A stretch of DNA of 64,000 bases from an uncultured Thermoguttaceae bacterium. GTDB lineage: Bacteria; Planctomycetota; Planctomycetia; Pirellulales; Thermoguttaceae. This document shows, piece by piece, positions 1 through 64,000 of this stretch. How positions within the stretch are numbered: position 1 is the stretch's first letter; every line of letters starts with the position of its first letter. A program made the position numbers and the translations under genes. The notes beneath the pieces are model-generated. The model was given only the letters and a program-made list of their open reading frames with translations, searched no databases and was not told the origin of the DNA. The stretch covers positions 1 to 64,000 of the forward strand of contig CALKER010000020.1 of assembly GCA_938084835.1 (NCBI GenBank). Direction: 5' to 3'.

Positions 1-872
1 ACGTCGTGGATCGCGTGCCCCGCCACAATTCTCGCCACTAGGGGGTTGATCGCCGCGATGGCCGAGAGGGCGGTTCTGCGAAGACAGTGAAAACCATAGA
101 GCTCGTTTGTCGGAAGGCCCACCCTTGCAGCGATCCGACGCCGCCAGCGCTGCAGGCTGATCATCGCGCCGGCCCAGGGAAAGATCGGCCCGGCCGCCCG
201 CCGAATACCGTCCACGGCCCGCCTTGCTGGCGAATTCAGATAGTACCGCCGTCCAATGTCGCCCCGCTTCGTGGCCTCCGGAGGCACATTGATCCAGTCG
301 CCATCTACCCATTCCCAGCGGACACTTAAGGCCGTCCCGATCCGCCAGGCGGTGTTGTACAAGACGATGATCAAAGCCCGCCACCAAACACCGGATGGAA
401 TGGGATGGGTTAGAGGTGTTTGAAAGAACGAAGCCCCTTCGACCAACGACCGCACTTGGTCCCGCGAAAATGTCGTCACTGGCCGCTGCGCAGGCCGCGG
501 GGCTTCGATGACGGGGATTTCCCGTAACAGGCCGATCCCCCGCGTTGTTTTCGGGCCTAGCAGTCTGAGGATGGACTTGAGTTGTCGCAGGTGTTTGCGG
601 ACCGTGTTTCGGGATAGTGTTGTGCCTGGGCGTTTCCCAGGGCGGCGCAGCAATTCTGCCGCAAAATAGGCTATCACCTTTTCGTCGATTTCCGTAATCG
701 GTGGATCTCTGGTGATTTGCGCCCAAAGGTTGAGCGTTGAGCAATACTCCGCCAGTGTTTTGGAGTCCCAGAATGGCCGCCGGGGAAGAACTTCCCGCTC
801 GAAGGCCTCGGAAAGGGTAAACTGCCGCTGCTGCCGGGCGCCATCCGGCCAGAAGAGCCTTAAATGTGTCAT
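1..872 (-). CDS. Tyrosine recombinase / phage-type integrase (3' end beyond left edge)
   Basis: Site-specific recombinase of the lambda-integrase superfamily, probably mobilising the element whose end lies here. Reading leftward from ATG at 872-870, the frame is open for 290 codons to the window edge. Residues about 20-110 look like the helical core-binding domain. The catalytic domain shows Arg177 in AWRIGTALSVRW, a likely Lys202, His262-x-x-Arg265 in FHCLRRT and His286 in AGHAIHD. The nucleophilic Tyr would lie just past the edge. The start overlaps the stop of a small upstream ORF by ATGA. Its promoter candidate is at 1120-1148, followed by an excisionase-like gene and tRNA-Glu. The family call is firm; the host element is not visible. 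Confidence 0.88.
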   Translation of the reverse strand, partial: MTHLRLFWPDGARQQRQFTLSEAFEREVLPRRPFWDSKTLAEYCSTLNLWAQITRDPPITEIDEKVIAYFAAELLRRPGKRPGTTLSRNTVRKHLRQLKSILRLLGPKTTRGIGLLREIPVIEAPRPAQRPVTTFSRDQVRSLVEGASFFQTPLTHPIPSGVWWRALIIVLYNTAWRIGTALSVRWEWVDGDWINVPPEATKRGDIGRRYYLNSPARRAVDGIRRAAGPIFPWAGAMISLQRWRRRIAARVGLPTNELYGFHCLRRTALSAIAAINPLVARIVAGHAIHD

Positions 873-1027
873 TGGTGCGTCTCCATGGGTGCCAGGCGGC
901 CTCTCGGGCCGCCCTGCCCCCGGAGGACCGCGGAATCACGACAAGACTTCCCCTGTTGAAAGCATGCCATATTCCGCGCAAAAAGAGCGCATGGGAGCCG
1001 CGCATAGCGACACTCCACGATCCTCAT
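869..1027 (-). CDS. Small leader ORF coupled to the integrase
   Basis: A 52-codon ORF on the minus strand that begins MRIVECRYAR and ends with a TGA overlapping the integrase ATG as ATGA, the usual signature of translational coupling. It fills most of the roughly 240-nt leader between the predicted promoter (1120-1148) and the integrase. It is Arg-rich (9 of 52) with four Cys. I recognise no family and see no Shine-Dalgarno upstream. It could be a translated attenuator, a small accessory protein, or chance. Confidence 0.33.
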   Translation of the reverse strand: MRIVECRYARLPCALFARNMACFQQGKSCRDSAVLRGQGGPRGRLAPMETHQ

Positions 1028-1119
1028 CGCGGGCTAGACGCCAAATCCTGTTTTAGGGCACCCGCTCAGTCGCCGCAGCGGCGGCTAAGAAAGGTGCCGA
1101 CGTTTTACTGACGCAATAA

Positions 1120-1148
1120 ATCCTACACCGCGGTGGAGAGTTTGTCAA
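1120..1148 (-). promoter_or_regulatory. Promoter A for the integrase transcript
   Basis: On the minus strand, TTGACA (1148-1143), a 17-bp spacer, and TAGGAT (1125-1120). The spacer contains CTCTCCACCGCG and a perfect 10-bp palindrome, CACCGCGGTG. The same spacer element recurs in promoter B at 1415-1443. Transcription would start near 1113. Confidence 0.55.
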
Positions 1149-1189
1149 TACCCTTCATGTAAAGAAATATGTTCTGATCCAGCCTGAAG

Positions 1190-1408
1190 TTACGACCTTT
1201 TAGCGGGAGGGCGTCCGACTTTGCGCGGTCTCTGCTGAAACTTTTTTAAATCTTCTTCCGAAATGAGCCAAAAAGTTCCCACTCGCTCGGCCTTTAGTTG
1301 TCTGGCCTTTATCCACTGCCACACACGCCAGCGAGTGACACCAGTAATTCGCGCAACTTCTTCGGTGGTGAAGTAGCGTGTCTGGTTAGCTTCAAGCATC
1401 CGGCTCAT
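1190..1408 (-). CDS. Excisionase-like helix-turn-helix DNA-binding protein
   Basis: A 72-aa protein of the MerR/excisionase winged-helix type. The HTH core FTTEEVARITGVTRWRVWQW covers about residues 14-33, and the wing includes KAERVGTFWLISEEDL. A basic tail, KVGRPPAKRS, follows. Such proteins act as recombination directionality factors or small repressors. It lies between the integrase (start 872) and tRNA-Glu on the same strand. The ATG at 1408 follows the -10 box of promoter B by 6 nt, so the mRNA is probably leaderless. An internal Met4 is an alternative start. A target promoter or operator role at the two repeats is inference. Confidence 0.82.
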   Translation of the reverse strand: MSRMLEANQTRYFTTEEVARITGVTRWRVWQWIKARQLKAERVGTFWLISEEDLKKFQQRPRKVGRPPAKRS

Positions 1409-1414
1409 ACCCTT

Positions 1415-1443
1415 ATTCTAAAACGCGGTGGAGAATTTGACAA
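1415..1443 (-). promoter_or_regulatory. Promoter B for the excisionase-like gene
   Basis: On the minus strand, TTGTCA (1443-1438), a 17-bp spacer with ATTCTCCACCGCG, and TAGAAT (1420-1415). It matches promoter A in spacing and spacer sequence. The predicted start site falls at or next to the ATG at 1408, which implies a leaderless transcript. Confidence 0.55.
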
Positions 1444-1524
1444 CAAAACAATGGCAGGTGTCAGTAGGCACGTCGGCACCGCCGAAGCCCCCCGGCCGTC
1501 GCCGAACCGGGCACCTGCCGCGGA

Positions 1525-1553
1525 GTGTTATCGGATGCATAGTCCGATAACAC
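1525..1553. repeat. 11-bp perfect inverted repeat beside the tRNA-Glu 3' end
   Basis: GTGTTATCGGA and TCCGATAACAC are separated by 7 nt (TGCATAG). The repeat begins 7 nt beyond the tRNA 3' end, on the integrase side. No T-run follows on either strand, so an intrinsic terminator is unlikely. A further 8-bp inverted pair, GGCAGGTG (1453-1460) and CACCTGCC (1512-1519), lies next to it. The position suggests recombinase or excisionase sites, but a tRNA-processing hairpin is possible. Confidence 0.6.
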
Positions 1554-1559
1554 CCCGAT

Positions 1560-1632
1560 TACCCCCTAGGGGATTCGAACCCCTGTTTTCGGACTGAGAA
1601 TCCGACGTCCTGGGCCTCTAGACGAAGGGGGC
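1560..1632 (-). tRNA. tRNA-Glu (anticodon CUC)
   Basis: A 73-nt cloverleaf on the minus strand. The acceptor begins GCCCCCT, the anticodon stem TCGGA/TCCGA closes a loop TTCTCAG with anticodon CUC, and the T-arm is AGGGG-TTCGAAT-CCCCT. The discriminator is A and CCA is not encoded. The first acceptor pair is G1:U72 instead of the usual G:C. The tRNA 3' end points at the excisionase and integrase genes, the classical arrangement when an integrative element uses a tRNA 3' end as its attachment site. Confidence 0.93.
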
Positions 1633-2050
1633 ATCACTCTAGAGAAAAACAAATTGGCGAGTTGACAACCCCGGAGGATTGTTGTTGATAACAGCCTCCC
1701 CGGTATAGACCTCTGCTAATGCATCAAATAGGACTATATGGGATGCTAAAATTCAACTAATGCAAATTAAAAGCTTTTTTGCTGGGTATAGGTACCGTGC
1801 CGTAGTACCCGGTCACGCGTAATAACGTCCACCACCGCATGCAGACGCTCGACGAAACAACTCCCAGTTAAACCCTACGGTCGGGAGGCAGACTCCTGAG
1901 CGGCGAACGCTTTCGGTGATTTCTTTCCGTATGGTCCACTCTCTGCTATTTGTAGTCGCGGACGAACTTCTGCAAATACTCAGGTAGTGCTCCCAATTTC
2001 AGTGCCCAAGTTAGGTAACGTCGGGCTTAACCCTTGTCGCGTTGCTTATT
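1633..2050. other. Gene-free spacer
   Basis: About 420 bp between tRNA-Glu and the Flp-like ORF. I see no ORF, RNA or strong repeat, only a short GGTAC/GTACC inverted pair near 1790-1810. Confidence 0.5.
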
Positions 2051-2695
2051 CTAGCCTCCCGGAAGCCTGCGGAGAAGACCTCCCCGCAAAGAAAACCACC
2101 CTAACAAAGTGCTTCCTAGGACGGGGTCCAGCTTTTCTGTGTTGCCGCTCCAGAGTCTGAGTACCTCCTGTCCGAACAAAACCGCGGCAACAAAGAGAAT
2201 CGCGATTATCAACCCCAGGAGCACCGAATACTCTACCGAAATAGCCCCACTTCGCCGAGCTCTCGGTCCTCTGCCTGAAAAATAGCTTGGCGCACACCCT
2301 TGGGGGCGGAGGCGTAATTCGCGCTGGAATCTCGCCTCCGAAGAAGCCAGCAGTACAGGCACTTTGAAGCGGCCCGGCACCGGTCGGGTACCCAGAAATA
2401 TCCCTACACTAGGGAGGAATGATTCCCCACAATCGGTCTCAGTTTGGAAGGGACTGTCGCGGGTTGAATTTGCCGCCGGTGGCTCGAGGAATGTCTCAAA
2501 GGAATCTCTGACATGTTCGCTACCCGAATCGTTAAGGGGAATCCAATTCTCAGGGACATGATACATCGCAAAACCCCTCGATTTACTAATGTTAGCCAAT
2601 TTTTGTTGCTTGGCCTTAACTACTAAAGGCATAACTACTAAAGGCATATATCCCCGGTCTGGATTGCGCCAACCCCCTGGAAAAAAGCCAGACAA
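2051..2695 (-). CDS. Flp/Fap-type pilin-like protein with long N-terminal region
   Basis: The C-terminal part contains RRSGAISVEYSVLLGLIIAI, a good match to Flp-type (type IVb, Tad) pilins: basic residues, Gly, then a Glu at +5 and a hydrophobic helix. Flp pilins are usually 50-70 aa, whereas this frame is 214 aa from ATG 2695. In-frame Met22 (2632) and Met44 (2566) are alternative starts. I see no normal start just before the pilin motif, so either the N-terminus is long or the true start is non-canonical. The first residues include a 5-residue duplication (MPLVV twice) from a 15-bp tandem repeat. No Tad assembly genes are nearby. Confidence 0.5.
   Translation of the reverse strand: MSGFFPGGWRNPDRGYMPLVVMPLVVKAKQQKLANISKSRGFAMYHVPENWIPLNDSGSEHVRDSFETFLEPPAANSTRDSPFQTETDCGESFLPSVGIFLGTRPVPGRFKVPVLLASSEARFQRELRLRPQGCAPSYFSGRGPRARRSGAISVEYSVLLGLIIAILFVAAVLFGQEVLRLWSGNTEKLDPVLGSTLLGWFSLRGGLLRRLPGG
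2618..2647. repeat. 15-bp perfect tandem duplication
   Basis: AACTACTAAAGGCAT occurs twice head to tail. It sits inside the N-terminal part of the Flp-like ORF and keeps the frame, adding five codons. Slippage is the simplest origin. Confidence 0.8.
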
Positions 2696-2775
2696 AATTG
2701 GTTTATCAACCTGCCCTCGTTAGGTCTTCAGTCGAGATCGAGTGTGGCCTCTGCGTTATTTCCAAGGAGATATCG

Positions 2776-2958
2776 ATGACATTGCCGAGAGATACTCACA
2801 GTCAGAAAAATCCCTTCAGACGACTAACGCCTGGCGGCTTAACGCGACTTTTGGATCAAGCGGCCTGGCGAATCCCCGGAGGAGAGCCGATTAGGTCCCC
2901 TTACGCCCGGCATCTGGCAACGGCTGTGGAGGTTGCCCGAAGGAGGCCTTCTACGTAA
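2776..2958 (+). CDS. Small hypothetical protein
   Basis: A 60-codon ORF beginning MTLPRDTHSQ. Its main support is a very good ribosome binding site, AAGGAG at 2764-2769, 6 nt before the ATG. The protein is basic and Arg-rich with no membrane segment. I recognise no family. It is divergent from the Flp-like ORF and about 190 bp upstream of the aminopeptidase. Confidence 0.4.
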   Translation: MTLPRDTHSQKNPFRRLTPGGLTRLLDQAAWRIPGGEPIRSPYARHLATAVEVARRRPST

Positions 2959-3144
2959 AAACATAGCTTTTTGTGGCGCCTTCTGGTGCAAGACGTAATA
3001 ACTTCATGATGAGTTAATGGGAGCATACTTCGCGAAAGTATGATGCGTTCACTTTGGGCAACCCAGAGTAGACAAGGTGTGGCCGAAAAACTGCTAAGCT
3101 CGATACGATTTCACAATTTTGGTCGCATGGGAAAGTGTTAACCG

Positions 3145-4287
3145 ATGGAAGATCCCCGACTCTACAAATTGGCCAAGGTGTTAGTGGATTACTCGACGGC
3201 GGTGCGGCCTGGCGAAGAGGTACGGATAGCTGGTTCGTTTGTCGCCCGGCCGTTGATGGTGGCAGTCTATCGGGCGGTGCTGGAAGCGGGCGCTCATCCT
3301 CTTGCGGACGTTTTCTTCGAGGATGGCGCTTGGCTGAAATTGGAATACGCTGGGGACGATCAGCTGCGATTCGAAGATCCCATTTCGCTGTACATGATCG
3401 AACGAATTAACGTGTCGATTACGCTTTTGGGGTCGGAAAACACTAGGGCTTTAAGCACATATGACCCGGCAAAGCAAGCGCTTTTAAACAAAGCTACCGA
3501 AAGGCGATTCCGTCGGCTCCTCGAGCGGGCGGCGAGGGGTGAGCTTCGCTGGGTGGTGACGCAGTTCCCCTGCCCGGCGGCAGCCCAAGATGCCCATATG
3601 TCGTTAAATGCCTATGAACGCTTTGTCTTTTCGGCAGGCATGCTTCACTTAGACGATCCGATTGCCTTTTGGCGGCGACTAAGCGAACAGCAGGAGCGCA
3701 TGGTGGATTTTCTCAGTCGGGTTCAGGAGCTTCGTTTTGTTACCCCTCAGGGGACGGATCTCCGGGTAATGGTCACGAACCGGCGCTGGATTAATTGCGA
3801 CGGCAAAGAGAATTTCCCCGACGGGGAAGTTTTCACTGGACCAGTGGAGGAGGCTACCGAAGGGACTTTTGTGGCAAGCTTTCCGGCAATCCATCAAGGC
3901 CGACAGGTGGATGGGATTCGGTTGAGGTTTCGGGACGGGCGGGTCGTAGAGGCCTCGGCCACTCGCGGTGAGGCCTTCCTCCATGCCATGCTCGATCAGG
4001 ACGAAGGCGCACGCTTCGTTGGGGAGATAGCTTTGGGGACTAATTATGGTGTGCGCCAGTATACTCAGAACACACTTTTTGATGAAAAAATAGGCGGAAC
4101 ATTCCATCTGGCCTTAGGGGCCGCCTATCCTGAAACCGGGGCAACCAATAAGTCGGCGCTCCACTGGGATTTGGTGTGTGATCTTCGTGAAGGTGGCCAA
4201 GTGTATGCCGATGGCCAGCTGATTGCTCACAACGGGCGTTTTCTCCACCCCAGCTGGCCGCAACCGGAAGGGCACATGCTTCCATAG
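3145..4287 (+). CDS. M29-family aminopeptidase
   Basis: A 380-aa cytoplasmic metallo-aminopeptidase of the M29 family (thermophilic aminopeptidase T/AmpS type), which removes N-terminal residues using two metal ions. The family region RWINCDGKENFPDGEVFTGP followed by VEEATEGTF gives metal-ligand Glu residues. Further ligands are in VGEIALGTN and in the C-terminal SALHWDLVCDL (His and Asp). Length matches the family (about 370-410 aa). It is a single gene facing the convergent isomerase-like gene at 4423. No signal peptide is seen. Confidence 0.9.
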   Translation: MEDPRLYKLAKVLVDYSTAVRPGEEVRIAGSFVARPLMVAVYRAVLEAGAHPLADVFFEDGAWLKLEYAGDDQLRFEDPISLYMIERINVSITLLGSENTRALSTYDPAKQALLNKATERRFRRLLERAARGELRWVVTQFPCPAAAQDAHMSLNAYERFVFSAGMLHLDDPIAFWRRLSEQQERMVDFLSRVQELRFVTPQGTDLRVMVTNRRWINCDGKENFPDGEVFTGPVEEATEGTFVASFPAIHQGRQVDGIRLRFRDGRVVEASATRGEAFLHAMLDQDEGARFVGEIALGTNYGVRQYTQNTLFDEKIGGTFHLALGAAYPETGATNKSALHWDLVCDLREGGQVYADGQLIAHNGRFLHPSWPQPEGHMLP

Positions 4288-4422
4288 AGTGACGGCGCCG
4301 CTTCACCGCTCGGTCTGATCCCCGAGGTCGCTGCCAACCAAGGGGACTAGAGACGGCCTGCGGTGGGTTTGGGATCCATGAACCGGAGTCAACACGTCGC
4401 CCTAAATCCGTCGTGCGAGAAA

Positions 4423-5205
4423 CTAGAGCCGGCGTAAGAACCCAATCGCCCGGCGAATTTCTTCGCAAGGGTCACATCCCGGCGGAGCGCTGACGCAAAA
4501 GTATCCGCGATAACTTGCTTCTTCAAGCTGGGCAAGCACTTCAAGCCAGTCAACGGCGCCAAGGCCGAGCGGCACGAGTTGGCCGCGATAATGAAGGAGA
4601 TCTCCCGCAGCGTCGGTGGCATGAACGTAAATAATACGGGGACCTAATAGGGCCGCGGCTTGTTCTGGGGAGTGCCCCGCAGCGCGTAAGGCCCCAGGAT
4701 TAAACGTAACACCGATGAGTCCTTCGGGCAAGCGGGCCAGAAGCCGCGCTAACCGTTCACCGGGTTCTGTACCGGTCTCTGCCCCCAGGATCGCTCCCGC
4801 GCGACCGCCGTATACTGCCAGGTCAGACAGCACGTCGAAAAGTAGTTTCCATCGCTCGCTTTTTTCGTCCTCGGGGACGCGTCCCACGTGCGTTACGACC
4901 ACTTGTGCGCCTAATTGATAGGCCATCTCCATCACGGCTTTGGTGGCGGCGATCCGACGGTCGAGTTCCTCAAGCGTGTCGAAGCCCAAGGGTTGGGGGA
5001 AGCGAACCGCCGCACAACGTAGCGCAAAATTCTCTAACCAATGACGAATTTCTCGAATGGCCGTTCGCGTCACCCGACCGGGGGCGAGGTCCCCGGTGGC
5101 CTCCAGCTCCACCGCATCGGCTCCGACCTCTCTAGCCACATGCAGGGCTTGGCGGAAGGGTTCGTCGAAGGCATTCAGATCCACCGCAATCGGAACAAGG
5201 GGCAC
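4423..5205 (-). CDS. Sugar phosphate isomerase/epimerase-like TIM barrel protein
   Basis: A 260-aa protein of the xylose isomerase-like TIM barrel (AP endonuclease family 2) superfamily. Typical strand ends include VELEATGDL, VVVTHVGRVP, ILGAETGTEPGE, GVTFNPG, YVHATDAAG and VPLGLGAVDW. The start is GTG 5205, fixed by a strong AAGGAGGT (5219-5212). The substrate cannot be read from the sequence; relatives isomerise or epimerise sugars and cyclitols. No signal peptide, so cytoplasmic. It converges on the M29 aminopeptidase. Confidence 0.82.
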   Translation of the reverse strand: MPLVPIAVDLNAFDEPFRQALHVAREVGADAVELEATGDLAPGRVTRTAIREIRHWLENFALRCAAVRFPQPLGFDTLEELDRRIAATKAVMEMAYQLGAQVVVTHVGRVPEDEKSERWKLLFDVLSDLAVYGGRAGAILGAETGTEPGERLARLLARLPEGLIGVTFNPGALRAAGHSPEQAAALLGPRIIYVHATDAAGDLLHYRGQLVPLGLGAVDWLEVLAQLEEASYRGYFCVSAPPGCDPCEEIRRAIGFLRRL

Positions 5206-5907
5206 AGCGGCACCTCCTTATTTCAAGAGCGTGGTTCTCCGAGGCTCGCGAGAACGAAAACACCTATCACCTATCCAAAGATTATCTATACAGAGGGATT
5301 CTGCGAAGTTGGGGCCACTCGTTCCGTCTCCCAATTGGCGCTTCCACAATTGTCATACTCCCTCGCATTAACGTGCTTCCCCCGAGGCCTCCGACTACGG
5401 TTGCGGACGTATCAGCGTATGACGTTACGTAGTCTGAGGGCACATGTGATAGGCGGCGGAGGTTAAGACCACCCAGGAGCGCTATTTGTTGAAGCACGAC
5501 TTTTTTAAAGATCCATACCCGGCTCTTCACATTTGGCGGGGAACCCGTCCAAGGTCGGCTGCAGAAGGTAGCGTTGGATTAGGGCGGAATGGTATTTCAT
5601 TGTGGCGAAATAGTAAGGGTGTTCCCCATTTGCAATGCCCAAGAGTTTTCAATCGGTGGTCAAAATCTCGGCTGTACCGGTCGGAATTCATCGATGGCAC
5701 TCTCGCTAAGCTGGGATGAGCCTTGGTTCAAAACTAATCAAAAGGCAAATTGACCAAAGAGGTCATTCGGCCGCAAAACACAGGCGCGATTACACGCGGA
5801 CGGGTTTGTTATTCTGTTTGATCATGGTTTAGCGATTTGGGAGCTCTGCTGGGGTGGCTCGCCGACATGTTTGCGGCATCAATTTGCCTCGGAGGTGAAA
5901 ATTCATA
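5206..5907. other. Gene-free spacer
   Basis: About 700 bp between a divergent pair, so it should hold promoters for both. I see no convincing ORF, RNA or repeat. Confidence 0.45.
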
Positions 5908-8900
5908 ATGATTGTTAAAGAAATAATATTTTCCATTAGTTTGGCGGTGATTTTCGCCGAAACAGCATCCAACTCCGGACCCAAAGTAGAGGTGGTCCCC
6001 ATGGGCACGGAGGGAGACAAGCCATCTTTCCTCAGCCTGCAACGCTTCACCTTGCAGGGACCGGGTTCGCAGCGATTCAGTGTGGTTGGTAAAACCCTTC
6101 TTAGCTATCCAACGACTACGATTTGGGATCGGGACCACGATTCCTGGCCCGACGGCTGGGTCCGCGAGCGAGGCCCTAATTTTCCGAGATTTCCTAAAGT
6201 TTATGTATATATGGAAGATTCCGTAAGCTCGGGTTTTGGCGGCAGCGGTGCCTCTCCAGCTGGTTCTCTGCTTCCAGAAAATCAAAATCGAGCATTTGAA
6301 GGGAGGATTTTGGGGAGTTCTCCAGGATTTGAAAGTGTCGATCTGTCACCAGACCATGTGACAGCGGAAAAAGAGAGCACCAGCCCCCGCCAGAGCCTGT
6401 GCATTGAGCCGGAAGGGGGAAACGTGGCGATCGCATACCGGATGCCCTGGATAGGGGGTTTCCAATACCTGCTTTATCTGCAAGTTCGGTCTCAAGAGTT
6501 TCGAGGGACTTTCTGGGCCGAGCTCTCCGTATTTCAGCCCGACCTCATTACGACCCCGGTAAGGGTGGCGCGTTATTTGTGCCTCCCCTGGGAGAGCGCC
6601 TCTTGGCGGGAACCGCCGAAAGACTTTCAGGGGTGGGCAGGTCGTACAGGCCCTGCTGCGTTCCTGAAGGAACCAGAAATTCGGCAGGAATCGGAGGGAT
6701 TCACTCAGGAGTCCGAACTACCCAGCCAAACGTCCGAATTGTGGGTAGCGCTTTCCCATGATGGTGTAGGTTCAGCAGAAAAGGGGTTCGAAGGGGAACT
6801 AATCGTCCGACTGATTGTAATTCCGGCAGGCAGGCATCTCCCTCGGGGGAAGATTTGGATTGACCGACTCGATTTGTGGCGGGTTCCGCACGTGAGGATT
6901 TCCCTCGGGCAGCAGTTGGGCTCCTTCCGGGCGGTCGATCAAATTGTGGGGAAGATGTCCCTCTGGTGGGAGGGTCCTGCGCCATCGGCCGAATTGGAGC
7001 TTAGGAATAGGAATGAAGAAAGCCGCTTAAGATTCTCCGTGCCCTTAACAAGGGTTTCTCAAATTTTGAAGGCTCAGCTTCGAGGCAAATCCACCTCGTC
7101 GGTTGATGATCGGAGGGCCGTGTTGCTGGCTTCAGGTGAAGTTTCGGGACGTGATTGGGGTAAGTCCTTATCCAACCCCCCTAATGGCGCATCACCACGT
7201 CCCACGCCGTCCGTAAAAGTTGACACTTCCGACGACAACTTCATTGCTGCCGACGATGTGTTCGGCCTGTACGAAGGGAAGTTTGAACTTCCAAAAGTTG
7301 ATCCCGGGTTTTATTGGCTCCGGGTTAAGCTAACCTCGAGCTTAAACGGGCTTTCCCACGAATACTGCCACGGAATTACTGTTCTGCCGGATGTGCTCTC
7401 GTCTTCCCAGGACAGTTCGGGTGTGAATCCGGGCTTTGTGGCGCTGGGGGAGATTGGCCATCGGCGGCACTTCGGCTGGAGCCTGCCTGAATGGCTTCCA
7501 TTGGTGTACGGTGCTCCGGCACTCGGCAAGGCGCTCACCTCCGGGGCGGAGCTTTTACGGTGGGAATGGTGGGATGACCCCCCATCGGTTTGGAATGACA
7601 CGACTCGGAAAATTGTAGGTCCGGTATCATTCCCTGCTGCGAGCTCGTCGTCCTTGGGGGAAGGGCTTCTCATCGTTAGGCCGCGAGCCGAGGTGAACGA
7701 CCTGCTTCGGCGGTGGTCAATAGACGAGCTTTTTTCGTTAGATCCGAATTTGGACCGCATTCGATGGATCCAATTGGGGGACGAGAAGCATCCGTGGGCA
7801 AGATCTTCCAAGGAGGCTCAAGGCGAACTTAATCGCTTGGGCCAGGCAGGAGCCCAGCCAGGAACGAAAATCCTTGTTCTCATGCCGTACGAGGAAACGA
7901 CCGGCCAATCTCATCTCCCCTCGGGAGCTGGTGCGGGTATGGCTCAGGAAGAGGCTCTGGCGATTATTCGCGATGCGGTAATGATGGCAATGGGTGTGGA
8001 GCCTGGCGAGCGCTTGCCGCCCACACAGGGGCCCCGCGATGGTCAAGGTGTGTCGCTCAAGGCAGCTTCGGTCTACCAACAACTTAGAATCGCCTCGGTC
8101 GAACTGCCTGCCCGCGGGGGCGATCCCACAAGGATCGCGGGAAGCTTGCTTCAAGGACTATGCCGGGCTGTTGCGGGGAATTGTCGGTGGTGTTTTATCA
8201 GGTTTACGGAGAGCAACTTTCACCAAGTTTTTGCGCCTCCGGGAATGCCGGGCGAACTGATAGCTCCCTGGCTGGTTGGAACCGAGCTTCTTCGCACCGC
8301 GGAATTTCTTCGGTCCCTCGACCTTGGCCACGGGGTGTCTGCCTTGCTATTCCGCCGGGGGGATGACGCCTTACTTGCCCTTTGGTCTGACCAGCCTAAG
8401 GAAGTACTGCTGGTCGTTCCGGAGGGCGGAAGCCTCATCAATGGGTGGGCTCAAGTGACCGCGCTTCCTCCCACGGGGGAGCCGATTGGTCTGCCGGTAG
8501 ATACGATGCCTGTTTTTCTTCTGACTGGCCACCTGTGGCCTTTCCTCTGGCAACACTTTGCCGGGTTTGAGCCGGGGGAGTTAAGGCCAGAGCCTGGCCG
8601 GTCGCAGAGGTTCACCGTGCATTTTCGCAACACAACCGATCTGAGCGTTGCCGGTGAGCTTCGAGTCCAACCGCCGCCTGGGTTTCGAATAATGCCGGAA
8701 AAATTTCACTTCGTCCTTGAGCCTAACGCGGTGTTCGCACAACCTGTGGAAATCGTAACGGCACCGCATGCGGTGGGGGGACTACAGCGTTTCCGTTGGG
8801 AATTTGCCTGGGAAAAACCAGTTTTGCGACGCCTCGTGGTGGTGCGAGATATTCCCCTGCGGTGGCCGGGGTTGATTGTCACCGCATACCTTCAGCAAGC

Positions 8901-9255
8901 GGGTGAGAGGTCTTGGGTGGAGATAAAACTTTCCAACGATAGCGGAGAGCCTTTGCCGCTCATTGTGGAAGTGTTTTCTTCGGAAAGGAAACGGGCCGGA
9001 CTTCCGCCCCGAGTTTTTGGACCGGGGCTTCATCACGTGGAGGTTCCGCTTGAGTTTGCGGGAAACAACCGCTTTGAGGAGATGGTGGTGCAGGTCCGGG
9101 ACGCGGAAGGTCCACGGCGGCTCCGATTGCCGGTTTATCGAGTACCAACGGCTGCTCCCCCTGCGGATACAGAACTTTCCGGTGACGGTCGCGTGGAGAA
9201 ATCTACGAGTGTGAGGACCGGGGCTGTGCCGGGGCCAGCTGTCAACGATAGGTGA
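5908..9255 (+). CDS. Large exported protein of unknown function (1115 aa)
   Basis: The N-terminus MIVKEIIFSISLAVIFAETA looks like a signal peptide. GGAGG lies about 12 nt before the ATG. I recognise no enzyme. The C-terminal third, from about residue 890, reads like beta-sandwich adhesion or CARDB/NEW3 modules: FEPGELRPEPGRSQRFTVHF, LRVQPPPGFRIMPEKF and IPLRWPGLIVTAYLQ. The middle has Trp-rich beta-type sequence such as LRWEWWDDPPSVWNDTTRK. It ends 6 nt before the ATG of the ABC-2/CPBP fusion gene, so the two are almost certainly co-transcribed. It may be an extracytoplasmic partner of that permease or protease, but this is inference from position only. Confidence 0.85.
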   Translation: MIVKEIIFSISLAVIFAETASNSGPKVEVVPMGTEGDKPSFLSLQRFTLQGPGSQRFSVVGKTLLSYPTTTIWDRDHDSWPDGWVRERGPNFPRFPKVYVYMEDSVSSGFGGSGASPAGSLLPENQNRAFEGRILGSSPGFESVDLSPDHVTAEKESTSPRQSLCIEPEGGNVAIAYRMPWIGGFQYLLYLQVRSQEFRGTFWAELSVFQPDLITTPVRVARYLCLPWESASWREPPKDFQGWAGRTGPAAFLKEPEIRQESEGFTQESELPSQTSELWVALSHDGVGSAEKGFEGELIVRLIVIPAGRHLPRGKIWIDRLDLWRVPHVRISLGQQLGSFRAVDQIVGKMSLWWEGPAPSAELELRNRNEESRLRFSVPLTRVSQILKAQLRGKSTSSVDDRRAVLLASGEVSGRDWGKSLSNPPNGASPRPTPSVKVDTSDDNFIAADDVFGLYEGKFELPKVDPGFYWLRVKLTSSLNGLSHEYCHGITVLPDVLSSSQDSSGVNPGFVALGEIGHRRHFGWSLPEWLPLVYGAPALGKALTSGAELLRWEWWDDPPSVWNDTTRKIVGPVSFPAASSSSLGEGLLIVRPRAEVNDLLRRWSIDELFSLDPNLDRIRWIQLGDEKHPWARSSKEAQGELNRLGQAGAQPGTKILVLMPYEETTGQSHLPSGAGAGMAQEEALAIIRDAVMMAMGVEPGERLPPTQGPRDGQGVSLKAASVYQQLRIASVELPARGGDPTRIAGSLLQGLCRAVAGNCRWCFIRFTESNFHQVFAPPGMPGELIAPWLVGTELLRTAEFLRSLDLGHGVSALLFRRGDDALLALWSDQPKEVLLVVPEGGSLINGWAQVTALPPTGEPIGLPVDTMPVFLLTGHLWPFLWQHFAGFEPGELRPEPGRSQRFTVHFRNTTDLSVAGELRVQPPPGFRIMPEKFHFVLEPNAVFAQPVEIVTAPHAVGGLQRFRWEFAWEKPVLRRLVVVRDIPLRWPGLIVTAYLQQAGERSWVEIKLSNDSGEPLPLIVEVFSSERKRAGLPPRVFGPGLHHVEVPLEFAGNNRFEEMVVQVRDAEGPRRLRLPVYRVPTAAPPADTELSGDGRVEKSTSVRTGAVPGPAVNDR

Positions 9256-9261
9256 GGGTTG

Positions 9262-11520
9262 ATGGAGGCGGCCGAGCCAAATGATCGTGCTTGTAGGGAT
9301 CAACCAATGAAGTTTGCCAATATTTGCCTGATAGCAGCGCGGGAGATCCGCGACCATTTGCGCGACCGGCGGACGCTAGCCATGATGATTTTGCTGCCGG
9401 TCGGTCTCTACCCCATTCTCGCGATAAGCGTGTACCAATTGGCTCAGTTTCTGGAAGAAAAGCCCTGCCGGGTGCTTGTGGTAGGCGCTGATTTGTGGAT
9501 GGAGCAAAGTGGGGTACCGAAACTGTTGGATGAAGATCATCCGCAGTATTTTCACCCGGCGCTTTTCAGTGATCTTCGGCGACAACGCTTACTGGAGGTT
9601 ATATCCGGTGCCGAGGTAGGAATTGCGGGTCAGGGAACGCCGGAGATTCTGCGACGAGAAATCGAGCATTTGGTAGCCTCAGCCCGGGTTGATGTTGCCG
9701 TTTGGTTCCCGCCGGAGTTTTGCCGGTTTGTTGATGAATGGGCTCGTGGGGAGGCATTTGGGTTTCATCGTGCGGGTGAAGGGTCAGGGCCACAACTATT
9801 TTATTCCACAGCCAGCGACCGGTCCCAAGTGGCCTATGGCCGCCTCCAAGCAGTCCTTGACCGCTGGCGCGAGCTGTGGCGACGGCAGGCTCTTGCTGCT
9901 CGGGGTGTTCCTCAGGAAGTCCTCGACCCTTTTGGAGTGGCTGCGGCAGACGTGGCGGTGGTCCGCGGTAGGCAGGGGGCCGCGCTGTGGGCAAGGATTC
10001 TACCGGTGCTGTTGATCATCTGGGCCGCTACCGGCGCATTTTACCCTGCGATCGATGCTTGTGCTGGAGAGAAAGAGCGCGGCACACTGGAAACTTTGCT
10101 GATCAGTCCTGCCAAGCGAGTGGAGATTGTTCTGGGAAAGCTCTGCTCGGTGGCTTTGTTTAGTGCCCTCACCTCGCTCACCAATGTGTGGAGCATGATG
10201 GTGAGCGGATGGCTCTTTTTGCAAAGACTGCCACAGTTTGGCGCCCCGCCGCTTCGCCTTTCCTTGTGGTTGGTAGCGGCGGTGATTCCGATAGCCATCC
10301 TTTTTGCGGCAGTCAGTGTTGCTCTTGCGGCCCGAGCCCGCAGTACGCGGGAAGCCCAGTACTATCTTATGCCGGTTATTTTGATTACCATGCCTTTGGT
10401 GCTTCTTCCCACCACACCGGGTGTGGAAATGTCCTTGGGCATGAGCTTAATTCCCGTCACCGGGCTAGTCCTTTTGCTGAAAGAGCTTTTGGCTGGGCAG
10501 ATCGCTGATCAATGGGGGTATGTTGTGCCGGTTGCGGGAGTGACGGTTGGACTGTGTGTCTTGGCAGTCCGTACGGCCATTCGGCAGTTTGAATCGGAGA
10601 AGGTTCTCTTCCGCGAGGCCGAGATTTTGTCCTTAAGGACCATAGCATGGGCAGTCGGCAAGCTGCGAAACCAATCTCTGGGGCCGAGGCATGGGGTGGC
10701 GGTAGGTTTGGTGATTTTGTCGCTCAAGCTGGCATGGAGTGTGCGAATACAGACCCCCACCGATTTTCGGGGATTTGTGCACCAGCAGATCCTCGCGCAA
10801 GTTGTGGCTTTTGCGCTGCCGGCTGTTTTAGGTGCGATCCTCTTGAGCCGGTGGCCGGCAGCCACTCTTTCCCTCCGCTTTAGTTCTTGGAAGCACTTGC
10901 TGACCGCAATCATTTTAGCCTTTTTGCTGCAACCGTCAGCGGTTTTTCTTCAGCAAAGGCTAAGGTACCTTTTTCCCCCAGGACATGCCACCCAAGAATT
11001 TCTTCATCATTTGGACACTTTGGTGATGGAAGGGTCACTGCCGCTTGCCCTCCTTGCTTTTGCGTTGATACCGGCAGTTTGTGAGGAGCTTGCCTTTCGT
11101 GGAATGGTTTTGGGAAGCTTTGTAGCTCGGGAGCGTTATCTTTTGGGTGTGGTGACCAGCGCCCTTATTTTCGCGGCAGCACACGTGTTTGCTGTACAGC
11201 AAATCATGGCCTTGGCCTTAGGGTTAGTGCTGGGAGCGATGGTGGTGTCAACAGGAAGCCTGTGGCCGGCGATGGTCTTTCACGCTGTTTACAACGGAGG
11301 CATGCTTTGGGCGAGTCGGATCGGTGCTGCCAGCCCTGCCCATTTGGTACTTCGGCCCGCTCTGGAGAGGTTCGATTTGGCTGAGGATCCGCGGGCAACA
11401 GCGACCATCCTCGCCCTCCTTGCGATGGCGGTGGTCTTCGTTTGGGGGCTTGGCTTCGGCTGGCAACTTAACCAACAACGGGCGCGGCCAGTGAATCGGG
11501 AACAGGGCGTGCCGCATTGA
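9262..11520 (+). CDS. ABC-2 type permease fused to CPBP (CAAX-type) intramembrane protease
   Basis: About 750 aa, with two membrane modules. Residues about 15-440 are an ABC-2 permease of the NatB/YhaP type: REIRDHLRDRRTLAMMI leads into the first helix, a large extracytoplasmic loop follows, then GEKERGTLETLLISP begins the helical core. From about residue 500 a CPBP protease (type II CAAX endopeptidase family) shows its three motifs: EELAFRG near 608, FAAAHVF near 637 and HAVYNG near 674. The start is ATG 9262, just after a TTG; Met at 9307 is possible. No ATP-binding subunit is adjacent, so the ATPase must be encoded elsewhere. The fusion is known from planctomycetes; the substrate is unknown. 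Confidence 0.88.
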   Translation: MEAAEPNDRACRDQPMKFANICLIAAREIRDHLRDRRTLAMMILLPVGLYPILAISVYQLAQFLEEKPCRVLVVGADLWMEQSGVPKLLDEDHPQYFHPALFSDLRRQRLLEVISGAEVGIAGQGTPEILRREIEHLVASARVDVAVWFPPEFCRFVDEWARGEAFGFHRAGEGSGPQLFYSTASDRSQVAYGRLQAVLDRWRELWRRQALAARGVPQEVLDPFGVAAADVAVVRGRQGAALWARILPVLLIIWAATGAFYPAIDACAGEKERGTLETLLISPAKRVEIVLGKLCSVALFSALTSLTNVWSMMVSGWLFLQRLPQFGAPPLRLSLWLVAAVIPIAILFAAVSVALAARARSTREAQYYLMPVILITMPLVLLPTTPGVEMSLGMSLIPVTGLVLLLKELLAGQIADQWGYVVPVAGVTVGLCVLAVRTAIRQFESEKVLFREAEILSLRTIAWAVGKLRNQSLGPRHGVAVGLVILSLKLAWSVRIQTPTDFRGFVHQQILAQVVAFALPAVLGAILLSRWPAATLSLRFSSWKHLLTAIILAFLLQPSAVFLQQRLRYLFPPGHATQEFLHHLDTLVMEGSLPLALLAFALIPAVCEELAFRGMVLGSFVARERYLLGVVTSALIFAAAHVFAVQQIMALALGLVLGAMVVSTGSLWPAMVFHAVYNGGMLWASRIGAASPAHLVLRPALERFDLAEDPRATATILALLAMAVVFVWGLGFGWQLNQQRARPVNREQGVPH

Positions 11521-11648
11521 TTGATTTGCGCGAAGGTTACGTGTGGCGAACTGCCAGGGCATGCCCGCACTGCCTCCGAGAGTGAAATGGGATTTCTTCG
11601 AACTGGGTGTTTGCCCCTCGTTGCGTAACGTCCACCTGAGGTGTCGAT

Positions 11649-13028
11649 GTGGCCAGCGGGTGCCGATTCTTAGCGATTTGTGGGCGATGGGTTCTGCCAA
11701 TTGATCGACCACCCGTCGAAGATGGCAGCGTGATCGTTGGCGGAGGGAAGATTCAGGCGGTTGGTCGGTGGGCGAGGCTTCGGCACGATCTGCCGGTCGG
11801 CTGCCGGGTTTGGGATTTTGCCGACAGTGTCATCCTTCCTGCCTTTGTCAACGCACACGTTCATCTTGAGCTAAGCGATTGTGATCACCCCTTTGTCGCG
11901 GAGGACCGATCGTTTGCCTGCTGGATAAAGATGGTGATCAGTCATCGCCAGGCCAGAGGCGGGTATCTGCCCGAAGTCGTGCGACAAGGACTGAAAGAGT
12001 CCCTTCGCCTTGGAACATCGGCCGTAGGGGACATGGCTCATGAACTTTGTCACCCGGAAGATTATCTCGTGGATCTCCCTGAGGAAGAAGTACTCACGGT
12101 TCAGCCGCACTTCGAAGTCGGCACGGAGTGGGAAACTTGTGCCAAGCGGGGATCGGCCAACTCCAGCCCTGAAAAACGCGATAGCGGTGGTTTCTTTCGA
12201 CTGAAAGCAAAGGGAGTAGTATTTGCGGAGATAATCGCGCCCCTCATGGAAACTTCTGGGCAGGCTTTGAAAAAAGCCGTGAATTTCCTTCAGCAAGGTT
12301 GGGAGGAAGGGCTTACACCGGGCTTGGCACCACACGCTCCCTACAGTGTTCATCCCACCACGCTTGCGCAGATTGTTAAACTAGCACGTGAGCGCAACTT
12401 GCCTGTGACATTTCATCTTGCAGAAAGCCGAGAGGAGTGTGAGTTGTTGACCTCTGGAACAGGCCCGCTGCGAGCTTTTCTGGAGGAGCGGCAGGTATGG
12501 ACTCCTGAACTCGTCGGGGGGAAGAGTTTCGCTGAATACTTACGAATTCTGGCCGAAGCTCCGCGTGGGTTAGTTGTTCATGGGAACTTCCTTTCTTTGG
12601 AGGAGTATCGCTGGATTGCGCGTCAACGGCATCTCTACCTTGTGCACTGTCCGCGGAGCTACCAGCACTTCCGGTGGGGGGAATTTCCGTTGAAGGAGCT
12701 TCTACGGTGGGGATGCCGGGTGGCCATCGGAACCGACGGACGGAGTTCCGTTCGGGACTTAAACATGGCTGCCGAGCTTAGCACGCTAATTCGGAACCAT
12801 CCATCTATCCCGCCGCTGGAACTGCTGCGCCTTGTTACTTGGGGCTCGGCTGAGGCGCTTGGGTTAGCCGAACACTTGGGCACGATTACGCCGGGGAAAG
12901 ACGCAGACTTGGTGATCTACCGTCTTAACATCTCGGGGGGGAAGGACCCCCTTAGTTTTTTGGAAATCGGCAGTCCACTCCCGGCGGCTGTGATTCGGGA
13001 TGGCCTTCTCGTGTTCGCCGCTGACTAA
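11649..13028 (+). CDS. Amidohydrolase (TRZ/ATZ/aminofutalosine deaminase type)
   Basis: A 459-aa metal-dependent hydrolase of the amidohydrolase superfamily, deaminase branch. The metal ligands are visible in order: NAHVHLEL near 67, LAPHAPYSV, FHLAES near 256, VHGN and HCPRS, and AIGTDGRSS near 361. The C-terminal GTITPGKDADLVIYRL is the usual beta-sandwich tail. Candidates are S-adenosylhomocysteine/methylthioadenosine deaminase-like enzymes or 6-amino-6-deoxyfutalosine deaminase of the futalosine menaquinone pathway; the exact substrate cannot be settled here. It follows the ABC/CPBP gene by 128 bp on the same strand. Confidence 0.85.
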   Translation: MASGCRFLAICGRWVLPIDRPPVEDGSVIVGGGKIQAVGRWARLRHDLPVGCRVWDFADSVILPAFVNAHVHLELSDCDHPFVAEDRSFACWIKMVISHRQARGGYLPEVVRQGLKESLRLGTSAVGDMAHELCHPEDYLVDLPEEEVLTVQPHFEVGTEWETCAKRGSANSSPEKRDSGGFFRLKAKGVVFAEIIAPLMETSGQALKKAVNFLQQGWEEGLTPGLAPHAPYSVHPTTLAQIVKLARERNLPVTFHLAESREECELLTSGTGPLRAFLEERQVWTPELVGGKSFAEYLRILAEAPRGLVVHGNFLSLEEYRWIARQRHLYLVHCPRSYQHFRWGEFPLKELLRWGCRVAIGTDGRSSVRDLNMAAELSTLIRNHPSIPPLELLRLVTWGSAEALGLAEHLGTITPGKDADLVIYRLNISGGKDPLSFLEIGSPLPAAVIRDGLLVFAAD

Positions 13029-13207
13029 TCGTTGGGGTTGGTAAGTGGGGATATTCTTTCAAGGTGGATCTATCTGCCGAAGGGCGACTTATCTCTTTCC
13101 CAGGTTCAGGCAGGGCTTGTGGACAGGGTAACAAAATTTGGAACCCATGGGGTAAGATTGACTCGGATGGGGATTCCTGGGATGGTCGCTTGGGAGGGGC
13201 ACGGAAG

Positions 13208-13262
13208 TTGGCGGGAGAACATGCAAGTTGACGAGAGAAATTTATGCGCATTGACGGGAGAA
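13208..13262 (+). repeat. Three degenerate direct repeats (TTGRCGRGAGAA)
   Basis: TTGGCGGGAGAA at 13208, TTGACGAGAGAA at 13228 and TTGACGGGAGAA at 13251 lie in the convergent gap between the amidohydrolase and the kinase. Spacing is 20 and 23 bp. No gene start lies nearby, so a promoter role is unlikely. Confidence 0.55.
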
Positions 13263-13328
13263 GTTTAGCATGATTTGGGAGCGGGAATAACTTCGCCCGG
13301 CAATTCCCTACGCGAAGCTGGTTGTAGG

Positions 13329-14915
13329 TTAGGAACCATTTGTTTCGGTGGTTTGCTCCTCTAACCACTGTCGCCATTTTTCGGCGACACTGGCGCCAGG
13401 AAGAAGTCGGCTACGTTCAAGCGTTTCCTGAAGGGCGGTGCGAAAGAGTTGCCTCATGGCCGGGTCTTCCAGCCGGTTCTGGAGGGGCAAAAGGGCATCC
13501 AGCACGGTGGCAGCTTCCCCAAAACGGTTTTGCTTCACAAGCAGCCAGTACTGCCCGGCCAAGCCAAAGGCCTGTAACTCCGGTTCGCTGGAGTCCAGAT
13601 TGGCCAATTCTTGAAAGAGCTTCATGGCGTCGTGGTCGCGACCTTCCATGAGCGCCAGCCAGGCCAATTGCTTCTTGGCCCGGCGAGAGTAGTAGGTTTC
13701 CTCGGGAAAGTATCGCACCACGGCTTCCCAGGCTTCTTTTGTCCCGGTGTGGAGCGCAAAGAGTACCTGTGCCCCAACGGTTTCAAATTTAGGGACAGCT
13801 TCTCCACCTGTGGGAGTGGCGAAAGCTACAGTATGCGTGTTCATCCATTGTTTTCCCAAATAGGTGCCGGCAAAAAATCCAACCACGATGAGCCCCGCCC
13901 AGGCTGCCAGGATGACGACGGTGGGCCAACGCCGGTTTTTCCGTTGCATCATTGCCTGGAGACGTTGGGTAGGCGTTGTGCTGGTTGCAGGTGCCGGAAC
14001 TGCTGCCAACTGGGTTGCGAGGATGCTGCTTTCGGCACTGTCGCCCAGATATTCGCGGGCTAAAGGGCTAAGGTCTTGGAGCAGCTCCCAGGGGCTTTGA
14101 TAGCGCGCATCCTTGGTCTTGGCCAGCATTTTGTGGACAACCCGGCAGAGGGCCGGCGGGAGGTCCGGCCGGCGATGTTCCAGGGGAATGGGTGCTTTTT
14201 TCAAATGCTGGATCGCCACGCTTAAGGCTGTATCGCCTTCGAAGGGGGGCGCACCTGCCAGCATGTGGTAACATGTAACACCGAACGAGTAGATGTCGGA
14301 GCGGCAATCGAGAGCTTTTCCCTCGATTTGTTCCGGACTCATGTACAGGGGCGTTCCCATGGTCATGCCGGCCTGGGTTAGCTCCACCGCGTCACCACCG
14401 CCGGGAAGTCGTGCTAAACCAAAGTCGGCTACTTTGACCTCTCCCCGTTCGGTGATCATGATGTTTTCCGGCTTGATATCGCGATGAACGATCCCGGCCT
14501 CGGCTGCCCGGCACAGCGCTGCTGCCACTTGATGCATGATTGCTAGAGCTGTTTTTGTGTCCACAGGGCCATACCGGGCTAAATGCTGCTTCAGGTTCAG
14601 CCCCCGCACATACTCCTGAGCGATGAAATAAATACCGTCGATACAGCCGACTTCGTGGATTTGCACGATATTGCCGTGGACCAGGGCGGCGGCAGCCCTT
14701 GCTTCCCGCTGAAAACGTTGAATATAGGTTTGGTCCTTAGCCAATTCCGGCTTAAGAATCTTCACCGCCACCTGGCGTTGCAAAGAAATCTGCTCGGCTA
14801 GGTACACTTCCGCCATGGCTCCTTGGCCAAGGCGGCGAAGAAGGCGATAGTCTCCCAGTTGTTGACCGCTAAGGTCCCGACGGATCGACGATTCTTTGGC
14901 ACTATGCTCGCTCAT
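13329..14915 (-). CDS. Membrane-anchored Ser/Thr protein kinase (Hanks type)
   Basis: A 528-aa PknB-like kinase. The kinase domain covers about residues 22-285 with a Gly-rich loop (LGQGAMAEVYLA), Lys52 in VAVKIL, HRDIKPEN at 144-151, DFG at 164-166 and the activation-loop GTPLYMSPEQ. One membrane helix follows at about 332-353. The extracytoplasmic part, about 170 aa, is helical and TPR-like (AVRYFPEETYYSRRAKKQLAW). All catalytic residues are present, so it should be active on cytoplasmic targets while sensing outside. The next gene upstream on the same strand ends 70 bp away. Confidence 0.93.
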   Translation of the reverse strand: MSEHSAKESSIRRDLSGQQLGDYRLLRRLGQGAMAEVYLAEQISLQRQVAVKILKPELAKDQTYIQRFQREARAAAALVHGNIVQIHEVGCIDGIYFIAQEYVRGLNLKQHLARYGPVDTKTALAIMHQVAAALCRAAEAGIVHRDIKPENIMITERGEVKVADFGLARLPGGGDAVELTQAGMTMGTPLYMSPEQIEGKALDCRSDIYSFGVTCYHMLAGAPPFEGDTALSVAIQHLKKAPIPLEHRRPDLPPALCRVVHKMLAKTKDARYQSPWELLQDLSPLAREYLGDSAESSILATQLAAVPAPATSTTPTQRLQAMMQRKNRRWPTVVILAAWAGLIVVGFFAGTYLGKQWMNTHTVAFATPTGGEAVPKFETVGAQVLFALHTGTKEAWEAVVRYFPEETYYSRRAKKQLAWLALMEGRDHDAMKLFQELANLDSSEPELQAFGLAGQYWLLVKQNRFGEAATVLDALLPLQNRLEDPAMRQLFRTALQETLERSRLLPGASVAEKWRQWLEEQTTETNGS

Positions 14916-14984
14916 AACGATCTCTGCCCTTAATGGGCCAAAGGCTTTCTACCACCACCCCTCCTTTTCAACCGCCCCTCCTTT

Positions 14985-16208
14985 TCATTCTAGGTCTCCG
15001 TGTTGTGATGGGCAGGAACACTGGGTCGGCCAAGCCGTGGGCGGCCCTTTTTGAAATAGCTGCAGCCATTGAAAAGTGATCTGATCCGCCACTGTCGGGG
15101 ACTGGCGGCATTGTTCCGGTGTTTTGCCCCAGTAAAACCCGATCCACCCTGAGGCATAACTGACGGAACGCTTTAAAAATTCCTCCAGTTGTTGGCAACT
15201 GCATTTCAGGGGAAAGATTTCCTCGATCACTACAGGCTTCCCCACTCGAAAGCCCGCTAATGTCTCCAAAGCTTCATTAAGTTTGTTCTGCTCCGGAAAA
15301 ATGTGAACCGCCAAAAAATCCAGTTCCGAGGCGATAATTTCGGGCACAAAGCCGGATGTTAGCCCTGGCCGGTCCAAGCTCCACGGCACAAGCCCCACTG
15401 TGATAAGATGTCGTTGGTCTACTTGTCGAATGCCTTCAGTGAGGGTGCGAATCCAGCTTCGTGCGATCTCCGGACGGTCACGGCCGGCACGGTCCAGGGT
15501 AATAAACTGAACGAAGTGTTTATCGCCAAATGGGGGCCCCAGCCAATCGGTGCGAGGAGTGTCACCGCCAGGGACTACCGGTTCGTTCATGAGGTTGTAG
15601 CAAAAGACGATGGGTTGGTCGGTGCAAGTTTCCGCCACTGCCCTCCAAAAGTTAGCCTGGGCTTGCCATCGTTCTTCTTCGGAGAGTCGGTCGTACCATT
15701 CAGGGACGTCCTTTCGATGGTAACAGCCCAGGCCGGTCAGGTTAAGGTATAGGCCCGTATGGGCGGCAAGACGGAGCAGACGTCGCAGCTGCCGGAGTTG
15801 TGGCTGTCGCGGTTTGTGTGGTGTTTCCATGAACTTACCGAACTGGAGGTGAATTCTGACGACATTGGCACCCAAAGCTTGCATTTCCTGAAAGTCTTCG
15901 ACCACTTTCTCCCACGCGGTGAGCCAATAGTCCTCGATGAGACGGCCGTTTTCATCGTGGTCGTAATTAAAGCCCCACGGCGTGAATGTCTCGCCCGTCT
16001 CCAGTTTGATGAAGCCGGTTCCCGAAGAGTTGACACCAATCCACGACAGTCTAGAGTTTGGTTGCCCGGGGAGTGAGTTGGCCTGCTCGCCCGAAGCTTC
16101 AGGAGCCCAATCGGAAGAGAAAATACCTATCGCCAAAACGGTAATCTGTGCCCAAGCTTTGGGCAAGGCGAATGGTCTACGGTGTTTCACAAGCGGAGTC
16201 TCCAACAT
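14985..16208 (-). CDS. Exported GH5-like glycoside hydrolase (cellulase-family protein)
   Basis: About 407 aa from ATG 16208, which begins MLETPLVKHRRPFALPKAW and continues into a signal-peptide hydrophobic stretch. The TIM-barrel hydrolase shows GANVVRIHLQFGKFM, FCYNLMNEPVVPGG with the acid/base Glu after Asn, and a likely nucleophile Glu in VVIEEIFPL. Family GH5/clan A retaining enzymes cleave beta-glucans or beta-mannans; which one cannot be told. A TTG 21 nt upstream is an alternative start. A periplasmic or secreted location is expected. Confidence 0.82.
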   Translation of the reverse strand: MLETPLVKHRRPFALPKAWAQITVLAIGIFSSDWAPEASGEQANSLPGQPNSRLSWIGVNSSGTGFIKLETGETFTPWGFNYDHDENGRLIEDYWLTAWEKVVEDFQEMQALGANVVRIHLQFGKFMETPHKPRQPQLRQLRRLLRLAAHTGLYLNLTGLGCYHRKDVPEWYDRLSEEERWQAQANFWRAVAETCTDQPIVFCYNLMNEPVVPGGDTPRTDWLGPPFGDKHFVQFITLDRAGRDRPEIARSWIRTLTEGIRQVDQRHLITVGLVPWSLDRPGLTSGFVPEIIASELDFLAVHIFPEQNKLNEALETLAGFRVGKPVVIEEIFPLKCSCQQLEEFLKRSVSYASGWIGFYWGKTPEQCRQSPTVADQITFQWLQLFQKGPPTAWPTQCSCPSQHGDLE

Positions 16209-16237
16209 GTGACTGGGACAGGCTACCAACGATCACT

Positions 16238-17185
16238 CTAACCAAATCGTGTGCCCGCTGTGATTTCTGCAGCTTCGAAAGGCTCAACGTGAACGAGAAC
16301 GTCGGCAAGATTTTCCACTTGGCTTAGGAGGCGATCGCGCACCGCGGTAGCGATCCGATGGCCTTCGCGGACGGAAAGATTGGGGTCAACAAGTATGTGG
16401 AGGTCCACCTGAAGCCTGGATCCGATGTAGCGCGAGCGCACCTCGTGAGTTGCGCGGACGCCTTCGGTTTTCAGCACAAGGTCGACAATTCGCTCCACTT
16501 CCTCTTCGCTAAGACCGGCATCAATCAACTGGGCCAGAGCCGGCACAATGATCGTCCAGGCCACGTAAATAATTAGCACCGAAACAATAATGGCCGCCAC
16601 GTGGTCTAAAAACTGCCAGGCAGGGTAGAGTTTGCTACCGGCTACTGCCACCGCCACCGGTAGAGAGCTGAGGGCATCGGAGCGATGATGCCACGCATTG
16701 GCAAGAAGTGCCGAGGAGCGATGCTTCTTGCCTAGACGAAATGTCCACCGAAACAGCCACTCCTTACTGACAATGCAGGCACACGCGATAACAAAGGCAA
16801 GCCAGCCTGGTGAGCTTGCATGCCCCTCATGAAGTGCTACCAGGGCACTCCATCCCAGCCCAATTCCTGCGGCGGCCAGAGCTAATCCGATGGTAGCCGA
16901 CACCACCGTTTCAATGCGACCATGACCGTGGGGGTGTCGGGCGTCGGCCGGGCCGGTCCACCATCCTGCCCCCACCAACACTACCACGTCCGTTATCATA
17001 TCCGATAGGCTGTGGACCGCGTCCGCTACCAGGGCACGACTGCCGGCAAGCGCTCCGGCAATAAATTTTGCCGCAGCAAGAAAAAGGTTAATCAGAAGTC
17101 CTACCCTGGTGACAAGGCGGATTACCTCTGCTTGCTCACGGTCAGATACTGGCGATCGATCATCTGTGGAAGAACTACCGCTCAC
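16238..17185 (-). CDS. Cation diffusion facilitator (CDF) metal transporter
   Basis: A 315-aa CDF-family protein that exports divalent metals such as Zn, Fe, Mn or Co by proton antiport. The transmembrane metal-site motifs are DAVHSLSDMITD (HxxxD) and AWHHRSDALSSL (HxxxD). A metal-binding loop ARHPHGHGRIE and a cytoplasmic C-terminal domain (VDLHILVDPNLSVREGHRIA) follow. The start is GTG 17185. Metal specificity is not clear; the HxxxD/HxxxD pair is common in Zn/Cd and mixed-metal members. Confidence 0.92.
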   Translation of the reverse strand: MSGSSSTDDRSPVSDREQAEVIRLVTRVGLLINLFLAAAKFIAGALAGSRALVADAVHSLSDMITDVVVLVGAGWWTGPADARHPHGHGRIETVVSATIGLALAAAGIGLGWSALVALHEGHASSPGWLAFVIACACIVSKEWLFRWTFRLGKKHRSSALLANAWHHRSDALSSLPVAVAVAGSKLYPAWQFLDHVAAIIVSVLIIYVAWTIIVPALAQLIDAGLSEEEVERIVDLVLKTEGVRATHEVRSRYIGSRLQVDLHILVDPNLSVREGHRIATAVRDRLLSQVENLADVLVHVEPFEAAEITAGTRFG

Positions 17186-17284
17186 ATTCGTAGGCGACCT
17201 CTCCGACTAAGACCTGTCGAAACACACACCAAGCCCCGGGGCGACTATGGCCAGGTTTCCCACGGTGTGTCAACTTGTGTTAAG

Positions 17285-19432
17285 TCATTGCACCTGTGAG
17301 CTCGAAAGTTTCTCAATGGTTAAATTTTCTTGTTTTTGGAGCAACGCAAGAACTTTCACAGCATAATCCCACGCTTCGGGTTGATCTGTCGCAAGCTGGA
17401 CTTGGGACTTAACCGCTGCCAGGGCTAGGGCTTGGGGTAGATCAAGAAAACGTTCCACATTGAGAAAGTAGGGCCCTTGCCGATGCTCGTGGGGAGGTTG
17501 GGACAAATGGATTTGGTGAATGCCGGGTTCAAAAATGGCAGCGTACAGTGCGAGAATGCCGGCGATACCTTGGCCAGACAGCACGATTTTCGTTTGTGCT
17601 AGGGCCGGCATTTGCCTGAGCAGCTGAATAGCGCGGCGAACGTCCCACACTCGCATCCCATCGGAAGTTTGTCCAATTAGCATCAATCGCCGTTCGATTT
17701 GGACCCGCTTTCGCTCGGTGGGATTCCATGCGGTAGGGCCTGTCCCCCGCGGCAAGACGTAGGCATGCCAAATGTTTTCATCTCGTAGCTTTTTGGTGAG
17801 CTCTTGCCATGCCTTCTGGTCAGGTGGTGGCAGGGAGGAATCTTTATCTACTAAGGCGTCCTTGATTATATGTTCTTCAAAAGGAACACGAAGCGTGGCG
17901 ACGAACTTTTCCCACCCTGACTGGTCCAGGACGTTGACGAACATTGTGCCAGGAAGCAGGTCCGCGACCGGAGCCAAAAGGTAAAGCCTCAACCGAACTG
18001 CTTTTTGCGAAGTAAAATCCCAAGCGGCAAGACGCATGCCGTCGGCCTCTAGCTCGTAGGCTAAGGTGATATCAAGCGAAGCTACTTCCTTGGGCCAGCC
18101 GGCAAAGCATTTTTCTTCCAGCAGCCGGCGCCACTGGTTTGCCATCTCTTCCCAAGCTTGTGCTGAGCTGGGCAGCTGCGGCATGGCTTTGGGCACAAAA
18201 CTCTCATGGATGGTGGTGTTGAGTTGGTCCTCCGGGAGGAGTTCAAACACCTTGAGCACTTCCGGCTGTAAAGGACGCAGGAGGGGCACTTCCACTGGTT
18301 GCTCCTGCCCTTTCAGATGTTTATCAAACCACCGCAACGTGGCTTCCTGAAGCGGTGGCACGTCCTCGTGTTTCCCAGGGAAAAGCGCTAGGGCTACTTG
18401 ATCCTCCGCCCCAATTGCGGCGTAAACTTTTCGTACTTTTTCATATAGGCGGCGCACTCCATCTTCGGGGAAGATGTCATCGTTATCGGTGTTGCCGATC
18501 AAAAGGGCCCGCGGGGCCACAAGGGCTGCCACCAGGGGATAATCCCACCGATAAGTGTTGACGACGTACATGCAATCACAATGCCCCTCCACACAGCCGT
18601 CAATAACATGATTGTGAAGGTCGGTAATACCTGCCACCGGCACGGCTGCTTTCACTCGTTCATCGATGGCTGCTGTCCACCAACTGTAAGCCCCGCCGCC
18701 ACTTCGGCCGGTAATCCCAATGCGTTCGGGATCTACCTCCGGTCGCGATTGTAAATAATCGATGGCTCGAACACTATTCCAGGCTTCCACTCCTGCTGGC
18801 GTATATCCGCGATTATTCCACCACCACATCCCGTAGCGATAGGTGCCGTGGTGGATGCCTTCTATCTCGCCAAGCTGTACCGTGTCAATGATCAAGCAGA
18901 TGTATCCTCGCCGCGCAAAGGCGATGCCATAATAGTGGTAGTGGCACTTGTTGCCGTAACTTATGTTTCCTTTGCGCACCGCACCGTGACCGCACACGTA
19001 TAAAATTGCAGGTAATTTTTCTTTGACCTCCTTTGGCCGATAAAGATTCGCCGTGACATAAAGCTTGGGCATGGATTGGAAGTAGATTTTCTCGACCAGG
19101 ACATTTTCCCACTCGAAGGTCCCGGTGATGACCGGTTGAAGCGGACTTCGCTCGGGAAGTGGGTCGAGCCCGAGCATTTCCAACAGCTGTTGCCGATGCC
19201 GGCGTTGCCATTCCGGCCATTCTGCGATGGTAGGAAGCTCCGCCAGGCAGCGATTACTTAAATCTTCAACCTCCAGGCGGAAATACTCCATGAGCATCCG
19301 GTCGCCGGGACGTTCCCCCAGCTGGATCCATTCGGGCCGGGGTGCACCGTATGCTTCAGAAGCAAGGATCCCCGCTGGGAGGAAGAGCGTTGCCGCCGTC
19401 AGGAGAATCCACCGCCATTTGTGGGGAAGCAT
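17285..19432 (-). CDS. Exported alpha/beta hydrolase (acetyl xylan esterase / prolyl oligopeptidase-like)
   Basis: A 715-aa protein with a signal peptide (MLPHKWRWILLTAATLFLPA). AAAGGAGG seven nt before ATG 19432 fixes the start. The first half is an alpha/beta hydrolase: ILYVCGHGAV, nucleophile Ser in GITGRSGGGAYSWW, Asp in IGNTDNDDIFPEDG, and His in LFPGKHEDVPP. It resembles the large exported esterases of planctomycetes annotated as acetyl xylan esterase or dienelactone hydrolase. The second half (from about 430) looks like a second, degenerate hydrolase-like domain with IVLSGQGIAGILALYAA in place of a normal nucleophile elbow (Gln before Gly, no Ser). Substrate unknown. Confidence 0.8.
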   Translation of the reverse strand: MLPHKWRWILLTAATLFLPAGILASEAYGAPRPEWIQLGERPGDRMLMEYFRLEVEDLSNRCLAELPTIAEWPEWQRRHRQQLLEMLGLDPLPERSPLQPVITGTFEWENVLVEKIYFQSMPKLYVTANLYRPKEVKEKLPAILYVCGHGAVRKGNISYGNKCHYHYYGIAFARRGYICLIIDTVQLGEIEGIHHGTYRYGMWWWNNRGYTPAGVEAWNSVRAIDYLQSRPEVDPERIGITGRSGGGAYSWWTAAIDERVKAAVPVAGITDLHNHVIDGCVEGHCDCMYVVNTYRWDYPLVAALVAPRALLIGNTDNDDIFPEDGVRRLYEKVRKVYAAIGAEDQVALALFPGKHEDVPPLQEATLRWFDKHLKGQEQPVEVPLLRPLQPEVLKVFELLPEDQLNTTIHESFVPKAMPQLPSSAQAWEEMANQWRRLLEEKCFAGWPKEVASLDITLAYELEADGMRLAAWDFTSQKAVRLRLYLLAPVADLLPGTMFVNVLDQSGWEKFVATLRVPFEEHIIKDALVDKDSSLPPPDQKAWQELTKKLRDENIWHAYVLPRGTGPTAWNPTERKRVQIERRLMLIGQTSDGMRVWDVRRAIQLLRQMPALAQTKIVLSGQGIAGILALYAAIFEPGIHQIHLSQPPHEHRQGPYFLNVERFLDLPQALALAAVKSQVQLATDQPEAWDYAVKVLALLQKQENLTIEKLSSSQVQ

Positions 19433-19511
19433 CTCACACCCTCCTTTTCCCTCGGAACCTAAGCAAAGGGTGGTAACACGCTTTTTTGAGAGGTAGCGTC
19501 TTCGTCGCCAT

Positions 19512-19877
19512 TTACTGGTCCGCTAGGGAGATTCTACCCCAACTATTGGGCTGGGTCATGTCTTCTCGCCGAGGACAAAAAGCATCCAGGGCGACCACTC
19601 GGCTCAATGCCTGGATTTTGTGGCGAAGGCCACCGGGGATCCGCCACATCTGCCCCGCTTTAACGCGAAAAGTCTGATCGCCGATGACAAATTCCGCTTC
19701 TCCTTCGATCATAAATCCAATTTGTTCATGCGGATGGGCGTGTTGGGCGATCAGGCTGCCCGGTTCCATTTCGACAAGCGACAAAGTCATTCGCTCGGCC
19801 GCCATCGCCCGCATGACCACTCCGGGAAATGGTTCCAGGCGGACGCATTCGTCTAGATTGACAAGGTATGGTTCCAT
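19512..19877 (-). CDS. Small cupin-domain protein
   Basis: A 121-aa single-domain cupin. Motif 1 is HAHPHEQIGFMIEGE with metal-ligand His and Glu; motif 2 is MWRIPGGLRHKIQAL with the second His. ATG 19877 (MEPYLVNLDECV) is preferred over an upstream in-frame start at 19964, because homologous-looking sequence begins there. Cupins of this size are often sugar-related enzymes or regulators. It sits 79 bp upstream of the large hydrolase on the same strand, so co-transcription is possible. Confidence 0.82.
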   Translation of the reverse strand: MEPYLVNLDECVRLEPFPGVVMRAMAAERMTLSLVEMEPGSLIAQHAHPHEQIGFMIEGEAEFVIGDQTFRVKAGQMWRIPGGLRHKIQALSRVVALDAFCPRREDMTQPNSWGRISLADQ

Positions 19878-20110
19878 GGCTTTGACCTTTCGGCGGCAGG
19901 ATAGAGTGAGTTCGCACCTGGGTGGTGGCTTATTTTGGGGACCAATTCCCTTGGTTGCAACCATGCCCTCGTGGAAACGCGAGGGCGGCTATGTAGGTTC
20001 GCGAACGACCGATCCCGGAGGGATAAGCGCCCAAGGCCATAACGTTGCCCGGGTGGGGTGGTCACAACGCAAACACCAACTAGAGGTTGCTGCTTCGAGG
20101 CACTGACGCA

Positions 20111-21682
20111 TTACTGTGGGCGGTCATCGGAAGTGGAATCGGGCACCGAAGTCTCGCCCTGTAAACGGGTTTGGATGCTGAGAATGGTTTTTTCGATTAG
20201 TTGCCGGTCGGCAGCGTTTGGAGGCCATTCCTTTAGGATTTTCAGGGACTTCTCAGTACCAATGCTGGCAAGCACATCAAGCGCACACATTCGCGCGGCG
20301 GGTTCCATTTTAAAAAGTTGACGAAGGACAATATCCTCGGCCTGGGGGCCGATTAGTTTCAAAGCTTCGCTGGCCTGGCGAGGCCAAACGAGCCTTTCGG
20401 CCAAAAATTCGATCACCGCGGGCGAGGGAACTCGGGCCAACGCCAGCATGGCCTCTCCAGCCACTAGCAAGTTTTTATCGGCGGCTGCCTGAAGAAGCGA
20501 CTCTTGAGCCGAGGGGGTAGCCCACACGCGGAGAGCCTGAGCTGCCCTTTGACGCAAAAGCTGATTTTCATGCCGTAAATACGGTAAAATTGCTTGGCAA
20601 ACCGCCTCAGCGGGCTCCTCCCGTTCCGCCTGGGAGAATCGCTCTAGCGCGCGTTGTTGACGGAAGAAATTCTCCGTGCGGAGCTCCTCGAGCAAAGCCT
20701 CTTTTTCACCGGGCAAAAGCGGTCGCGGTTTTTTAAGTTCGGCGATTTTGGCCTGGGCGGCCGCTCGGTCGGCCTCGCGTTTTTGCCGCCATTGGCTTAC
20801 CTCCTGCGGTGTCCATGAAGTAACAGACATTGTCGCGCGCGCACGGGAGGTCTTGAGTTCTTCATTTTCCGTGATCAGGTATTGGAAGTTCAGCTTGCGC
20901 ACTCGGCCCAAGGAAGGATCAAAGGTGAACAACCCTCCTCCGGTAACTTCAAACCGCGGTCGATCTGCTGCTTGTTGATCTGTTTTCAGCTGAACATTTT
21001 TCTCGATGTGGATTCCCACGTCGCCGGAACCGGTAACCTTATAGCAACTTTTTTCGGTAGCGCTGAGGCGGGTCACCTCGCGGGCGGCTCGGGCCATCCA
21101 AAGAGGAGCGAGTACGGGCCCTAAATCTTCCTTGAGCACCACGTGCACTTGCTCCTCGACGGTCCACTCCGATACGGCCTCCTCCGGAAGTCGCTCGAAA
21201 ACCAAAAGCTCCTTGTAGCCCAAAAGATACGGCAGCGGTGTCAGTGACTGGCCTTCCCGCATCACACCCTGGGCTGAGATCGTCAAGCGTGGCTCAGCCT
21301 TTTTCCCAGATAACATTGCCCCAGGAGCCAAAAACATCGGTGGCCTAAAGGGAATGGGAATCATTGGCTGACCTGAGGAAGACTGTCTTTTGTAAATGAG
21401 TTCGTCGCTGAAATCAAACTCCACCTCGTCTTCCGTGGCAGACTTCACAGTGTAAATAAGTATACCTCCCCAAGTTTCGACGGTTTCACCTGTCTCCACG
21501 CGGAGTTCCAAATAGTAATGCCACGTATCCCCACGGGTGGCCTGATACCGCAAAGGTGCTGCCTCGGCAGAGACGGAAATACAAAGTATCCCGACTCCTA
21601 CCACCCATCCACCACCCATGTTCCACAAACGAGCAGATGGCCTGTTGAAAGAGTGTAACATCGTGTGAGAGGAGCCGCGCAT
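20111..21682 (-). CDS. Exported HEAT-repeat protein
   Basis: A 523-aa protein. The signal peptide is most natural from in-frame Met22 at 21619 (MGGGWVVGVGILCISVSAEA). Residues about 40-290 form a beta-rich domain (LRYQATRGDTWHYYLELRVE). A charged linker follows (QKREADRAAAQAKIAELKK), then HEAT-type helical repeats from about 350 (AEAVCQAILPYLRHENQLL, QAADKNLLVAGEAMLALARV). Predicted periplasmic scaffold; no enzyme motif seen. A second HEAT-repeat protein lies at 54357-55886. Confidence 0.75.
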   Translation of the reverse strand: MRGSSHTMLHSFNRPSARLWNMGGGWVVGVGILCISVSAEAAPLRYQATRGDTWHYYLELRVETGETVETWGGILIYTVKSATEDEVEFDFSDELIYKRQSSSGQPMIPIPFRPPMFLAPGAMLSGKKAEPRLTISAQGVMREGQSLTPLPYLLGYKELLVFERLPEEAVSEWTVEEQVHVVLKEDLGPVLAPLWMARAAREVTRLSATEKSCYKVTGSGDVGIHIEKNVQLKTDQQAADRPRFEVTGGGLFTFDPSLGRVRKLNFQYLITENEELKTSRARATMSVTSWTPQEVSQWRQKREADRAAAQAKIAELKKPRPLLPGEKEALLEELRTENFFRQQRALERFSQAEREEPAEAVCQAILPYLRHENQLLRQRAAQALRVWATPSAQESLLQAAADKNLLVAGEAMLALARVPSPAVIEFLAERLVWPRQASEALKLIGPQAEDIVLRQLFKMEPAARMCALDVLASIGTEKSLKILKEWPPNAADRQLIEKTILSIQTRLQGETSVPDSTSDDRPQ

Positions 21683-22506
21683 CGTCGTAGACCTCCGAAA
21701 AAATTTGTCTTTTGCGACCGTGTGAGTTTCTTGAATCCCGAAAACCCGCTGATCACCCCGGGCAATATCATAAGTCGTTCGTTAAGCGTCATGGACAAAA
21801 TCTACTCCGGGTTGCTCCGGAAATCAATGTTGAGTGCGCCCCCTCTAAACATATTACTGGCTGAAAAGATGGATTTTTCCCTGTGCGGTAATTAACCGCC
21901 GGACTCCGGACAGGATCAAGTTATGTTATAATAGTTATAATAAATTGGTGAAACATCCACTTAACCTTATCTTATAAGCGTCCAAATGCGAAAGTCAGCT
22001 TTTCAGGAAATTCTCTACGGGAAAAGTGCTTGTTTGTTAAGGGAATCGCGGTTTGTAAGTGAGTCCCGAGTACATTGAGCGAGAATCTTGAATGCGGGGA
22101 GGAACTTCGTTTTCTGGGCGTGTTAACACAGGGGACCGCGACACTTTTCTGTTAGGTACTGAGGAATTTCGCGCGATGAAGTGTGGCCGAGAAAGGGGAG
22201 CCGAACCTTCTTGGCCTCTGGGCACCTCGCATGTGGATTACCACTGGAGCTACTTTGCGGCTAAAAGAGGGTTGGCCGAAGCAAGTAAGACCGACCATGT
22301 GGGATACTCACCGGAGGTGGTTCCGAGTTTTTCCCTTGGAGAAACCACCTGCTCAATGGGCAGAAAAGCAAGGATGAGCGGTTCGACAAGCTCCCCGTCC
22401 GAGTTATAGATCTTGCGGACGCGCGACCGTTTCCCGCTGACTTTGGGGATATGCGCTCAGTACATTTTCGGACGGGATCGATGAGTCTTTCGCCAATCCC
22501 TAGATG
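21683..22506. other. Gene-poor spacer with AT-rich patch
   Basis: About 820 bp. TATAAT-like sequence is repeated at 21920-21950. A short coding-like minus-strand stretch at about 22260-22470 (NSDGELVEPLILAFLPIEQ) has no start codon and a stop on both sides; it may be a gene remnant. Confidence 0.4.
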
Positions 22507-23628
22507 TTATCCAGCACGGTGAGTGTTACCGGTTTCGGAGAAAACGAGGATCGGCTCGTGTTCCTGTTCTTCAGGCCATGTTGGCAACGGTAGTGGTGAG
22601 GGGCGAAATTCGGGAATTGGCGCTCTTCGGTGGGCGGGTATCTCATCTTCGAGGATCACCGGTTTGGGGGTAAACCCCACCACTATGAAGCCCAAGGCGA
22701 ACATTCCGAGCAATTTTCTTCCCATTCCTAAGGGGATACTGTCGTCGGCAGTGGGCGAATGCCGCGTGCCAAGGAAAAGCAAAAGCAAGAGCATTGGCAG
22801 CCACCACCAAAACACGAGCGTTGCTATTGCACCTGCGGTGAGAAGGAGCAGGGCAATGGTGTTCGCGTGGCGAGGTGTAAGGGCATACAGGATATGGCCT
22901 CCGTCCAATTGACCAATGGGAAGGAGATTGAGCGAGGTGATAAATAACCCCACCCAACCGGCCCAAGCCATTGGGTGCAAATACACATCGTGACCAGGTG
23001 GAATCTCGCCAAATCGTAGCTGGAAGAGCCATTTGAGCAACAGCGGTTCGCCGAAGCGTGGAATTCCAGGCACAATGGGTCCTACCGACGAATACTGGAG
23101 ACCTACGATACAAAAAATCAGTGTTGGGATCAAACCTGCCACCGGTCCTGAAATACCGATATCAAACAGGGCCCGCCGATGCCGCACAAGGTTGGACATC
23201 GCAATCACCGCGCCGAAGGTTCCGATTGGCCCCAATGGAAAAGGGATAAAATATGGTAAGCTTGCCGGCACTCGATATCGCAAGGCCTGAATGAAGTGTC
23301 CTCCTTCGTGGAAGAGAAGAATGGTCATTACGCAGGCAGAGTAAATCAGTCCATACTCCCACCGATTCATATTGTGAACACCCACCCAGAAAGTCGACAA
23401 GCACGTAGCCACAAAAAGAAATAGCGGCAGACGCCACCTAACGGCGGAGAAACTACCCTTAGGCACAGGTTCACTCTTTGCCGATTCCACTTTTAGGGGA
23501 GCGCCGTGCAATTCTTCTCCTACGCTCCACACCATAGGCCCCGTTTTGGGCGGAAACGGCTCAGGTCCAAGCGGATTGTTGGAAAAATCCCGCTCGTTTA
23601 TCGGCTCCCTTGGCTCCAAGATATCCAC
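22507..23628 (-). CDS. Site-2 protease family (M50) membrane metalloprotease
   Basis: A 373-aa polytopic membrane protein with the zinc motif HEGGH (in LLFHEGGHFIQAL) and the third-ligand motif NLLPIGQLDGGHILYAL. These are the two signatures of S2P/M50 intramembrane proteases. At least six hydrophobic segments surround them. An N-terminal cytoplasmic tail of about 75 residues and a Pro-rich C-terminus flank the core. The start is GTG 23628. Substrate unknown; such proteases cleave anti-sigma factors or other membrane proteins. Confidence 0.9.
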   Translation of the reverse strand: MDILEPREPINERDFSNNPLGPEPFPPKTGPMVWSVGEELHGAPLKVESAKSEPVPKGSFSAVRWRLPLFLFVATCLSTFWVGVHNMNRWEYGLIYSACVMTILLFHEGGHFIQALRYRVPASLPYFIPFPLGPIGTFGAVIAMSNLVRHRRALFDIGISGPVAGLIPTLIFCIVGLQYSSVGPIVPGIPRFGEPLLLKWLFQLRFGEIPPGHDVYLHPMAWAGWVGLFITSLNLLPIGQLDGGHILYALTPRHANTIALLLLTAGAIATLVFWWWLPMLLLLLFLGTRHSPTADDSIPLGMGRKLLGMFALGFIVVGFTPKPVILEDEIPAHRRAPIPEFRPSPLPLPTWPEEQEHEPILVFSETGNTHRAG

Positions 23629-23892
23629 GGGGATTTCCTCGTCATAGTGACCAGTACTGAAAGGCAGTTGACAGCCTTCTAGTCTCTTGTTTGGAAGACG
23701 AATTTTTGGTTGGATTGTTTCCTAATTGACCGTTTTATTCTTTTCTGTGGTTTCCGCCCGGTCAACGTCTTTGCGGAGGACCGAAGACGATCTTAATCGC
23801 CGAACCGGCTGCGCCACAGCGAATCGCTTCCGTGGTGCCACATACCGAGAAATCGGCCGCTTTTGTCGCTCCTCAACCGGTTTCGGGTCGTT

Positions 23893-25443
23893 CTACTCCC
23901 ATTCGATAGTCGCCGGTGGTTTCGAGCTGATATCATAAACGACTCGGTTGATGCCGGGAACTTCGTTGGTTATACGCCTTGCGATCCGCGCAAGGAGGTC
24001 ATCCGGTAGCCGGGTCCAATCGGCTGTCATAAAATCTTCTGTGTCCACACATCGAACTGCCACCACGTCTTGGTAGGAGGGGGCGTCACCCATGACGCCG
24101 ACACTTCGTACGGGCAACAACACGGCAAAAGCCTGGGCTGTGCGACGATACCACCCAGCCTTTTTGATTTCGTCAACGACAATCCAATCTGCCTCCCTGA
24201 GTCGGGCGATGCGTTCCCAAGTAACTTCTCCCACACAGCGAACGGCCAAGCCAGGACCGGGGAAAGGATGCCGCCAGATGATTTCTTCCGGCAAGCCGAG
24301 CTGATGCCCGAGCTCACGCACTTCGTCCTTGAAAAGTTCCCGTAAAGGCTCGATTAACTCAAAGTGGAGGACTTCCGGTAATCCCCCCACATTATGGTGA
24401 AGTTTAATAGTGGCTGCCGGGCCGAAAGGGGCGCGACCGCTTTCGATCACGTCGGGATAAAGTGTGCCTTGGGCAAGAAATCTTACCCCAGGGATCTGCA
24501 AGGCCACTTCCTGAAAGCATTCCACAAAGGTGTGGCCAATTATCCGACGCTTTTCTTGGGGGTCGGTAACTCCCTTAAGGGCGGCGAAAAACTTTTCTTC
24601 TGCCTTCACCACCCGCAGATCCGTCTGAAAGTGTTCGGTGAATTCGCGGATGACGGCCTCCGCTTCTCCTTTTCGGAGCAAACCGTGGTCCACAAGCACA
24701 CACGAAAGCTGTGAGCCGATGGCTCTGGACAAAATGGCCGCCGTTACCGAACTGTCTACCCCTCCGGAAAGGGCGCATATTACCCGATGAGGTCCCACGC
24801 GTTGGCGTATCTCCTCCACCAACGTTTGGGCGAAATCCCCAATCTTCCATGTGCGGTGACACCCGCAGATATCCTCGAGGAAGTTCCGCAGGATCGTGCT
24901 TCCAAACTGAGTGTGGGTTACTTCGGGGTGGAATTGAACTCCGAAGATGGGCAACTCTCGATGCCGGACCGCTACTGCAGGGCAGTTCTCCGTTTCGGCG
25001 AGAATAAGGAAACTGTCGGACACTTCCAGCACGTGGTCGCCGTGACTCATCCACACTGCGAATTGGTCCGGGAGGCCCGCCAAGAGAGTATCCGCGGCAA
25101 GGCGCCGGCATTGGGCCGACCCGTATTCCCGAACCTTCCCGTGTCGCACCGTCCCTCCCAGCATCTGGCAGATAAGCTGCATGCCGTAGCAGATCCCAAG
25201 AATGGGGATACCTAACGAAAGAAGCTCCGGGTCGCACCGTGGTGCGTTCGCATCGGTGACACTGGCAGGACCACCCGAGAAGATCAGCCCCCGCGGTTGC
25301 CACCCTTTCACCACTGCCGCAGGAATGGTTGGTGCCACAATCTCGCAATAAACCTGCTGCTCCCGCACGCGGCGGGCAATTAGCTGCGCGTATTGCGAGC
25401 CGAAGTCCAGGACTAAGATGAACTCACTTGGTCGGTTGTGCAT
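23893..25443 (-). CDS. guaA: GMP synthase (glutamine-hydrolysing)
   Basis: A 516-aa enzyme converting XMP to GMP with ATP and glutamine. The class I amidotransferase half shows the nucleophile Cys in GICYGMQL and the His/Glu pair in FHPEVTHT. The ATP-PPase half has the P-loop [10 protein letters not shown]. The C-terminal dimer domain contains [12 protein letters not shown] and ends PPATIEWE, the normal GuaA terminus. ATG 25443 ([19 protein letters not shown]) is chosen because the family begins just before VLDFGSQ; the frame stays open upstream to 25518. Cytoplasmic purine pathway. Confidence 0.97.
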
Positions 25444-27295
25444 CGAGACTCGAGGATATAAACCCTGAAGAAGTTTCTTCGTACCTTGCTGTAAAATCGA
25501 TTGACCTGAACGTTCCACCCAGAATCTCGGGATGCGGTCGCAACCCTCACTGGGGTGCCAGAATCGGAGCCGAGGACATTTCAGCGGGCAAGCTTTTTGG
25601 CGAGTTTTTCAGTCAGCAGCCCACCGGAAAGCTCGCCCCAGGGACCATCACATCATCATTACGTGGTATCAAAGTTTCTTGCCCAAGCTGTCGCGCCCTA
25701 ACGGTTGGAAGCCTACGGGCAACAAACTGCGACATCGCCCAATCGAGGGCTTAGAAAGTTAAAGTATACGGCGCAGGGACTGGCTTTCCTATTAACGGGG
25801 TTAATCCGCGAGCACGAGACCTGCTGGGGAAAAACGGGGCCGGGCCCAAGCGGGCGAAATTGCAAAGTCTTTTTCCATCAAGAACCGCGTGTTGGCGTGG
25901 GTGGGAAAGTGTCATGGCGGGGGAGGAGCGTTTTTTTGGCATAATTCGAGATGACGGCTCGCTTGCGTTCGACGGCTGATAGTCGTTCCCCCTGATGGAA
26001 GGGTAGGTGCCTAAATGCTAGCTCTCATCCGCTCCGTGAAGGTGAGAATTCGTGCAGTTGAACAGAGGTCGAAAAGTACATGCTAGTTGCCAAAGAATTA
26101 TGACATGTGTTTGTAGATTAAAAGGTTGCCACCTGTATTTTAACGGTCCAGTCAAAACGGGGTTTGCATCGAACTCCGAGGCTGGCTGACTTGCCGTGGT
26201 TCGAGGTATCTACGCAAACTTTCGCCGGCTCAATTTTCATGAGGCGTCCTGGGAGTCGATTCCTAATCTCGCTCGCGAACAGGAAAAACTGGTGAGTTAG
26301 GTCCTCGTTACCCATAAAGGAGGGTACGAAGCCGCTCTTAGGATGGATGCTGGGTGACTTTGCGCCGGGTATACTCGCTCAGGCCGTGAGAGAATAGAGC
26401 CTGAATATTCAGACATGAAGTTCCATGTTTGGCGTTTCCTCGGGAAACTTGGGGCCGAGCAAGGGTGGCCGCCTCTCAACCCGTATGACACCCTCGCGGG
26501 ATAGCCGCACGGTCTCAAAACTATCGTCGAAGAATTTGGGGACAAGCGTCGTTCCGAGGCTCCTGTATCCCCCTTGAGCGGCGAAAGGAATCGCGAATTA
26601 TCCCGGACTGGGAAATAGAGCTTGGTGGGGGCAGGAGTTCAGGCTTTTGGCAGTGGAATTTGTCTTAGCCGAGAGATTTACGGGGAAAAAGCGGAAAATT
26701 TCGGTGTCAGTGGGTTTCTGAGCAACGAATTTTTCCACGTTCTCTTGTCATTAGTGATCACCCGCGCTACTGGATGACATTCTGACCGAAAAGTTGGTGG
26801 CTTTGAGTTCGCTTGCGAGACTTCAATGCTAGGGCTCCTAATTTCATGTTCGCTCTCTTGTTTATAACCTTTATGGGGGAGTTAATGCCAGTAAGCGGTG
26901 GCAGTTATCGAAACGGGGTGCCCGACTATTCCGGGAAGGAAGATCAACTTTATGGATTATCAATAATATCAACTTTATGAACTATCAAATATTCGTTCTT
27001 CCTTCCACTGTGGAGGCCTTGAGATTGTCAGAAGCGATTTAGATTCCGATCACCCTGTGAGATGCGACTATTCCTGCACTAAGCGAGCGTTTCCCCACTA
27101 ACTCAGACCGACAGGCGTGATACAATCCCAAAAAAGACTTGGGCCTATGCCAAGTAAGTAAGCTTCGAGTTACGACGAGGGTGGTGAAAATAAACGGAAA
27201 CAAGAGTTGTTGAAACAAACGGAAATAACAGACAACAAGAAAACAAAAAGCAACAAAAGAGCCCATAGGCAATCGGTCATAGAGAGTGCACTTCC
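25444..27295. other. Long gene-poor spacer
   Basis: About 1.85 kb between guaA and surE (divergent). A 25-bp tandem repeat (ATCAACTTTATG at 26943 and 26968) and an A-rich, T-poor leader at about 27185-27262 before surE are the only features I see. Short frames such as 25428-25754 look partly coding but match nothing I know. Confidence 0.45.
26943..26992. repeat. 25-bp imperfect tandem repeat
   Basis: ATCAACTTTATGGATTATCA and ATCAACTTTATGAACTATCA follow each other with a 25-bp period in AT-rich DNA. No function is evident. Confidence 0.6.
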
Positions 27296-28162
27296 GTGAT
27301 CATTTTACTGACTAATGACGATGACATTTTTGCGCCCGGTCTGGCTGCGATGAAGCGGGCCCTCTCAGCCTTGGGAGAGGTTTATGTAGTCGCTCCGGCA
27401 AGGGAGCAAAGTGGCGTAGCGCATTCCATAACCTACTTAACTCCGCTCATTATTAAGGAGGTTTACGTCGGTCAGGAGCGTTGGGGGTGGGCTGTGGAAG
27501 GGAGTCCGGCCGATTGCGTTAAGATCGCCGTCAGGGAACTATGTCCGGCTCGGCCGGAGCTGGTCGTCAGCGGCATCAACATGGGACTCAACGCCGGGAT
27601 TAACGTGCTTTACTCGGGTACTGTGGCTGCCGCCATTGAGGGAGCTTTTTTCGGCATTCCCAGCTTTGCCGTGTCGCTCCAATATGACGAACATGCTGAC
27701 TTCGATCGGGCGGCCACAATTGCCAGGCAGATTATTTGCCAGCTAATGAGCAAAAATCTGGGAGGAACACGACTTTTCAACGTAAATATCCCCACGGCAG
27801 CGCTTGTCGGTCGGCCGACAATCCGGGTTGTCCCGATGGACGTCAGTCAATATCGGGAGCAGTACGAAAAGCGGGTGGATCCTTACGGGCGACCTTACTA
27901 TTGGCTTGTGGGAAGTCCACCCACACCTGCGGAGGATGGCCAAACCGACTTATCCGCTCTGGCTCAGGGGCATGTGACTATAACGCCACTCCACTACAAT
28001 ATGACAGAGCAGCGAACTCTCGAGTTATTGTGTGCTGAGGAGTTCATCGTTTGTCCCGACGAATGCGGTGCTGCGATTTCCGAGGGACCCCAAAAGGACT
28101 TGCCCTCTGACCTGCGGAACGTACTGCCCGGCAAGCTGCGTGTGACACGGAAAGTGGGTTAG
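27296..28162 (+). CDS. surE: 5'/3'-nucleotidase SurE
   Basis: A 288-aa SurE-family metal-dependent phosphatase acting on nucleoside monophosphates. It starts with the signature MIILLTNDDDIFAPGL, which carries the paired Asp ligands. It also has PAREQSGVAHSIT and the SGINMGLNAGINVLYSGTV stretch with metal-ligand Asn and Ser. The start is GTG 27296. It is slightly longer than the usual 250 aa. No downstream partner is closely spaced. Cytoplasmic nucleotide salvage or stress role by family. Confidence 0.94.
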   Translation: MIILLTNDDDIFAPGLAAMKRALSALGEVYVVAPAREQSGVAHSITYLTPLIIKEVYVGQERWGWAVEGSPADCVKIAVRELCPARPELVVSGINMGLNAGINVLYSGTVAAAIEGAFFGIPSFAVSLQYDEHADFDRAATIARQIICQLMSKNLGGTRLFNVNIPTAALVGRPTIRVVPMDVSQYREQYEKRVDPYGRPYYWLVGSPPTPAEDGQTDLSALAQGHVTITPLHYNMTEQRTLELLCAEEFIVCPDECGAAISEGPQKDLPSDLRNVLPGKLRVTRKVG

Positions 28163-28395
28163 CTGTGTTCCCTAGCTGAGAACTGGCTTTTAGAATCGCT
28201 TCGATCTACCTTTCGATCGAGATATCGGGAAAATGTGAATCAGGTGTGAATCAGGGAAGTGTGACAACTAACTTTGGGCAATCCTCTGCGGCCCTATGCC
28301 AGAAAAAGTTTGCGGGAATTGGGGTTTTCAGCCGGGCGTGGCGCGTGGGAATTTATTTGGCCCGTTGGTTGGATTCGGCTGGGGAGGTGGCAATC

Positions 28396-29106
28396 ATGTC
28401 TGTCACGAAAAGTTCTTCTGTAAACGGCTTTTGCTCGCGAGGAGGGATTAATTCGGGCGACGAAATTCGATTTTCTACTGGGGATTGCGAACGAATTTGG
28501 GGGGTTGTGTGGTGTCTTATCCTTGGGGGCCTGCTAGTGATGGGCCTCGTGGGATGCGGGGAGCTAGACTCTTATAGTCGGCCGCAGGTCCGCCCAGATC
28601 GCTACGGAGTGGTGACCAATCCGGAAGATTTGGCTCGGCCGGCCGAGGCGGCCAGCAGCGGGAGTTCGCCGATGACTCCGGCTGCACCGACTAGTTCGTC
28701 TCCCGCTCCGTCGCCGCCGCCAACGGAAATCTCGAGGCCAGCACCTCCCTCGGAAGCCTCCGCTCCGTATTCTCCACCCCTGCAGCCGCCTACTCCACGG
28801 CCGGGATATGTCAGAGAGAGGGCCGGCCTGGGAGCCACCGGAAAGGGTGATTATCGGCCGGGAATCTTAACCACTCCCTTGTCGGTGTATTTCCGTGCGC
28901 AGGAACGAATTGTTTTCGAAAGCCAAATTCCTCATGCAATGCGGCTGTACCATGCCACAAATGGTCGGTACCCTGCGTCATGGGAAGAGTTCGAGAGGGA
29001 AATACTGGTCCCGAACGGTATTCGGTTGCCTCAGCTGCCGCCCGGGCACAAGTACCACTACGATCCACAAACCGGGCAACTAATGATCGAAAAGCCCGCG
29101 CCTTAG
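28396..29106 (+). CDS. Proline-rich lipoprotein
   Basis: About 236 aa from ATG 28396, supported by GGAGG eight nt upstream; the frame extends up to GTG 28246. A hydrophobic segment ends in the lipobox LVGC, predicting lipidation. A Pro/Ser/Ala-rich linker follows (SSPAPSPPPTEISRPAPPSE). The folded C-terminus contains RAQERIVFESQIPHAMRLYH and YPASWEEFEREIL, a pattern seen in small planctomycete lipoproteins. Function unknown. Confidence 0.72.
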   Translation: MSVTKSSSVNGFCSRGGINSGDEIRFSTGDCERIWGVVWCLILGGLLVMGLVGCGELDSYSRPQVRPDRYGVVTNPEDLARPAEAASSGSSPMTPAAPTSSSPAPSPPPTEISRPAPPSEASAPYSPPLQPPTPRPGYVRERAGLGATGKGDYRPGILTTPLSVYFRAQERIVFESQIPHAMRLYHATNGRYPASWEEFEREILVPNGIRLPQLPPGHKYHYDPQTGQLMIEKPAP

Positions 29107-29697
29107 CGATCGTGTCCTTTCTGCAAAGATCAGCTTCGCAGAGGTGCTTCCACACGCCCTTCTGCCAAATGGCTTCTCGGCCGCAGAATGAATTCCATCC
29201 GCACCCGGGTGAATTTTCGTCTTTCATTTTCACCGCACGGGAAAGGCGGCTCCGTATCATGCGATTATTCGGCGGCAGGATTTCGCGTTGGCGTTCAAAG
29301 GGCTGCCTCCACCGATAAGGGGCCCGTATCGCACAATAGCGACCAAGATCCTGGCTTTGAAACCACAATCATTTTCCTGCGGGAACCTGGGGCCGCACTC
29401 GCCGACGCGGAAACCCACTGGGAGCCCGGGACCAAGGAGATCACACGGCGGCGGTTTTTATTGGCGTCAATTAGGCCGCCTGATTAAACTCGACATAATG
29501 AGGGATACCGACATATACGGTTCCCGATGACTACACTTGTGGCCTGAAGATGAGGGCGTGGGACCGGAAAGCCGTCTTCGTTGGGGGTGGAGGGATTCCC
29601 CGGACAAGCTGGACTCCGTTCAAAAGTGGAAGCGGAAACGCTGTCCTTTGGGAACTGGCAGACAAGCCGGGATCCTTTTTCCGGTAGAGATCACTTA
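29107..29697. other. Gene-free spacer
   Basis: About 590 bp. I see no supported ORF, RNA or repeat. Confidence 0.4.
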
Positions 29698-30240
29698 ATG
29701 CTTGGCTGGAGACGAAAATCCATTCGAAAAGCTCTCTGGTGGGTTCTCTTGCCGCTGTTGGTGGCGTTCGCGGTTTCAACGGGCGCATTTGGCTCTCAGT
29801 GGGTGTTTATGCGTTCGAGCTATTCCCACTCGGCGGACGGTTCTCGTCGGGTGGTCCAGTATGCTCCCGAACCCACGGTAGTTTTGCAGCATGACCCGAC
29901 ATTTCTTCGGAGTGGTTTCCGGCACTCGGAGATGCATCTTCGCAGCGGCCGAAGTGCCGATCGATTCCACTTGGTGGAGACTTGGGGGCAGGGGGCCTAC
30001 GTCCGACCATATGGCGAGTGGGAATATCCCTTCCGCGCGGGAGCAACCCCTTTTGGCCCGTGGGGAAATCCCCAGGGTCCGTGGACCACGCCGTTTGGGG
30101 CGTGGGTTAATCCGTATGGGCTGGGGCAACTCCCGTCCCCGCCGTGGTACCTTTATTGGCCTGGAGGAGGCCCATATCTAATGCCCGGTCCGGTGTTGGT
30201 GCTGCCCGGAGGTACTCCACCCGGCGGTGGTTCACCCTAA
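29698..30240 (+). CDS. Small exported Pro/Gly/Trp-rich protein
   Basis: About 180 aa from ATG 29698 (MLGWRRKSIRKALWWVLLPL), a strong signal sequence. The C-terminal half repeats aromatic/Pro/Gly motifs: TPFGPWGNPQGPWTTPFGAW and VNPYGLGQLPSPPWYLYWPG. It ends in PPGGGSP. This is probably an extracytoplasmic low-complexity protein; no family recognised. The frame is open upstream to 29581 without a good start. Confidence 0.62.
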   Translation: MLGWRRKSIRKALWWVLLPLLVAFAVSTGAFGSQWVFMRSSYSHSADGSRRVVQYAPEPTVVLQHDPTFLRSGFRHSEMHLRSGRSADRFHLVETWGQGAYVRPYGEWEYPFRAGATPFGPWGNPQGPWTTPFGAWVNPYGLGQLPSPPWYLYWPGGGPYLMPGPVLVLPGGTPPGGGSP

Positions 30241-30758
30241 GCTAGGTGCTTCGCCGGAGGCAGAGGACAGGCGTGTCATTGCCCGTTGCCCGACATTTTA
30301 TAAAGTTGAACCTGTCAGTTTCCCACCAAATTCCTCAGGCGGCTTGAGAAACAGAATTTGTGAACGTGATTCGCGGTGCCTCGGACTTTTAAGTTACCAT
30401 ACGTCACTTTCGTTCCGGGTTGCCGAAAGGATCTCTTCTTGAAAAATCCACTCACCGGTCTTTGAGATACCTCTTCATTCTTTTGTATTGTGCCTTTTTT
30501 GCATTTCCTGTCTGGCGTACGACGGTGCCCGATTTTTCGTCGCAAGTTCGGCGGTAAGGGCCCCGCTGAGTTTTTCCCGGAGGTTTAAGCCGGCTTTACC
30601 CCTTAAGCCGGGGCGCCAGGATGGTTTTGGGAAGGATTCGCGCGTTTGCCGAAGATTTTGATAAGCCGAATTTCCGGCAGTTCCGCCTAGGTGTAGCGAT
30701 TACTTTGAAATGGCCGGATTTGTGGGTTTTATCGAGATAGCGCGCGGGGACCGAAAAA
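30241..30758. other. Gene-free spacer
   Basis: About 520 bp with no supported ORF, RNA or strong repeat. Confidence 0.4.
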
Positions 30759-31757
30759 ATGTCGGGAATCCGTCGCTTTGCCCTCTTTTTACTGTTTTGC
30801 GTCGGAGCAGCAGGCCTGGGATACCTTCTTTGGGCTGTGCAGTCGGGAACTTTATTGAGTCTTTTGACGTCGGATTCACAAGGCGCGGGTGCGCCGGTGC
30901 GCGCCGAGGGTCCTCCGGCACGGTCTGCCTCGGCAGGGGCAAGCGGGATGAAACCGCTGCGTTTAGCGGTGTTCTATCCCGGACCAATTGACCCTGCCCG
31001 TGTGAGGGATCCGGCCTATGTGCGACATTTTGCGGAGATCGTTCGACACTTTGATTTGGTGGCCGTGCATGGATTTCGCGGACCTGGGCGGGGCCCATTC
31101 CTACCGCTCTTGGAGGCCGTCTCGACAGGCGAGCGCTCCTACCAATCTCTTGTCTTCGTACCCCCACGGGGGCCAGAGGTCCGACAGTTCCCCATCGTAT
31201 TCTACGACCCGGAAACGCTTCTTGTGGACAAAACACGAGCGGGTCCTATCGAGGATCCCAATCGGCTTTTCCGATGGACACCGATCGTCATTAGCTGTGC
31301 AGCGAAAAAGCCAGATCTTTCGGAGGCATTTACTTTCACAGCCGTGATTGCCCGCGTAGATCCTCTACGAATTCCTAACGAATTGGCCTTGCTTGCCGAC
31401 CTAATGCGGGTGGTTCTTTATCAACACGCACCTGAGGATGACGTTCTCCTTCTTGCTCATCTGGAAGCAACTGAAGACGCCGTAGCGGAGGCTTTTCCGG
31501 AATATCTGGCCGCGGTGACGGGAGTGCCGAATTCGGCAGCTGGCACCCGTTTGGCCTCCAACATTTTGTTTCATCCGATGGCCACCTGTGAGTTTACCGG
31601 GCGAAGCGGCGTGCTCTCGGTGGACGAAATCCTCCAAGGTGCCGATCGTCGCGTGTTGGAACCCCTCCATTTCTTGCCCGTGTGGGCCGAATTCCTCCCG
31701 ATAGAGACTCCCTTTGATCGCTTCACAACGGCAATTTTCGATATTTCCGTCTTTTAG
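30759..31757 (+). CDS. Membrane-anchored DNase I-fold (EEP) protein lacking catalytic residues
   Basis: A 332-aa protein with an N-terminal membrane anchor (about 6-27) and an endonuclease/exonuclease/phosphatase-type domain from about 66. The fold landmarks are clear: IVRHFDLVAV, AFTFTAVIARVDP, PEDDVLLLAHLEA, ASNILFHPMATCEFTGRSGV and LPVWAEF. At each catalytic site the expected residues are replaced: FN becomes FYP (72-74), QE becomes HG (104-105), H-T-DP becomes ARVDP (198-202), GDLNAD becomes AHLEAT (233-238), and SDHLP becomes LHFLP (303-307). It is therefore predicted to be non-nucleolytic, perhaps a binding protein. Fold assignment is firm; the role is unknown. Confidence 0.78.
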   Translation: MSGIRRFALFLLFCVGAAGLGYLLWAVQSGTLLSLLTSDSQGAGAPVRAEGPPARSASAGASGMKPLRLAVFYPGPIDPARVRDPAYVRHFAEIVRHFDLVAVHGFRGPGRGPFLPLLEAVSTGERSYQSLVFVPPRGPEVRQFPIVFYDPETLLVDKTRAGPIEDPNRLFRWTPIVISCAAKKPDLSEAFTFTAVIARVDPLRIPNELALLADLMRVVLYQHAPEDDVLLLAHLEATEDAVAEAFPEYLAAVTGVPNSAAGTRLASNILFHPMATCEFTGRSGVLSVDEILQGADRRVLEPLHFLPVWAEFLPIETPFDRFTTAIFDISVF

Positions 31758-31831
31758 TCTTCCGGTGGTGTTACTCGCCCGGTACGTGTGTCTTCATGGT
31801 TTTGCCTTTCGCAAGAAAATCTTAGGCCAGC

Positions 31832-32140
31832 TTGTTGTTCGAATTGCGCGGAGGGGGTAAGGAACCAGTGGCCCACTCGGAGATTTTGCGCGCCTTGGGG
31901 AGGCGCGGAAAAGGCGACATCTTATTCTGGGTTAACTTGCATTCCGTATACTTTACGGTGTCCAAGCATATGCTTGGGGCCGGGCGGATGCCTCTCCGTT
32001 TCGGCGATAGTTTTTTGGCGCTAAAGCGCGCGAGATTTTGACCACAAAGGACTGCCCAACCTTTGGGCCCGCCGTAGCGAGTGAAACCCTCGCTTTGGCG
32101 ATATTCTCGTTGAGTACGTTGCCAGCTAACAGCCGGAGTT
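31832..32140 (+). pseudogene. Possible RbsD/FucU-like sugar mutarotase remnant
   Basis: A short frame from ATG 31832 contains AHSEILRALGRRGKGDILFW, which resembles the start of RbsD/FucU mutarotases (family pattern: HPEI-x-ALARAGHGD-x-IL). It stops at 32041. The other frames up to about 32140 contain weak fragments (TLALAIFSL, LTAGVA) that could be its C-terminus after frameshifts. The family His is replaced by Lys. Evidence is by eye only. Confidence 0.25.
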
Positions 32141-32727
32141 GCTGCAAGGACCTTGCTTTGTCGCCGCGGATTTTGGAACGGGCGAACTGATGCTCGCAAC
32201 CTTCTTCGTGAGCAGAGGAGCCTTGTTAATCCAAACTGAGGACGCTGCGTTTTTGCACGCCAAGGTGTGGTGCCGTGAGGGTCGCCCGCGATGAAGTGAA
32301 GGTGTATGGGGCTGGTGAGTTCTGGCTCTCGCAGAGCTTGACTTTAGGAAGCTTGGAAGTGGGGAGTTCGGCGCCTGCGGAAGCCACTTTGTAAGGGGGC
32401 AAGCTTGCGCTGGGACAGTGAATCCCGGGTGGCCGCAGTTGATCCTCACCCAACCGCGTACCTCTTTCGAAGATTGTGGCTTTGTCCCAAAATTTCGTGG
32501 CGGCTGGTGGAAAACCCGCGCCCTCAAGAAAAGTGACAGTCACCTGCCGGCTCAGTCGCTTGACAGTGGCCGACCTTCTGGGCAAGATCAGCAGTTATTG
32601 CAAGTTTTTTGCAGAGGGGAAATTTTCCGCTACACAGGCCGGTAACGGCCGGAGATCGTAGTCCAGCTCTGTTCGAGGCAACCGGAAGGGAAGTTTGAGA
32701 ACCATCTGCTGATTGGGGAGATGAGCC
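32141..32727. other. Gene-poor spacer with coding-like fragments
   Basis: Two short plus-strand stretches look coding but are broken by stops: one near 32155-32290 (GELMLATFFVSRGALLIQTE) and one at 32275-32391 (DEVKVYGAGEFWLSQSLTLG). They may be gene remnants; I cannot name the parents. Confidence 0.3.
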
Positions 32728-33924
32728 GTGAACATTGGTCTCGATCTGTACCTAGCCCTGAGTGCGGCGATGTTTCTGGAATATGCAATCTGGGGTGCGT
32801 GGGCACCGGTTTTAGCGGCCCGGTTGTTGGGGCCTCTCCAAATGTCGGGGCGACAGACGGGCTGGATTTACGCCACATTACCCCTTGCCTGCATCTACGC
32901 GCCGCTTATCTCGGGATTCCTAGCTGATGCGTATTTTCCTATCAAGTGGCTTCTTGCAGTTTGCCAGTTGTTGACAGGGATTTTTTTATTGTTGGCGGCC
33001 AATATTCGTACTTTCTGGCCACTGTTGGCAGTGATGCTTCTTCACTCTACGTTTTACGCGGCGACATTGCCTTTGGTGAATGCCATTTTGTTTGTCAATG
33101 TCAAGGATTCGGTTACGCAATCGCTGGTCTTCCTGTGGGCTCCGGTAGCATGGGCTTTAGTCGGATACGCGCTTACGGGTTGGCGGTGGGTGTTTAAAAC
33201 GGAAAAGGAAGGACGTGACTGCCTCATTTTCGGCGGGGTACTCGCCCTGGTGATGGCGGCCGTCTGCGCGATATTCCTGCCCACCAATCAGCCGGAGGCA
33301 ACGGGCAAAATCCCCGTAGTGGAAGCTTTGGCCAAATTGCAGGACCTGGATTTCCTGCTTTTCTTTGTGGTCTCGCTTGTGGCGGCCGGGATGATGCAGT
33401 TTTACTTCCTGGGCTCGGCTCGGTTCATGCAGGAGATCGGAATTGCAGCCCAGAATGTGCCCGGTATTATGGCAATTGCCCAAGCGGTGCAGGCTTTGGC
33501 TACTTGGTTTCTGTTAGGGGTGGTGGTGAGACCAGAAAGCTTAGGATACAAGTGGACACTTGTGGTGGGGCTTCTGTGCTGGGGTGTGCTTTACTTGGTG
33601 TACTTATTGGGACGGCCACGGGTGTTGATTGCGGTGATCCAGGCGTTCCACGGATTGGCTTACGTGTTCTTTATGATTGCCGGGCAGATGTACGCCAATG
33701 CCGTGGCTGAAGAGGCCATCCGAAGTTCCATGCAAGCGCTGATATTCATGGCCACGACAGGGGTGGGACTTTTCTTAGGGACACAGTTGGCTGGTGCGGT
33801 TATGGATTGGGCCAGGACCGGTGAACGCTTTGAGTGGCGGCGAGTGTGGATGGTTCCTGCGGTCATCCTGGCAATATGTTTTCTTGCCATGGCCATCATT
33901 TTCCAGGGTAAGGCCGCCGGTTAG
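32728..33924 (+). CDS. MFS transporter, nucleoside:H+ symporter-like
   Basis: A 398-aa protein with about 12 membrane helices. The start region (LALSAAMFLEYAIWGAWAPV) and QTGWIYATLPLACIYAPLIS match the nucleoside:proton symporter (NupG/XapB-like) branch of the major facilitator superfamily. GTG 32728 follows GGGGAG. NupG-type transporters import nucleosides with protons; planctomycete relatives may carry other small molecules. Single gene. Confidence 0.85.
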   Translation: MNIGLDLYLALSAAMFLEYAIWGAWAPVLAARLLGPLQMSGRQTGWIYATLPLACIYAPLISGFLADAYFPIKWLLAVCQLLTGIFLLLAANIRTFWPLLAVMLLHSTFYAATLPLVNAILFVNVKDSVTQSLVFLWAPVAWALVGYALTGWRWVFKTEKEGRDCLIFGGVLALVMAAVCAIFLPTNQPEATGKIPVVEALAKLQDLDFLLFFVVSLVAAGMMQFYFLGSARFMQEIGIAAQNVPGIMAIAQAVQALATWFLLGVVVRPESLGYKWTLVVGLLCWGVLYLVYLLGRPRVLIAVIQAFHGLAYVFFMIAGQMYANAVAEEAIRSSMQALIFMATTGVGLFLGTQLAGAVMDWARTGERFEWRRVWMVPAVILAICFLAMAIIFQGKAAG

Positions 33925-34463
33925 CACACTCTGGCCCCTCAACGGGCGCCCCACGTGGGTTGGGGTCTTGGCCTGCTTTCATTGGTGGATTCCGCATTGT
34001 GGAGAGAGGACATTCCGCTGGCCTATCTCGGGATGCACGCGGGAGTGAATTCCCTGACGCGACGAGAGTTCTCTCCCCCGAGAGCTTTAAGGTTGGGATA
34101 CCCCGTGGAGTCCGCAGCATGGGCAAATTCCCCGATTCGTTGGCATCGGTTTATACCACTCCTGACGGAATCAAGTTCTCGGATGTTCTGTCCTGCTGAG
34201 CGATTTGAGCTAAATGAAGAAATTTTCGGAGGTCAGTCGGCAGGCAAACGACCGGCGCAGTTTTTTAATTAAAACAGTATGGCGGAAGAACGGGTGTCGG
34301 CCTTAGAGCTTCGTTTCCGTTTGGGCCAAAATTATTCATAAAGGCAGGCCGGCAATACTCGCAGCGCCAGTCGTTCAATGAGTCAGTCGTTGGCAGGAAG
34401 ATGTTCGTAACTTTCCCTCGGCAGCAGGGTTAAAGCAAACGACGGTTCCGACGGGAATAGCGC
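33925..34463. other. Gene-poor spacer
   Basis: About 540 bp. A plus-strand frame ending at 34199 (MGKFPDSLASVYTTPDGIKF) looks partly coding but is short and unassigned. Confidence 0.35.
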
Positions 34464-35261
34464 ATGCGAAAGAATTTCGTGAAAGAAAAGTTGCGACGGG
34501 GGGAAGTCAGTTTCGGGACCTGGATCACGTTGGGGAGCCTTCATGCCACTCGTTTACTGGCTCGAAGTGGTTTTGATTGGCTAACGTTGGACCTGGAGCA
34601 TGCGCCAATTGATTGGTCGCAAGCGGCTAGCCTCATCGGTGCGGTTGCCGATGCCGGCTGCATTCCCCTGGTGCGAGTTCCCGACGGGACCGTTCCCTTC
34701 ATAAAACGAGCGTTAGATGCCGGTGCTTTCGGCATCGTTGTGCCGATGGTAAATACCCCTGCTCAGGGGGAAGCTGCAATTGCGGCTGCGAAATATCCGC
34801 CGGAGGGAGTGCGAAGCGCGGGCGGGGGTATGCACGCAATAAATTTTGCGACCACTGTGGAGGAATATTACCACCGCGCTAATGATGAGATTCTTGTAGT
34901 CTTGCAGATTGAAAGTCCTTCCGGTGTCCACCACGCAGAGGGGATTGCAAGCCTACCCGGGTGTGATGCGATCTTCATCGGCCCCGTCGATCTGCGCTTC
35001 ACCATGAGGCAGGCCGATGGCTCTTTTCCCACTGCGGCGGAGCATGAGCAGGCTGTGCAAGAAGTCGTCGCGGCTTGTCGACGTTGTAGCAAGCCGGTGG
35101 GTATCCATTGTATGGACGCCGATTCTGCCGTTTTTCGGGCCCGGCAAGGGATGCAATTTTTGGCCGTCGGGAGTGACCTTAGGATGCTCGCAAGTGAACT
35201 TGCAAGGTGGGTGCCGATCCTTTGGCCGGATCGTCCTCCGGCGGACGTCGGGGGCTACTAG
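34464..35261 (+). CDS. HpcH/HpaI family aldolase (2-keto-3-deoxy acid aldolase type)
   Basis: A 265-aa class II pyruvate aldolase. The catalytic His is in TLDLEHAPIDW, the phosphate/substrate Arg in PLVRVPDG, the metal Glu in LQIESPSGV, and the metal Asp in FIGPVDLRFTM. Members cleave 2-keto-3-deoxy sugar acids or 4-hydroxy-2-oxo acids to pyruvate and an aldehyde, so sugar-acid catabolism is likely. Length fits the family (about 255-267). Single gene, cytoplasmic. Confidence 0.92.
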   Translation: MRKNFVKEKLRRGEVSFGTWITLGSLHATRLLARSGFDWLTLDLEHAPIDWSQAASLIGAVADAGCIPLVRVPDGTVPFIKRALDAGAFGIVVPMVNTPAQGEAAIAAAKYPPEGVRSAGGGMHAINFATTVEEYYHRANDEILVVLQIESPSGVHHAEGIASLPGCDAIFIGPVDLRFTMRQADGSFPTAAEHEQAVQEVVAACRRCSKPVGIHCMDADSAVFRARQGMQFLAVGSDLRMLASELARWVPILWPDRPPADVGGY

Positions 35262-35770
35262 AGTCGATGCCCCTATCAGGCTATCCTCCTACCGCTGTTT
35301 TAGTTTGCAGGTCAAGTACGTGTAGCACTTGCTGAAAAAGTCGCTTTCCCCCGCAGAAAGCGCGGGTTAGGACCTCTTGCAGGCTTGTCGGGAAGCCGTT
35401 GGAAGCAATTCGAAAGGCTTCCTGTTTGGACCGATATACGAGTGCGGGTTCGACTTGGTTGGTCAATCCCTTCCCATCGCTGCGGAAAATCTTTCGTTTC
35501 CCTATTAACTTGTTCAAAACTGCCCTCTTTGCCAATTTGCAAGAGGAGATACAATTTCGCGACATTACGCCGACATTGCCGGTGGTACACTTTCTGCGTT
35601 TTTGTGCTGCTCGGGTTGTGAGCGGCCGCACGGTCAGGAAGCCTCTGAGCAATAAATGCAAAGAGCGTGGCTTGGTTCTTGCTTCACTCTTCGCGGATGC
35701 ATGTTCGGCAAACATGGCCTGCGTGAATTATGGATGAGATGATAAACATTTAAAGGATTTGGAGAAACCT
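35262..35770. other. Gene-free spacer
   Basis: About 510 bp upstream of fabI. Long frames here (for example 35281-35715 minus) lack any coding signature. Confidence 0.4.
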
Positions 35771-36613
35771 ATGGCCGATTTCCTGCAGCTATCCGGCAAA
35801 AGGATTTTAATCTTCGGTGTGGCTAATCGGTGGAGCATCGCATATCACATTTCGCGGGTGCTTCGCGAAGCCGGTGCTGTGTGCATTTATTCGGTTCGTG
35901 ATCAACATATTGCGGATAAAGTTCGGGCGATTATTGAGCCGGAAGAGCACGCCCACGTGTTTACATGTCGGGTGGAGGAAGCTGGCCAATTGGAAGCGCT
36001 CCGAGACGAGGTGGCCAATCGTTACGGATCGATTTACGGGATTGTCCATTCCATTGCTTGGGCGGATTATCCTCCGGGAGGTCGACCATTTCATGAGACA
36101 CCGAAGGAAGCATTCTTCAAAAGCTTTGACATTTCGTGCTTTTCTTTGGTAGCTATTGCCCATCAGTTCCGTGAGCTTATCGATCGGCACGGATCGGTGG
36201 TCACGCTTTCGATTGCCAGTCCGCACATGGCGGCAGAGAACTACGGGTTAATGGCCCCAATCAAGGCCGCGCTCGAAGTCAGTGCGGTGTTTCTCGCCAA
36301 GTCGTTCAGCCGGTTTTCTGAAGTCCGATTCAACGTGGTGGCGGCAGGCTTAGTGCGGACTACCGCTGCGGCCGGTATCCCCGGTTTTATGGAAAGCTAT
36401 CTCTATGCGGAGCAAGTCATTCCGCGACGGCGGGCCCTCGAGGCTGAAGAAGTGGCCAATGTGGTGGCTTTTCTCCTCAGTCCACGCTCCAGTGGCATCA
36501 ACGGCCAAAGGGTCGTGGTGGATGCCGGTCTGGGGTTTAACTTCTTTGACGACGAGATCATTCGCCGCGTGTTGGCCGCCTCGCGGGAGCGAACGACTTC
36601 CAGCAATTCTTAG
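35771..36613 (+). CDS. fabI: Enoyl-[acyl-carrier-protein] reductase (NADH)
   Basis: A 280-aa short-chain dehydrogenase of the FabI type, the last reduction step of fatty acid elongation. It has the FabI cofactor start GKRILIFGVANRWSIAYHIS, the IVHSIAWA strand, the catalytic Tyr-x6-Lys in NYGLMAPIKAALE, and the C-terminal LSPRSSGINGQRVVVDAGLG. ATG 35771 follows GGAG; an upstream in-frame TTG at 35759 is less likely. Cytoplasmic. The substrate loop VRTTAAAGIPGF resembles normal FabI (VKTLAAAGI type). Confidence 0.94.
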   Translation: MADFLQLSGKRILIFGVANRWSIAYHISRVLREAGAVCIYSVRDQHIADKVRAIIEPEEHAHVFTCRVEEAGQLEALRDEVANRYGSIYGIVHSIAWADYPPGGRPFHETPKEAFFKSFDISCFSLVAIAHQFRELIDRHGSVVTLSIASPHMAAENYGLMAPIKAALEVSAVFLAKSFSRFSEVRFNVVAAGLVRTTAAAGIPGFMESYLYAEQVIPRRRALEAEEVANVVAFLLSPRSSGINGQRVVVDAGLGFNFFDDEIIRRVLAASRERTTSSNS

Positions 36614-37289
36614 CACCCTTGGGAAGCTTCGGGTACAGAGCAAGAGTCAGTACTGAAATCCCGCGGGGAGCTTCGAGAGCGTATTTTTGGCCTCCATTGG
36701 CTGAGCATGCTTTTCGTCGCGTGTAGGGTGTGCTTCGCGCCTTAACATCGCGCAAGCAGAGTGGTGCTGCCTTCTGCTGAGAGCCAGACTGTTGCCAAAC
36801 CGCCTTCCTTGGCTATGGCTTGGTTTGTCTGGTCCGGTCCAAGTTTGTCACGGATTCGTTGACCACTCGCAGAAGGGCCGAGACCAGCCCGTTGTCCCAC
36901 TGATTTAGTGCCCACCAGCTAAGTGTTGGTCTCAGACAGGCGGATTCTTCATGCTGTTGAAGGGAATTGATTTCGGCGCGCGGCGGTCGAAAGTCGCCGG
37001 GCCGGGCGTTTTTAAGCTAATCCCTCTGGAGAATCTTCCGACTTCGCTTTTCCGATTGAACCCGCAGCTACTCTTGCAGCGAGGCTGCCCTTTACCATAA
37101 TGAGGGTGGAGAGGTGGAAACCTACCCCAACATGGGGTGATCGGAAGCCGCTTTAGCCAGTAATTCTCCCGCAGGGTAGGCCGAAATCACACAGTGGCTG
37201 GCCGCGGGTGAAAATGTGAATAACTTCCCCGCAGGCGAGGGCAAAAAGCTTTGTTATGAAGGCTTGAGGCTGACGAAAGGCCGCTTACT
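36614..37289. other. Gene-free spacer
   Basis: About 675 bp between fabI and the sulfatase; no supported ORF, RNA or strong repeat. Confidence 0.4.
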
Positions 37290-38861
37290 TTGAGGAAGAA
37301 AGCCATGGTAAGAACGAAAAAGGCATGTACGTTAGGTGCAACTGCTTGTTGTGGGGGGCTAGGGCGGGTTTTATCGCCTCCTTGGGCTATAGGAAAAAAG
37401 TCCTTCGGGCACCAGTGGCAGCCGGGTCTGGTGGGTGCGGTTGTGTTGGTGGTGCTATTTCTTGGGGGATTTGGTGGAATCGCGGTTACCGCCGCGGTAG
37501 CTGCCCGCCCGAACATCATTTTGATCGTGGCCGATGACCTCGGTTACGGGGATCTGGGGTGTTACGGACAGCAGATTATTCGCACACCGGAACTTGATCG
37601 GATGGCCAGTGAGGGGATGCGGTTTACGCAGTTTTACGCCGGATCGACGGTTTGCGCTCCCTCGCGGTGTGTGTTGATGGTCGGCCAGCATACTGGCCGG
37701 TGTAGTGTTCGCGGAAATGCCGACAAAGTCCGTCAGTCCCTTTCGGACGAGGACTTCACCGTGGCCGAGTTACTGAAACAAGCCGATTATGTAACAGGAG
37801 TGATCGGAAAATGGGGCCTCGGTGAAGAGGACACCCCAGGACATCCCAATCGGCAAGGCTTCGATTATTTCTACGGCTATCTTAATCAAACTCATGCCCA
37901 TAACTACTATCCGGAGTTTTTATGGCGAAATGACACAAAAGTGTTTCTCAGGAATGTGCTTCGCCGGGAGGGCAAGCCCTACGAGGAAGTGGGAGCGGGA
38001 ATAGCAGAAAAGAAAGTTGACTATAGCCATGATCTTTTCACGGCAGAGGCCCTGGCCTTCATCGAACAGCACAAAGACCGGCCGTTTTTCCTCTATCTCG
38101 CCTATACGATTCCCCACGCCAATAACGAGGCCAGGCGGTTGTCCGGCGATGGTCAGGAGGTGCCCGATTACGGAATCTACGCGGGGGAGGACTGGCCCAA
38201 CCCCGATAAGGGCCAAGCCGCTATGATCACGCGCTTGGATACGGATGTGGGGCGAATTCTTCGGCAGCTGCGCCAGCTGGGAATTGCCGAGCGGACTTTG
38301 GTCCTTTTCACTTCAGATAATGGGCCGCATAAGGAGGGCGGGCAGAATTTCGATCGATTTCGCCCGGCGGGTCCACTTCGCGGGTGGAAACGCGACTTAT
38401 ATGAAGGGGGAATCCGTGTGCCGTTTATTGCGTGGTGGCCGGGAAAAATTCAACCGGGAAGCGTTTCCGATCACATCGGCTACTTCGGGGATTTCATGGC
38501 TACAGCGGCAGAGCTAGCCGGTCTGTGCCTCCCGTCCGAACTTGATTCGATCAGTTTTGTTCCTACCCTTTTGGGCCGCCGGGATGAGCAAAAGCAGCAT
38601 CGATACCTTTATTGGGAGTTTTACGAACGGGGCTCCGCGCAGGCAGTTCGCGCGGGCAAGTGGAAGGCTGTCCGAAAGCCAATGATATACGGACGCACCG
38701 AGCTCTATGACCTTGAATTGGATATTGGCGAACAGAATGATCTTGCCGCGCAATTTCCGGACGTAGTGCAGCAGTTAGAGGGATTTATGGCCGAAGCTCA
38801 TGTCCCTTCTCCTCGCTGGCAGGTACCCCCGCCTCCTTCCGAGGTAAAGCAAAAACCGTAG
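37290..38861 (+). CDS. Sulfatase (formylglycine-dependent arylsulfatase family)
   Basis: A 523-aa sulfatase that would hydrolyse sulfate esters, typically of sulfated polysaccharides in planctomycetes. The metal site is [19 protein letters not shown]. The formylglycine motif is CAPSR at about 121-125 ([17 protein letters not shown]). [19 protein letters not shown] and [10 protein letters not shown] complete the active site. A hydrophobic segment at about 50-70 ends in AAVAARPN, so export is expected. The first 45 residues before it are unusually long and basic; Met at 37305 is an alternative start. The maturation enzyme is not in the window. Confidence 0.92.
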
Positions 38862-40521
38862 CGAGATCTTTTAGGGAACATGCTATCCGTTGGTGAGAGC
38901 CGGGGGCTATGGGACTTGAGGCTTTGCCGGGGAGGTGTTGTCGCGTGGGGAAGGCGGCCATTCGGAGTTTCAGGCTCGGCAGGCTCGTTGTCGGCAGGTT
39001 TTGGAGGCTAGCTCTATCAGACTTTTGATAGAGGCATTTGATTGTAGGTCAGATCTCCTTGCGCAAACCGTGGCTAGTTAACCCTGCAGTGCTTGGCCGA
39101 TTGATTGCCTGACCATTAAGGTGATTGTGCAACCAACAACGGAGACGAAAACAGGTTTTATCTTTTTCCCTGGTCAAGACCAACATTAGGCAAATTGGAG
39201 CAAGCTGGCGTCGTTGTTAATGCCAGGTGCCTTAAGTTTGGGTGGAGGTGGGCGCCCTGCGGTGAAATGGTCTGATTACCCCGCGCTGATGTCAACAGCC
39301 TTCGCCAAGTGACGAATATGGGGATATTAGATTAATTTTGAAGCGGCTAGAGATCGCACCGGCGGAACAATCTTCCGATCTATCTCGCTCATAAAGGGGA
39401 CCGGTGTTCGAATCGGAACTGAGGGTAATTGCTAAGGCTGCCCACCGGCAGATCGTGCGGATCGGACCGTTGCAAGAACCGGTGGCACTCTGACTCATCC
39501 CAAAAACCTCATGAACGAGCTGGCCACGGCCCGAATTGTGTTTGCTAAATTCGTTTATCACGACAAATGGCTCCGCTCAGTGGATGTTTGCCCGGCGGCC
39601 GCTTGTGAAACCAAGCCAAGTAAGGGGCCTTTGATAACGTCGTGACCTCCGATGTCTGTAATGTGCGGACCGATTTTGGAAAGTTAACAAGTCTTCTGGG
39701 TCAGTTCCGGACCATTTATCCACATCGTCGTAGTTCACCAAATTCTCTAGCGTGGTCGCAGGTGATTTAGCGTTATCTACGTCACCTTCAAGAGCTCCTA
39801 TGGACCAAGTGCGGCGATGTAGTCGCGCGAAACAATCTGCGTTCTGCGGGGGTACTTGCCTAGGCGCTTCAATATCGTTGTGGCTGGTGGCTTGCGCTCG
39901 GGTTTGCGCTCCACCATCGGGATCGACGGTCGGCGTTGAGCGGATGAACTTGTACCCTGCGAACCCTCGGCCGGCGAGGACCTACTCCGCAGCCCAGAGG
40001 CCAGTGAAAACGCTTTCGTTTTGACCCGTTGCAGCCAGGCGGGAGCCTACGTTAAGGCGGGAGCGAGGCTGTCGCGCAGCGATTTGGGATAGCTGCAGTC
40101 GTATTCGGAAGTGACTGGTCACGTGCTGAACTGCGAAAACACCTGCGCCTCTTGCAATGGTACTTCTCAGTAATTGGTTTGAAGCACAGGCGATGCCGCG
40201 CCGGCCGGCTCTTCTGCTTTGCGATGCCTATGGGTATGTTAAGAAATGCATTCTCAACCGCCGGCAGTGTACGCCTGCTGTTGTTGCTGGCGCTACAGCA
40301 GAGTTTATCGGCGGAAAATGGTGACGACGTCGACCCGGGTAGCAACTGGGCGCACGCGCCGCGCGGCGTCAGCCGGTCGGGCTGGTAGGGTAAACAGTTT
40401 GCAATCGTTGACAAGCCTTTAAATCGCGATTTCTCCCGCACGTTTGCTCCCTGAAGGTGCTCATCCTGATTTGCAATCCCACGGCGATTGCTCGTGATAG
40501 CGACGTCGCGACTTAATCGGC
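38862..40521. other. Long gene-poor, decayed-looking region
   Basis: About 1.66 kb. An 8-bp inverted repeat (CTCTATCA at 39012 and TGATAGAG at 39026) lies 150 bp after the sulfatase, without a T-run. Plus-strand fragments at about 39436-39645 (LTHPKNLMNELATARIVFAK) and 40058-40388 read like coding remnants, but no family is certain. No intact gene seen. Confidence 0.4.
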
Positions 40522-41307
40522 TTACAACAGCAAGAAGGCCGATTTTAGTGAAAAGTACATTCCTAAGGCAATGAACACACAAGCCGTCATTCGCCGCCCC
40601 CAGCATTCAGCCTGCGTGAGCATGTTATAAGTGCGTGCCAGCGACCGCGCTCCGTAAGCTAGCACAAAGGCCACCAGTATTACCGGCAGCGAGGTGCCGA
40701 CGCCGTAAATCAATGGTAGGATCAAGCTGCCACCGCTAACGGTAGTGGGAGGAAGATTGATACCCACCTTGCTTAGTTCGGCCAGTATTATGGGGGCTTC
40801 CGAACCCACGATTAAAGCAACGAGCCCGAAAAACCACAAGGCTGAGGTGGGGCAAAACGACAGGGCAAGCAGCACCCCAAGTGCCAGGGCACCCCAAATG
40901 CCCATAGCGTCCACCCATTGGTGAGCCTGGCGCCCGATCGGTACGATCCCCACAGTGATCTGCACCATCTCCAGCAGCAACATTCCCGCCAACAAAAATA
41001 CTGGGCCTAATACCAGATACATGTACTTCTGAAGGAACAAAGAGACTGCCGGTATGGAGAGGGCCGCGGCTGAGATCACCGTCGCCAGCGCCAAATAGGT
41101 CATGCTACGCCCGAGAGTGTACAGCCAACCGGCAACAATCACCGCACGCGGATCCCCTATCTTGCGTCCCAGATAGGAGATGGCAGCGATATTGGTTGCC
41201 AGTGGGCAGGGACTGATGGAGGTAAGCACTCCGAGGTATAACGCAGCTAGCAGGTACAACGCGGTGGTGTACATGAGCGTTTGACTCGCTAAGATGTTAG
41301 ATCTCAC
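40522..41307 (-). CDS. CcdA/DsbD-like membrane permease, ArsG-type
   Basis: A 261-aa membrane protein with about six helices. The paired helix-embedded Cys-Pro motifs of the CcdA/DsbD transmembrane family are intact: LTSISPCPLATNIAAISYLG and LALSFCPTSALWFFG. Within that family, the SPCPLATN start and the downstream position after an ArsF-like gene fit the ArsG group, described as aromatic aminobenzylarsenical efflux permeases. It is the last gene of a three-gene minus-strand cassette, 62 bp after the ArsF-like gene. The start is GTG 41307 or ATG 41274. A general thiol-disulfide electron carrier is the alternative. Confidence 0.78.
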   Translation of the reverse strand: MRSNILASQTLMYTTALYLLAALYLGVLTSISPCPLATNIAAISYLGRKIGDPRAVIVAGWLYTLGRSMTYLALATVISAAALSIPAVSLFLQKYMYLVLGPVFLLAGMLLLEMVQITVGIVPIGRQAHQWVDAMGIWGALALGVLLALSFCPTSALWFFGLVALIVGSEAPIILAELSKVGINLPPTTVSGGSLILPLIYGVGTSLPVILVAFVLAYGARSLARTYNMLTQAECWGRRMTACVFIALGMYFSLKSAFLLL

Positions 41308-41369
41308 TTCGCTTCGACTGCTTAGGCGTGATGAAAGGGTTGATAATCCCGTCTGCCTAGGATATCAGC

Positions 41370-42092
41370 TCAGCTTGGTACCAAAGCTGGTCGCAATGAG
41401 GTAGTCGCCAATAGGTGGCGTGGGTCCCCCGGCGCCATGCTTGACGCAGTCGGTTGCAACCCGGCCGAGGACGAAGATGCTGCAGCCTTGCTAGCCGGCA
41501 ACATGCTTTCGATCTGCTCTCGCACGTATTTTGCGAAAGCCGCTCTGTCCCGGACAAGCATCCATACGCTGGGCAAGCTTCTCCATCGCTTTACTTGATG
41601 ATTGCTTTCGGCAGCGAGCACGACCATCGGCATGGCGATGTTGAACTCGCGCGCCAAAGCAGCATAGGAGGGTTGCTCGAAATTGACCGACTTGAAGACT
41701 ACTGTTCCCTGTCTGACCTGGTCCGAGAAGTAACTTTCCACTATTTCCCGAGTGAGCGACTCAATTAGCAGACAGGTCGGACATCGCTGAGAGCCATGAA
41801 AGTAGTAGACCACCAGCACTTCGTCGCTAGGGCGTGCACTGGAATTGGCCGATGAAGCGCCGACCGGATTATTAGCACCCTCGGAGGCCGCTGGTGTTGG
41901 GTTTCCGGCAATGCTGTGACCGGGGGCGAAACCACCCTGCTTCCGCAGTGCCCGTAATTCCTCTGCGATCTGAGCCAAGTGAGGCTGCAATTGCGAGGCA
42001 GCCTGCATGTCCAGAGCCCTGGCAATAAGCAGCACCAGGGTAGCGGAAAAGAAGGCAATCAAGCAAACGGCGAACGCATTTTTCAGTTCCAC
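41370..42092 (-). CDS. Membrane-anchored thioredoxin-like protein, ArsF-type
   Basis: A 240-aa protein with an N-terminal membrane helix (about 5-26), an Ala/Ser/Pro linker, and a thioredoxin-like domain with the redox motif CPTC at 104-107 in VVYYFHGSQRCPTCLLIESL. The stretch VVFKSVNFEQPSYAALAREF followed by IAMPMVVLAAE fits the ArsF family, named as a subunit of nitrophenyl-compound reductase with ArsE. The lead-in YYFHGSQRCPTC is distinctive for that group. The active Cys pair is intact and would face the periplasm. Neighbours are the CcdA-like permease and the DGC-type protein on the same strand. Confidence 0.78.
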   Translation of the reverse strand: MELKNAFAVCLIAFFSATLVLLIARALDMQAASQLQPHLAQIAEELRALRKQGGFAPGHSIAGNPTPAASEGANNPVGASSANSSARPSDEVLVVYYFHGSQRCPTCLLIESLTREIVESYFSDQVRQGTVVFKSVNFEQPSYAALAREFNIAMPMVVLAAESNHQVKRWRSLPSVWMLVRDRAAFAKYVREQIESMLPASKAAASSSSAGLQPTASSMAPGDPRHLLATTSLRPALVPS

Positions 42093-42126
42093 GTTTGGGC
42101 TCCTTTTCTTAAATGACGACTGCGGC

Positions 42127-42525
42127 CTAGTCTGAGAGTCCTTTAGCCGCCTGGATCACACGGCAAATGCTATTGTGGGTATGCAAGCTGCGACTTCTCT
42201 CCTTTCCCAGTCGATTAGCCGCAAGTGCGGCGTAATAGGATAAACCCTTGTGTCGGAGGGGATTCGTGGCGTCGCTTAGTCCCCGACCGTCAATAACCAG
42301 ATTAGTGAGGGCTGCTTCGGTTGAGGTCGTAATGCCGCTCACACGCGCGGCGATCCTTGCCCGACCATAGAGGCTGCCTAAGCCCAGCTCAGTCAACTGC
42401 CGGGCTGCTTGACCGGCTAAGCATCCCAGGTTCGACGCGCTAGGGCAAGAGAAGATCGTTTTTATTGACGAGGGACACAGGCACGACAGCCCATAGGCAT
42501 CGGCCTGTTTTGTGTTTTCGCTCAT
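42127..42525 (-). CDS. DGC-domain (putative zinc-binding) protein with lost cysteines
   Basis: 132 aa from ATG 42525, supported by AGAGGA at 42536-42531. It aligns with the DGC-domain family of putative zinc-binding proteins: TIFSCPSASNLGCLAGQAAR, QLTELGLGSLY, RVSGITTSTEA and LVIDG. In that family the next blocks are FCLAGIGG and IDGCP-x-x-CA. Here they read YGRARIAA and IDGRGLSDA, so the DGC motif is DGR (79-81) and its partner Cys are gone. It is the first gene of the arsEFG-like cassette, 34 bp before the ArsF-like gene. Either the metal site has been lost or the protein has a different role. Confidence 0.7.
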   Translation of the reverse strand: MSENTKQADAYGLSCLCPSSIKTIFSCPSASNLGCLAGQAARQLTELGLGSLYGRARIAARVSGITTSTEAALTNLVIDGRGLSDATNPLRHKGLSYYAALAANRLGKERSRSLHTHNSICRVIQAAKGLSD

Positions 42526-42591
42526 AGAAGTCCTCTGCATTGGTGAGCTTCGGTTGGGGCCTTACGTCGGCAAGCTGGTTTTAAAAATTGG

Positions 42592-42608
42592 CTGGTTGAC
42601 TCAACCAG
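42592..42608. promoter_or_regulatory. 17-bp perfect palindrome upstream of the arsEFG-like cassette
   Basis: CTGGTTGA-C-TCAACCAG, two 8-bp arms around one base, 67 bp upstream of the cassette's first start codon (42525). The size and symmetry fit an operator for a dimeric repressor. A weak minus-strand -35-like TTGAGT lies within it. No regulator gene is adjacent. Confidence 0.55.
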
Positions 42609-42876
42609 ATAGGTTATGGCTCCCTGGGTTGGCAAATCCGCTGCTGCAAGGTGTTGCAACGATAACCTGGACTCAAGGTGCGATTGTGAGGCTGAACCTG
42701 GGCCAGGGCGACTGCGGCCACGTGGCGGCTGGGCTTCATAGCAGTTGTTTCGGCATACTACCCGGCGGAGATGTTGTCCCGTCAGAGGTTTCGAACTTTA
42801 CCGTCCCAAGAGTTGGTATGGCATCCGTCGCCGGCGATGAGGATCTAGTGGCAGACTAACGCATTTATACGCAATA

Positions 42877-42899
42877 ACCGGCTCTAATCGGTTTTTTTA
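42877..42899 (+). terminator. Intrinsic terminator without an obvious gene
   Basis: AACCG, an 8-nt loop, CGGTT, then a run of seven T. Reading plus, it lies 18 nt after the stop of an unassigned 115-codon frame (42512-42859) whose start overlaps the divergent DGC-type gene. That frame may be a remnant. Confidence 0.5.
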
Positions 42900-43784
42900 T
42901 GGTCTGACTTCTCGGTTCTTCTTCGGCGCTGCCCACTCCGGCGACCGCCCCGGCACCAACCGTACTGTTCGACCCGAGTGCCCTCTAACGAAAATAACCG
43001 GCAGCGACTTAGCAATCCCTCGCACAACACCGTCGTGGTACCTAAGTTTGCCGCGGAGCCGACAGTCGTACCGCTTACTTCGTCAACGACAGATTTGGTG
43101 ACTTCGGCGCAGAGGTGATCGCGGTGGCCTGGTGTGGGCGGGACTTTCGTCACCGCGCAGGCCGGGGTATCGTTATCAGTCCCTCGGTTTGGTAGCCTCC
43201 AAACAGGCGACCATCCACAAATGGCAATAGCACTCTGTGATAAGGGCTCCTATCCTTACCCCGGATGGAGGCAATGTCCGCGAGCTTTAACTGTGCCCTT
43301 GCCACCGACCGGTCGGGTGGGTCCTGGAGTCCGTAGTCCCAACTTCCTGCAAGCAAAAACCGGGATGACAGGAGGCCGTATCCGAAAGTGCATCCCTGGA
43401 TTTTGGAAAGACCACACCGGTCGGGTTAGCTGCGGTATAGAGTTTGAAAGAAAATGTGCCCCGCATTGGCCAGACACTCATGGCTGATTGGCCGCGCAAC
43501 CCTTTCATAACAAAGCACATTTTGCTAGCGAAGCACACTTTCTCGCAACGGCGATTTCATCGCTTACGGTGAGCGCACCTTAACGAGGGCTTTGACCTCG
43601 GCGTCAATCAAAAGCCCCATCACCAATACGCGGAAACGGTCGATTTGGTTCTTATGGACGATCTTTTTGCCGTCAGCACTTCTGTCCCATCCTCCTCGGC
43701 CTCCCTAAGGGTTGTTGGTCTACAGACGTCCCGCGCTTACATCAACTCGCGTCAAAATTGTGATGAATTTTGTGTATTTTTCCC

Positions 43785-43805
43785 TGGTCGGCTCCTAGCC
43801 GACCA
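43785..43805. repeat. 9-bp perfect hairpin
   Basis: TGGTCGGCT-CCT-AGCCGACCA. TTTTTCCC precedes it on the plus strand, so no T-run follows on either strand. Function unknown. Confidence 0.55.
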
Positions 43806-44150
43806 ACACGAAGTTACGTCGCTAAACCAACCAGAACACCTAGCACGAATACTACTCATAGCGATTGCCACCGGCGCAAATCCCGAAATGTTGTTCCCAC
43901 GCAGCACAGTGGCATTCCAGGATTCTGCCCAATCAGGTGCCTTCTCTGGGGCAACTCCGCGAAACGTTGCCGACCTCTATGATGGCTCGACCGCAATGTG
44001 GCGGGAAGCATAGCCTTAAGCTTCCTTCTGCCCAGGGTGCTCGGCGAATGCGTCCCACAACTCTGCGGGCTCCACGATTAGTAGTGCGACGTGGCCCCAC
44101 GAGGTCGCCGACTCACGTAGGGGTGCCAGGGCTTAACACCTCCTTCGAAT

Positions 44151-44182
44151 TTAATTGGCTATTTTACTAAATAGCCAATTAA
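44151..44182. repeat. 14-bp perfect inverted repeat
   Basis: TTAATTGGCTATTT, four bases TACT, AAATAGCCAATTAA. It is the strongest hairpin in the window and stands in a gene-poor stretch with no T-run after it. Confidence 0.7.
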
Positions 44183-44898
44183 CGTCAAGCCATTTTTCAA
44201 TCTGGGCGTGAAGATGTGTGGCGGGCTTTTTCATGCAGTGCTGGGTGGGGAGAAAAATTGTTCAGGAGGATGAGCAAATTGTTTGGTACAATAGGGCCTC
44301 AAGACTCCAGGCAAGCCTAAAAACCACACAAGCGGGGTTTCAGTCCTCGGTGTCAATCCTCGGGGATGGAGAAAAAGTTTATCGATTAGCCCTCTCAGTT
44401 TCCATTAAATGGCTGTCCTCGGATCCTGCTTTGGAGGCGACCAAAGGGGTGCGCGGACGTTCAGTGGACTTGGTGATCGGGAGGCACGCCCTCTGAGTGG
44501 GTGAAAAGTTAAGTCGAGAGAAAATGCCTCTACGGGACGAGGATTGCGGTGTGTCAGGTCAGGCAAGGTGTTTTGTCGACGCTGCGGTCCGCGATGCGAT
44601 TTAAGCCCGGTGGAACAAGCAGTTAAATCGTTGCACTGTGTGGCCCAATGGGACGCTCTTGAAAGCTCTACCACAGGTGTCGAAAGTGTTTTTTCCGGGG
44701 CGCTGGCGTCCGTTTTAATCCGCGCATTCAGCTCTCGCACTAGCTTCGGGAGGGCCAAGCGTGTACGGGATCCTCAGCGTGTGTGGAAGGCCATTAAAGA
44801 GGCAGGAATGTTTGACGAGTCGTTGGACCCGGCACGATTTGCGATACTGAGAAAGCGAAAGCGGCGGCAATGGTGTTTCCAAGGAGGCTACGGCAAAG

Positions 44899-45069
44899 GT
44901 GTTTGTAAAGGACCCTGAGCTGCTACAAAGGTCGATCTCAAAGAAGCACTTGGGTCGCGTGCCGCCGCTTTTGGATTCCACCTATGCCTTGCCCCTTTTG
45001 AGGGAGGCACCGGTGATGCATGGTCGTGGGGTTGATGCTCGGAGGGCAATGAGCAGCGCGGCTGAATAG
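44899..45069 (+). CDS. Small ORF with Shine-Dalgarno, possibly remnant
   Basis: 56 codons from GTG 44899, with AAGGAGG at 44881-44887 (11-nt spacing, longer than ideal). The product contains KDPELLQRSISKKHLGRVPP and ends AMSSAAE. The preceding frame to 44870 also looks coding (DPQRVWKAIKEAGMFDESLD), so the two may be parts of one frameshifted gene. No family recognised. Confidence 0.25.
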   Translation: MFVKDPELLQRSISKKHLGRVPPLLDSTYALPLLREAPVMHGRGVDARRAMSSAAE

Positions 45070-45514
45070 TCCCTCGCGTGCGGAAAGTGATCGAGGAACT
45101 AGCTCGTTGGTACCAGAAGTTAAGGGTACCACCACGTGGCGGCTCTACCGTCCCGCGGCGTGGCGTGGTTTAGCGCGGTCGAATAGTTTGGAAAAGAACC
45201 GCAGTCGAATGAAATGCGCGGAATCTCGTTGGTGGGGACTCTTCGGAAGCACGGCGGAGATAGAATCGGTGGTCAAAGGGATCCATGGAATGAATCAAGA
45301 GTCGCGATGTCCTGGAACAACTTCCAGGCGTAATCTTTCCGGCAGGTTTGGGCGATTTGGTTCCACCACGATTCGCACGCCTTGGCGTACGGAAGCGCGG
45401 CATGGCTATCTATTCGCACGTCGTGCTCAAGTCCCAATTTTCTCCGGTCCCAATCTAAGAGCTTTGTTACACCTGTAATGCGATCCTTAGCCATCATTGC
45501 GTTAACTTTAGGGC

Positions 45515-45560
45515 CGGTCAAAAAGGGAGCATGGTGATTTGAACCCACGACCTATAGGTG
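45515..45560 (-). other. Degenerate tRNA 3'-end fragment
   Basis: On the minus strand, GGTCGTGGGTTCAAATC-ACC then ATGCTCCC and TTTTT. It would be a normal T-arm (GTGGG-TTCAAAT-CCCAC) if two C were restored. No D-arm, anticodon arm or 5' acceptor lies upstream. It looks like a 3' tRNA fragment such as integrative elements leave behind. Confidence 0.35.
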
Positions 45561-45613
45561 TATTTGTCAACGACTTGTATCGATCATTCCAAAAGAAACA
45601 GGGGTCCGAAATT

Positions 45614-46480
45614 ATGAGACTGAACCGAAGAACTTTTGTTGTCGGACTGGCGGGGAGTTCGGTTTTGATTCGCCCTGCTTTCGGAGCGAACTGCCTGCCT
45701 GATGTAACACCCCGATTTAAAATTGGCGCTTGTGATTGGTCGTTGGGGGCCACCTGCCAGGTGAAAGCATTGGACATCGCCAAGGAAATTGGGTTGGATG
45801 GTGTCCAGGTTAGTTTTCGCACGGTGGAGTCAGGCGAGGATCTGCGGGAAGAAGATGCCCGGGGGCGTTATCGGGCCAAATCGGCCGAGTTGGGTGTTGA
45901 TATTTGTTCACTAGCCATGGGAGGGCTTAATCGGGTGCCCTTGGCGATCCACGATCAGGCCGAACAGTGGGTTCGCGAGTGTATTGAGGTGATGCCGCTG
46001 CTCGGGCAGAAGGTGGTGCTCCTTGCTTTCTTCGGTCAAGGTGATCTTCGCAATAAACCCGATTGGCAGCAGATGGTGATCGAGCGGTTGCGTCGCCTTG
46101 CGCCGCAGGCAGAAAAAGCCGGAGTGATCCTTGGCATCGAAAGTACCCTGGATGCTGCAGGTCATCTACGAATCCTCCGCGCTGTGGACTCGCCCGCTGT
46201 AAAGGTCTATTACGACATGTTAAACATGCTCCACCAAGGCTACGATCCATACGAAGATATGCGCCAGCTTGGAGGAGATGTAATTTGCGAAATCCATTGT
46301 AAAGAGTCCGGTACCATTCTGGGGAAAGGAAGGCTTGACTTTCCCCGTATTAAAGCCATCCTCGATGACTTTGGGTGGAAAGGATGGCTCGTCTTGGAAG
46401 GTGCCGTGGATCCTGCCTTGGGACTTGTGGAAAGCTACAAAAGAAACGCCGAATACTTGCGCAAAGTGTTTTTGTGTTGA
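45614..46480 (+). CDS. Tat-exported sugar phosphate isomerase/epimerase-like protein
   Basis: About 288 aa from ATG 45614. The N-terminus MRLNRRTFVVGLAGSSVLI is a twin-arginine signal. The TIM barrel of the xylose isomerase-like superfamily follows: KIGACDWSLGATCQVKALDI, EIGLDGVQVSF, ILGIESTLDAAGHL, VYYDMLNMLHQGYDP, ICEIHCKES and WLVLEGA. Metal-ligand-type Glu, Asp, His and Glu are present, so an active metal site is likely. Such exported isomerase-like proteins are frequent in planctomycetes; their substrates are mostly unknown. It lies 320 bp upstream of another Tat-signal protein with a sugar-isomerase fold. Confidence 0.85.
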   Translation: MRLNRRTFVVGLAGSSVLIRPAFGANCLPDVTPRFKIGACDWSLGATCQVKALDIAKEIGLDGVQVSFRTVESGEDLREEDARGRYRAKSAELGVDICSLAMGGLNRVPLAIHDQAEQWVRECIEVMPLLGQKVVLLAFFGQGDLRNKPDWQQMVIERLRRLAPQAEKAGVILGIESTLDAAGHLRILRAVDSPAVKVYYDMLNMLHQGYDPYEDMRQLGGDVICEIHCKESGTILGKGRLDFPRIKAILDDFGWKGWLVLEGAVDPALGLVESYKRNAEYLRKVFLC

Positions 46481-46799
46481 CGTCCTCGAGGCAGGGCGCT
46501 TAGTTTTTTCCCGCAGGAGGCAGCGAATAAAAAATTGTTTTTCCCCGGTATCGGATGTAAGATACAATCCGGACGAATTTAACTGCAGATGGTGCTGTAG
46601 GCGATCCGGTGCATTTTCGCTTGAGTGGTCTACAACTCAAGCAGAGGATCAGCAAATTTGAGGGGTGGTAAACAGCTGCAAAGGGCGGCGCATTTTTGCT
46701 GAGCCAGAGAGGAAAAACTGTACGCGACTTTCGCCAGAAAACGCGGAGAGGTAGATTTCGCTTTGGGGATGAATCAGTGTAAGCTCGGGAGATGAACCT
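46481..46799. other. Gene-free spacer
   Basis: About 320 bp. GGATGTAAGATACAAT near 46553-46568 could be a -10 region for the next gene, but no good -35 is seen. Confidence 0.35.
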
Positions 46800-48353
46800 A
46801 TGTGTACTCATTGTGCTCAGGGTTGTAGTCAGCGTTCCACGTGTTGTCCTGATGTGCGTGCGCCATTTTCCTTCGGAGTTTCCCGGCGGGGTTTTCTGAG
46901 CAGTGTAGGCGGTGCGGGCTTGGGCGGCTTCATGTGGGCATCGTTGTCCACTGCCGGCCAAGCTTCGGGAGAGTTGCCCGTGGCGCCTCCACGGAAACCT
47001 CTGGTTGTTAAACCGATCTTCACGTATCGCCTGTACCAGCCTCGGCCGCAAACCAGTTGGCGTCCTTGGGGGGGCATCCATACTCGCGAAGATCTGGAAA
47101 AGGAAGTGGGCCGAATCCAATCCGAACTAGATTGGCTCAGTACTCAGGCTGATTTCCCGATTCGAATGCTTTCTTTGTCAGCAGTGGATAACGAGGGCCT
47201 ACTGGCAGGCGATCCCGAGGTGGCCCAGGCGGATGTCCTGCTGGTTTTTGCCTATGGGGGAGATCTCAATCCGATCGGGAAGCTGGGAAAGGATACGATC
47301 TTTTTCGTACGTCATCAGTCTGGGCCGGTGTACTTGCATTACGAAATTGTCATACCGCGTTTTTTGCGGCAACACACCGATACCCGACAGATTCCTCACA
47401 TCGGCTACGACGATGTCGTGGTTGACGACATGGGCGAGGTGCTGTGGCGGCTCCGCGCCCTTTGTGGACTGAAAAATTCAATTGGGACCCGGATTATCGC
47501 CATTGGGGGGCCTGGGGCGTGGAGTCATCCTTTCGCCGTGGTGGAGCCTGCGATCCGCGACAAATGGCAATTCGACATTCGGGCGTTACCTTACGACGTG
47601 CTTGCCAAATTGATCCAGGAGGCCCGACAAAATGAGGCGATGGTCCGGACGGCCCGCGAGCGAACGGCGGCTCTGCTTGCAAGTCGTGGGGTTACGTTGG
47701 AATGTGATCGGGGGTTCGTGGAACGGGCATTCCTTTTGGAACATGTCTTCCGCCGGGTGATGGCGGAGGCTGACTGCCGGGCTATCACCGTCTTGGGATG
47801 TATGGGCACGATCATGCCTGTTTCGGAGACGACGGCTTGCCTGCCCCTGACAACGCTCAACGACGAGGGCTTCATGGCCTTTTGCGAGTCGGACTTTGTA
47901 GTCATCCCCGCCTGTGTGTTGTTGGGAAATATCTCCGGGAAGCCAATCTTTTTCTGCAACCCGACTTATCCCCACAATGGGATCATGACGCTAGCGCACT
48001 GTACGGCCCCACGGAAAATGGATGGCAAGACAGAGGAGCCGGTTCGCATTCTCACTCACTTCGAGTCCGATTATGGTGCTGCGCCTAAAGTTGAGATGCG
48101 GAAGGGGCAACAGATCACCTGCGTGATTCCCGACTTCTCCTCGGAGAAGTGGGTCGGCTTGGTAGGCCAGATTGAGGATAGCCCCTTCCTCGATATTTGC
48201 CGTTCACAAATTGAGGTGCGGCACCAAGTGCCCGATCTCCTTTTGGCCGAGCGGATGCGAGGGTTCCACTGGGCAGTGGCCTACGGGGATTATCACCGCG
48301 AGATGGCCTACGCCTTACGACGGTTGGGTATTGCTTGGGAGTTCCTAGGATAA
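46800..48353 (+). CDS. Tat-exported L-fucose/arabinose isomerase-like protein with Cys-rich N-terminus
   Basis: A 517-aa protein. Residues 1-17 hold six Cys (MCTHCAQGCSQRSTCC), followed by a twin-arginine signal VSRRGFLSSVGGAGLGGFMW. The mature part resembles the L-fucose isomerase fold: ADVLLVFAYGGDLNPIG, RIIAIGGPGAWSHP, ITVLGCMGTIMPVSETTACL and FCESDFVVIPACVLL. The last two blocks contain Glu, Asp and Cys positions found near the isomerase active site. A Cys cluster before the Tat motif is unusual; if ATG 46800 is right, it would be cytoplasmic before export. An internal start is possible but no other Met precedes the RR. Confidence 0.65.
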   Translation: MCTHCAQGCSQRSTCCPDVRAPFSFGVSRRGFLSSVGGAGLGGFMWASLSTAGQASGELPVAPPRKPLVVKPIFTYRLYQPRPQTSWRPWGGIHTREDLEKEVGRIQSELDWLSTQADFPIRMLSLSAVDNEGLLAGDPEVAQADVLLVFAYGGDLNPIGKLGKDTIFFVRHQSGPVYLHYEIVIPRFLRQHTDTRQIPHIGYDDVVVDDMGEVLWRLRALCGLKNSIGTRIIAIGGPGAWSHPFAVVEPAIRDKWQFDIRALPYDVLAKLIQEARQNEAMVRTARERTAALLASRGVTLECDRGFVERAFLLEHVFRRVMAEADCRAITVLGCMGTIMPVSETTACLPLTTLNDEGFMAFCESDFVVIPACVLLGNISGKPIFFCNPTYPHNGIMTLAHCTAPRKMDGKTEEPVRILTHFESDYGAAPKVEMRKGQQITCVIPDFSSEKWVGLVGQIEDSPFLDICRSQIEVRHQVPDLLLAERMRGFHWAVAYGDYHREMAYALRRLGIAWEFLG

Positions 48354-48443
48354 GCGGTGGCTGTCCTTTGCAGAGCCACATTGGTAGAGGTTTGAGTCCA
48401 GCGGCACAGCAGGCTGTGAGGGACAAATTCACGTTGGACCACC

Positions 48444-49097
48444 ATGAAGGAGGATACCGCCTACTTACACATTCTTTACCTTGTTCGGCACGGAGAGAGC
48501 TGTTACAACGCTGAAGGGCGCGTGCAGGGGCAAAGCGATGTTCCGCTGTCGCCTTTGGGCGAAGAGCAGAGCGAAGCGGTGGCCACCGCTTTATGCCGGG
48601 TGCCATTGACTGCTATTTACTCCAGTCCGCTTCTTCGGGCCCGGCAGACGGCCGAGCGTATCGCCGCACATCACGGGTTGCCAATCCTGTTTGACGACAG
48701 ACTCCAAGAGCTCCATGCCGGCATCTTTCAGGGGAAGCTTCGCCGGGAACTGCCCCTGCTCTTTCCCGAGGAGTATGCCGCGTGGAGCACAGGGGACCCC
48801 TTTTATGTAATACCCGGGGGGCAGTCGCGGCAACAAGTGCGGGAGCGTGGTGCCGCGGCACTACGTGACATAGCGGCTCGCCATACTGGGCATACGGCCG
48901 TTGTAGGCCACGGGGCTCTTTTTCGCTTTGCCTTGGCAGCCCTCGTCGCTGGGGAAAATACCCTGGAGCTACCTCCGCTTGCCAACGGTTCTATCACCAC
49001 CATCGCTTATGCTCGTGAGGGGACATTTCGGCTGCTAGCCTACAATCAGGTGGATCACCTCCGCCATTTGGCGCCGTCTTCCTTGGGCGATCTGTGA
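48444..49097 (+). CDS. Histidine phosphatase family protein (phosphoglycerate mutase-like)
   Basis: A 217-aa protein with the phosphohistidine motif LVRHGESCYNAEGRVQGQSD, the downstream Arg/Glu block SSPLLRARQTAERIA and LQELHAGIFQGKLRREL, and the second catalytic His in TAVVGHGALFRFALA. Family members are phosphatases for sugar phosphates or alpha-ribazole-5'-phosphate, or mutases. Without more context the substrate is open. It follows the isomerase-like gene by 90 bp on the same strand. Confidence 0.92.
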   Translation: MKEDTAYLHILYLVRHGESCYNAEGRVQGQSDVPLSPLGEEQSEAVATALCRVPLTAIYSSPLLRARQTAERIAAHHGLPILFDDRLQELHAGIFQGKLRRELPLLFPEEYAAWSTGDPFYVIPGGQSRQQVRERGAAALRDIAARHTGHTAVVGHGALFRFALAALVAGENTLELPPLANGSITTIAYAREGTFRLLAYNQVDHLRHLAPSSLGDL

Positions 49098-49448
49098 GAA
49101 CTGGGGAGCAGGCTTTGGCTGCCTCAGCCAGTGATGATGCGTGCCTACGCCCGGTCAAGCTCTCGATGAGGAAGTTAGATCGCTGGTGGCAGGCGAGCTG
49201 AAGTGAATGGTAAACTTGCCCTCCCGGGGAAGTTTTCCGCTTTGTCTGGGCGAGGGACACTTGCTTGGGTTTTTCTTGGTAAAGGATGTCTCACCCAAGC
49301 TTAGCGAGTCCAGCGCCCCAACCTCGAGGGGGCGCATCTGAAAGCCTGGTTCCTCAAGTTCGAGGGGACACACCGATTCGATGTAGTTCCGGCATGAAGT
49401 CGCCGGTCGGCCTCGGCGAAGACAGGATCTTGGTCGCTTGGGATGGCC
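49098..49448. other. Gene-free spacer
   Basis: About 350 bp between convergent genes. No clear terminator or ORF. Confidence 0.4.
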
Positions 49449-51902
49449 CTATCGAATCGCTTGCCATCCGTCGGATGAGCCGGTGCGCAAGGAAGCCCCT
49501 TGAGAAGAGACGAAGGAAGGGGTCGCCGGTGGTTTCGATTGGCTCCTTGTTTTTTCCTCCCATGCGATGGCTGCTGCAGCCTCACCTATCCGAGGTCGTT
49601 TCTCCCGATTTGTCTCGGCCCCTGAGTTGATGGGGCTCTGAGTGGCCCCCACCAGAGCTGTGAGGTCTAGATTAGCAATGTCGAACTTCTGGGCCCGACG
49701 GGGGATTGGCTCCGCTGGCTGGCCGTTGGGCGCAAGCAGCTGAGGGCCGGCCAAGTCGGTTGTCTCTGATTGCCACGGAACCCGGTTAGCCGAGAATTGA
49801 TCCTGGAGTAGCTGAGGATCCATGGGCTGAGATCCCCGAGGCATGGTGGGAGGTGTGACAGGGTCTGGGGCCGGTTCTGCTGGGATCGGCTCCGGCGGGG
49901 GTGTGGGAATGATTTCTGCGGGGATCTCACCCGCCCTCTTTGGCAGGCGAACCTCGGGTTCTGGGAGCTCTTCCGGCTGAGCCAGGATGCCGACATGTTG
50001 ACGATAGGGTCCGCGGCTGACTACAGAAGGTTCGGTGAAGCCGTAATCGATGTAAATCGCGGCATCCCGAGCGCGGGCGCGACGAAGAGCATCAAAGTAG
50101 GCTTTTTCCGGCCAGGGACCCTCCGCTAAGTGAATCCCGTTATATTCTAAAAGGGAACCTTTCTGATAGTGGAAATTAGCTACGGCGAGGTTGTAATCTA
50201 CAAGGGCGCGGAAGTAGTCGATCTCGGCTTCCGCCACTCGCCGCTGAGAATCTAGAATGAAATTCAGTGCCGCCTGGCGGACCGGCAGACCAACGCGTTC
50301 GCGTTCTTTGTAACCTTCCAGCTCTCTTTGGGCGGCAAGAAGGCGGTTCAAGTTGGTTTGTGCCCGAACGTAGCTCTCATCCATGGCCCGATAGGCGTCT
50401 GCCAAGAGCTGAACCACGGCAAGTTCTTGCTCTTGCAGTACTGCCCGGTCGCGAACTAACTGAAGTTGGGCATGGCGGACCGCGGCCATTTCACGGCGGA
50501 AGCCAAGCGGCATCTGGAATTGCAAGCCCACCTCCCACTCCTGGAAGTCCCCGCTCATCAACGAGGAGTAGGCATCGCTCCCGCTTGCCAAGGGATTGGG
50601 ATTGCCGCTTGAGGGATCGATCAACTCGTCTCCCAAGCCGACAAAGCGATATCGTCCGGTCAGGTCCAGGCGGGGGAGAAGGTGATTTTTGGCGGCCGCC
50701 AGTTCCAGTTCCCGTTGTTTAATCCGCCAGCGTTGGCGCCGGAGGTTCACCGAGCGTACCAAGGCTTCAGCGTGGGCGGATGTCCAGTCGAAGACAAACT
50801 TGGCAGTGGTGGGCTCGTCAGAGGGCCTGATGAGCCGTCCATCTGCCGGCGCTAGGCCCAAAAGATAACGGAGCGATGCCTCCCGCCGAAATAGGTTAGC
50901 CTGCGACTGCTCCGCCAAGCTCCGAAGCAGGAAATACTGGTGCCGGGCTAATCCTTCATCTTGCATCGAGGCTTTGCCGGCATCATACTCCGCTCGCACT
51001 TTCTGCCACGTGTCGAGCGCTTCTTGCAGGGCGCGGTTGAGGGAGTCCAGGGAACGATAGGCGTAGTAGAGCTCCCAATACGCCCGCTCCACCCCAAAGA
51101 CCAAATCTCGCACCTCGGCTTCAAAGTCGGTGAGCGATATGTCGGTGTTTATCCGTGCGATCATCACTCCTTGGTAAACACCCGGGGGAGCTCCGGGACC
51201 AGCGATCCGGTTGAACCTCACTCCATTGCCTTGAAGCAATGGATGGGAGAATTGGGCCTCGAGGCTCACCGTCCAGTCGCTCGGATGTTGGCGAAAAGGC
51301 TGATTGTTGAAGTCATAAATCACGCGGTGAGTTAGCGATACGGTTCCGCCGGTAGCCAAGACCTTCCGCAGCTGGGCTTGAAACGAACCCATATCCTGCT
51401 GGAATGACTCGGGACGGATGCGGAAGCCACCAATGGCGGCCGAATTTTGCGGGGTGTCATTTTTTTGGAACATGAGACTGGTAGCAAGTTGGGCATCGAA
51501 GGCGGCCAAAGCGGCCTCCGGGCCAATTCGCGGATTGGCCTCTGCCAATGCCGGGTCATAGACGCTCCCGGCAAAGTCGGGGTTCACAAGCAGACTTTGT
51601 GGCTGATCCACCACACGGAACACCTTACTGTTACTTAAGGCAATCCGCATGGCTTCCTGAAGGCTGAGATCCCAATAGTTTTGGGGATGCGGATTGCTGA
51701 CCGTCAAAGGTGCTTGCGCCAGCGCGGCATCCGCGAGGCTGGGTTGTTCCAAATCCGGGTACTCGATCTGCGTGGCCTGATTGGTATAGTGCGACAGGTC
51801 ACCGTCTTCCCGGAAAAAGAACGGTTGTTGGGGTCGGCAACCGAATGAAGCAACCACAAAGGCGCCAAGGCCAAGGCCAATCAGAACCTGATGCCGACGC
51901 AT
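49449..51902 (-). CDS. TolC-family outer membrane efflux lipoprotein
   Basis: About 817 aa from ATG 51902 (MRRHQVLIGLGLGAFVVASF then GC, a lipobox). Two OEP-type coiled-coil regions are visible: LTDFEAEVRDLVFGVERAYW with YAYRSLDSLNRALQEALDTW, and VRHAQLQLVRDRAVLQEQEL with YVRAQTNLNRLLAAQRELEG. It is long for the family (about 450-500) because of an N-terminal extension and a Pro-rich C-terminal tail of about 200 residues (PAEIIPTPPPEPIPAEPAPD). No inner-membrane pump or adaptor genes are adjacent, so the partner is elsewhere. Confidence 0.88.
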   Translation of the reverse strand: MRRHQVLIGLGLGAFVVASFGCRPQQPFFFREDGDLSHYTNQATQIEYPDLEQPSLADAALAQAPLTVSNPHPQNYWDLSLQEAMRIALSNSKVFRVVDQPQSLLVNPDFAGSVYDPALAEANPRIGPEAALAAFDAQLATSLMFQKNDTPQNSAAIGGFRIRPESFQQDMGSFQAQLRKVLATGGTVSLTHRVIYDFNNQPFRQHPSDWTVSLEAQFSHPLLQGNGVRFNRIAGPGAPPGVYQGVMIARINTDISLTDFEAEVRDLVFGVERAYWELYYAYRSLDSLNRALQEALDTWQKVRAEYDAGKASMQDEGLARHQYFLLRSLAEQSQANLFRREASLRYLLGLAPADGRLIRPSDEPTTAKFVFDWTSAHAEALVRSVNLRRQRWRIKQRELELAAAKNHLLPRLDLTGRYRFVGLGDELIDPSSGNPNPLASGSDAYSSLMSGDFQEWEVGLQFQMPLGFRREMAAVRHAQLQLVRDRAVLQEQELAVVQLLADAYRAMDESYVRAQTNLNRLLAAQRELEGYKERERVGLPVRQAALNFILDSQRRVAEAEIDYFRALVDYNLAVANFHYQKGSLLEYNGIHLAEGPWPEKAYFDALRRARARDAAIYIDYGFTEPSVVSRGPYRQHVGILAQPEELPEPEVRLPKRAGEIPAEIIPTPPPEPIPAEPAPDPVTPPTMPRGSQPMDPQLLQDQFSANRVPWQSETTDLAGPQLLAPNGQPAEPIPRRAQKFDIANLDLTALVGATQSPINSGAETNREKRPRIGEAAAAIAWEEKTRSQSKPPATPSFVSSQGASLRTGSSDGWQAIR

Positions 51903-52739
51903 GAGGAAATTGCCTTTTTTCGCAACCACGATGAGTCTTCACACCGGTCAGAGAAGAGGATTTACCAAGCGTTTTGCGAACGCAGACCCGCATCGATAAG
52001 AGGAACCTTGGGTCTTTTAGGGCCCCAAGAAGCTGGATTCTGCGGCCTATTATCGGGTGTGTGGATAGAAAACTTTAGGAAAATCTCAGCGCCTGCGAAA
52101 GTTTTGCTTCGCTTTGGGGCTGTCGCCCAGTTAGGAGCCATGGGAGTAAGCTTTAACCTACGAGACCTAGGAAATTTGCGAAAAATACTCGCAAAACCCG
52201 GGAGCGACCAAAATGTGAAGACCGAAATTGGGAAAAATGGGAAGACTGCTCGCCATTAATCATTTCTAACGCACATTTAGGTTCGGAATTGCAAGTGAAA
52301 TGACGTATGTGGAAACGACCCTTGAATGCCTTACCTTACATGAACGCTTTACCTTACCAGATGAACTTCACCACCATCTGGCAGTTGCATCCTGGCTGGG
52401 CTGCCGCCAATAGCGGAGGCAGGGGTTTGGTTGCAGCTACGAATGTGCTTTTCAGTGCGCCGTTACTGTCACTAGTCAAGAAACGGGTATTTGTTGTTTC
52501 CACCTTTTGCGGAGCCGTTTGGTGACCGATCAACAAGGCCCCTGCTATCTTGCAACTGCTAGCACGGTTATTATTGTGGAAAGGTGTCCGAAAGAGGGAT
52601 GATTTGGAAATTAGTCGGCAGTTTGCTTGGGGGTCTGCATCCGCCGGGGGGCCGAAGGGTTTGCAAAACGCGACTCTCGCGGAAGCGGTGAGAAACTAAC
52701 ACATCGCACGATTTCCACAACGTCAGAAAACATTACCCG
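51903..52739. other. Gene-free spacer
   Basis: About 840 bp between divergent genes. Promoters must lie here; I see no RNA or ORF I can support. Confidence 0.4.
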
Positions 52740-54125
52740 ATGCAGGGATTTTTGCCAGAATACGAAATCAATCCCGCCACGTGGTTTTACTTATCGTCAC
52801 TACTGACGATAGGGATATTCTTCAAGTTTTACCGGCTGGCGAGTATTCGTAATTTCGACCTCCTGGCTCTTCTGGCTATCTCACCCGGACTGTTGTGGGT
52901 TTCGCGAGGAGTGGCGCAGGGGTATGAACTTCTTTTTGTGTTGACGCTATTGTTTTTCTTTAGGACCCTTTTGGATCCGCTTTTAATTCGCCGCCCGCTT
53001 TTGGAACCGAACCTTAATCCGAGTGGCCTGGCCTTTACCACTGTAGCCTTGCTTGTGTTCTTAGTTGGGGGTTTGGCAACGGAGCGAATTCCTGAACTTG
53101 CCCGTGTAGGGGTGCTAAGCCCGGCACGGGCAGTGGAACTAAAGCGTCCGCTTCTATATCGGTTGGGGTTTGTAGGGGTGATGTCGCACTCCTCCCCCGA
53201 AGAGGGCAGACCGGAAAGGCCCGGGGTGCCAGGGCCAACTTCCGGTGATAGTGCCTCGGTAGATCGCCGGCAGGTGATATTGGTACGGCTGGCAGTAGTG
53301 TTGGTTCATTTTTTGATCGTACTTGCGCTTATCTGCCTGGGTTATGTCCACTTTGAAGACATTCATACGGCGGTGGGGATGGCTTCGCTTTATCTCCTCC
53401 TGCCCTACACTGTCCAAATGAGCCCAAGGCTGGATCATTTCCTTCCTGGGGCTCTTCTTGTGTGGGCGCTTGCCAGCTATCGCCAGCCTATGGTGGCGGG
53501 GATTATTCTAGGAATTGCCGGATGGGTGATTGGGTACCCCTTATTCCTTATTCCCTTGTGGATCAGCTTCTATTTCCGGCGGGGCCTTGTGCGTTTTTTA
53601 CTTGGTGGCCTAATTTCCCTTCCCGCCACCTGGATTCTTGTGTGGTTTTGCACGTTCCTAGCCTGGGTAATGGGAGTTGAATCGCCAGGGACGACGTGGA
53701 CCAATTTTCGTGAGCTTTTAGGGTGGATGGTCTTTAAACTTCCCCAGGCTGATGGTTTTTGGGCAGATCGGGTTCAAGCTTTCCGCATTCCGGTGGTCGC
53801 TGCCTTTGTGGCCTTGGCCGCAAGCTATGCGTTATGGCCTGCCCACAAAAGTTTGGGCACCTTGATCAGCTGTTCCTGTACCCTTCTACTGGGCGTACAG
53901 TTATGGCATCCTTATCAAGGCGGCCTTTACCTCGGATGGTATTTGCCGCTTCTGATATCAACCATCTTTCGGCCTAATTTGGAAGACCGGATGGCCATTT
54001 CGGTGGTTTCGGAATCCTGGCTCCCCTCGCGTACACAGTTGTGGCTTACCGCTTGGCTGGAAGATTGGGGTTTTTGGCCGATCCTCAAGTGGTGGACGCG
54101 ATGGAGAAAGAAAAATGGCGATTAA
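52740..54125 (+). CDS. Polytopic membrane protein, unknown function
   Basis: A 461-aa protein with roughly nine to eleven hydrophobic segments (for example FYLSSLLTIGIFF, LALLVFLVGGL, ALICLGYVHFEDIH, MVAGIILGIAGWVIGYPLFL, AFVALAASYALW). A soluble loop at about 140-175 contains SSPEEGRPERPGVPGPTSGD. It resembles polytopic membrane proteins found in planctomycete genomes, but I cannot name a family. No catalytic motif seen. Confidence 0.75.
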   Translation: MQGFLPEYEINPATWFYLSSLLTIGIFFKFYRLASIRNFDLLALLAISPGLLWVSRGVAQGYELLFVLTLLFFFRTLLDPLLIRRPLLEPNLNPSGLAFTTVALLVFLVGGLATERIPELARVGVLSPARAVELKRPLLYRLGFVGVMSHSSPEEGRPERPGVPGPTSGDSASVDRRQVILVRLAVVLVHFLIVLALICLGYVHFEDIHTAVGMASLYLLLPYTVQMSPRLDHFLPGALLVWALASYRQPMVAGIILGIAGWVIGYPLFLIPLWISFYFRRGLVRFLLGGLISLPATWILVWFCTFLAWVMGVESPGTTWTNFRELLGWMVFKLPQADGFWADRVQAFRIPVVAAFVALAASYALWPAHKSLGTLISCSCTLLLGVQLWHPYQGGLYLGWYLPLLISTIFRPNLEDRMAISVVSESWLPSRTQLWLTAWLEDWGFWPILKWWTRWRKKNGD

Positions 54126-54356
54126 CTGGCATCGCTTGATCTAGCCGCATGGAAAACTACGCTCACCTCGTAAGTCGGCCGCCACTGGGGCTAACGTTTT
54201 GTTGGCGCAAAAGATATCAGAACAGATCAATTTTCATACTCAATCCCTGATCGCTGCGGTCCATTAAGCGGAGTAGGGCGGTAAGGAACCGCTTTGCGAT
54301 GAGGCGTTCCCGCCACACATGGGGCTGCTTTTGGTTTATAAGTTGGGCGAGGGTTC

Positions 54357-55886
54357 TTAGTCCCGACGTGGACTGATGGTAGTTTCCGATCGTCGTTGGG
54401 CGGCATACCAGGCTCGCCACCGGTTTTGGTCGAAACCAAAGTTCACCCCACCGGTGAGAGTTACCAAGGCATCGAGGACTTGCCTATTTTGCACAGCTTG
54501 GGTAACTACCGTGGGTCCCCCGCCCACGGAAAATCCCGTACCTCCAGTACCAAAACTTGTGGTGATCTGACCCGGGTTACCGCTCGCAATCTTGATCTTG
54601 TGTGTTGTTACTAAGGCCTCGATCAACGCTCCGACGGCCGATGGGTCTCCTAGGGCAGCCAGAGCTACTGCCGCTCGGTTTACCTCCACATTATCCGCGC
54701 TCCGTAACCTGCCCACGAAGTAGTCCACGACGGCGGGGCTGTGACGCTTCTTTAAATGGTCGAGACAAGTGAGGCGAACTTCTTCCGCCGGATCGGCCAA
54801 AGCCCAGTAAGCTAAGGCCTGCTCGGCCCGAGTTGTTCCAATCCGCGCCAGGGCATCAACGAAAAGGAGGCGAGCCCATGGGCGTTTTTCGCTCTTGAGG
54901 GCATCGACCAATGCGTTCACGGCAAAAGGATCGTTAATTTGAGCAATTTGTTCACGGGCAAGGGCTCCGCGATTGGTATCGAGCCAACCTTGCCAACGAT
55001 TGATTTTTTGCTTCCATTCACTCTGGGCGGTCTCGATTTTTTGCTTCTGTTCCATGAGGCGGACCACCTGCGGCAGCACCCATCTGCCACCGTAAAGAAC
55101 GTAACCGTCGGCCCGCATGAGCTCCTCGCGAGTTGTCCACTGACCATCTCGCGAAATATATCCCAGGAGGCGCCGGGCCTCGGTGTGATTTGGGTCAAGC
55201 TCAAGAATTCGCCGCAGATGACGTTCTCGCTCGGCATTGAGCGATCGCTCCCGACACCACTCCGCAAGTTGCCAATGTCCGTCCACCGTGTCGGGCAGTT
55301 GGGGCCAAAGCGCTTCGTATTCAACTAATTCTTTGCGGATTTGCGCGAAATCCTCTACAAGCTCTCGCGGAATGGTCACTTCCATCGAATTGTTCAGTCG
55401 CACCCGAAAGCTTTTGCGGGGCAACTCAGTCGGGTTGAGCAACTCACCAACGACCTCACTTCCCGTGGTTAGCTTAATCCGCACGAAAGACGAGCCGTGT
55501 GGTCCTTCCTTTGACGGGCCTTCCAGTAATTTCGGAGTGGGCTCGGCCAGAGGGGGATTTTCTGGAGATAAACCCCCAACACTTTCGCCAAAGCTATGAC
55601 CACCTCCCCAGCACCACAACCACACTACGGCGACACCACAAGCGGCAATTTTGCCTAGTACTGTGATCGTAAATTGGTGACCGAGCGCGTCCCGAGGGGG
55701 TGCTTGGGGTGGGCTAGCCCAAAAAAAGCTTTCTCGACCCATCAGAGGATCCTCACCAGCAAGAAGATGCTGCACCCCGAGCAAACTTGGAGTGCGACAT
55801 CCCGAAAACATCCCAGTTTCCCCTGGTGTAGGGAATTTATTCACTATCGCGCTAATGTTACTTGAGTTTCTCCTGGCTGGCATCAT
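54357..55886 (-). CDS. Membrane-anchored HEAT-repeat protein
   Basis: A 509-aa frame from ATG 55886. Met49 at 55742 is an alternative start. A hydrophobic segment (ITVLGKIAACGVAVVWLWCW) sits at about 74-93. A small beta domain follows (SFVRIKLTTGSEVVGELLNP), then a helical linker and HEAT-type repeats from about 315 (DPFAVNALVDALKSEKRPWA, AEEVRLTCLDHLKKRHSPAV, LAALGDPSAVGALIEALVT). It resembles the HEAT protein at 20111 in overall plan: exported beta part plus HEAT repeats. Probable protein-binding scaffold. Confidence 0.75.
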   Translation of the reverse strand: MMPARRNSSNISAIVNKFPTPGETGMFSGCRTPSLLGVQHLLAGEDPLMGRESFFWASPPQAPPRDALGHQFTITVLGKIAACGVAVVWLWCWGGGHSFGESVGGLSPENPPLAEPTPKLLEGPSKEGPHGSSFVRIKLTTGSEVVGELLNPTELPRKSFRVRLNNSMEVTIPRELVEDFAQIRKELVEYEALWPQLPDTVDGHWQLAEWCRERSLNAERERHLRRILELDPNHTEARRLLGYISRDGQWTTREELMRADGYVLYGGRWVLPQVVRLMEQKQKIETAQSEWKQKINRWQGWLDTNRGALAREQIAQINDPFAVNALVDALKSEKRPWARLLFVDALARIGTTRAEQALAYWALADPAEEVRLTCLDHLKKRHSPAVVDYFVGRLRSADNVEVNRAAVALAALGDPSAVGALIEALVTTHKIKIASGNPGQITTSFGTGGTGFSVGGGPTVVTQAVQNRQVLDALVTLTGGVNFGFDQNRWRAWYAAQRRSETTISPRRD

Positions 55887-56432
55887 TTAATAGCGTTTTT
55901 GTCATGTCGGGCGTCAGAAATTTGCGGCCCAATCGGCCAAAAGTTTGTCGGGTTCGATACAACGGCAAAACTTTTCCGTTGACTCTTCGTCCCGGCGTTG
56001 GGTCTGCGACAAACACCGTGGTTTTTCTCGATCGACAGGAGGTCCTACCCTCCACCTGACCGATTTTATTCACCGATCAGGCGGGAGTGTCCCCCATTGA
56101 AGTATATTTCCCCAACGCATCCGGGACGATCGGAGGGCAAGGTCGCCGATTCAGAATGCCTAGCCAGCTCAGCAGACGGTAAGGACGGAGAATCTCTTGC
56201 AAATTGGGAGGAGACAACTCTCTTCTTCACGAGCTATGAAATTGCTTACTCCCGGTAAAGGCTTAGCAGGCCGCTTTCGAAGCAAGCACCGCCCGGGGAT
56301 CGCCCGTGTCGGTGAAACCGCTTGAGAGCTTCATGGGCCGACGGGATCCGGTTGTGCCCGCATATTACCGGCTCGGCGACTGTTGTGGGCGTCCGTTGGC
56401 TTTGCGTTACGACGGATTTGATGAACTGACCC
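55887..56432. other. Gene-free spacer
   Basis: About 545 bp with no supported gene, RNA or strong repeat. Confidence 0.4.
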
Positions 56433-58076
56433 TTAGCCCGCCCCGTTTGCTTGCGAGCCAGCCAACCAACTTGGCAGGCGGTCCCGGGGGGGCAAGCGAA
56501 CAATTTTTGCCCAACTCATGGCCTCGTGAGCGAGGACTTCGCGCAGGGCCTCTGCTGGGGGAAAGCTATCGAGGGACAACACACCCACGGCGGGTCCGCC
56601 GGGGCGATCCCACTCCCGGCCTACCGACATCCCTGCGATGTTGACTTGGTGCCGGCCGAAAACCGTCCCTATATGCCCGATCACTCCGGGAACATCCTTG
56701 TGTTCAAACAAAAGCAACAGTCCTTCCAAGGGGGCATCGAGGCGGAAAGAGCGTTTCTGGACCAAGCGGGGCATTTTGCCGAATAAGGTTCCGGCGGCAA
56801 TGGCTGTTCGCTCCGTTGATTCCACTTCCGCCTGCACAAGGGAACTGAAGTCCCCTACCTCGCCACTTCGTTCTTCCGAAAGTTCAACACCTCGTTGACG
56901 AAGGAGCCACTCGGCATTGACCAAGTTGACCGGTTCTTCCATAGCCTGTTCCAACAATCCGGCGGCGAATGCTGCGGTCAACAGTCGCGTTTCTCGTCGA
57001 GCTACTTCCCCTTGATAACGAACCCGGCATCGGCGTATACCTTCTCCCTGGACCTGCGCTAGCAGAAGCCCCAAGCGGTAGGCCACGTTGAGATAACCAC
57101 CCAGCTCTCGCAGGAGTTCCCCGTCCAAGGCCACGCTGTTGACGGCTTGGCGCACGATGCCTTTAGTGAAGTAGTCCACGACAAGCTCGGCTGCTTCCAC
57201 CGCAACTTGCTGCTGAGCTTCCTCGGTGCTTGCGCCGAGGTGTGGGGTGCAAACGACATTCTCCCGGTGGAAGAGCGGGCTTGCGGTACAGGGTTCCTTC
57301 TCGAAGACGTCCAAGGCAGCGCCGGCCAAGTGCCCGCTGTCCAGAGCCTCTACAAGAGCTTGTTCATTCACAAGGCCACCACGAGCACAGTTGATAATCC
57401 GTGCACCCCGCTTCATGAGGGCAAGCTCGTCGCGGCCAATAAGGTTTTTAGTTTGCTCGGTAAGCGGCACATGCAGGGTGAGAAAGTCGACCTGCGGCAA
57501 AAGTTCGCGAAGGGAGGTGAGAAGCTCCACACCCCACTGGCGTGCCTTGGCGACAGAAACAAAAGGATCGTACCCAAGCACGCGCATTCCTAGGGCGCGG
57601 GCCCGTTCCGCCACCGCTTGACCTACCCGGCCTAATCCCACCACCCCCAGCACCTTCCCGTACAGTTCGGTTCCAAGGAATCGGCTTCGCTCCCACCGCC
57701 CTTCTTGAAGGGATCGGTAGGCCGGGCAAATCCGCCGCGCCAAGGCAAACATTAGCGCCAAAGTGTGTTCCGCCGTCGAAATAGTATTGCCCCCGGGGGT
57801 GTTCATCACCACAATCCCCTGCCTTGTGGCAGTTTCCAAATCGATGTTGTCCACCCCCACCCCAGCGCGAACGATCACCCGAAGTCGCCGATTTCCTAGG
57901 AGCACCTCTCGCGTGATTTTGACACCACTGCGGCAAATGGCCCCGTCGGCGGAAAGAAGGGCTTCTCGCAGGGCTTCACCTTTCAGCCCCATACGCTCCT
58001 CGACCTCGAGGCCTCCGGCTTGCAATCGCTCTAACCCGGCGTCTGACAAAGGGTCCAGGATAACAATCCGGGGCAT
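56433..58076 (-). CDS. serA: D-3-phosphoglycerate dehydrogenase (long type)
   Basis: A 547-aa enzyme making 3-phosphohydroxypyruvate, the first step of serine synthesis. The NAD motif is GVVGLGRVGQAVAERARALG near 148-167. Catalytic Arg, Glu and His are in INCARGGLVNE, ALDVFEKEP and CTPHLGASTEEA. After the dehydrogenase come the ASB insert domain and a C-terminal ACT domain (HKDVPGVIGHIGTVFGRHQV), so this is the regulated type I enzyme. The tail beyond the ACT core (SWAKIVRLPPRDRLPSWLAG) is slightly longer than usual. Cytoplasmic, single gene. Confidence 0.96.
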   Translation of the reverse strand: MPRIVILDPLSDAGLERLQAGGLEVEERMGLKGEALREALLSADGAICRSGVKITREVLLGNRRLRVIVRAGVGVDNIDLETATRQGIVVMNTPGGNTISTAEHTLALMFALARRICPAYRSLQEGRWERSRFLGTELYGKVLGVVGLGRVGQAVAERARALGMRVLGYDPFVSVAKARQWGVELLTSLRELLPQVDFLTLHVPLTEQTKNLIGRDELALMKRGARIINCARGGLVNEQALVEALDSGHLAGAALDVFEKEPCTASPLFHRENVVCTPHLGASTEEAQQQVAVEAAELVVDYFTKGIVRQAVNSVALDGELLRELGGYLNVAYRLGLLLAQVQGEGIRRCRVRYQGEVARRETRLLTAAFAAGLLEQAMEEPVNLVNAEWLLRQRGVELSEERSGEVGDFSSLVQAEVESTERTAIAAGTLFGKMPRLVQKRSFRLDAPLEGLLLLFEHKDVPGVIGHIGTVFGRHQVNIAGMSVGREWDRPGGPAVGVLSLDSFPPAEALREVLAHEAMSWAKIVRLPPRDRLPSWLAGSQANGAG

Positions 58077-58884
58077 GACGCGTCTTCCTCCGATTCTCCG
58101 TTCAATTCGTGACCCTGCATAATTACAAATTTTCCGTGTAAATGTATCGTTATCAGATAACTAATCTTTCTTGATGCATTTCTCTCAATTTTATTGGTTC
58201 GCACGCGGTTCCGCTGAGACGCAGCTAGAACGCACTATCATGCCGCGAAGTTTCCGGGGCTTCTATCCCGGATCTTAATTCCTGAATGCCGCGGTTTTCC
58301 TGCGTGGAGGAGAGTGGCCAAATCCAATCGGTCCCGCTTCCAAACCTCATGACCCCCTTTGCCCGAGTCAGCTCCTAACTAAAAACAAATGGAAGATGCG
58401 GATTTTTTCGATAATCTGCGGGATTCGCTCTCCTTGGAAAACGTCGGAGGGCTCTGTGGGGTTCGGTTCATCGGGGGCTGCCTCCTCCGGCGCGGCTGAT
58501 TCCCAATTTCCTCGGAAGTAGCAGTGCCCTTAATGTTCAGGCTGGTTCTGCGTCAAAACGGCGCCTGACAGCTCTTTCCTCAGCGACTGACAATTTCGCC
58601 TCCGACAACGCCGCTAGGTACCCCCAAGGTCATGAGGGGGAAAGTGAATCAATATTATGTCCGAACTGTAAGCCAAGAATAAACCAGGCGGTAAGCAGAT
58701 TTGCTAAGAATTTGTAATCACGAGGCCGAGGCCCACTCAGGGCGACCGAGAAGCATGGCGGCTGGTCTGACATTGATCGGCGGGATTCAAGGCAAGAAAC
58801 GCCGGCCTCCACCATAAAGATTACTTGTTTCGCGAGATTGTGCCCTTGGGCGTGCGATTTTACCAGGGCTTGACCCCTCCCAAG
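58077..58884. other. Gene-free spacer
   Basis: About 810 bp. A weak CCCCC/GGGGG stem lies at 58621-58640. No supported ORF or RNA. Confidence 0.4.
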
Positions 58885-59952
58885 TTACGGGGTATTTCCA
58901 TCGCCCGCCGGTTCTGAAAGAAGACGAAGTTCCCGGGGAGGGCAAAACCGAAGAGTTTCTTCGCGGAATTTGCGCACTTCCACAGTGGCTCCAAACTTCT
59001 CCACTATCCAATCGATGCACTCCTGGACGGACTGTTCCGGTGCGCTGGCCCCGGCGGTAAGGGCCACGGTTTTTGCATCGGCCAGCCACTTTGGGTGGAT
59101 TTGAGAAGCCTCGTCGATCAAATAAGCCGCAGTCCCACAGGCTCGGCCAATTTCGACCAGCCGGCGGCTATTCGAGCTGTTTTGACTTCCCACCACGAGG
59201 ATGACGTCAACCTCCCCAGCTATCGCGCGGACGGCTTCCTGGCGATTTTGTGTAGCGTAGCACAGGTCGCCGTGCGGTGGTCCGACTATTTGAGGAAACC
59301 GGGCGCGGAGTCGGGCCGTGATGCGGTCAACTTCCTCTTGAGCCAATGTGGTTTGCGTCAGGTAGGCAACCGGCAAGTTATCAGGGACCTCCAGCCGGTC
59401 CACGTCCTCAGGGGTGCTCACAAGGCGGATGGCCTCCGGAGCCTCTCCCATGACGCCAACGATTTCTTCGTGACCTTTATGGCCGACAAGCACGATGGTG
59501 AATCCTTGCTCGGCCAACACACGCGCGCGTCGATGGACCCTCATCACCAAAGGACAGGTGGCGTCAATAGTCCTGAGCCCTCGCTCTGCCGCTTGATGTC
59601 GTACTTTCGGAGCTACTCCGTGGGCGGAGTAAAGTAACACGCTTCCGGCGGGTACATCCTTCAGGTCCTCCACAAAGATGACTCCTCGCCGCCGGAATGA
59701 TTCCACAATTGCGCGATTATGAACTATTTCGTGGTAGACATACACTGGTGGGCCAAAACGCCGGAGGGTTTCCTCAAGGGCATCAACGGCCATGCGGACA
59801 CCGGCGCAGAATCCACGCGGTTCCACGAGAATTAATCGGAGGTGATTTTTTCGCCCGGCGGGGTTACGGAAAGAGTCCTCCGCGGACGAGATCAGGGACC
59901 TTTTTGCGTCATTTCCCATAGTTGTGGCAGTTGCACTGTTTGTCGGATACAT
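58885..59952 (-). CDS. ispH: 4-hydroxy-3-methylbut-2-enyl diphosphate reductase
   Basis: A 355-aa iron-sulfur enzyme, the last step of the MEP isoprenoid pathway, making IPP and DMAPP. The three cluster Cys are in EPRGFCAGV, IDATCPLV and GDLCYATQN. Substrate-binding residues are in YVYHEIVHN, SAHGVAP, VGHKGHEE, YLTQTTL and GSQNSSNS. The core begins at about residue 38; the first 37 residues are low-similarity, and Met13 (59916) may be the real start. It is divergent from the squalene-synthase-like gene 515 bp away, also an isoprenoid protein. Confidence 0.95.
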   Translation of the reverse strand: MYPTNSATATTMGNDAKRSLISSAEDSFRNPAGRKNHLRLILVEPRGFCAGVRMAVDALEETLRRFGPPVYVYHEIVHNRAIVESFRRRGVIFVEDLKDVPAGSVLLYSAHGVAPKVRHQAAERGLRTIDATCPLVMRVHRRARVLAEQGFTIVLVGHKGHEEIVGVMGEAPEAIRLVSTPEDVDRLEVPDNLPVAYLTQTTLAQEEVDRITARLRARFPQIVGPPHGDLCYATQNRQEAVRAIAGEVDVILVVGSQNSSNSRRLVEIGRACGTAAYLIDEASQIHPKWLADAKTVALTAGASAPEQSVQECIDWIVEKFGATVEVRKFREETLRFCPPRELRLLSEPAGDGNTP

Positions 59953-60467
59953 ATCTCACAAAGGAGCCTAGGACTCGTTCTTTCCTTGGTATTTCCGCAG
60001 TAATAAGGAAACGGCTGGTCGATGTCGAGCCTAATCACCGGACGGGGTACTCCTTTATGAACTCCGATGCATTATGTTGGGCGAAGCTTCGAGTTGGAGC
60101 AAATCGCAGAGGAAATCCACCAGGCGCCATGTCCTCGGGTGCCCCGGCGGCTTCATGCGCCCAACCGAATATTTTGCTATAAGATTGATAGGGTCTCCGC
60201 TTAGAGCCTGTCAGCCATGTCAAGGGACTGGCCTTGGAGGACTGCCCGGCGTCGAGCCAAGCTTGCGTGCGTTTCAAAATTACAATGGCACATTACACTT
60301 TAGTCACAGCCAAAGAAGATATCGCATCAATTGGCAACTACCGCTCGCGACCTGGGTATACCCGGCGTCGACCTCCGCGGGAAAATTCTCGGTCGTGCGA
60401 TTTTCGTCAGCCCACGACTCTGGCACAGCCCGTTACAAGCGCGTACTGAGCATCAGGCCCAAAAGGT
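59953..60467. other. Gene-free divergent spacer
   Basis: 515 bp between ispH and the HpnC-like gene. Promoters expected; no RNA or ORF supported. Confidence 0.4.
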
Positions 60468-61424
60468 ATGCTAAGTGTTCCTGACCATTTGGTGGGTAGG
60501 TCGGCCGCGGATCTCCAACGTTATGGACCGTTGGAAACCATCCGCCAACCGGTGGACCTCCGCACCGCGCGGAAGTATTGTGCTCAGTTGGTGCGTGGCT
60601 TTTTCCCCAATTTTACGCTTTTTCGTCTTGTTGTGCCTTACCGATTACAGCAGCATCTCAGCAACATCTTTGCCTTTTGGAAGTGGGGAAAAGATTTAAG
60701 CCTGCATGTTCAGGATCGGCGAAGCGGCCTTGCCCTCCTGGATTGGTGGCACCGCTCGCTTCAGGACTGCTACGCGGGCGTGGCCGTGCATCCGGTGTTT
60801 GTCGCATTGCGGGAAACAATCGAAGTGTTCACCATTCCTCGGGATCCTTTCGCCGACTTGCTTGCCGGGTTTCGTCAGGACCAGCAGGTGCGGCGTTATT
60901 ATTCCGTGGAAGAGTTACTCGCGTATTGCCGGTACAGTTGCAACCCACTTGGTCGCCTGGTGCTCTATGTGGGAGAGTGTTCGCATCCGGCCTTTTTCAG
61001 AATAGTGGATGATTTGTGCACGGGGGCTGCGTGGGTGAGCTTTTGCTTTAATCTTGCCCGCAATGTGCGTTCACAACGCATTCTCGTACCTTTGGCTCGG
61101 GCCGCTCGTTATGGTTATACCGAAGAGGATTTTCTTGCAGAACGCTACAACGAACCCTTTTGTTTATTCCTCCAAGGAGAATTGGCAGAAGCCGAAGGTT
61201 GGCTGCGGGCGGGACTTGACGGCGTCGATCGGCTGCCGCGGTGGATCCAACTTGCCGCGGGAATTCTTGTTTGTGAAGCTCTGGAACTAATCCAGCGCTT
61301 ACGAGCCCATAAATACAATGTGTGGACGATATCGCCCCCACAAAGGCGGTGGCGCGAGTGGTATATAGCGGGGAAAGTGTGGTGGCTGTGTCGCCGGGGT
61401 CGCCTTCGGTCGCTCCTGCCTTGA
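60468..61424 (+). CDS. Hydroxysqualene synthase (HpnC)-like protein lacking both Asp motifs
   Basis: A 318-aa squalene/phytoene synthase-fold protein, closest by eye to HpnC. Shared blocks: HPVFVALRETIEVFTIPRDP, FADLLAGFRQDQQVRRYYSV, LLAYCRYSCNPLGRLVLYVG, ILVPLARAARYGYTEEDFLA. HpnC proteins carry DDxxDE in the first active-site helix and DVxxD in the second. Here they read KDLSLH (75-80) and FNLARN (194-199), with both second-motif Asp changed to Asn. These Asp bind the Mg ions and diphosphate, so catalysis by the normal mechanism is unlikely. A partner subunit, regulator or lipid-binding role is possible. No frameshift or stop is present. Confidence 0.8.
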   Translation: MLSVPDHLVGRSAADLQRYGPLETIRQPVDLRTARKYCAQLVRGFFPNFTLFRLVVPYRLQQHLSNIFAFWKWGKDLSLHVQDRRSGLALLDWWHRSLQDCYAGVAVHPVFVALRETIEVFTIPRDPFADLLAGFRQDQQVRRYYSVEELLAYCRYSCNPLGRLVLYVGECSHPAFFRIVDDLCTGAAWVSFCFNLARNVRSQRILVPLARAARYGYTEEDFLAERYNEPFCLFLQGELAEAEGWLRAGLDGVDRLPRWIQLAAGILVCEALELIQRLRAHKYNVWTISPPQRRWREWYIAGKVWWLCRRGRLRSLLP

Positions 61425-61583
61425 GAGCACCGGGAGAAAAGGCCGAAATTAGGTGGCCACGCACGTGTTTTTCTCTCCGAGGATCGCCTGGCTGAGTTTA
61501 CGGCAAAACAAAAGAAGCCACTTTTTTTAGATTGTGAAGCTTGCGCCTTGTTGGGGGGTTGCTCTTTCTAGTGTCCTCATTGC

Positions 61584-61611
61584 TTGACAAGCAGTGAAGA
61601 AAGAGGATAAT
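61584..61611 (+). promoter_or_regulatory. Sigma70-type promoter of the riboswitch transcript
   Basis: TTGACA (61584-61589), 16-bp spacer, GATAAT (61606-61611). The expected start, about 61618, is just upstream of the riboswitch core. Confidence 0.65.
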
Positions 61612-61624
61612 AACGGCGATCTTG

Positions 61625-61836
61625 TTTTCTCTGCGGTGGTGGTCGACTCCTCGGCCTGGGGAGCCGACAAACAAGGGAACACCGGTGCAAGTCCGGGACG
61701 GCCCCGCCGCTGTGACCGTGCATGTGGGAAGTCCCACTCGTTTTCGTGGCCATTGTCGCCAGCGATCCGCTTCCGCGGGTCCAGGGGGTGATGAGAAGGC
61801 CGGGACTTCCGACGCGGAAGTCAGCAGACCTACCAC
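61625..61836 (+). ncRNA. Cobalamin riboswitch
   Basis: Conserved AdoCbl/B12-class elements appear in order: AAGGGAACACCGGTGCAAGT with CCGGGACGGCCCCGCCGCTG and TGACC (61673-61720), CCATTGTCGCCAGCG near 61750, GATGAGAAGGCCGGG near 61790, and the B12-box-like GGAAGTCAGCAGACCTACC ending near 61834. Boundaries are approximate. Cobalamin binding normally represses downstream expression. The next plus-strand gene is the DUF1559 protein at 62213, 377 nt on. I see no certain terminator or sequestered RBS hairpin between them, so the expression platform is undetermined. Confidence 0.9.
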
Positions 61837-62212
61837 TGCAGCAGCCGGGTTCGCCTGCGCGGGCAGGTTGCCGGCTAGCGGTGAGGCCTCACTTTGGCGA
61901 TTTAGCCCAGGCTTTATCAGCTTCGGGCGTTCGTATCATCGGGCTGTAAGTGTCGTCCGCGCGAGCGCGCATCGTAAACGGTAAAGTCTGCGGCTCGCTC
62001 ACGGTGATATTCTGCGCCCAGCAAGGGTGCTCTCGGGCCCCAGGCGGTTGGGGGATCGTCAATCTGGGCGATGAACCTCGCGGAGAGTGATCCCTCACCG
62101 GCTTTTTTGCGCCGCTTGTTTTCCCTCAAAGCCATGTAAAACGGAAATGAAGAAACGAGTGAGGGTGCGTGTCAATCCTCCGAATGTCAATTCTCCACAC
62201 AGGAGCTTTAAC

Positions 62213-63055
62213 ATGTTTCCCGGATTTCGAATATGTACAAAAGTTCAGATCCTGAAGCCATGGCGTCTGCATCGGGCCGCGTTCACGTTGGTGGAGCTGC
62301 TTGTCGTCATCGCGATTATTGGCGTTTTGATTGCCCTTCTTTTGCCGGCGGTTCAAGCGGCTCGAGAAGCAGCCAGGCGAGCCCAGTGTGCGAATAATCT
62401 CAAGCAGAATACGCTTGCCGTGCTTCTTTATCACGATGCCTTTCTGTGTTTGCCCCCTTCCACCATTCTGCAAACCGATTGGTCCCAACCCACGGTCACA
62501 TGGTTTGCAGCAGTGGATTACTCCACCAACACCGTAAACACAGAAAAAGGGCTGATCGTTCCGTACATTGAGCGGAATACAGCCGTTTACCGTTGCCCCA
62601 CACGGACCGATCAGATTGTGCAGTTATACCAGGGGGCCACGGGCGGTTACGGGTACAACATGAATTTGGGTTATGTGGACTACTCTAATTGGCCGAATCC
62701 CCCCCGCCAGGTGGTGCGGAATCTGGCGTATTTCCCTTCCACAAGCCGAACAGTTGTGTTCACTGATGCTGCCCGAATTCAGCTTCCCTGGGCCGGCGAT
62801 CCTCAACTTAAGGCCACTGAAAATTTCTACATCTCCGGCCCGGAGGACTATTTTCTATTTACCGAGCCAGGAACACATTTTCGCCATGGAGGGAATGTGG
62901 CCAACGTGAGCTTTCTCGACGGGCACGTGGAAGCGATGAAAGAAGTTTGGGTCAATTCGCCTAGCCACTGGCCGCCGGAAGCCGTGGAGCTTCGCAAAAA
63001 ACTGGTCATTGGCTATCTCAGCGACAAAAGTGTCGAGCTTTACCGACCATATTAA
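62213..63055 (+). CDS. DUF1559 protein with prepilin-type N-terminus
   Basis: About 280 aa from ATG 62213, chosen over upstream in-frame ATGs (62087, 62147) because AGGAG sits 7 nt before it. The N-terminus [20 protein letters not shown] is a type IV prepilin/pseudopilin methylation signal, and [20 protein letters not shown] is the DUF1559 signature. The C-terminus has the H-x9-DG motif in [22 protein letters not shown]1559 proteins are greatly expanded in planctomycetes and are thought to be surface or secretion-linked; their role is unknown. It is the first gene after the cobalamin riboswitch. The next gene is convergent. Confidence 0.92.
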
Positions 63056-63264
63056 AATGCTGGGCCAGTCGTTGATGGAAACCGATAATTTTGGCTTGCG
63101 CACAATCCCGCAAGATCTCGTTTACGGAGGCGTCGGGAAGACTTCATTCGCCCGGCCCAATTCGAGCAAAGCCCCCGACAAAAGGCAAATTGATGGAAAC
63201 ATGCGAAGTACACCCCCGACGGTGGGGTGAGAGCCTCCGATCTGGCAGTTGCACGGGAATGGGC

Positions 63265-64000
63265 TTACTTTGACTCGCTAAAGTCAAACCGGCGGACGGT
63301 GTCCCTACTGCGAAGTTCAATCCAATCGATCTCGGCCCAGTTTGCCCCTTGCGGCAGGTAGATGCGGATGATGCCGAGCATCTCGCTTTCTGGTATGAGC
63401 ACGGAAATCGTTTGAAACTCGGTACCGTGCAGTGTGTACCAGAAACGTCTTGGTTGGCGATCAGACGGGGGCAGGTAGTGGATTTGTCCTTCCCCCTCCT
63501 GTGCGACGCGAATTCGGAACGTAACGCGGTGTGGTCCTCGCGCCTGACCGGCAGAAAACCCCAGGAAGGGTGCCGGCGAGTTTGCCACTAGATGAAGGAT
63601 CTCTCCGGATATGGTCCCCGTGCAGCCGCGAAGTTTCCATCCCAGTAACGGATCCTTGGGATCAACTGGTGGCTGAGCTGTTTGTGGGTCGTAAATGGGG
63701 ATAACCGCCTCGGTATTGGTCAGAAGGTCAGCTAGCTTTTCTGCCATCACGCGGACGCGTTGTGGTTCCTCGGCGGAGCGGTCCCGCGTTTCGCCGATGT
63801 CCTCGCGGAGGTTGTAAAGCTCATACCGATCTTCGCCATTGGCGCCGCTGGCAAAAAATCGGATTAATTTCCAATCCCCTTCACGAAGATAAGCACTGGG
63901 CAGAAAACCGTCGATCCGCTCCGCTTGTGCCCGACCTCCATGGGGAAAATGGCAGAAAATAGCGCGGCGCGGTGCTTCTTGGCCCAAAAGGGCGGATACC
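63265..64000 (-). CDS. Sulfatase, C-terminal part (5' end beyond right edge)
   Basis: The minus-strand frame is open to the window edge, so residues before about position 245 from the stop are missing. The visible part begins VSALLGQEAPRRAIFCHFPH, then LREGDWKLIRFFASG and RYELYNLREDIGETRD, all typical of the C-terminal half of planctomycete sulfatases. After the sulfatase core there is an extra domain of about 100 residues (ISGEILHLVANSPAPFLGFS onward) with beta-rich sequence, possibly carbohydrate-binding. The formylglycine motif cannot be checked. Confidence 0.85.
   Translation of the reverse strand, partial: VSALLGQEAPRRAIFCHFPHGGRAQAERIDGFLPSAYLREGDWKLIRFFASGANGEDRYELYNLREDIGETRDRSAEEPQRVRVMAEKLADLLTNTEAVIPIYDPQTAQPPVDPKDPLLGWKLRGCTGTISGEILHLVANSPAPFLGFSAGQARGPHRVTFRIRVAQEGEGQIHYLPPSDRQPRRFWYTLHGTEFQTISVLIPESEMLGIIRIYLPQGANWAEIDWIELRSRDTVRRFDFSESK

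Follow-up and report, generated by a model that had tools for sequence, protein, structure and literature searches.

The closest described systems are the DNase I-type nucleases and the pseudoenzymes. For DNase I, the part of the source drawn on here names Asn7, Glu39, Asp168 and Asp212 as metal ligands, His134 and His252 as catalytic residues, and Arg41, Arg111 and Asn170 as DNA contacts, and it describes single mutants of Glu39, Asp168 or Asp212 as very low in activity (PMC2987838). Pseudoenzymes are characterized, in the portion of the literature used here, as proteins that have the fold of an enzyme without its catalytic residues and that are kept by selection (PMC5106787). In the open-access literature searched, no description of a planctomycete pseudoenzyme of the DNase I type was found.

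A gene whose product appears to be of this kind is found in the window, i.e., the whole stretch of 64,000 nucleotides that was analysed, which belongs to an uncultured Thermoguttaceae bacterium with a genome of 4.75 Mb in 25 contigs. The gene, for a predicted membrane-anchored pseudo-DNase I of 332 residues, is an uninterrupted, ATG-started frame of 332 codons that occupies exactly positions 30759-31757 of the forward strand, on which all the features of the protein given below also lie. A first, sequence-only reading of this DNA had stated that the gene contains no frameshift and that its product keeps a membrane anchor, and both statements hold: a single frame is open throughout, hydropathy peaks at residues 9-27, and an AlphaFold model places the N-terminal transmembrane helix at residues 2-28 (30762-30842). 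Arg5 and Arg6 precede this helix, from which we infer an N-in topology with the remainder of the protein beyond the membrane; this suggests that the DNase I-fold domain is placed outside the cytoplasm. The helix is followed by a weakly predicted linker (residues 29-66, 30843-30956; pLDDT about 50-66 over residues 31-60), and then by a DNase I/EEP-fold domain (residues 67-316, 30957-31706) recognized by profile comparison, by the model and by structure matches.

On its own, the window protein betrays little of its ancestry. It matched no Pfam family even at E up to 10 and no NCBIfam family, it did not reach the cut-off of PF03372, and a contig scan of genomes with it as the single query returned no match; the only match in a sequence search of the PDB, a sigma factor at 0.06, was discarded as a chance hit. 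Its homology was established through intact relatives, gathered in an alignment of 18 planctomycete homologues (A2, first row L037); a further alignment, A1, has 12 rows. All 18 A2 rows match Exo_endo_phos (PF03372). A search of the bacterium's own genome with the A2 profile recovers the window gene (7.7e-34), and profile-profile comparison of A2 with the three sequences of the window protein's genus aligned 260 columns with a probability of 100 and an E value of 1e-50. A contig scan with A1 as the query yielded 80 loci, and 49 of 60 related genomes contain a match. The AlphaFold model, made with 48 sequences, has a mean pLDDT of 87.8 and places the domain from about residue 67 to 316. Its best Foldseek match is DNase I (4awn, E 3.1e-14), and the best VIA-align match is also DNase I (2a42_B; Z 27.8, rmsd 2.6, 238 residues aligned), with EEPD1 next at 23.6. 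According to the model and the structure match, in which residues 67-313 are aligned, the four-layer DNase I fold is complete. The profile-profile alignment, the model and the match to DNase I thus agree with the initial claim that the chain aligns along the entire EEP domain, and homology over this whole domain is certain.

The active site was scored at 11 positions in bovine DNase I numbering (N7, E39, R41, E78, R111, H134, D168, N170, D212, D251 and H252), including Glu78 and Asp251, which we take to be further active-site positions of DNase I. Read in this order, the intact rows have NERERHDNDDH and the window protein YGRQWRHESHF; in the other two members of the genus compared here, the string is FGRQWRHESHF (Thermoguttaceae bacterium SKYB5, L058, hereafter the sister) and YGRQWQHADAF (an uncultured Thermogutta MAG, L059). 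Ten of the 11 positions are thus replaced in the window protein, and Arg41 is the sole survivor. Tyr73 (30975-30977) replaces Asn7, and Gly105 replaces Glu39 two residues ahead of the retained arginine, Arg107 (31071-31079 for the three residues). Gln143 (31185-31187) replaces Glu78, in a column whose alignment is uncertain, Arg142 adjoining it. Further along, Trp173 (31275-31277) stands for Arg111, Arg199 (31353-31355) for the catalytic His134, His234 and Glu236 (31458-31466) for Asp168 and Asn170 of the old GDxN motif, Ser267 (31557-31559) for Asp212, and His304-Phe305 (31668-31673) for Asp251-His252 of the old SDH motif.

The positions of the DNase I metal ligands are therefore filled by Tyr, Gly, His and Ser and those of the catalytic histidines by Arg and Phe, from which we infer that the window protein would not be catalytically active. 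The sequence-only reading had held that all the catalytic residues are changed, which is right for the residues it named, while the wider set retains Arg41. It had also proposed to check whether homologues conserve the altered residues themselves, and they do: 10 of the 11 site residues are identical between the window protein and the sister, whose domains are 60% identical overall. A sequencing error or frameshift is ruled out, as the replaced site is also present in both other species of the genus compared here. Misalignment of an ordinary active EEP protein is ruled out as well, as the motifs align beside conserved blocks, apart from the uncertain Glu78 column.

Homologues were collected by similarity, and the numbers that follow are therefore not a census: 126 rows were scored, but four of them merely give an alternative start for a gene already counted, which leaves 122 distinct rows, 68 intact at 11/11 and 54 not. 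In a tree of 120 rows, from which the four duplicate starts and the partial rows L027 and L111 were left out, the window protein falls in a side of 37 rows (SH-aLRT 99) that includes no intact member; 30 of these rows keep at most five site residues and seven keep six to nine. The same side was recovered (29 of 29 rows, support 99) in a 95-row tree that was built without the 11 site columns and from which 11 rows that were unstable or had long branches, as well as 14 near-copies, had also been removed. Intactness requires at least eight changes on the tree, four of which are forced by the starred branches, indicating further independent losses. In the rest of the order, orthologues with the full set of residues (11/11) predominate, and intact ones are found in other families. 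It had been proposed that homologues with intact motifs would speak against a conserved non-enzymatic role; such homologues do exist, but outside the clade of the window protein, namely in other families and as second copies in six genomes of its own family. Judged by these residues, the loss of catalysis came early in the history of a large clade, mostly of Thermoguttaceae, and the protein itself was retained. Two marks of a pseudoenzyme, loss of the catalytic residues and descent from an active family, are thus found here.

Within the family, a tally of 119 genomes gave a match in 65 and none in 54, and the protein is thus dispensable in many lineages. The 73 match rows correspond to 71 copies, after two pieces from genome G116 had been merged and one weak, probably chance match (G063:C111, L177) had been dropped; 65 copies retain at most eight of the 11 site residues and six retain all 11. 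Each of the 65 genomes has one degenerate copy, and six of them also hold a second, intact one. The G116 copy (L166) is the only one seen to be split over two reading frames, by a true break or an assembly error. In the genome of the window protein, no second copy was found with the intact A2 profile, and close EEP paralogues were ruled out on this ground, one other PF03372 match having been detected.

The ancestral locus of the gene is common to its intact and degenerate forms. A HEAT-repeat gene is found upstream, on the opposite strand, at 20 of the 95 loci that span at least 5 kb, and in 11 of these 20 it lies beside a degenerate gene. A homologue of this ancestral divergent neighbour is present in the window, at 54357-55886 on the reverse strand, about 23 kb from the pseudo-DNase I gene. 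This neighbour tells of orthology, not of function. Upstream of the pseudo-DNase I gene is a block of three genes on the forward strand (27296-30240), whose order is conserved in SKYB5: a gene at 27296-28162, presumably surE to judge by its sequence, o28246, and an orphan reading frame, o29581 (29581-30240), which has a hydrophobic stretch, a Gly/Pro/Trp-rich tail and no Pfam match, and is 75% identical over 115 residues to its SKYB5 counterpart. In L110, the gene is followed downstream by surE and the o28246 homologue, which run in the opposite orientation, and the linkage to surE may thus predate the genus. Downstream, a nucleoside:H+ symporter gene (Pfam Nuc_H_symport) is located at 32728-33924 of the forward strand, so that the surE-like and symporter genes flank the pseudo-DNase I gene at short distance. 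A function in nucleotide salvage, which these neighbours might evoke, was discarded, as the symporter homologue occurs at no other compared locus and surE only in L058 and L110. Elsewhere, the window carries a cobalamin riboswitch (61623-61851, forward strand; Rfam RF00174, 74.9 bits) and a tRNA gene (1560-1632, reverse strand; Rfam RF00005).

That the degenerate proteins have remained under selection is indicated by several comparisons. NG86 dN/dS ratios were 0.02-0.18 in the eight degenerate pairs and 0.02-0.15 in the seven intact pairs for which they could be computed. The purifying selection expected for a conserved role is thus observed in close degenerate pairs as in intact ones; in the pair formed by the window protein and the sister, on the other hand, dS is saturated, and selection has to be read from codon positions. 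Differences at the three positions amount to 0.33, 0.21 and 0.67, as is typical of a coding gene under constraint. The third mark of a pseudoenzyme, maintenance by selection, is also present, as judged from these codon positions, from conserved residues and from the other pairs.

Conservation is unevenly distributed over the domain. When the 37-row clade was compared with 37 random intact rows, the information kept was 0.52 at catalytic columns, 0.66 within two residues of them, 0.92 at the distal strand ends and 0.76 in the rest; the distal value was equalled once when 5000 sets of columns were drawn at random. None of the 37 clade rows departs from the following eight invariant residues: Asp157 (31227-31229), Phe191-Thr192-Phe193 (31329-31337), which begin the strand ending at the old His134, Glu226-Asp227-Asp228 (31434-31442), which begin the strand ending at the old Asp168, and Glu316 (31704-31706). 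By strand order, these eight residues would lie at strand ends away from the site. The alignments show that selection has continued, throughout the clade, to preserve the fold and that end of the sandwich which is remote from the active site. This conserved far face is common to the intact members and may represent an older, non-catalytic job of the whole family.

The former active-site cleft has had different fates. Here, the cleft denotes the 11 sites and their neighbours in sequence, not residues selected by three-dimensional distance. In the key comparison, which is that of a single species pair, with column classes set after the alignment had been seen and columns treated as independent, the window protein and the sister are identical at 10 of 11 site and 29 of 34 neighbour columns, hence 39 of 45 in the cleft, versus 115 of 212 elsewhere (Fisher 4e-5) and 33 of 49 at the distal ends (Fisher 0.03). 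In the same pair, dN is 0.107 in the cleft and 0.401 in the rest. As a caution, the margin over other pairs is small: in 48 other degenerate pairs of 55-68% identity, mean identity is 0.56 at the site and 0.62 at the neighbours, but neighbours exceed 'other' columns by up to 0.33, versus 0.35 for the window pair, a value that one of 214 further degenerate pairs of 45-55% identity reaches or exceeds. Intact pairs of similar divergence average 0.75 at neighbours and 0.52 at other columns, which indicates that the new cleft is constrained as in an active enzyme.

This constraint is not dictated by the fold, because in another genus, g21, the same columns evolve fast, with a cleft dN of 0.12-0.19 versus 0.04-0.06 elsewhere. 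In the g21 rows (L055, L162, L164, L167, L170 and L175), cleft dN is three to four times that of the rest of an otherwise conserved protein. Positive selection on the g21 cleft was ruled out, as its dN/dS, at 0.16-0.31, is raised yet below 1. In g18 and g22, the cleft is conserved at or above the level of the rest in most pairs, in the one pair available for g34 its conservation falls below that of the rest, and no clear cleft excess is seen in g25 or g29.

The composition of the cleft has changed in the window protein's genus as well. The three members have a net cleft charge of +2, +1 and +2, whereas the 68 intact rows range from -7 to -2 and the remaining 34 rows of the clade from -5 to +2; their clefts hold seven, six and eight aromatic residues, versus means of 3.5 in the intact rows and 3.6 in the other clade rows. 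At the level of sequence, these comparisons show that the former cleft was rebuilt and constrained in this genus rather than merely abandoned, and that, when the two closest species are compared, no other part of the protein is under stronger constraint. Preservation of a rebuilt site suggests that the protein now binds something instead of cutting DNA. The reading that we favor, with a probability of roughly 0.7, is that this pseudo-DNase I uses its rebuilt cleft to bind an anionic ligand or a partner outside the cytoplasm without cutting it. The conserved non-enzymatic role originally put forward gains support from the retention of the altered residues and from the low dN/dS of close degenerate pairs.

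It is also conceivable, although unlikely, that the far face alone is functional, the protein being a pure scaffold whose cleft was conserved in the genus merely for stability after the metal ligands had been lost. The retention of information at the distal strand ends (0.92 of that of intact rows) and the position of all eight invariant residues away from the site in the sequence would fit such a scaffold, and packing residues could stand in for the lost metal sites. However, a role in stability would not predict that the charge of the cleft be reversed to +1 or +2, nor that the cleft be conserved above the distal face (39/45 versus 33/49, Fisher 0.03).

It is less probable still that the protein hydrolyses another phosphoester by means of an active site that has moved or been rebuilt, made up for example of His104, His234, Glu236 and His304. 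The new residues, which include several histidines and one glutamate, are conserved between the two closest species, and a new activity would likewise leave a conserved new cleft. Nevertheless, the third species of the genus has Ala in place of both Glu236 and His304, so that the set is not kept, and the cleft is net basic whereas the site of intact rows is acidic. Finally, that the gene is a dispensable nuclease decaying under relaxed selection, with no present function, is very improbable: the loss of conservation at catalytic columns across the clade, the 54 of 119 family genomes without a match, the split G116 copy and the fast g21 cleft would be compatible with decay, but all frames except that of G116 are open, dN/dS is 0.02-0.18 in degenerate pairs, eight residues are invariant in 37 of 37 clade rows, and the cleft is the slowest part of the protein in the window protein's genus.

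The following history, traced at the level of sequence, could have led to a non-cutting, ligand-binding protein. Planctomycetes of the order possess a membrane- or lipid-anchored DNase I with a complete set of active-site residues. The ancestor of the large clade, most of which is Thermoguttaceae, ceased to maintain the residues for metal binding and catalysis, and in the window protein's genus the acidic metal ligands were then exchanged for Arg, His, Trp, Phe, Gln and Gly. The outcome would be a DNase I-fold pseudoenzyme on a single N-terminal anchor, probably unable to hydrolyse nucleic acids, that might serve as a receptor or scaffold outside the cytoplasm. Its basic, aromatic, metal-free cleft might hold an anionic ligand (DNA, a nucleotide or another polyanion) or a partner protein, uncut, while the conserved far face would dock to a second partner; the type of ligand is deduced from residue types alone. 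We tentatively propose a more specific version, in which the dead DNase I of this genus is a metal-free receptor whose Arg, His and aromatic residues, at the old metal and histidine sites, hold nucleic acid or a polyanion without cutting it. If this were true, a membrane-anchored DNA or polyanion receptor would have been derived from a nuclease, and the family would contain, together, stages that are active, eroding, drifting or rebuilt.

How does this protein compare with known systems? It has the fold of DNase I and DNase gamma (DNase1L3) over the whole domain (Z 27.8 to 2a42_B), but it differs from DNase I by the replacement of 10 of 11 site positions, by its N-terminal membrane anchor, and by an identity of 15% in the structural alignment. 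It would offer a natural, non-cutting version of the DNase I fold. Its intact orthologues from planctomycetes are close to the animal enzymes in sequence: in the PDB, the A2 profile matches DNase gamma (4e-49) and DNase I (2e-45), which makes these orthologues unusually close bacterial kin of both. The A2 homologues also share the SKEQYAF region with animal DNase gamma and DNase I, and, given this kinship, the origin of animal DNase I may deserve a tree with eukaryotic sequences.

The intact planctomycete membrane or lipoprotein EEP nucleases are orthologues of the window protein, with the same ancestral HEAT-repeat locus, the same layout of anchor and EEP domain, and the AFTF, EDD and WAEF blocks in common; they differ from it in their site residues and in that 18 of 18 match PF03372, whereas it matches no Pfam model. 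The NCBIfam membrane nuclease MnuA is a weak relative, matched by five of 12 A1 rows but not by the window protein. With pseudoenzymes in general, as delineated in the part of the source used here, the window protein shares a fold kept by selection without catalytic residues (PMC5106787). New here is that in this genus the net charge of the cleft is reversed, its aromatic residues are doubled, and it is the most conserved part of the protein between the closest species. Many members of the family lie at a recognisable locus, which makes direct testing of the change from nuclease to binder possible. While pseudoenzymes are usually recognised singly, one bacterial family here spans the range from active-looking relatives to stepwise loss of the site, and its empty cleft drifts in one genus and has been re-fixed with reversed charge in another, so that entire stages of decay can be followed, along with one rebuilt cleft, within a single family.

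Follow-up and report, generated by a model that had tools for sequence, protein, structure and literature searches.

The hpnC-like gene and its surroundings

The window, by which we mean the whole analysed stretch of 64,000 nucleotides, carries a gene of the squalene/phytoene synthase family that is arranged divergently to ispH (Table 1). Its open reading frame starts with ATG and runs through all codons without an internal stop, and the Pfam family SQS_PSY (PF00494) matches residues 48–294 of the product with 136 bits, against a gathering cut-off of 26. The NCBIfam model of HpnC (TIGR03464) has given 174 bits for this protein and 199 and 214 bits for its counterparts in G002 and G001, the two other genomes of the genus, all of them below the curated cut-off of 250.45, and relatives outside the genus have scored 329–343 bits. 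The original prediction, made from the letters of the window, of an HpnC-like protein with an intact frame in which the aspartate motifs read KDLSLH and NLARN, has been confirmed by an open reading frame check and by alignment to relatives, and its naming of ispH as the divergent neighbour is likewise correct. As the pattern is found throughout the genus, in two more species besides the window's own, the loss of the motifs is not due to chance.

Table 1. Position of the hpnC-derived gene, its degenerate motifs and its flanking markers in the window
Feature	Coordinates	Strand	Basis
HpnC-derived squalene/phytoene synthase-family protein lacking the catalytic metal site	60468..61424	+	318 aa; PF00494, TIGR03464, tree, Foldseek
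ispH (lytB), divergent neighbour, marker of the ancestral hpnC locus	58885..59952	-	TIGR00216, 304.6 bits, above cut-off
First aspartate motif, degenerated to K75 D76 L S L79 H80 from canonical D D L A D E	60690..60707	+	aligned with 32 intact HpnC and with CrtM D48/D49/D52
Second motif, degenerated to N195 L A R N199 from canonical D V A R D	61050..61064	+	alignment to relatives
Place of hpnD and hpnE in relatives; no remnant here	61425..62086		tblastn of relatives' hpnD and hpnE

A two-sequence AlphaFold2 model of moderate confidence (pLDDT 62) has been used for the fold only, since side chains cannot be judged from it. Its best Foldseek match is 4hd1, the HpnC of Alicyclobacillus (TM 0.81 by target, E 4.6e-10), followed by CrtM-like enzymes and YisP (3we9), the latter having been detected by sequence as well. 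Judged from this model, the class I terpenoid synthase (squalene-synthase) fold is kept. No conserved DNA element has been found between ispH and the hpnC-derived gene. On the other side of the gene lies a Cobalamin riboswitch (RF00174, 74.9 bits, 61623–61851, plus strand), which separates it from a DUF1559-like/prepilin-type open reading frame (62087–63055) that is 91.5% identical in G002.

Descent of the gene and loss of the pathway

The genus has been sampled by three draft genomes of 93–98% completeness, the window's own (G000), G001 and G002 (Thermoguttaceae MAG SKYB5, JANXBW010000028), and a genome-wide search has returned exactly one SQS_PSY gene in each of them. The own protein is 63–64% identical to that of G002 and 49% to that of G001. 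In a tree of 62 proteins, built without any NDUFAF6 sequence, the split between HpnC and HpnD is fully supported (100%), and the three genus proteins form a single clade inside HpnC (support 100/99) in which G001 branches first; the conserved clade for which the original prediction had proposed to look does exist. The divergent ispH–hpnC pair has been kept in G001 and G002 as in G000, and also in G034, G006 and the single-contig genome G026 (4.81 Mb), all three of which have the gene order ispH (divergent), hpnC, hpnD, hpnE. Tree and synteny alike place the gene in common descent with HpnC. Because it is the sole SQS_PSY gene of its genome and occupies the ancestral locus beside ispH, it is the hpnC of the genus itself, vertically inherited and left after the loss of its pathway. 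The non-catalytic paralogue that had been postulated is thus no paralogue; the other half of that proposal agrees with the missing canonical metal site, the conserved clade and the purifying selection described below. A class-wide profile search has set the genus apart with 591–621 bits, followed by a gap to at most 391 bits, and no further degenerate copy has been found in 119 family genomes or in the 30 top matches of a search of 397 class genomes. A search for relatives on viral contigs has yielded none, and a scan of genome contigs has led back to G002 only.

HpnC converts presqualene diphosphate to hydroxysqualene and works together with HpnD and HpnE, and in most other pathway-bearing members of the family hpnC and hpnD are both present and usually adjacent. 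In Planctopirus limnophila, the pink pigment has been shown to disappear with hpnD (PMC11958385). Family searches of the three genus genomes have returned no HpnD besides the HpnC-like gene itself, a best score of ∼53 bits for HpnE against a cut-off of 283, and at most 37 bits for a squalene-hopene cyclase, compared to 659–670 bits in three relatives. At the locus, tblastn of the relatives' hpnD and hpnE matches hpnC itself only. The search for other HpnC or HpnD genes that the original prediction had called for has therefore come back empty, and the role as a partner of HpnC/HpnD that it had considered is excluded, as the genus has no other HpnC, no HpnD, no HpnE and no hopene cyclase.

Elsewhere in the family, genomes such as G003, G022 and G033 are without HpnC, HpnD, HpnE and a clear hopene cyclase. 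This distribution suggests that the hopanoid pathway has been lost repeatedly within the family, and since these other pathway-less members are left without any hpnC, retention of hpnC after pathway loss is not the default. A separate observation concerns a polyprenyl synthase gene that lies near a weakly hopene-cyclase-like gene (G000:C5:171724-175459; G002:C66:75072-78874); a similar pairing occurs in further genomes of the family, e.g., G012:C120:52020-54683, and it has been kept in the genus despite the loss of the hopanoid pathway.

The active site of the three genus proteins

CrtM positions have been assigned by alignment, with 32 intact HpnC proteins as reference and a list of CrtM pocket residues that we take as established structural knowledge rather than as a result of the analysis. 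At the equivalents of CrtM D48, D52, N168, D172 and D176, the own copy has K, L, S, N and N, and so none of the five ligands is kept (S191, the equivalent of N168, stands four residues ahead of N195); G002 has K, I, V, D and D (two kept) and G001 K, D, H, N and A (one kept). The two aspartate motifs and the NxxxDxxxD metal site that define HpnC are accordingly gone from the own copy, and the exchange of D48 for lysine is common to all three species. Outside the genus, D48, N168, D172 and D176 have been kept in every HpnC with these positions aligned, both across the family and among the class-wide best matches, with departures at D52 in a small number of divergent copies from the family. The claim that all diphosphate-binding aspartates have been lost holds for the five metal-ligand positions; it overlooked D76, the equivalent of CrtM D49 and second of the DD pair, which survives in the first motif. 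R204 and Y153 (CrtM R181 and Y129) are kept as well. Intact motifs in the nearest orthologues, which would have spoken against the original prediction, are seen in part only: motif 2 is intact in G002 (DLAMD), which has lost motif 1 and N168, and fully intact sites occur only outside the genus. Since G002 alone has kept motif 2 within the genus, it would on this tree have been lost separately in G000 and G001; with both of its motif-2 aspartates, G002 may possibly show residual Mg binding there.

The exchanges are concentrated in the pocket. Of 79 columns that are invariant in the 32 intact HpnC proteins, 24 belong to the pocket and 55 do not; G000 has kept 7 of the former and 45 of the latter, G002 10 and 45, and G001 14 and 50 (Fisher p for pocket versus other columns: 1.5e-5, 0.001 and 0.001, respectively). 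Nine of the invariant columns have been lost in every genus member, all of them in the pocket or adjoining it. Some replacements are themselves constant: the three species share F68, K75, W189 and E270, which occupy pocket positions or adjacent ones and stand in place of residues invariant in intact HpnC. The equivalents of Q165, N168, D172 and D176, on the other hand, vary freely among the three proteins. An alternative set of aspartates, which would have spoken for a competent site, is not seen in the alignment, as acidic gains at mapped pocket positions amount to zero and the nearby gain is E270, at CrtM 247; a metal site of another make-up, which a model of this quality would not reveal, may still exist. 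Read at the level of sequence, a scaffold that is kept around a dismantled catalytic site is the signature of a pseudoenzyme.

Selection, competing readings and known systems

Between G000 and G002, the divergence of the gene is 0.63 at third positions and 0.73 at four-fold sites, which is near saturation, and none of the three species carries a stop in its copy. A neutral simulation at the same third-position divergence has left 11% identity and about 11 stops per 300 codons. In codon models, omega=1 has been rejected for the genus clade (2dlnL 357) and for the branches within it (315), and on single tips for G000 (25.8) and, more weakly, for G001 (7.1) and G002 (4.8). Omega estimates themselves are unreliable, as branch lengths run into synonymous saturation, and pairwise codon fits of the two most distant hpnC pairs have become stuck at parameter bounds; profiles and likelihood-ratio tests have been used instead. 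As synonymous sites are saturated while 63% of the amino acids are identical, and as omega=1 is strongly rejected, the HpnC-derived protein is under purifying selection. It evolves faster than its neighbours, with 63% identity between G000 and G002 compared to 72% for ispH and 89% for serA.

We consider a squalene-synthase-fold pseudoenzyme, retained for a selected non-catalytic role, to be the best explanation, with a probability of roughly 0.6. According to this reading, the ancestor of the genus would have lost the squalene/hopanoid pathway (hpnD, hpnE, shc) and retained hpnC, whose active site would then have been dismantled by the exchange of D48 for lysine and the loss of N168 and Q165; the second-motif aspartates would have followed later, in two separate events on different lineages. 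Because the fold and the conserved non-pocket residues have been kept under purifying selection, the task for which the protein is selected would be one that can do without Mg-dependent diphosphate ionisation. Such ionisation is probably absent and squalene-type chemistry would be absent with it; HpnD, the maker of the HpnC substrate, is absent too. By analogy to known cases, the protein would most likely act as a scaffold or carrier for a hydrophobic ligand or a protein partner, perhaps a soluble or membrane-peripheral one resembling NDUFAF6, in which the hydrophobic cavity or the surface of the old fold would bind a prenyl chain or a protein; which of these it might be is a guess. Complex I genes, including nuoH, exist in the genus, and for this reason an NDUFAF6-like role is allowed, but it is unsupported.

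Two alternatives leave the protein a chemistry of its own. A prenyl diphosphatase with an altered site, in which FPP would still be bound and hydrolysed to farnesol, would fit the detection of YisP by both sequence and fold, the phosphatase activity towards FPP with which YisP is cited in PMC10148934, and the combination found in G002, where D172 and D176 are present without N168 as in the YisP alignment; since D172 and D176 have also been lost in the own copy (N/N) and in G001 (N/A), there is no clade-wide metal site, and we regard this as unlikely. A rebuilt enzyme, in which K75, E270 and W189 would serve a metal-independent reaction or bind the diphosphate through the lysine, could account for the constancy of these residues and of F68 in three species, all unlike the intact consensus, and for the retained R204 and Y153; a tuned active site should not tolerate the free variation at the equivalents of Q165, N168, D172 and D176, which makes this reading improbable to a similar degree.

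The remaining alternatives deny the gene a function or its genomes their completeness. A relic that has been decaying since the loss of the pathway and is still open by chance would explain the fast evolution relative to ispH and serA and the loss of motif 2 in two lineages, but it is strongly disfavoured by synonymous saturation at 63% protein identity with stops absent in three species, by the rejection of omega=1 both for branches inside the genus and for the G000 branch taken singly, and by the other pathway-less family genomes, which have no hpnC at all. That the assembly or binning has misled us, or that a true hpnC or hpnD lies in an unassembled part, might be argued from the draft state of all three genomes; as all three agree in their one degenerate gene, in its locus and in the genes that are missing, and as the locus lies well inside contigs of 64–302 kb with downstream sequence present, this is very unlikely.

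The preferred reading of a pseudoenzyme implies that a squalene-synthase fold can outlast the loss of its entire pathway and stay under selection, and active-site loss could be followed through several stages next to close relatives with an intact site. It also carries a warning for annotation, as the domain match would here mislead one into predicting squalene or hopanoid synthesis for the genus. The variant is known from three genomes, the window's own included, and among the papers searched, none has matched inactive HpnC catalytic residues.

With HpnC (TIGR03464; 4HD1) the protein shares the orthologous gene and locus, the fold and the best structural and sequence match, and it differs in its five replaced metal ligands, its score below the cut-off and a genome without HpnD, HpnE and squalene-hopene cyclase. 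YisP, too, is bacterial and belongs to the SQS_PSY family without being a squalene synthase, and in published structure work its first motif is reportedly depleted of aspartate; according to the alignment it keeps the motif-2 aspartates, whereas motif 2 has been lost here in two of three species (the own copy and G001) and such a combination is left in G002 only. The Bacillus subtilis protein (3WE9), of squalene-synthase fold, is described as an FPP phosphatase (PMC10148934). The small subunit of plant geranyl diphosphate synthase is a non-catalytic, regulatory relative of isoprenoid synthases without DDxxD (PMC7839719) and thus a comparable case of a catalytically dead relative; in the heteromeric synthase it is joined to a large subunit that carries out the catalysis, whereas no catalytic SQS_PSY sister exists here. 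Besides YisP, the bacterial precedent, a parallel in kind is offered by NDUFAF6/NDU1, an SQS_PSY-family assembly factor of complex I that has been retained although both DxxxD motifs are lost; a nematode homologue without these motifs has shown no SQS/PSY activity (PMC8007014, PMC12470011). The own copy has likewise kept the SQS_PSY fold and lost both motifs, but NDUFAF6 is eukaryotic and mitochondrial, whereas the present protein is a bacterial HpnC descendant that the tree places inside bacterial HpnC. We tentatively propose, as somewhat less than an even chance, that it is an independent counterpart of NDUFAF6, a bacterial pseudoenzyme derived from HpnC with its pocket rebuilt around K75, W189 and E270 for another ligand or partner. 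If this is true, the enzyme ancestor and the order of losses of such a counterpart could be read from living relatives, and the question that NDUFAF6 poses, namely what the fold does without its chemistry, would become testable in a bacterial system. On our best reading, squalene-synthase-fold pseudoenzymes are already known as a kind, and what is new is one that descends from HpnC.
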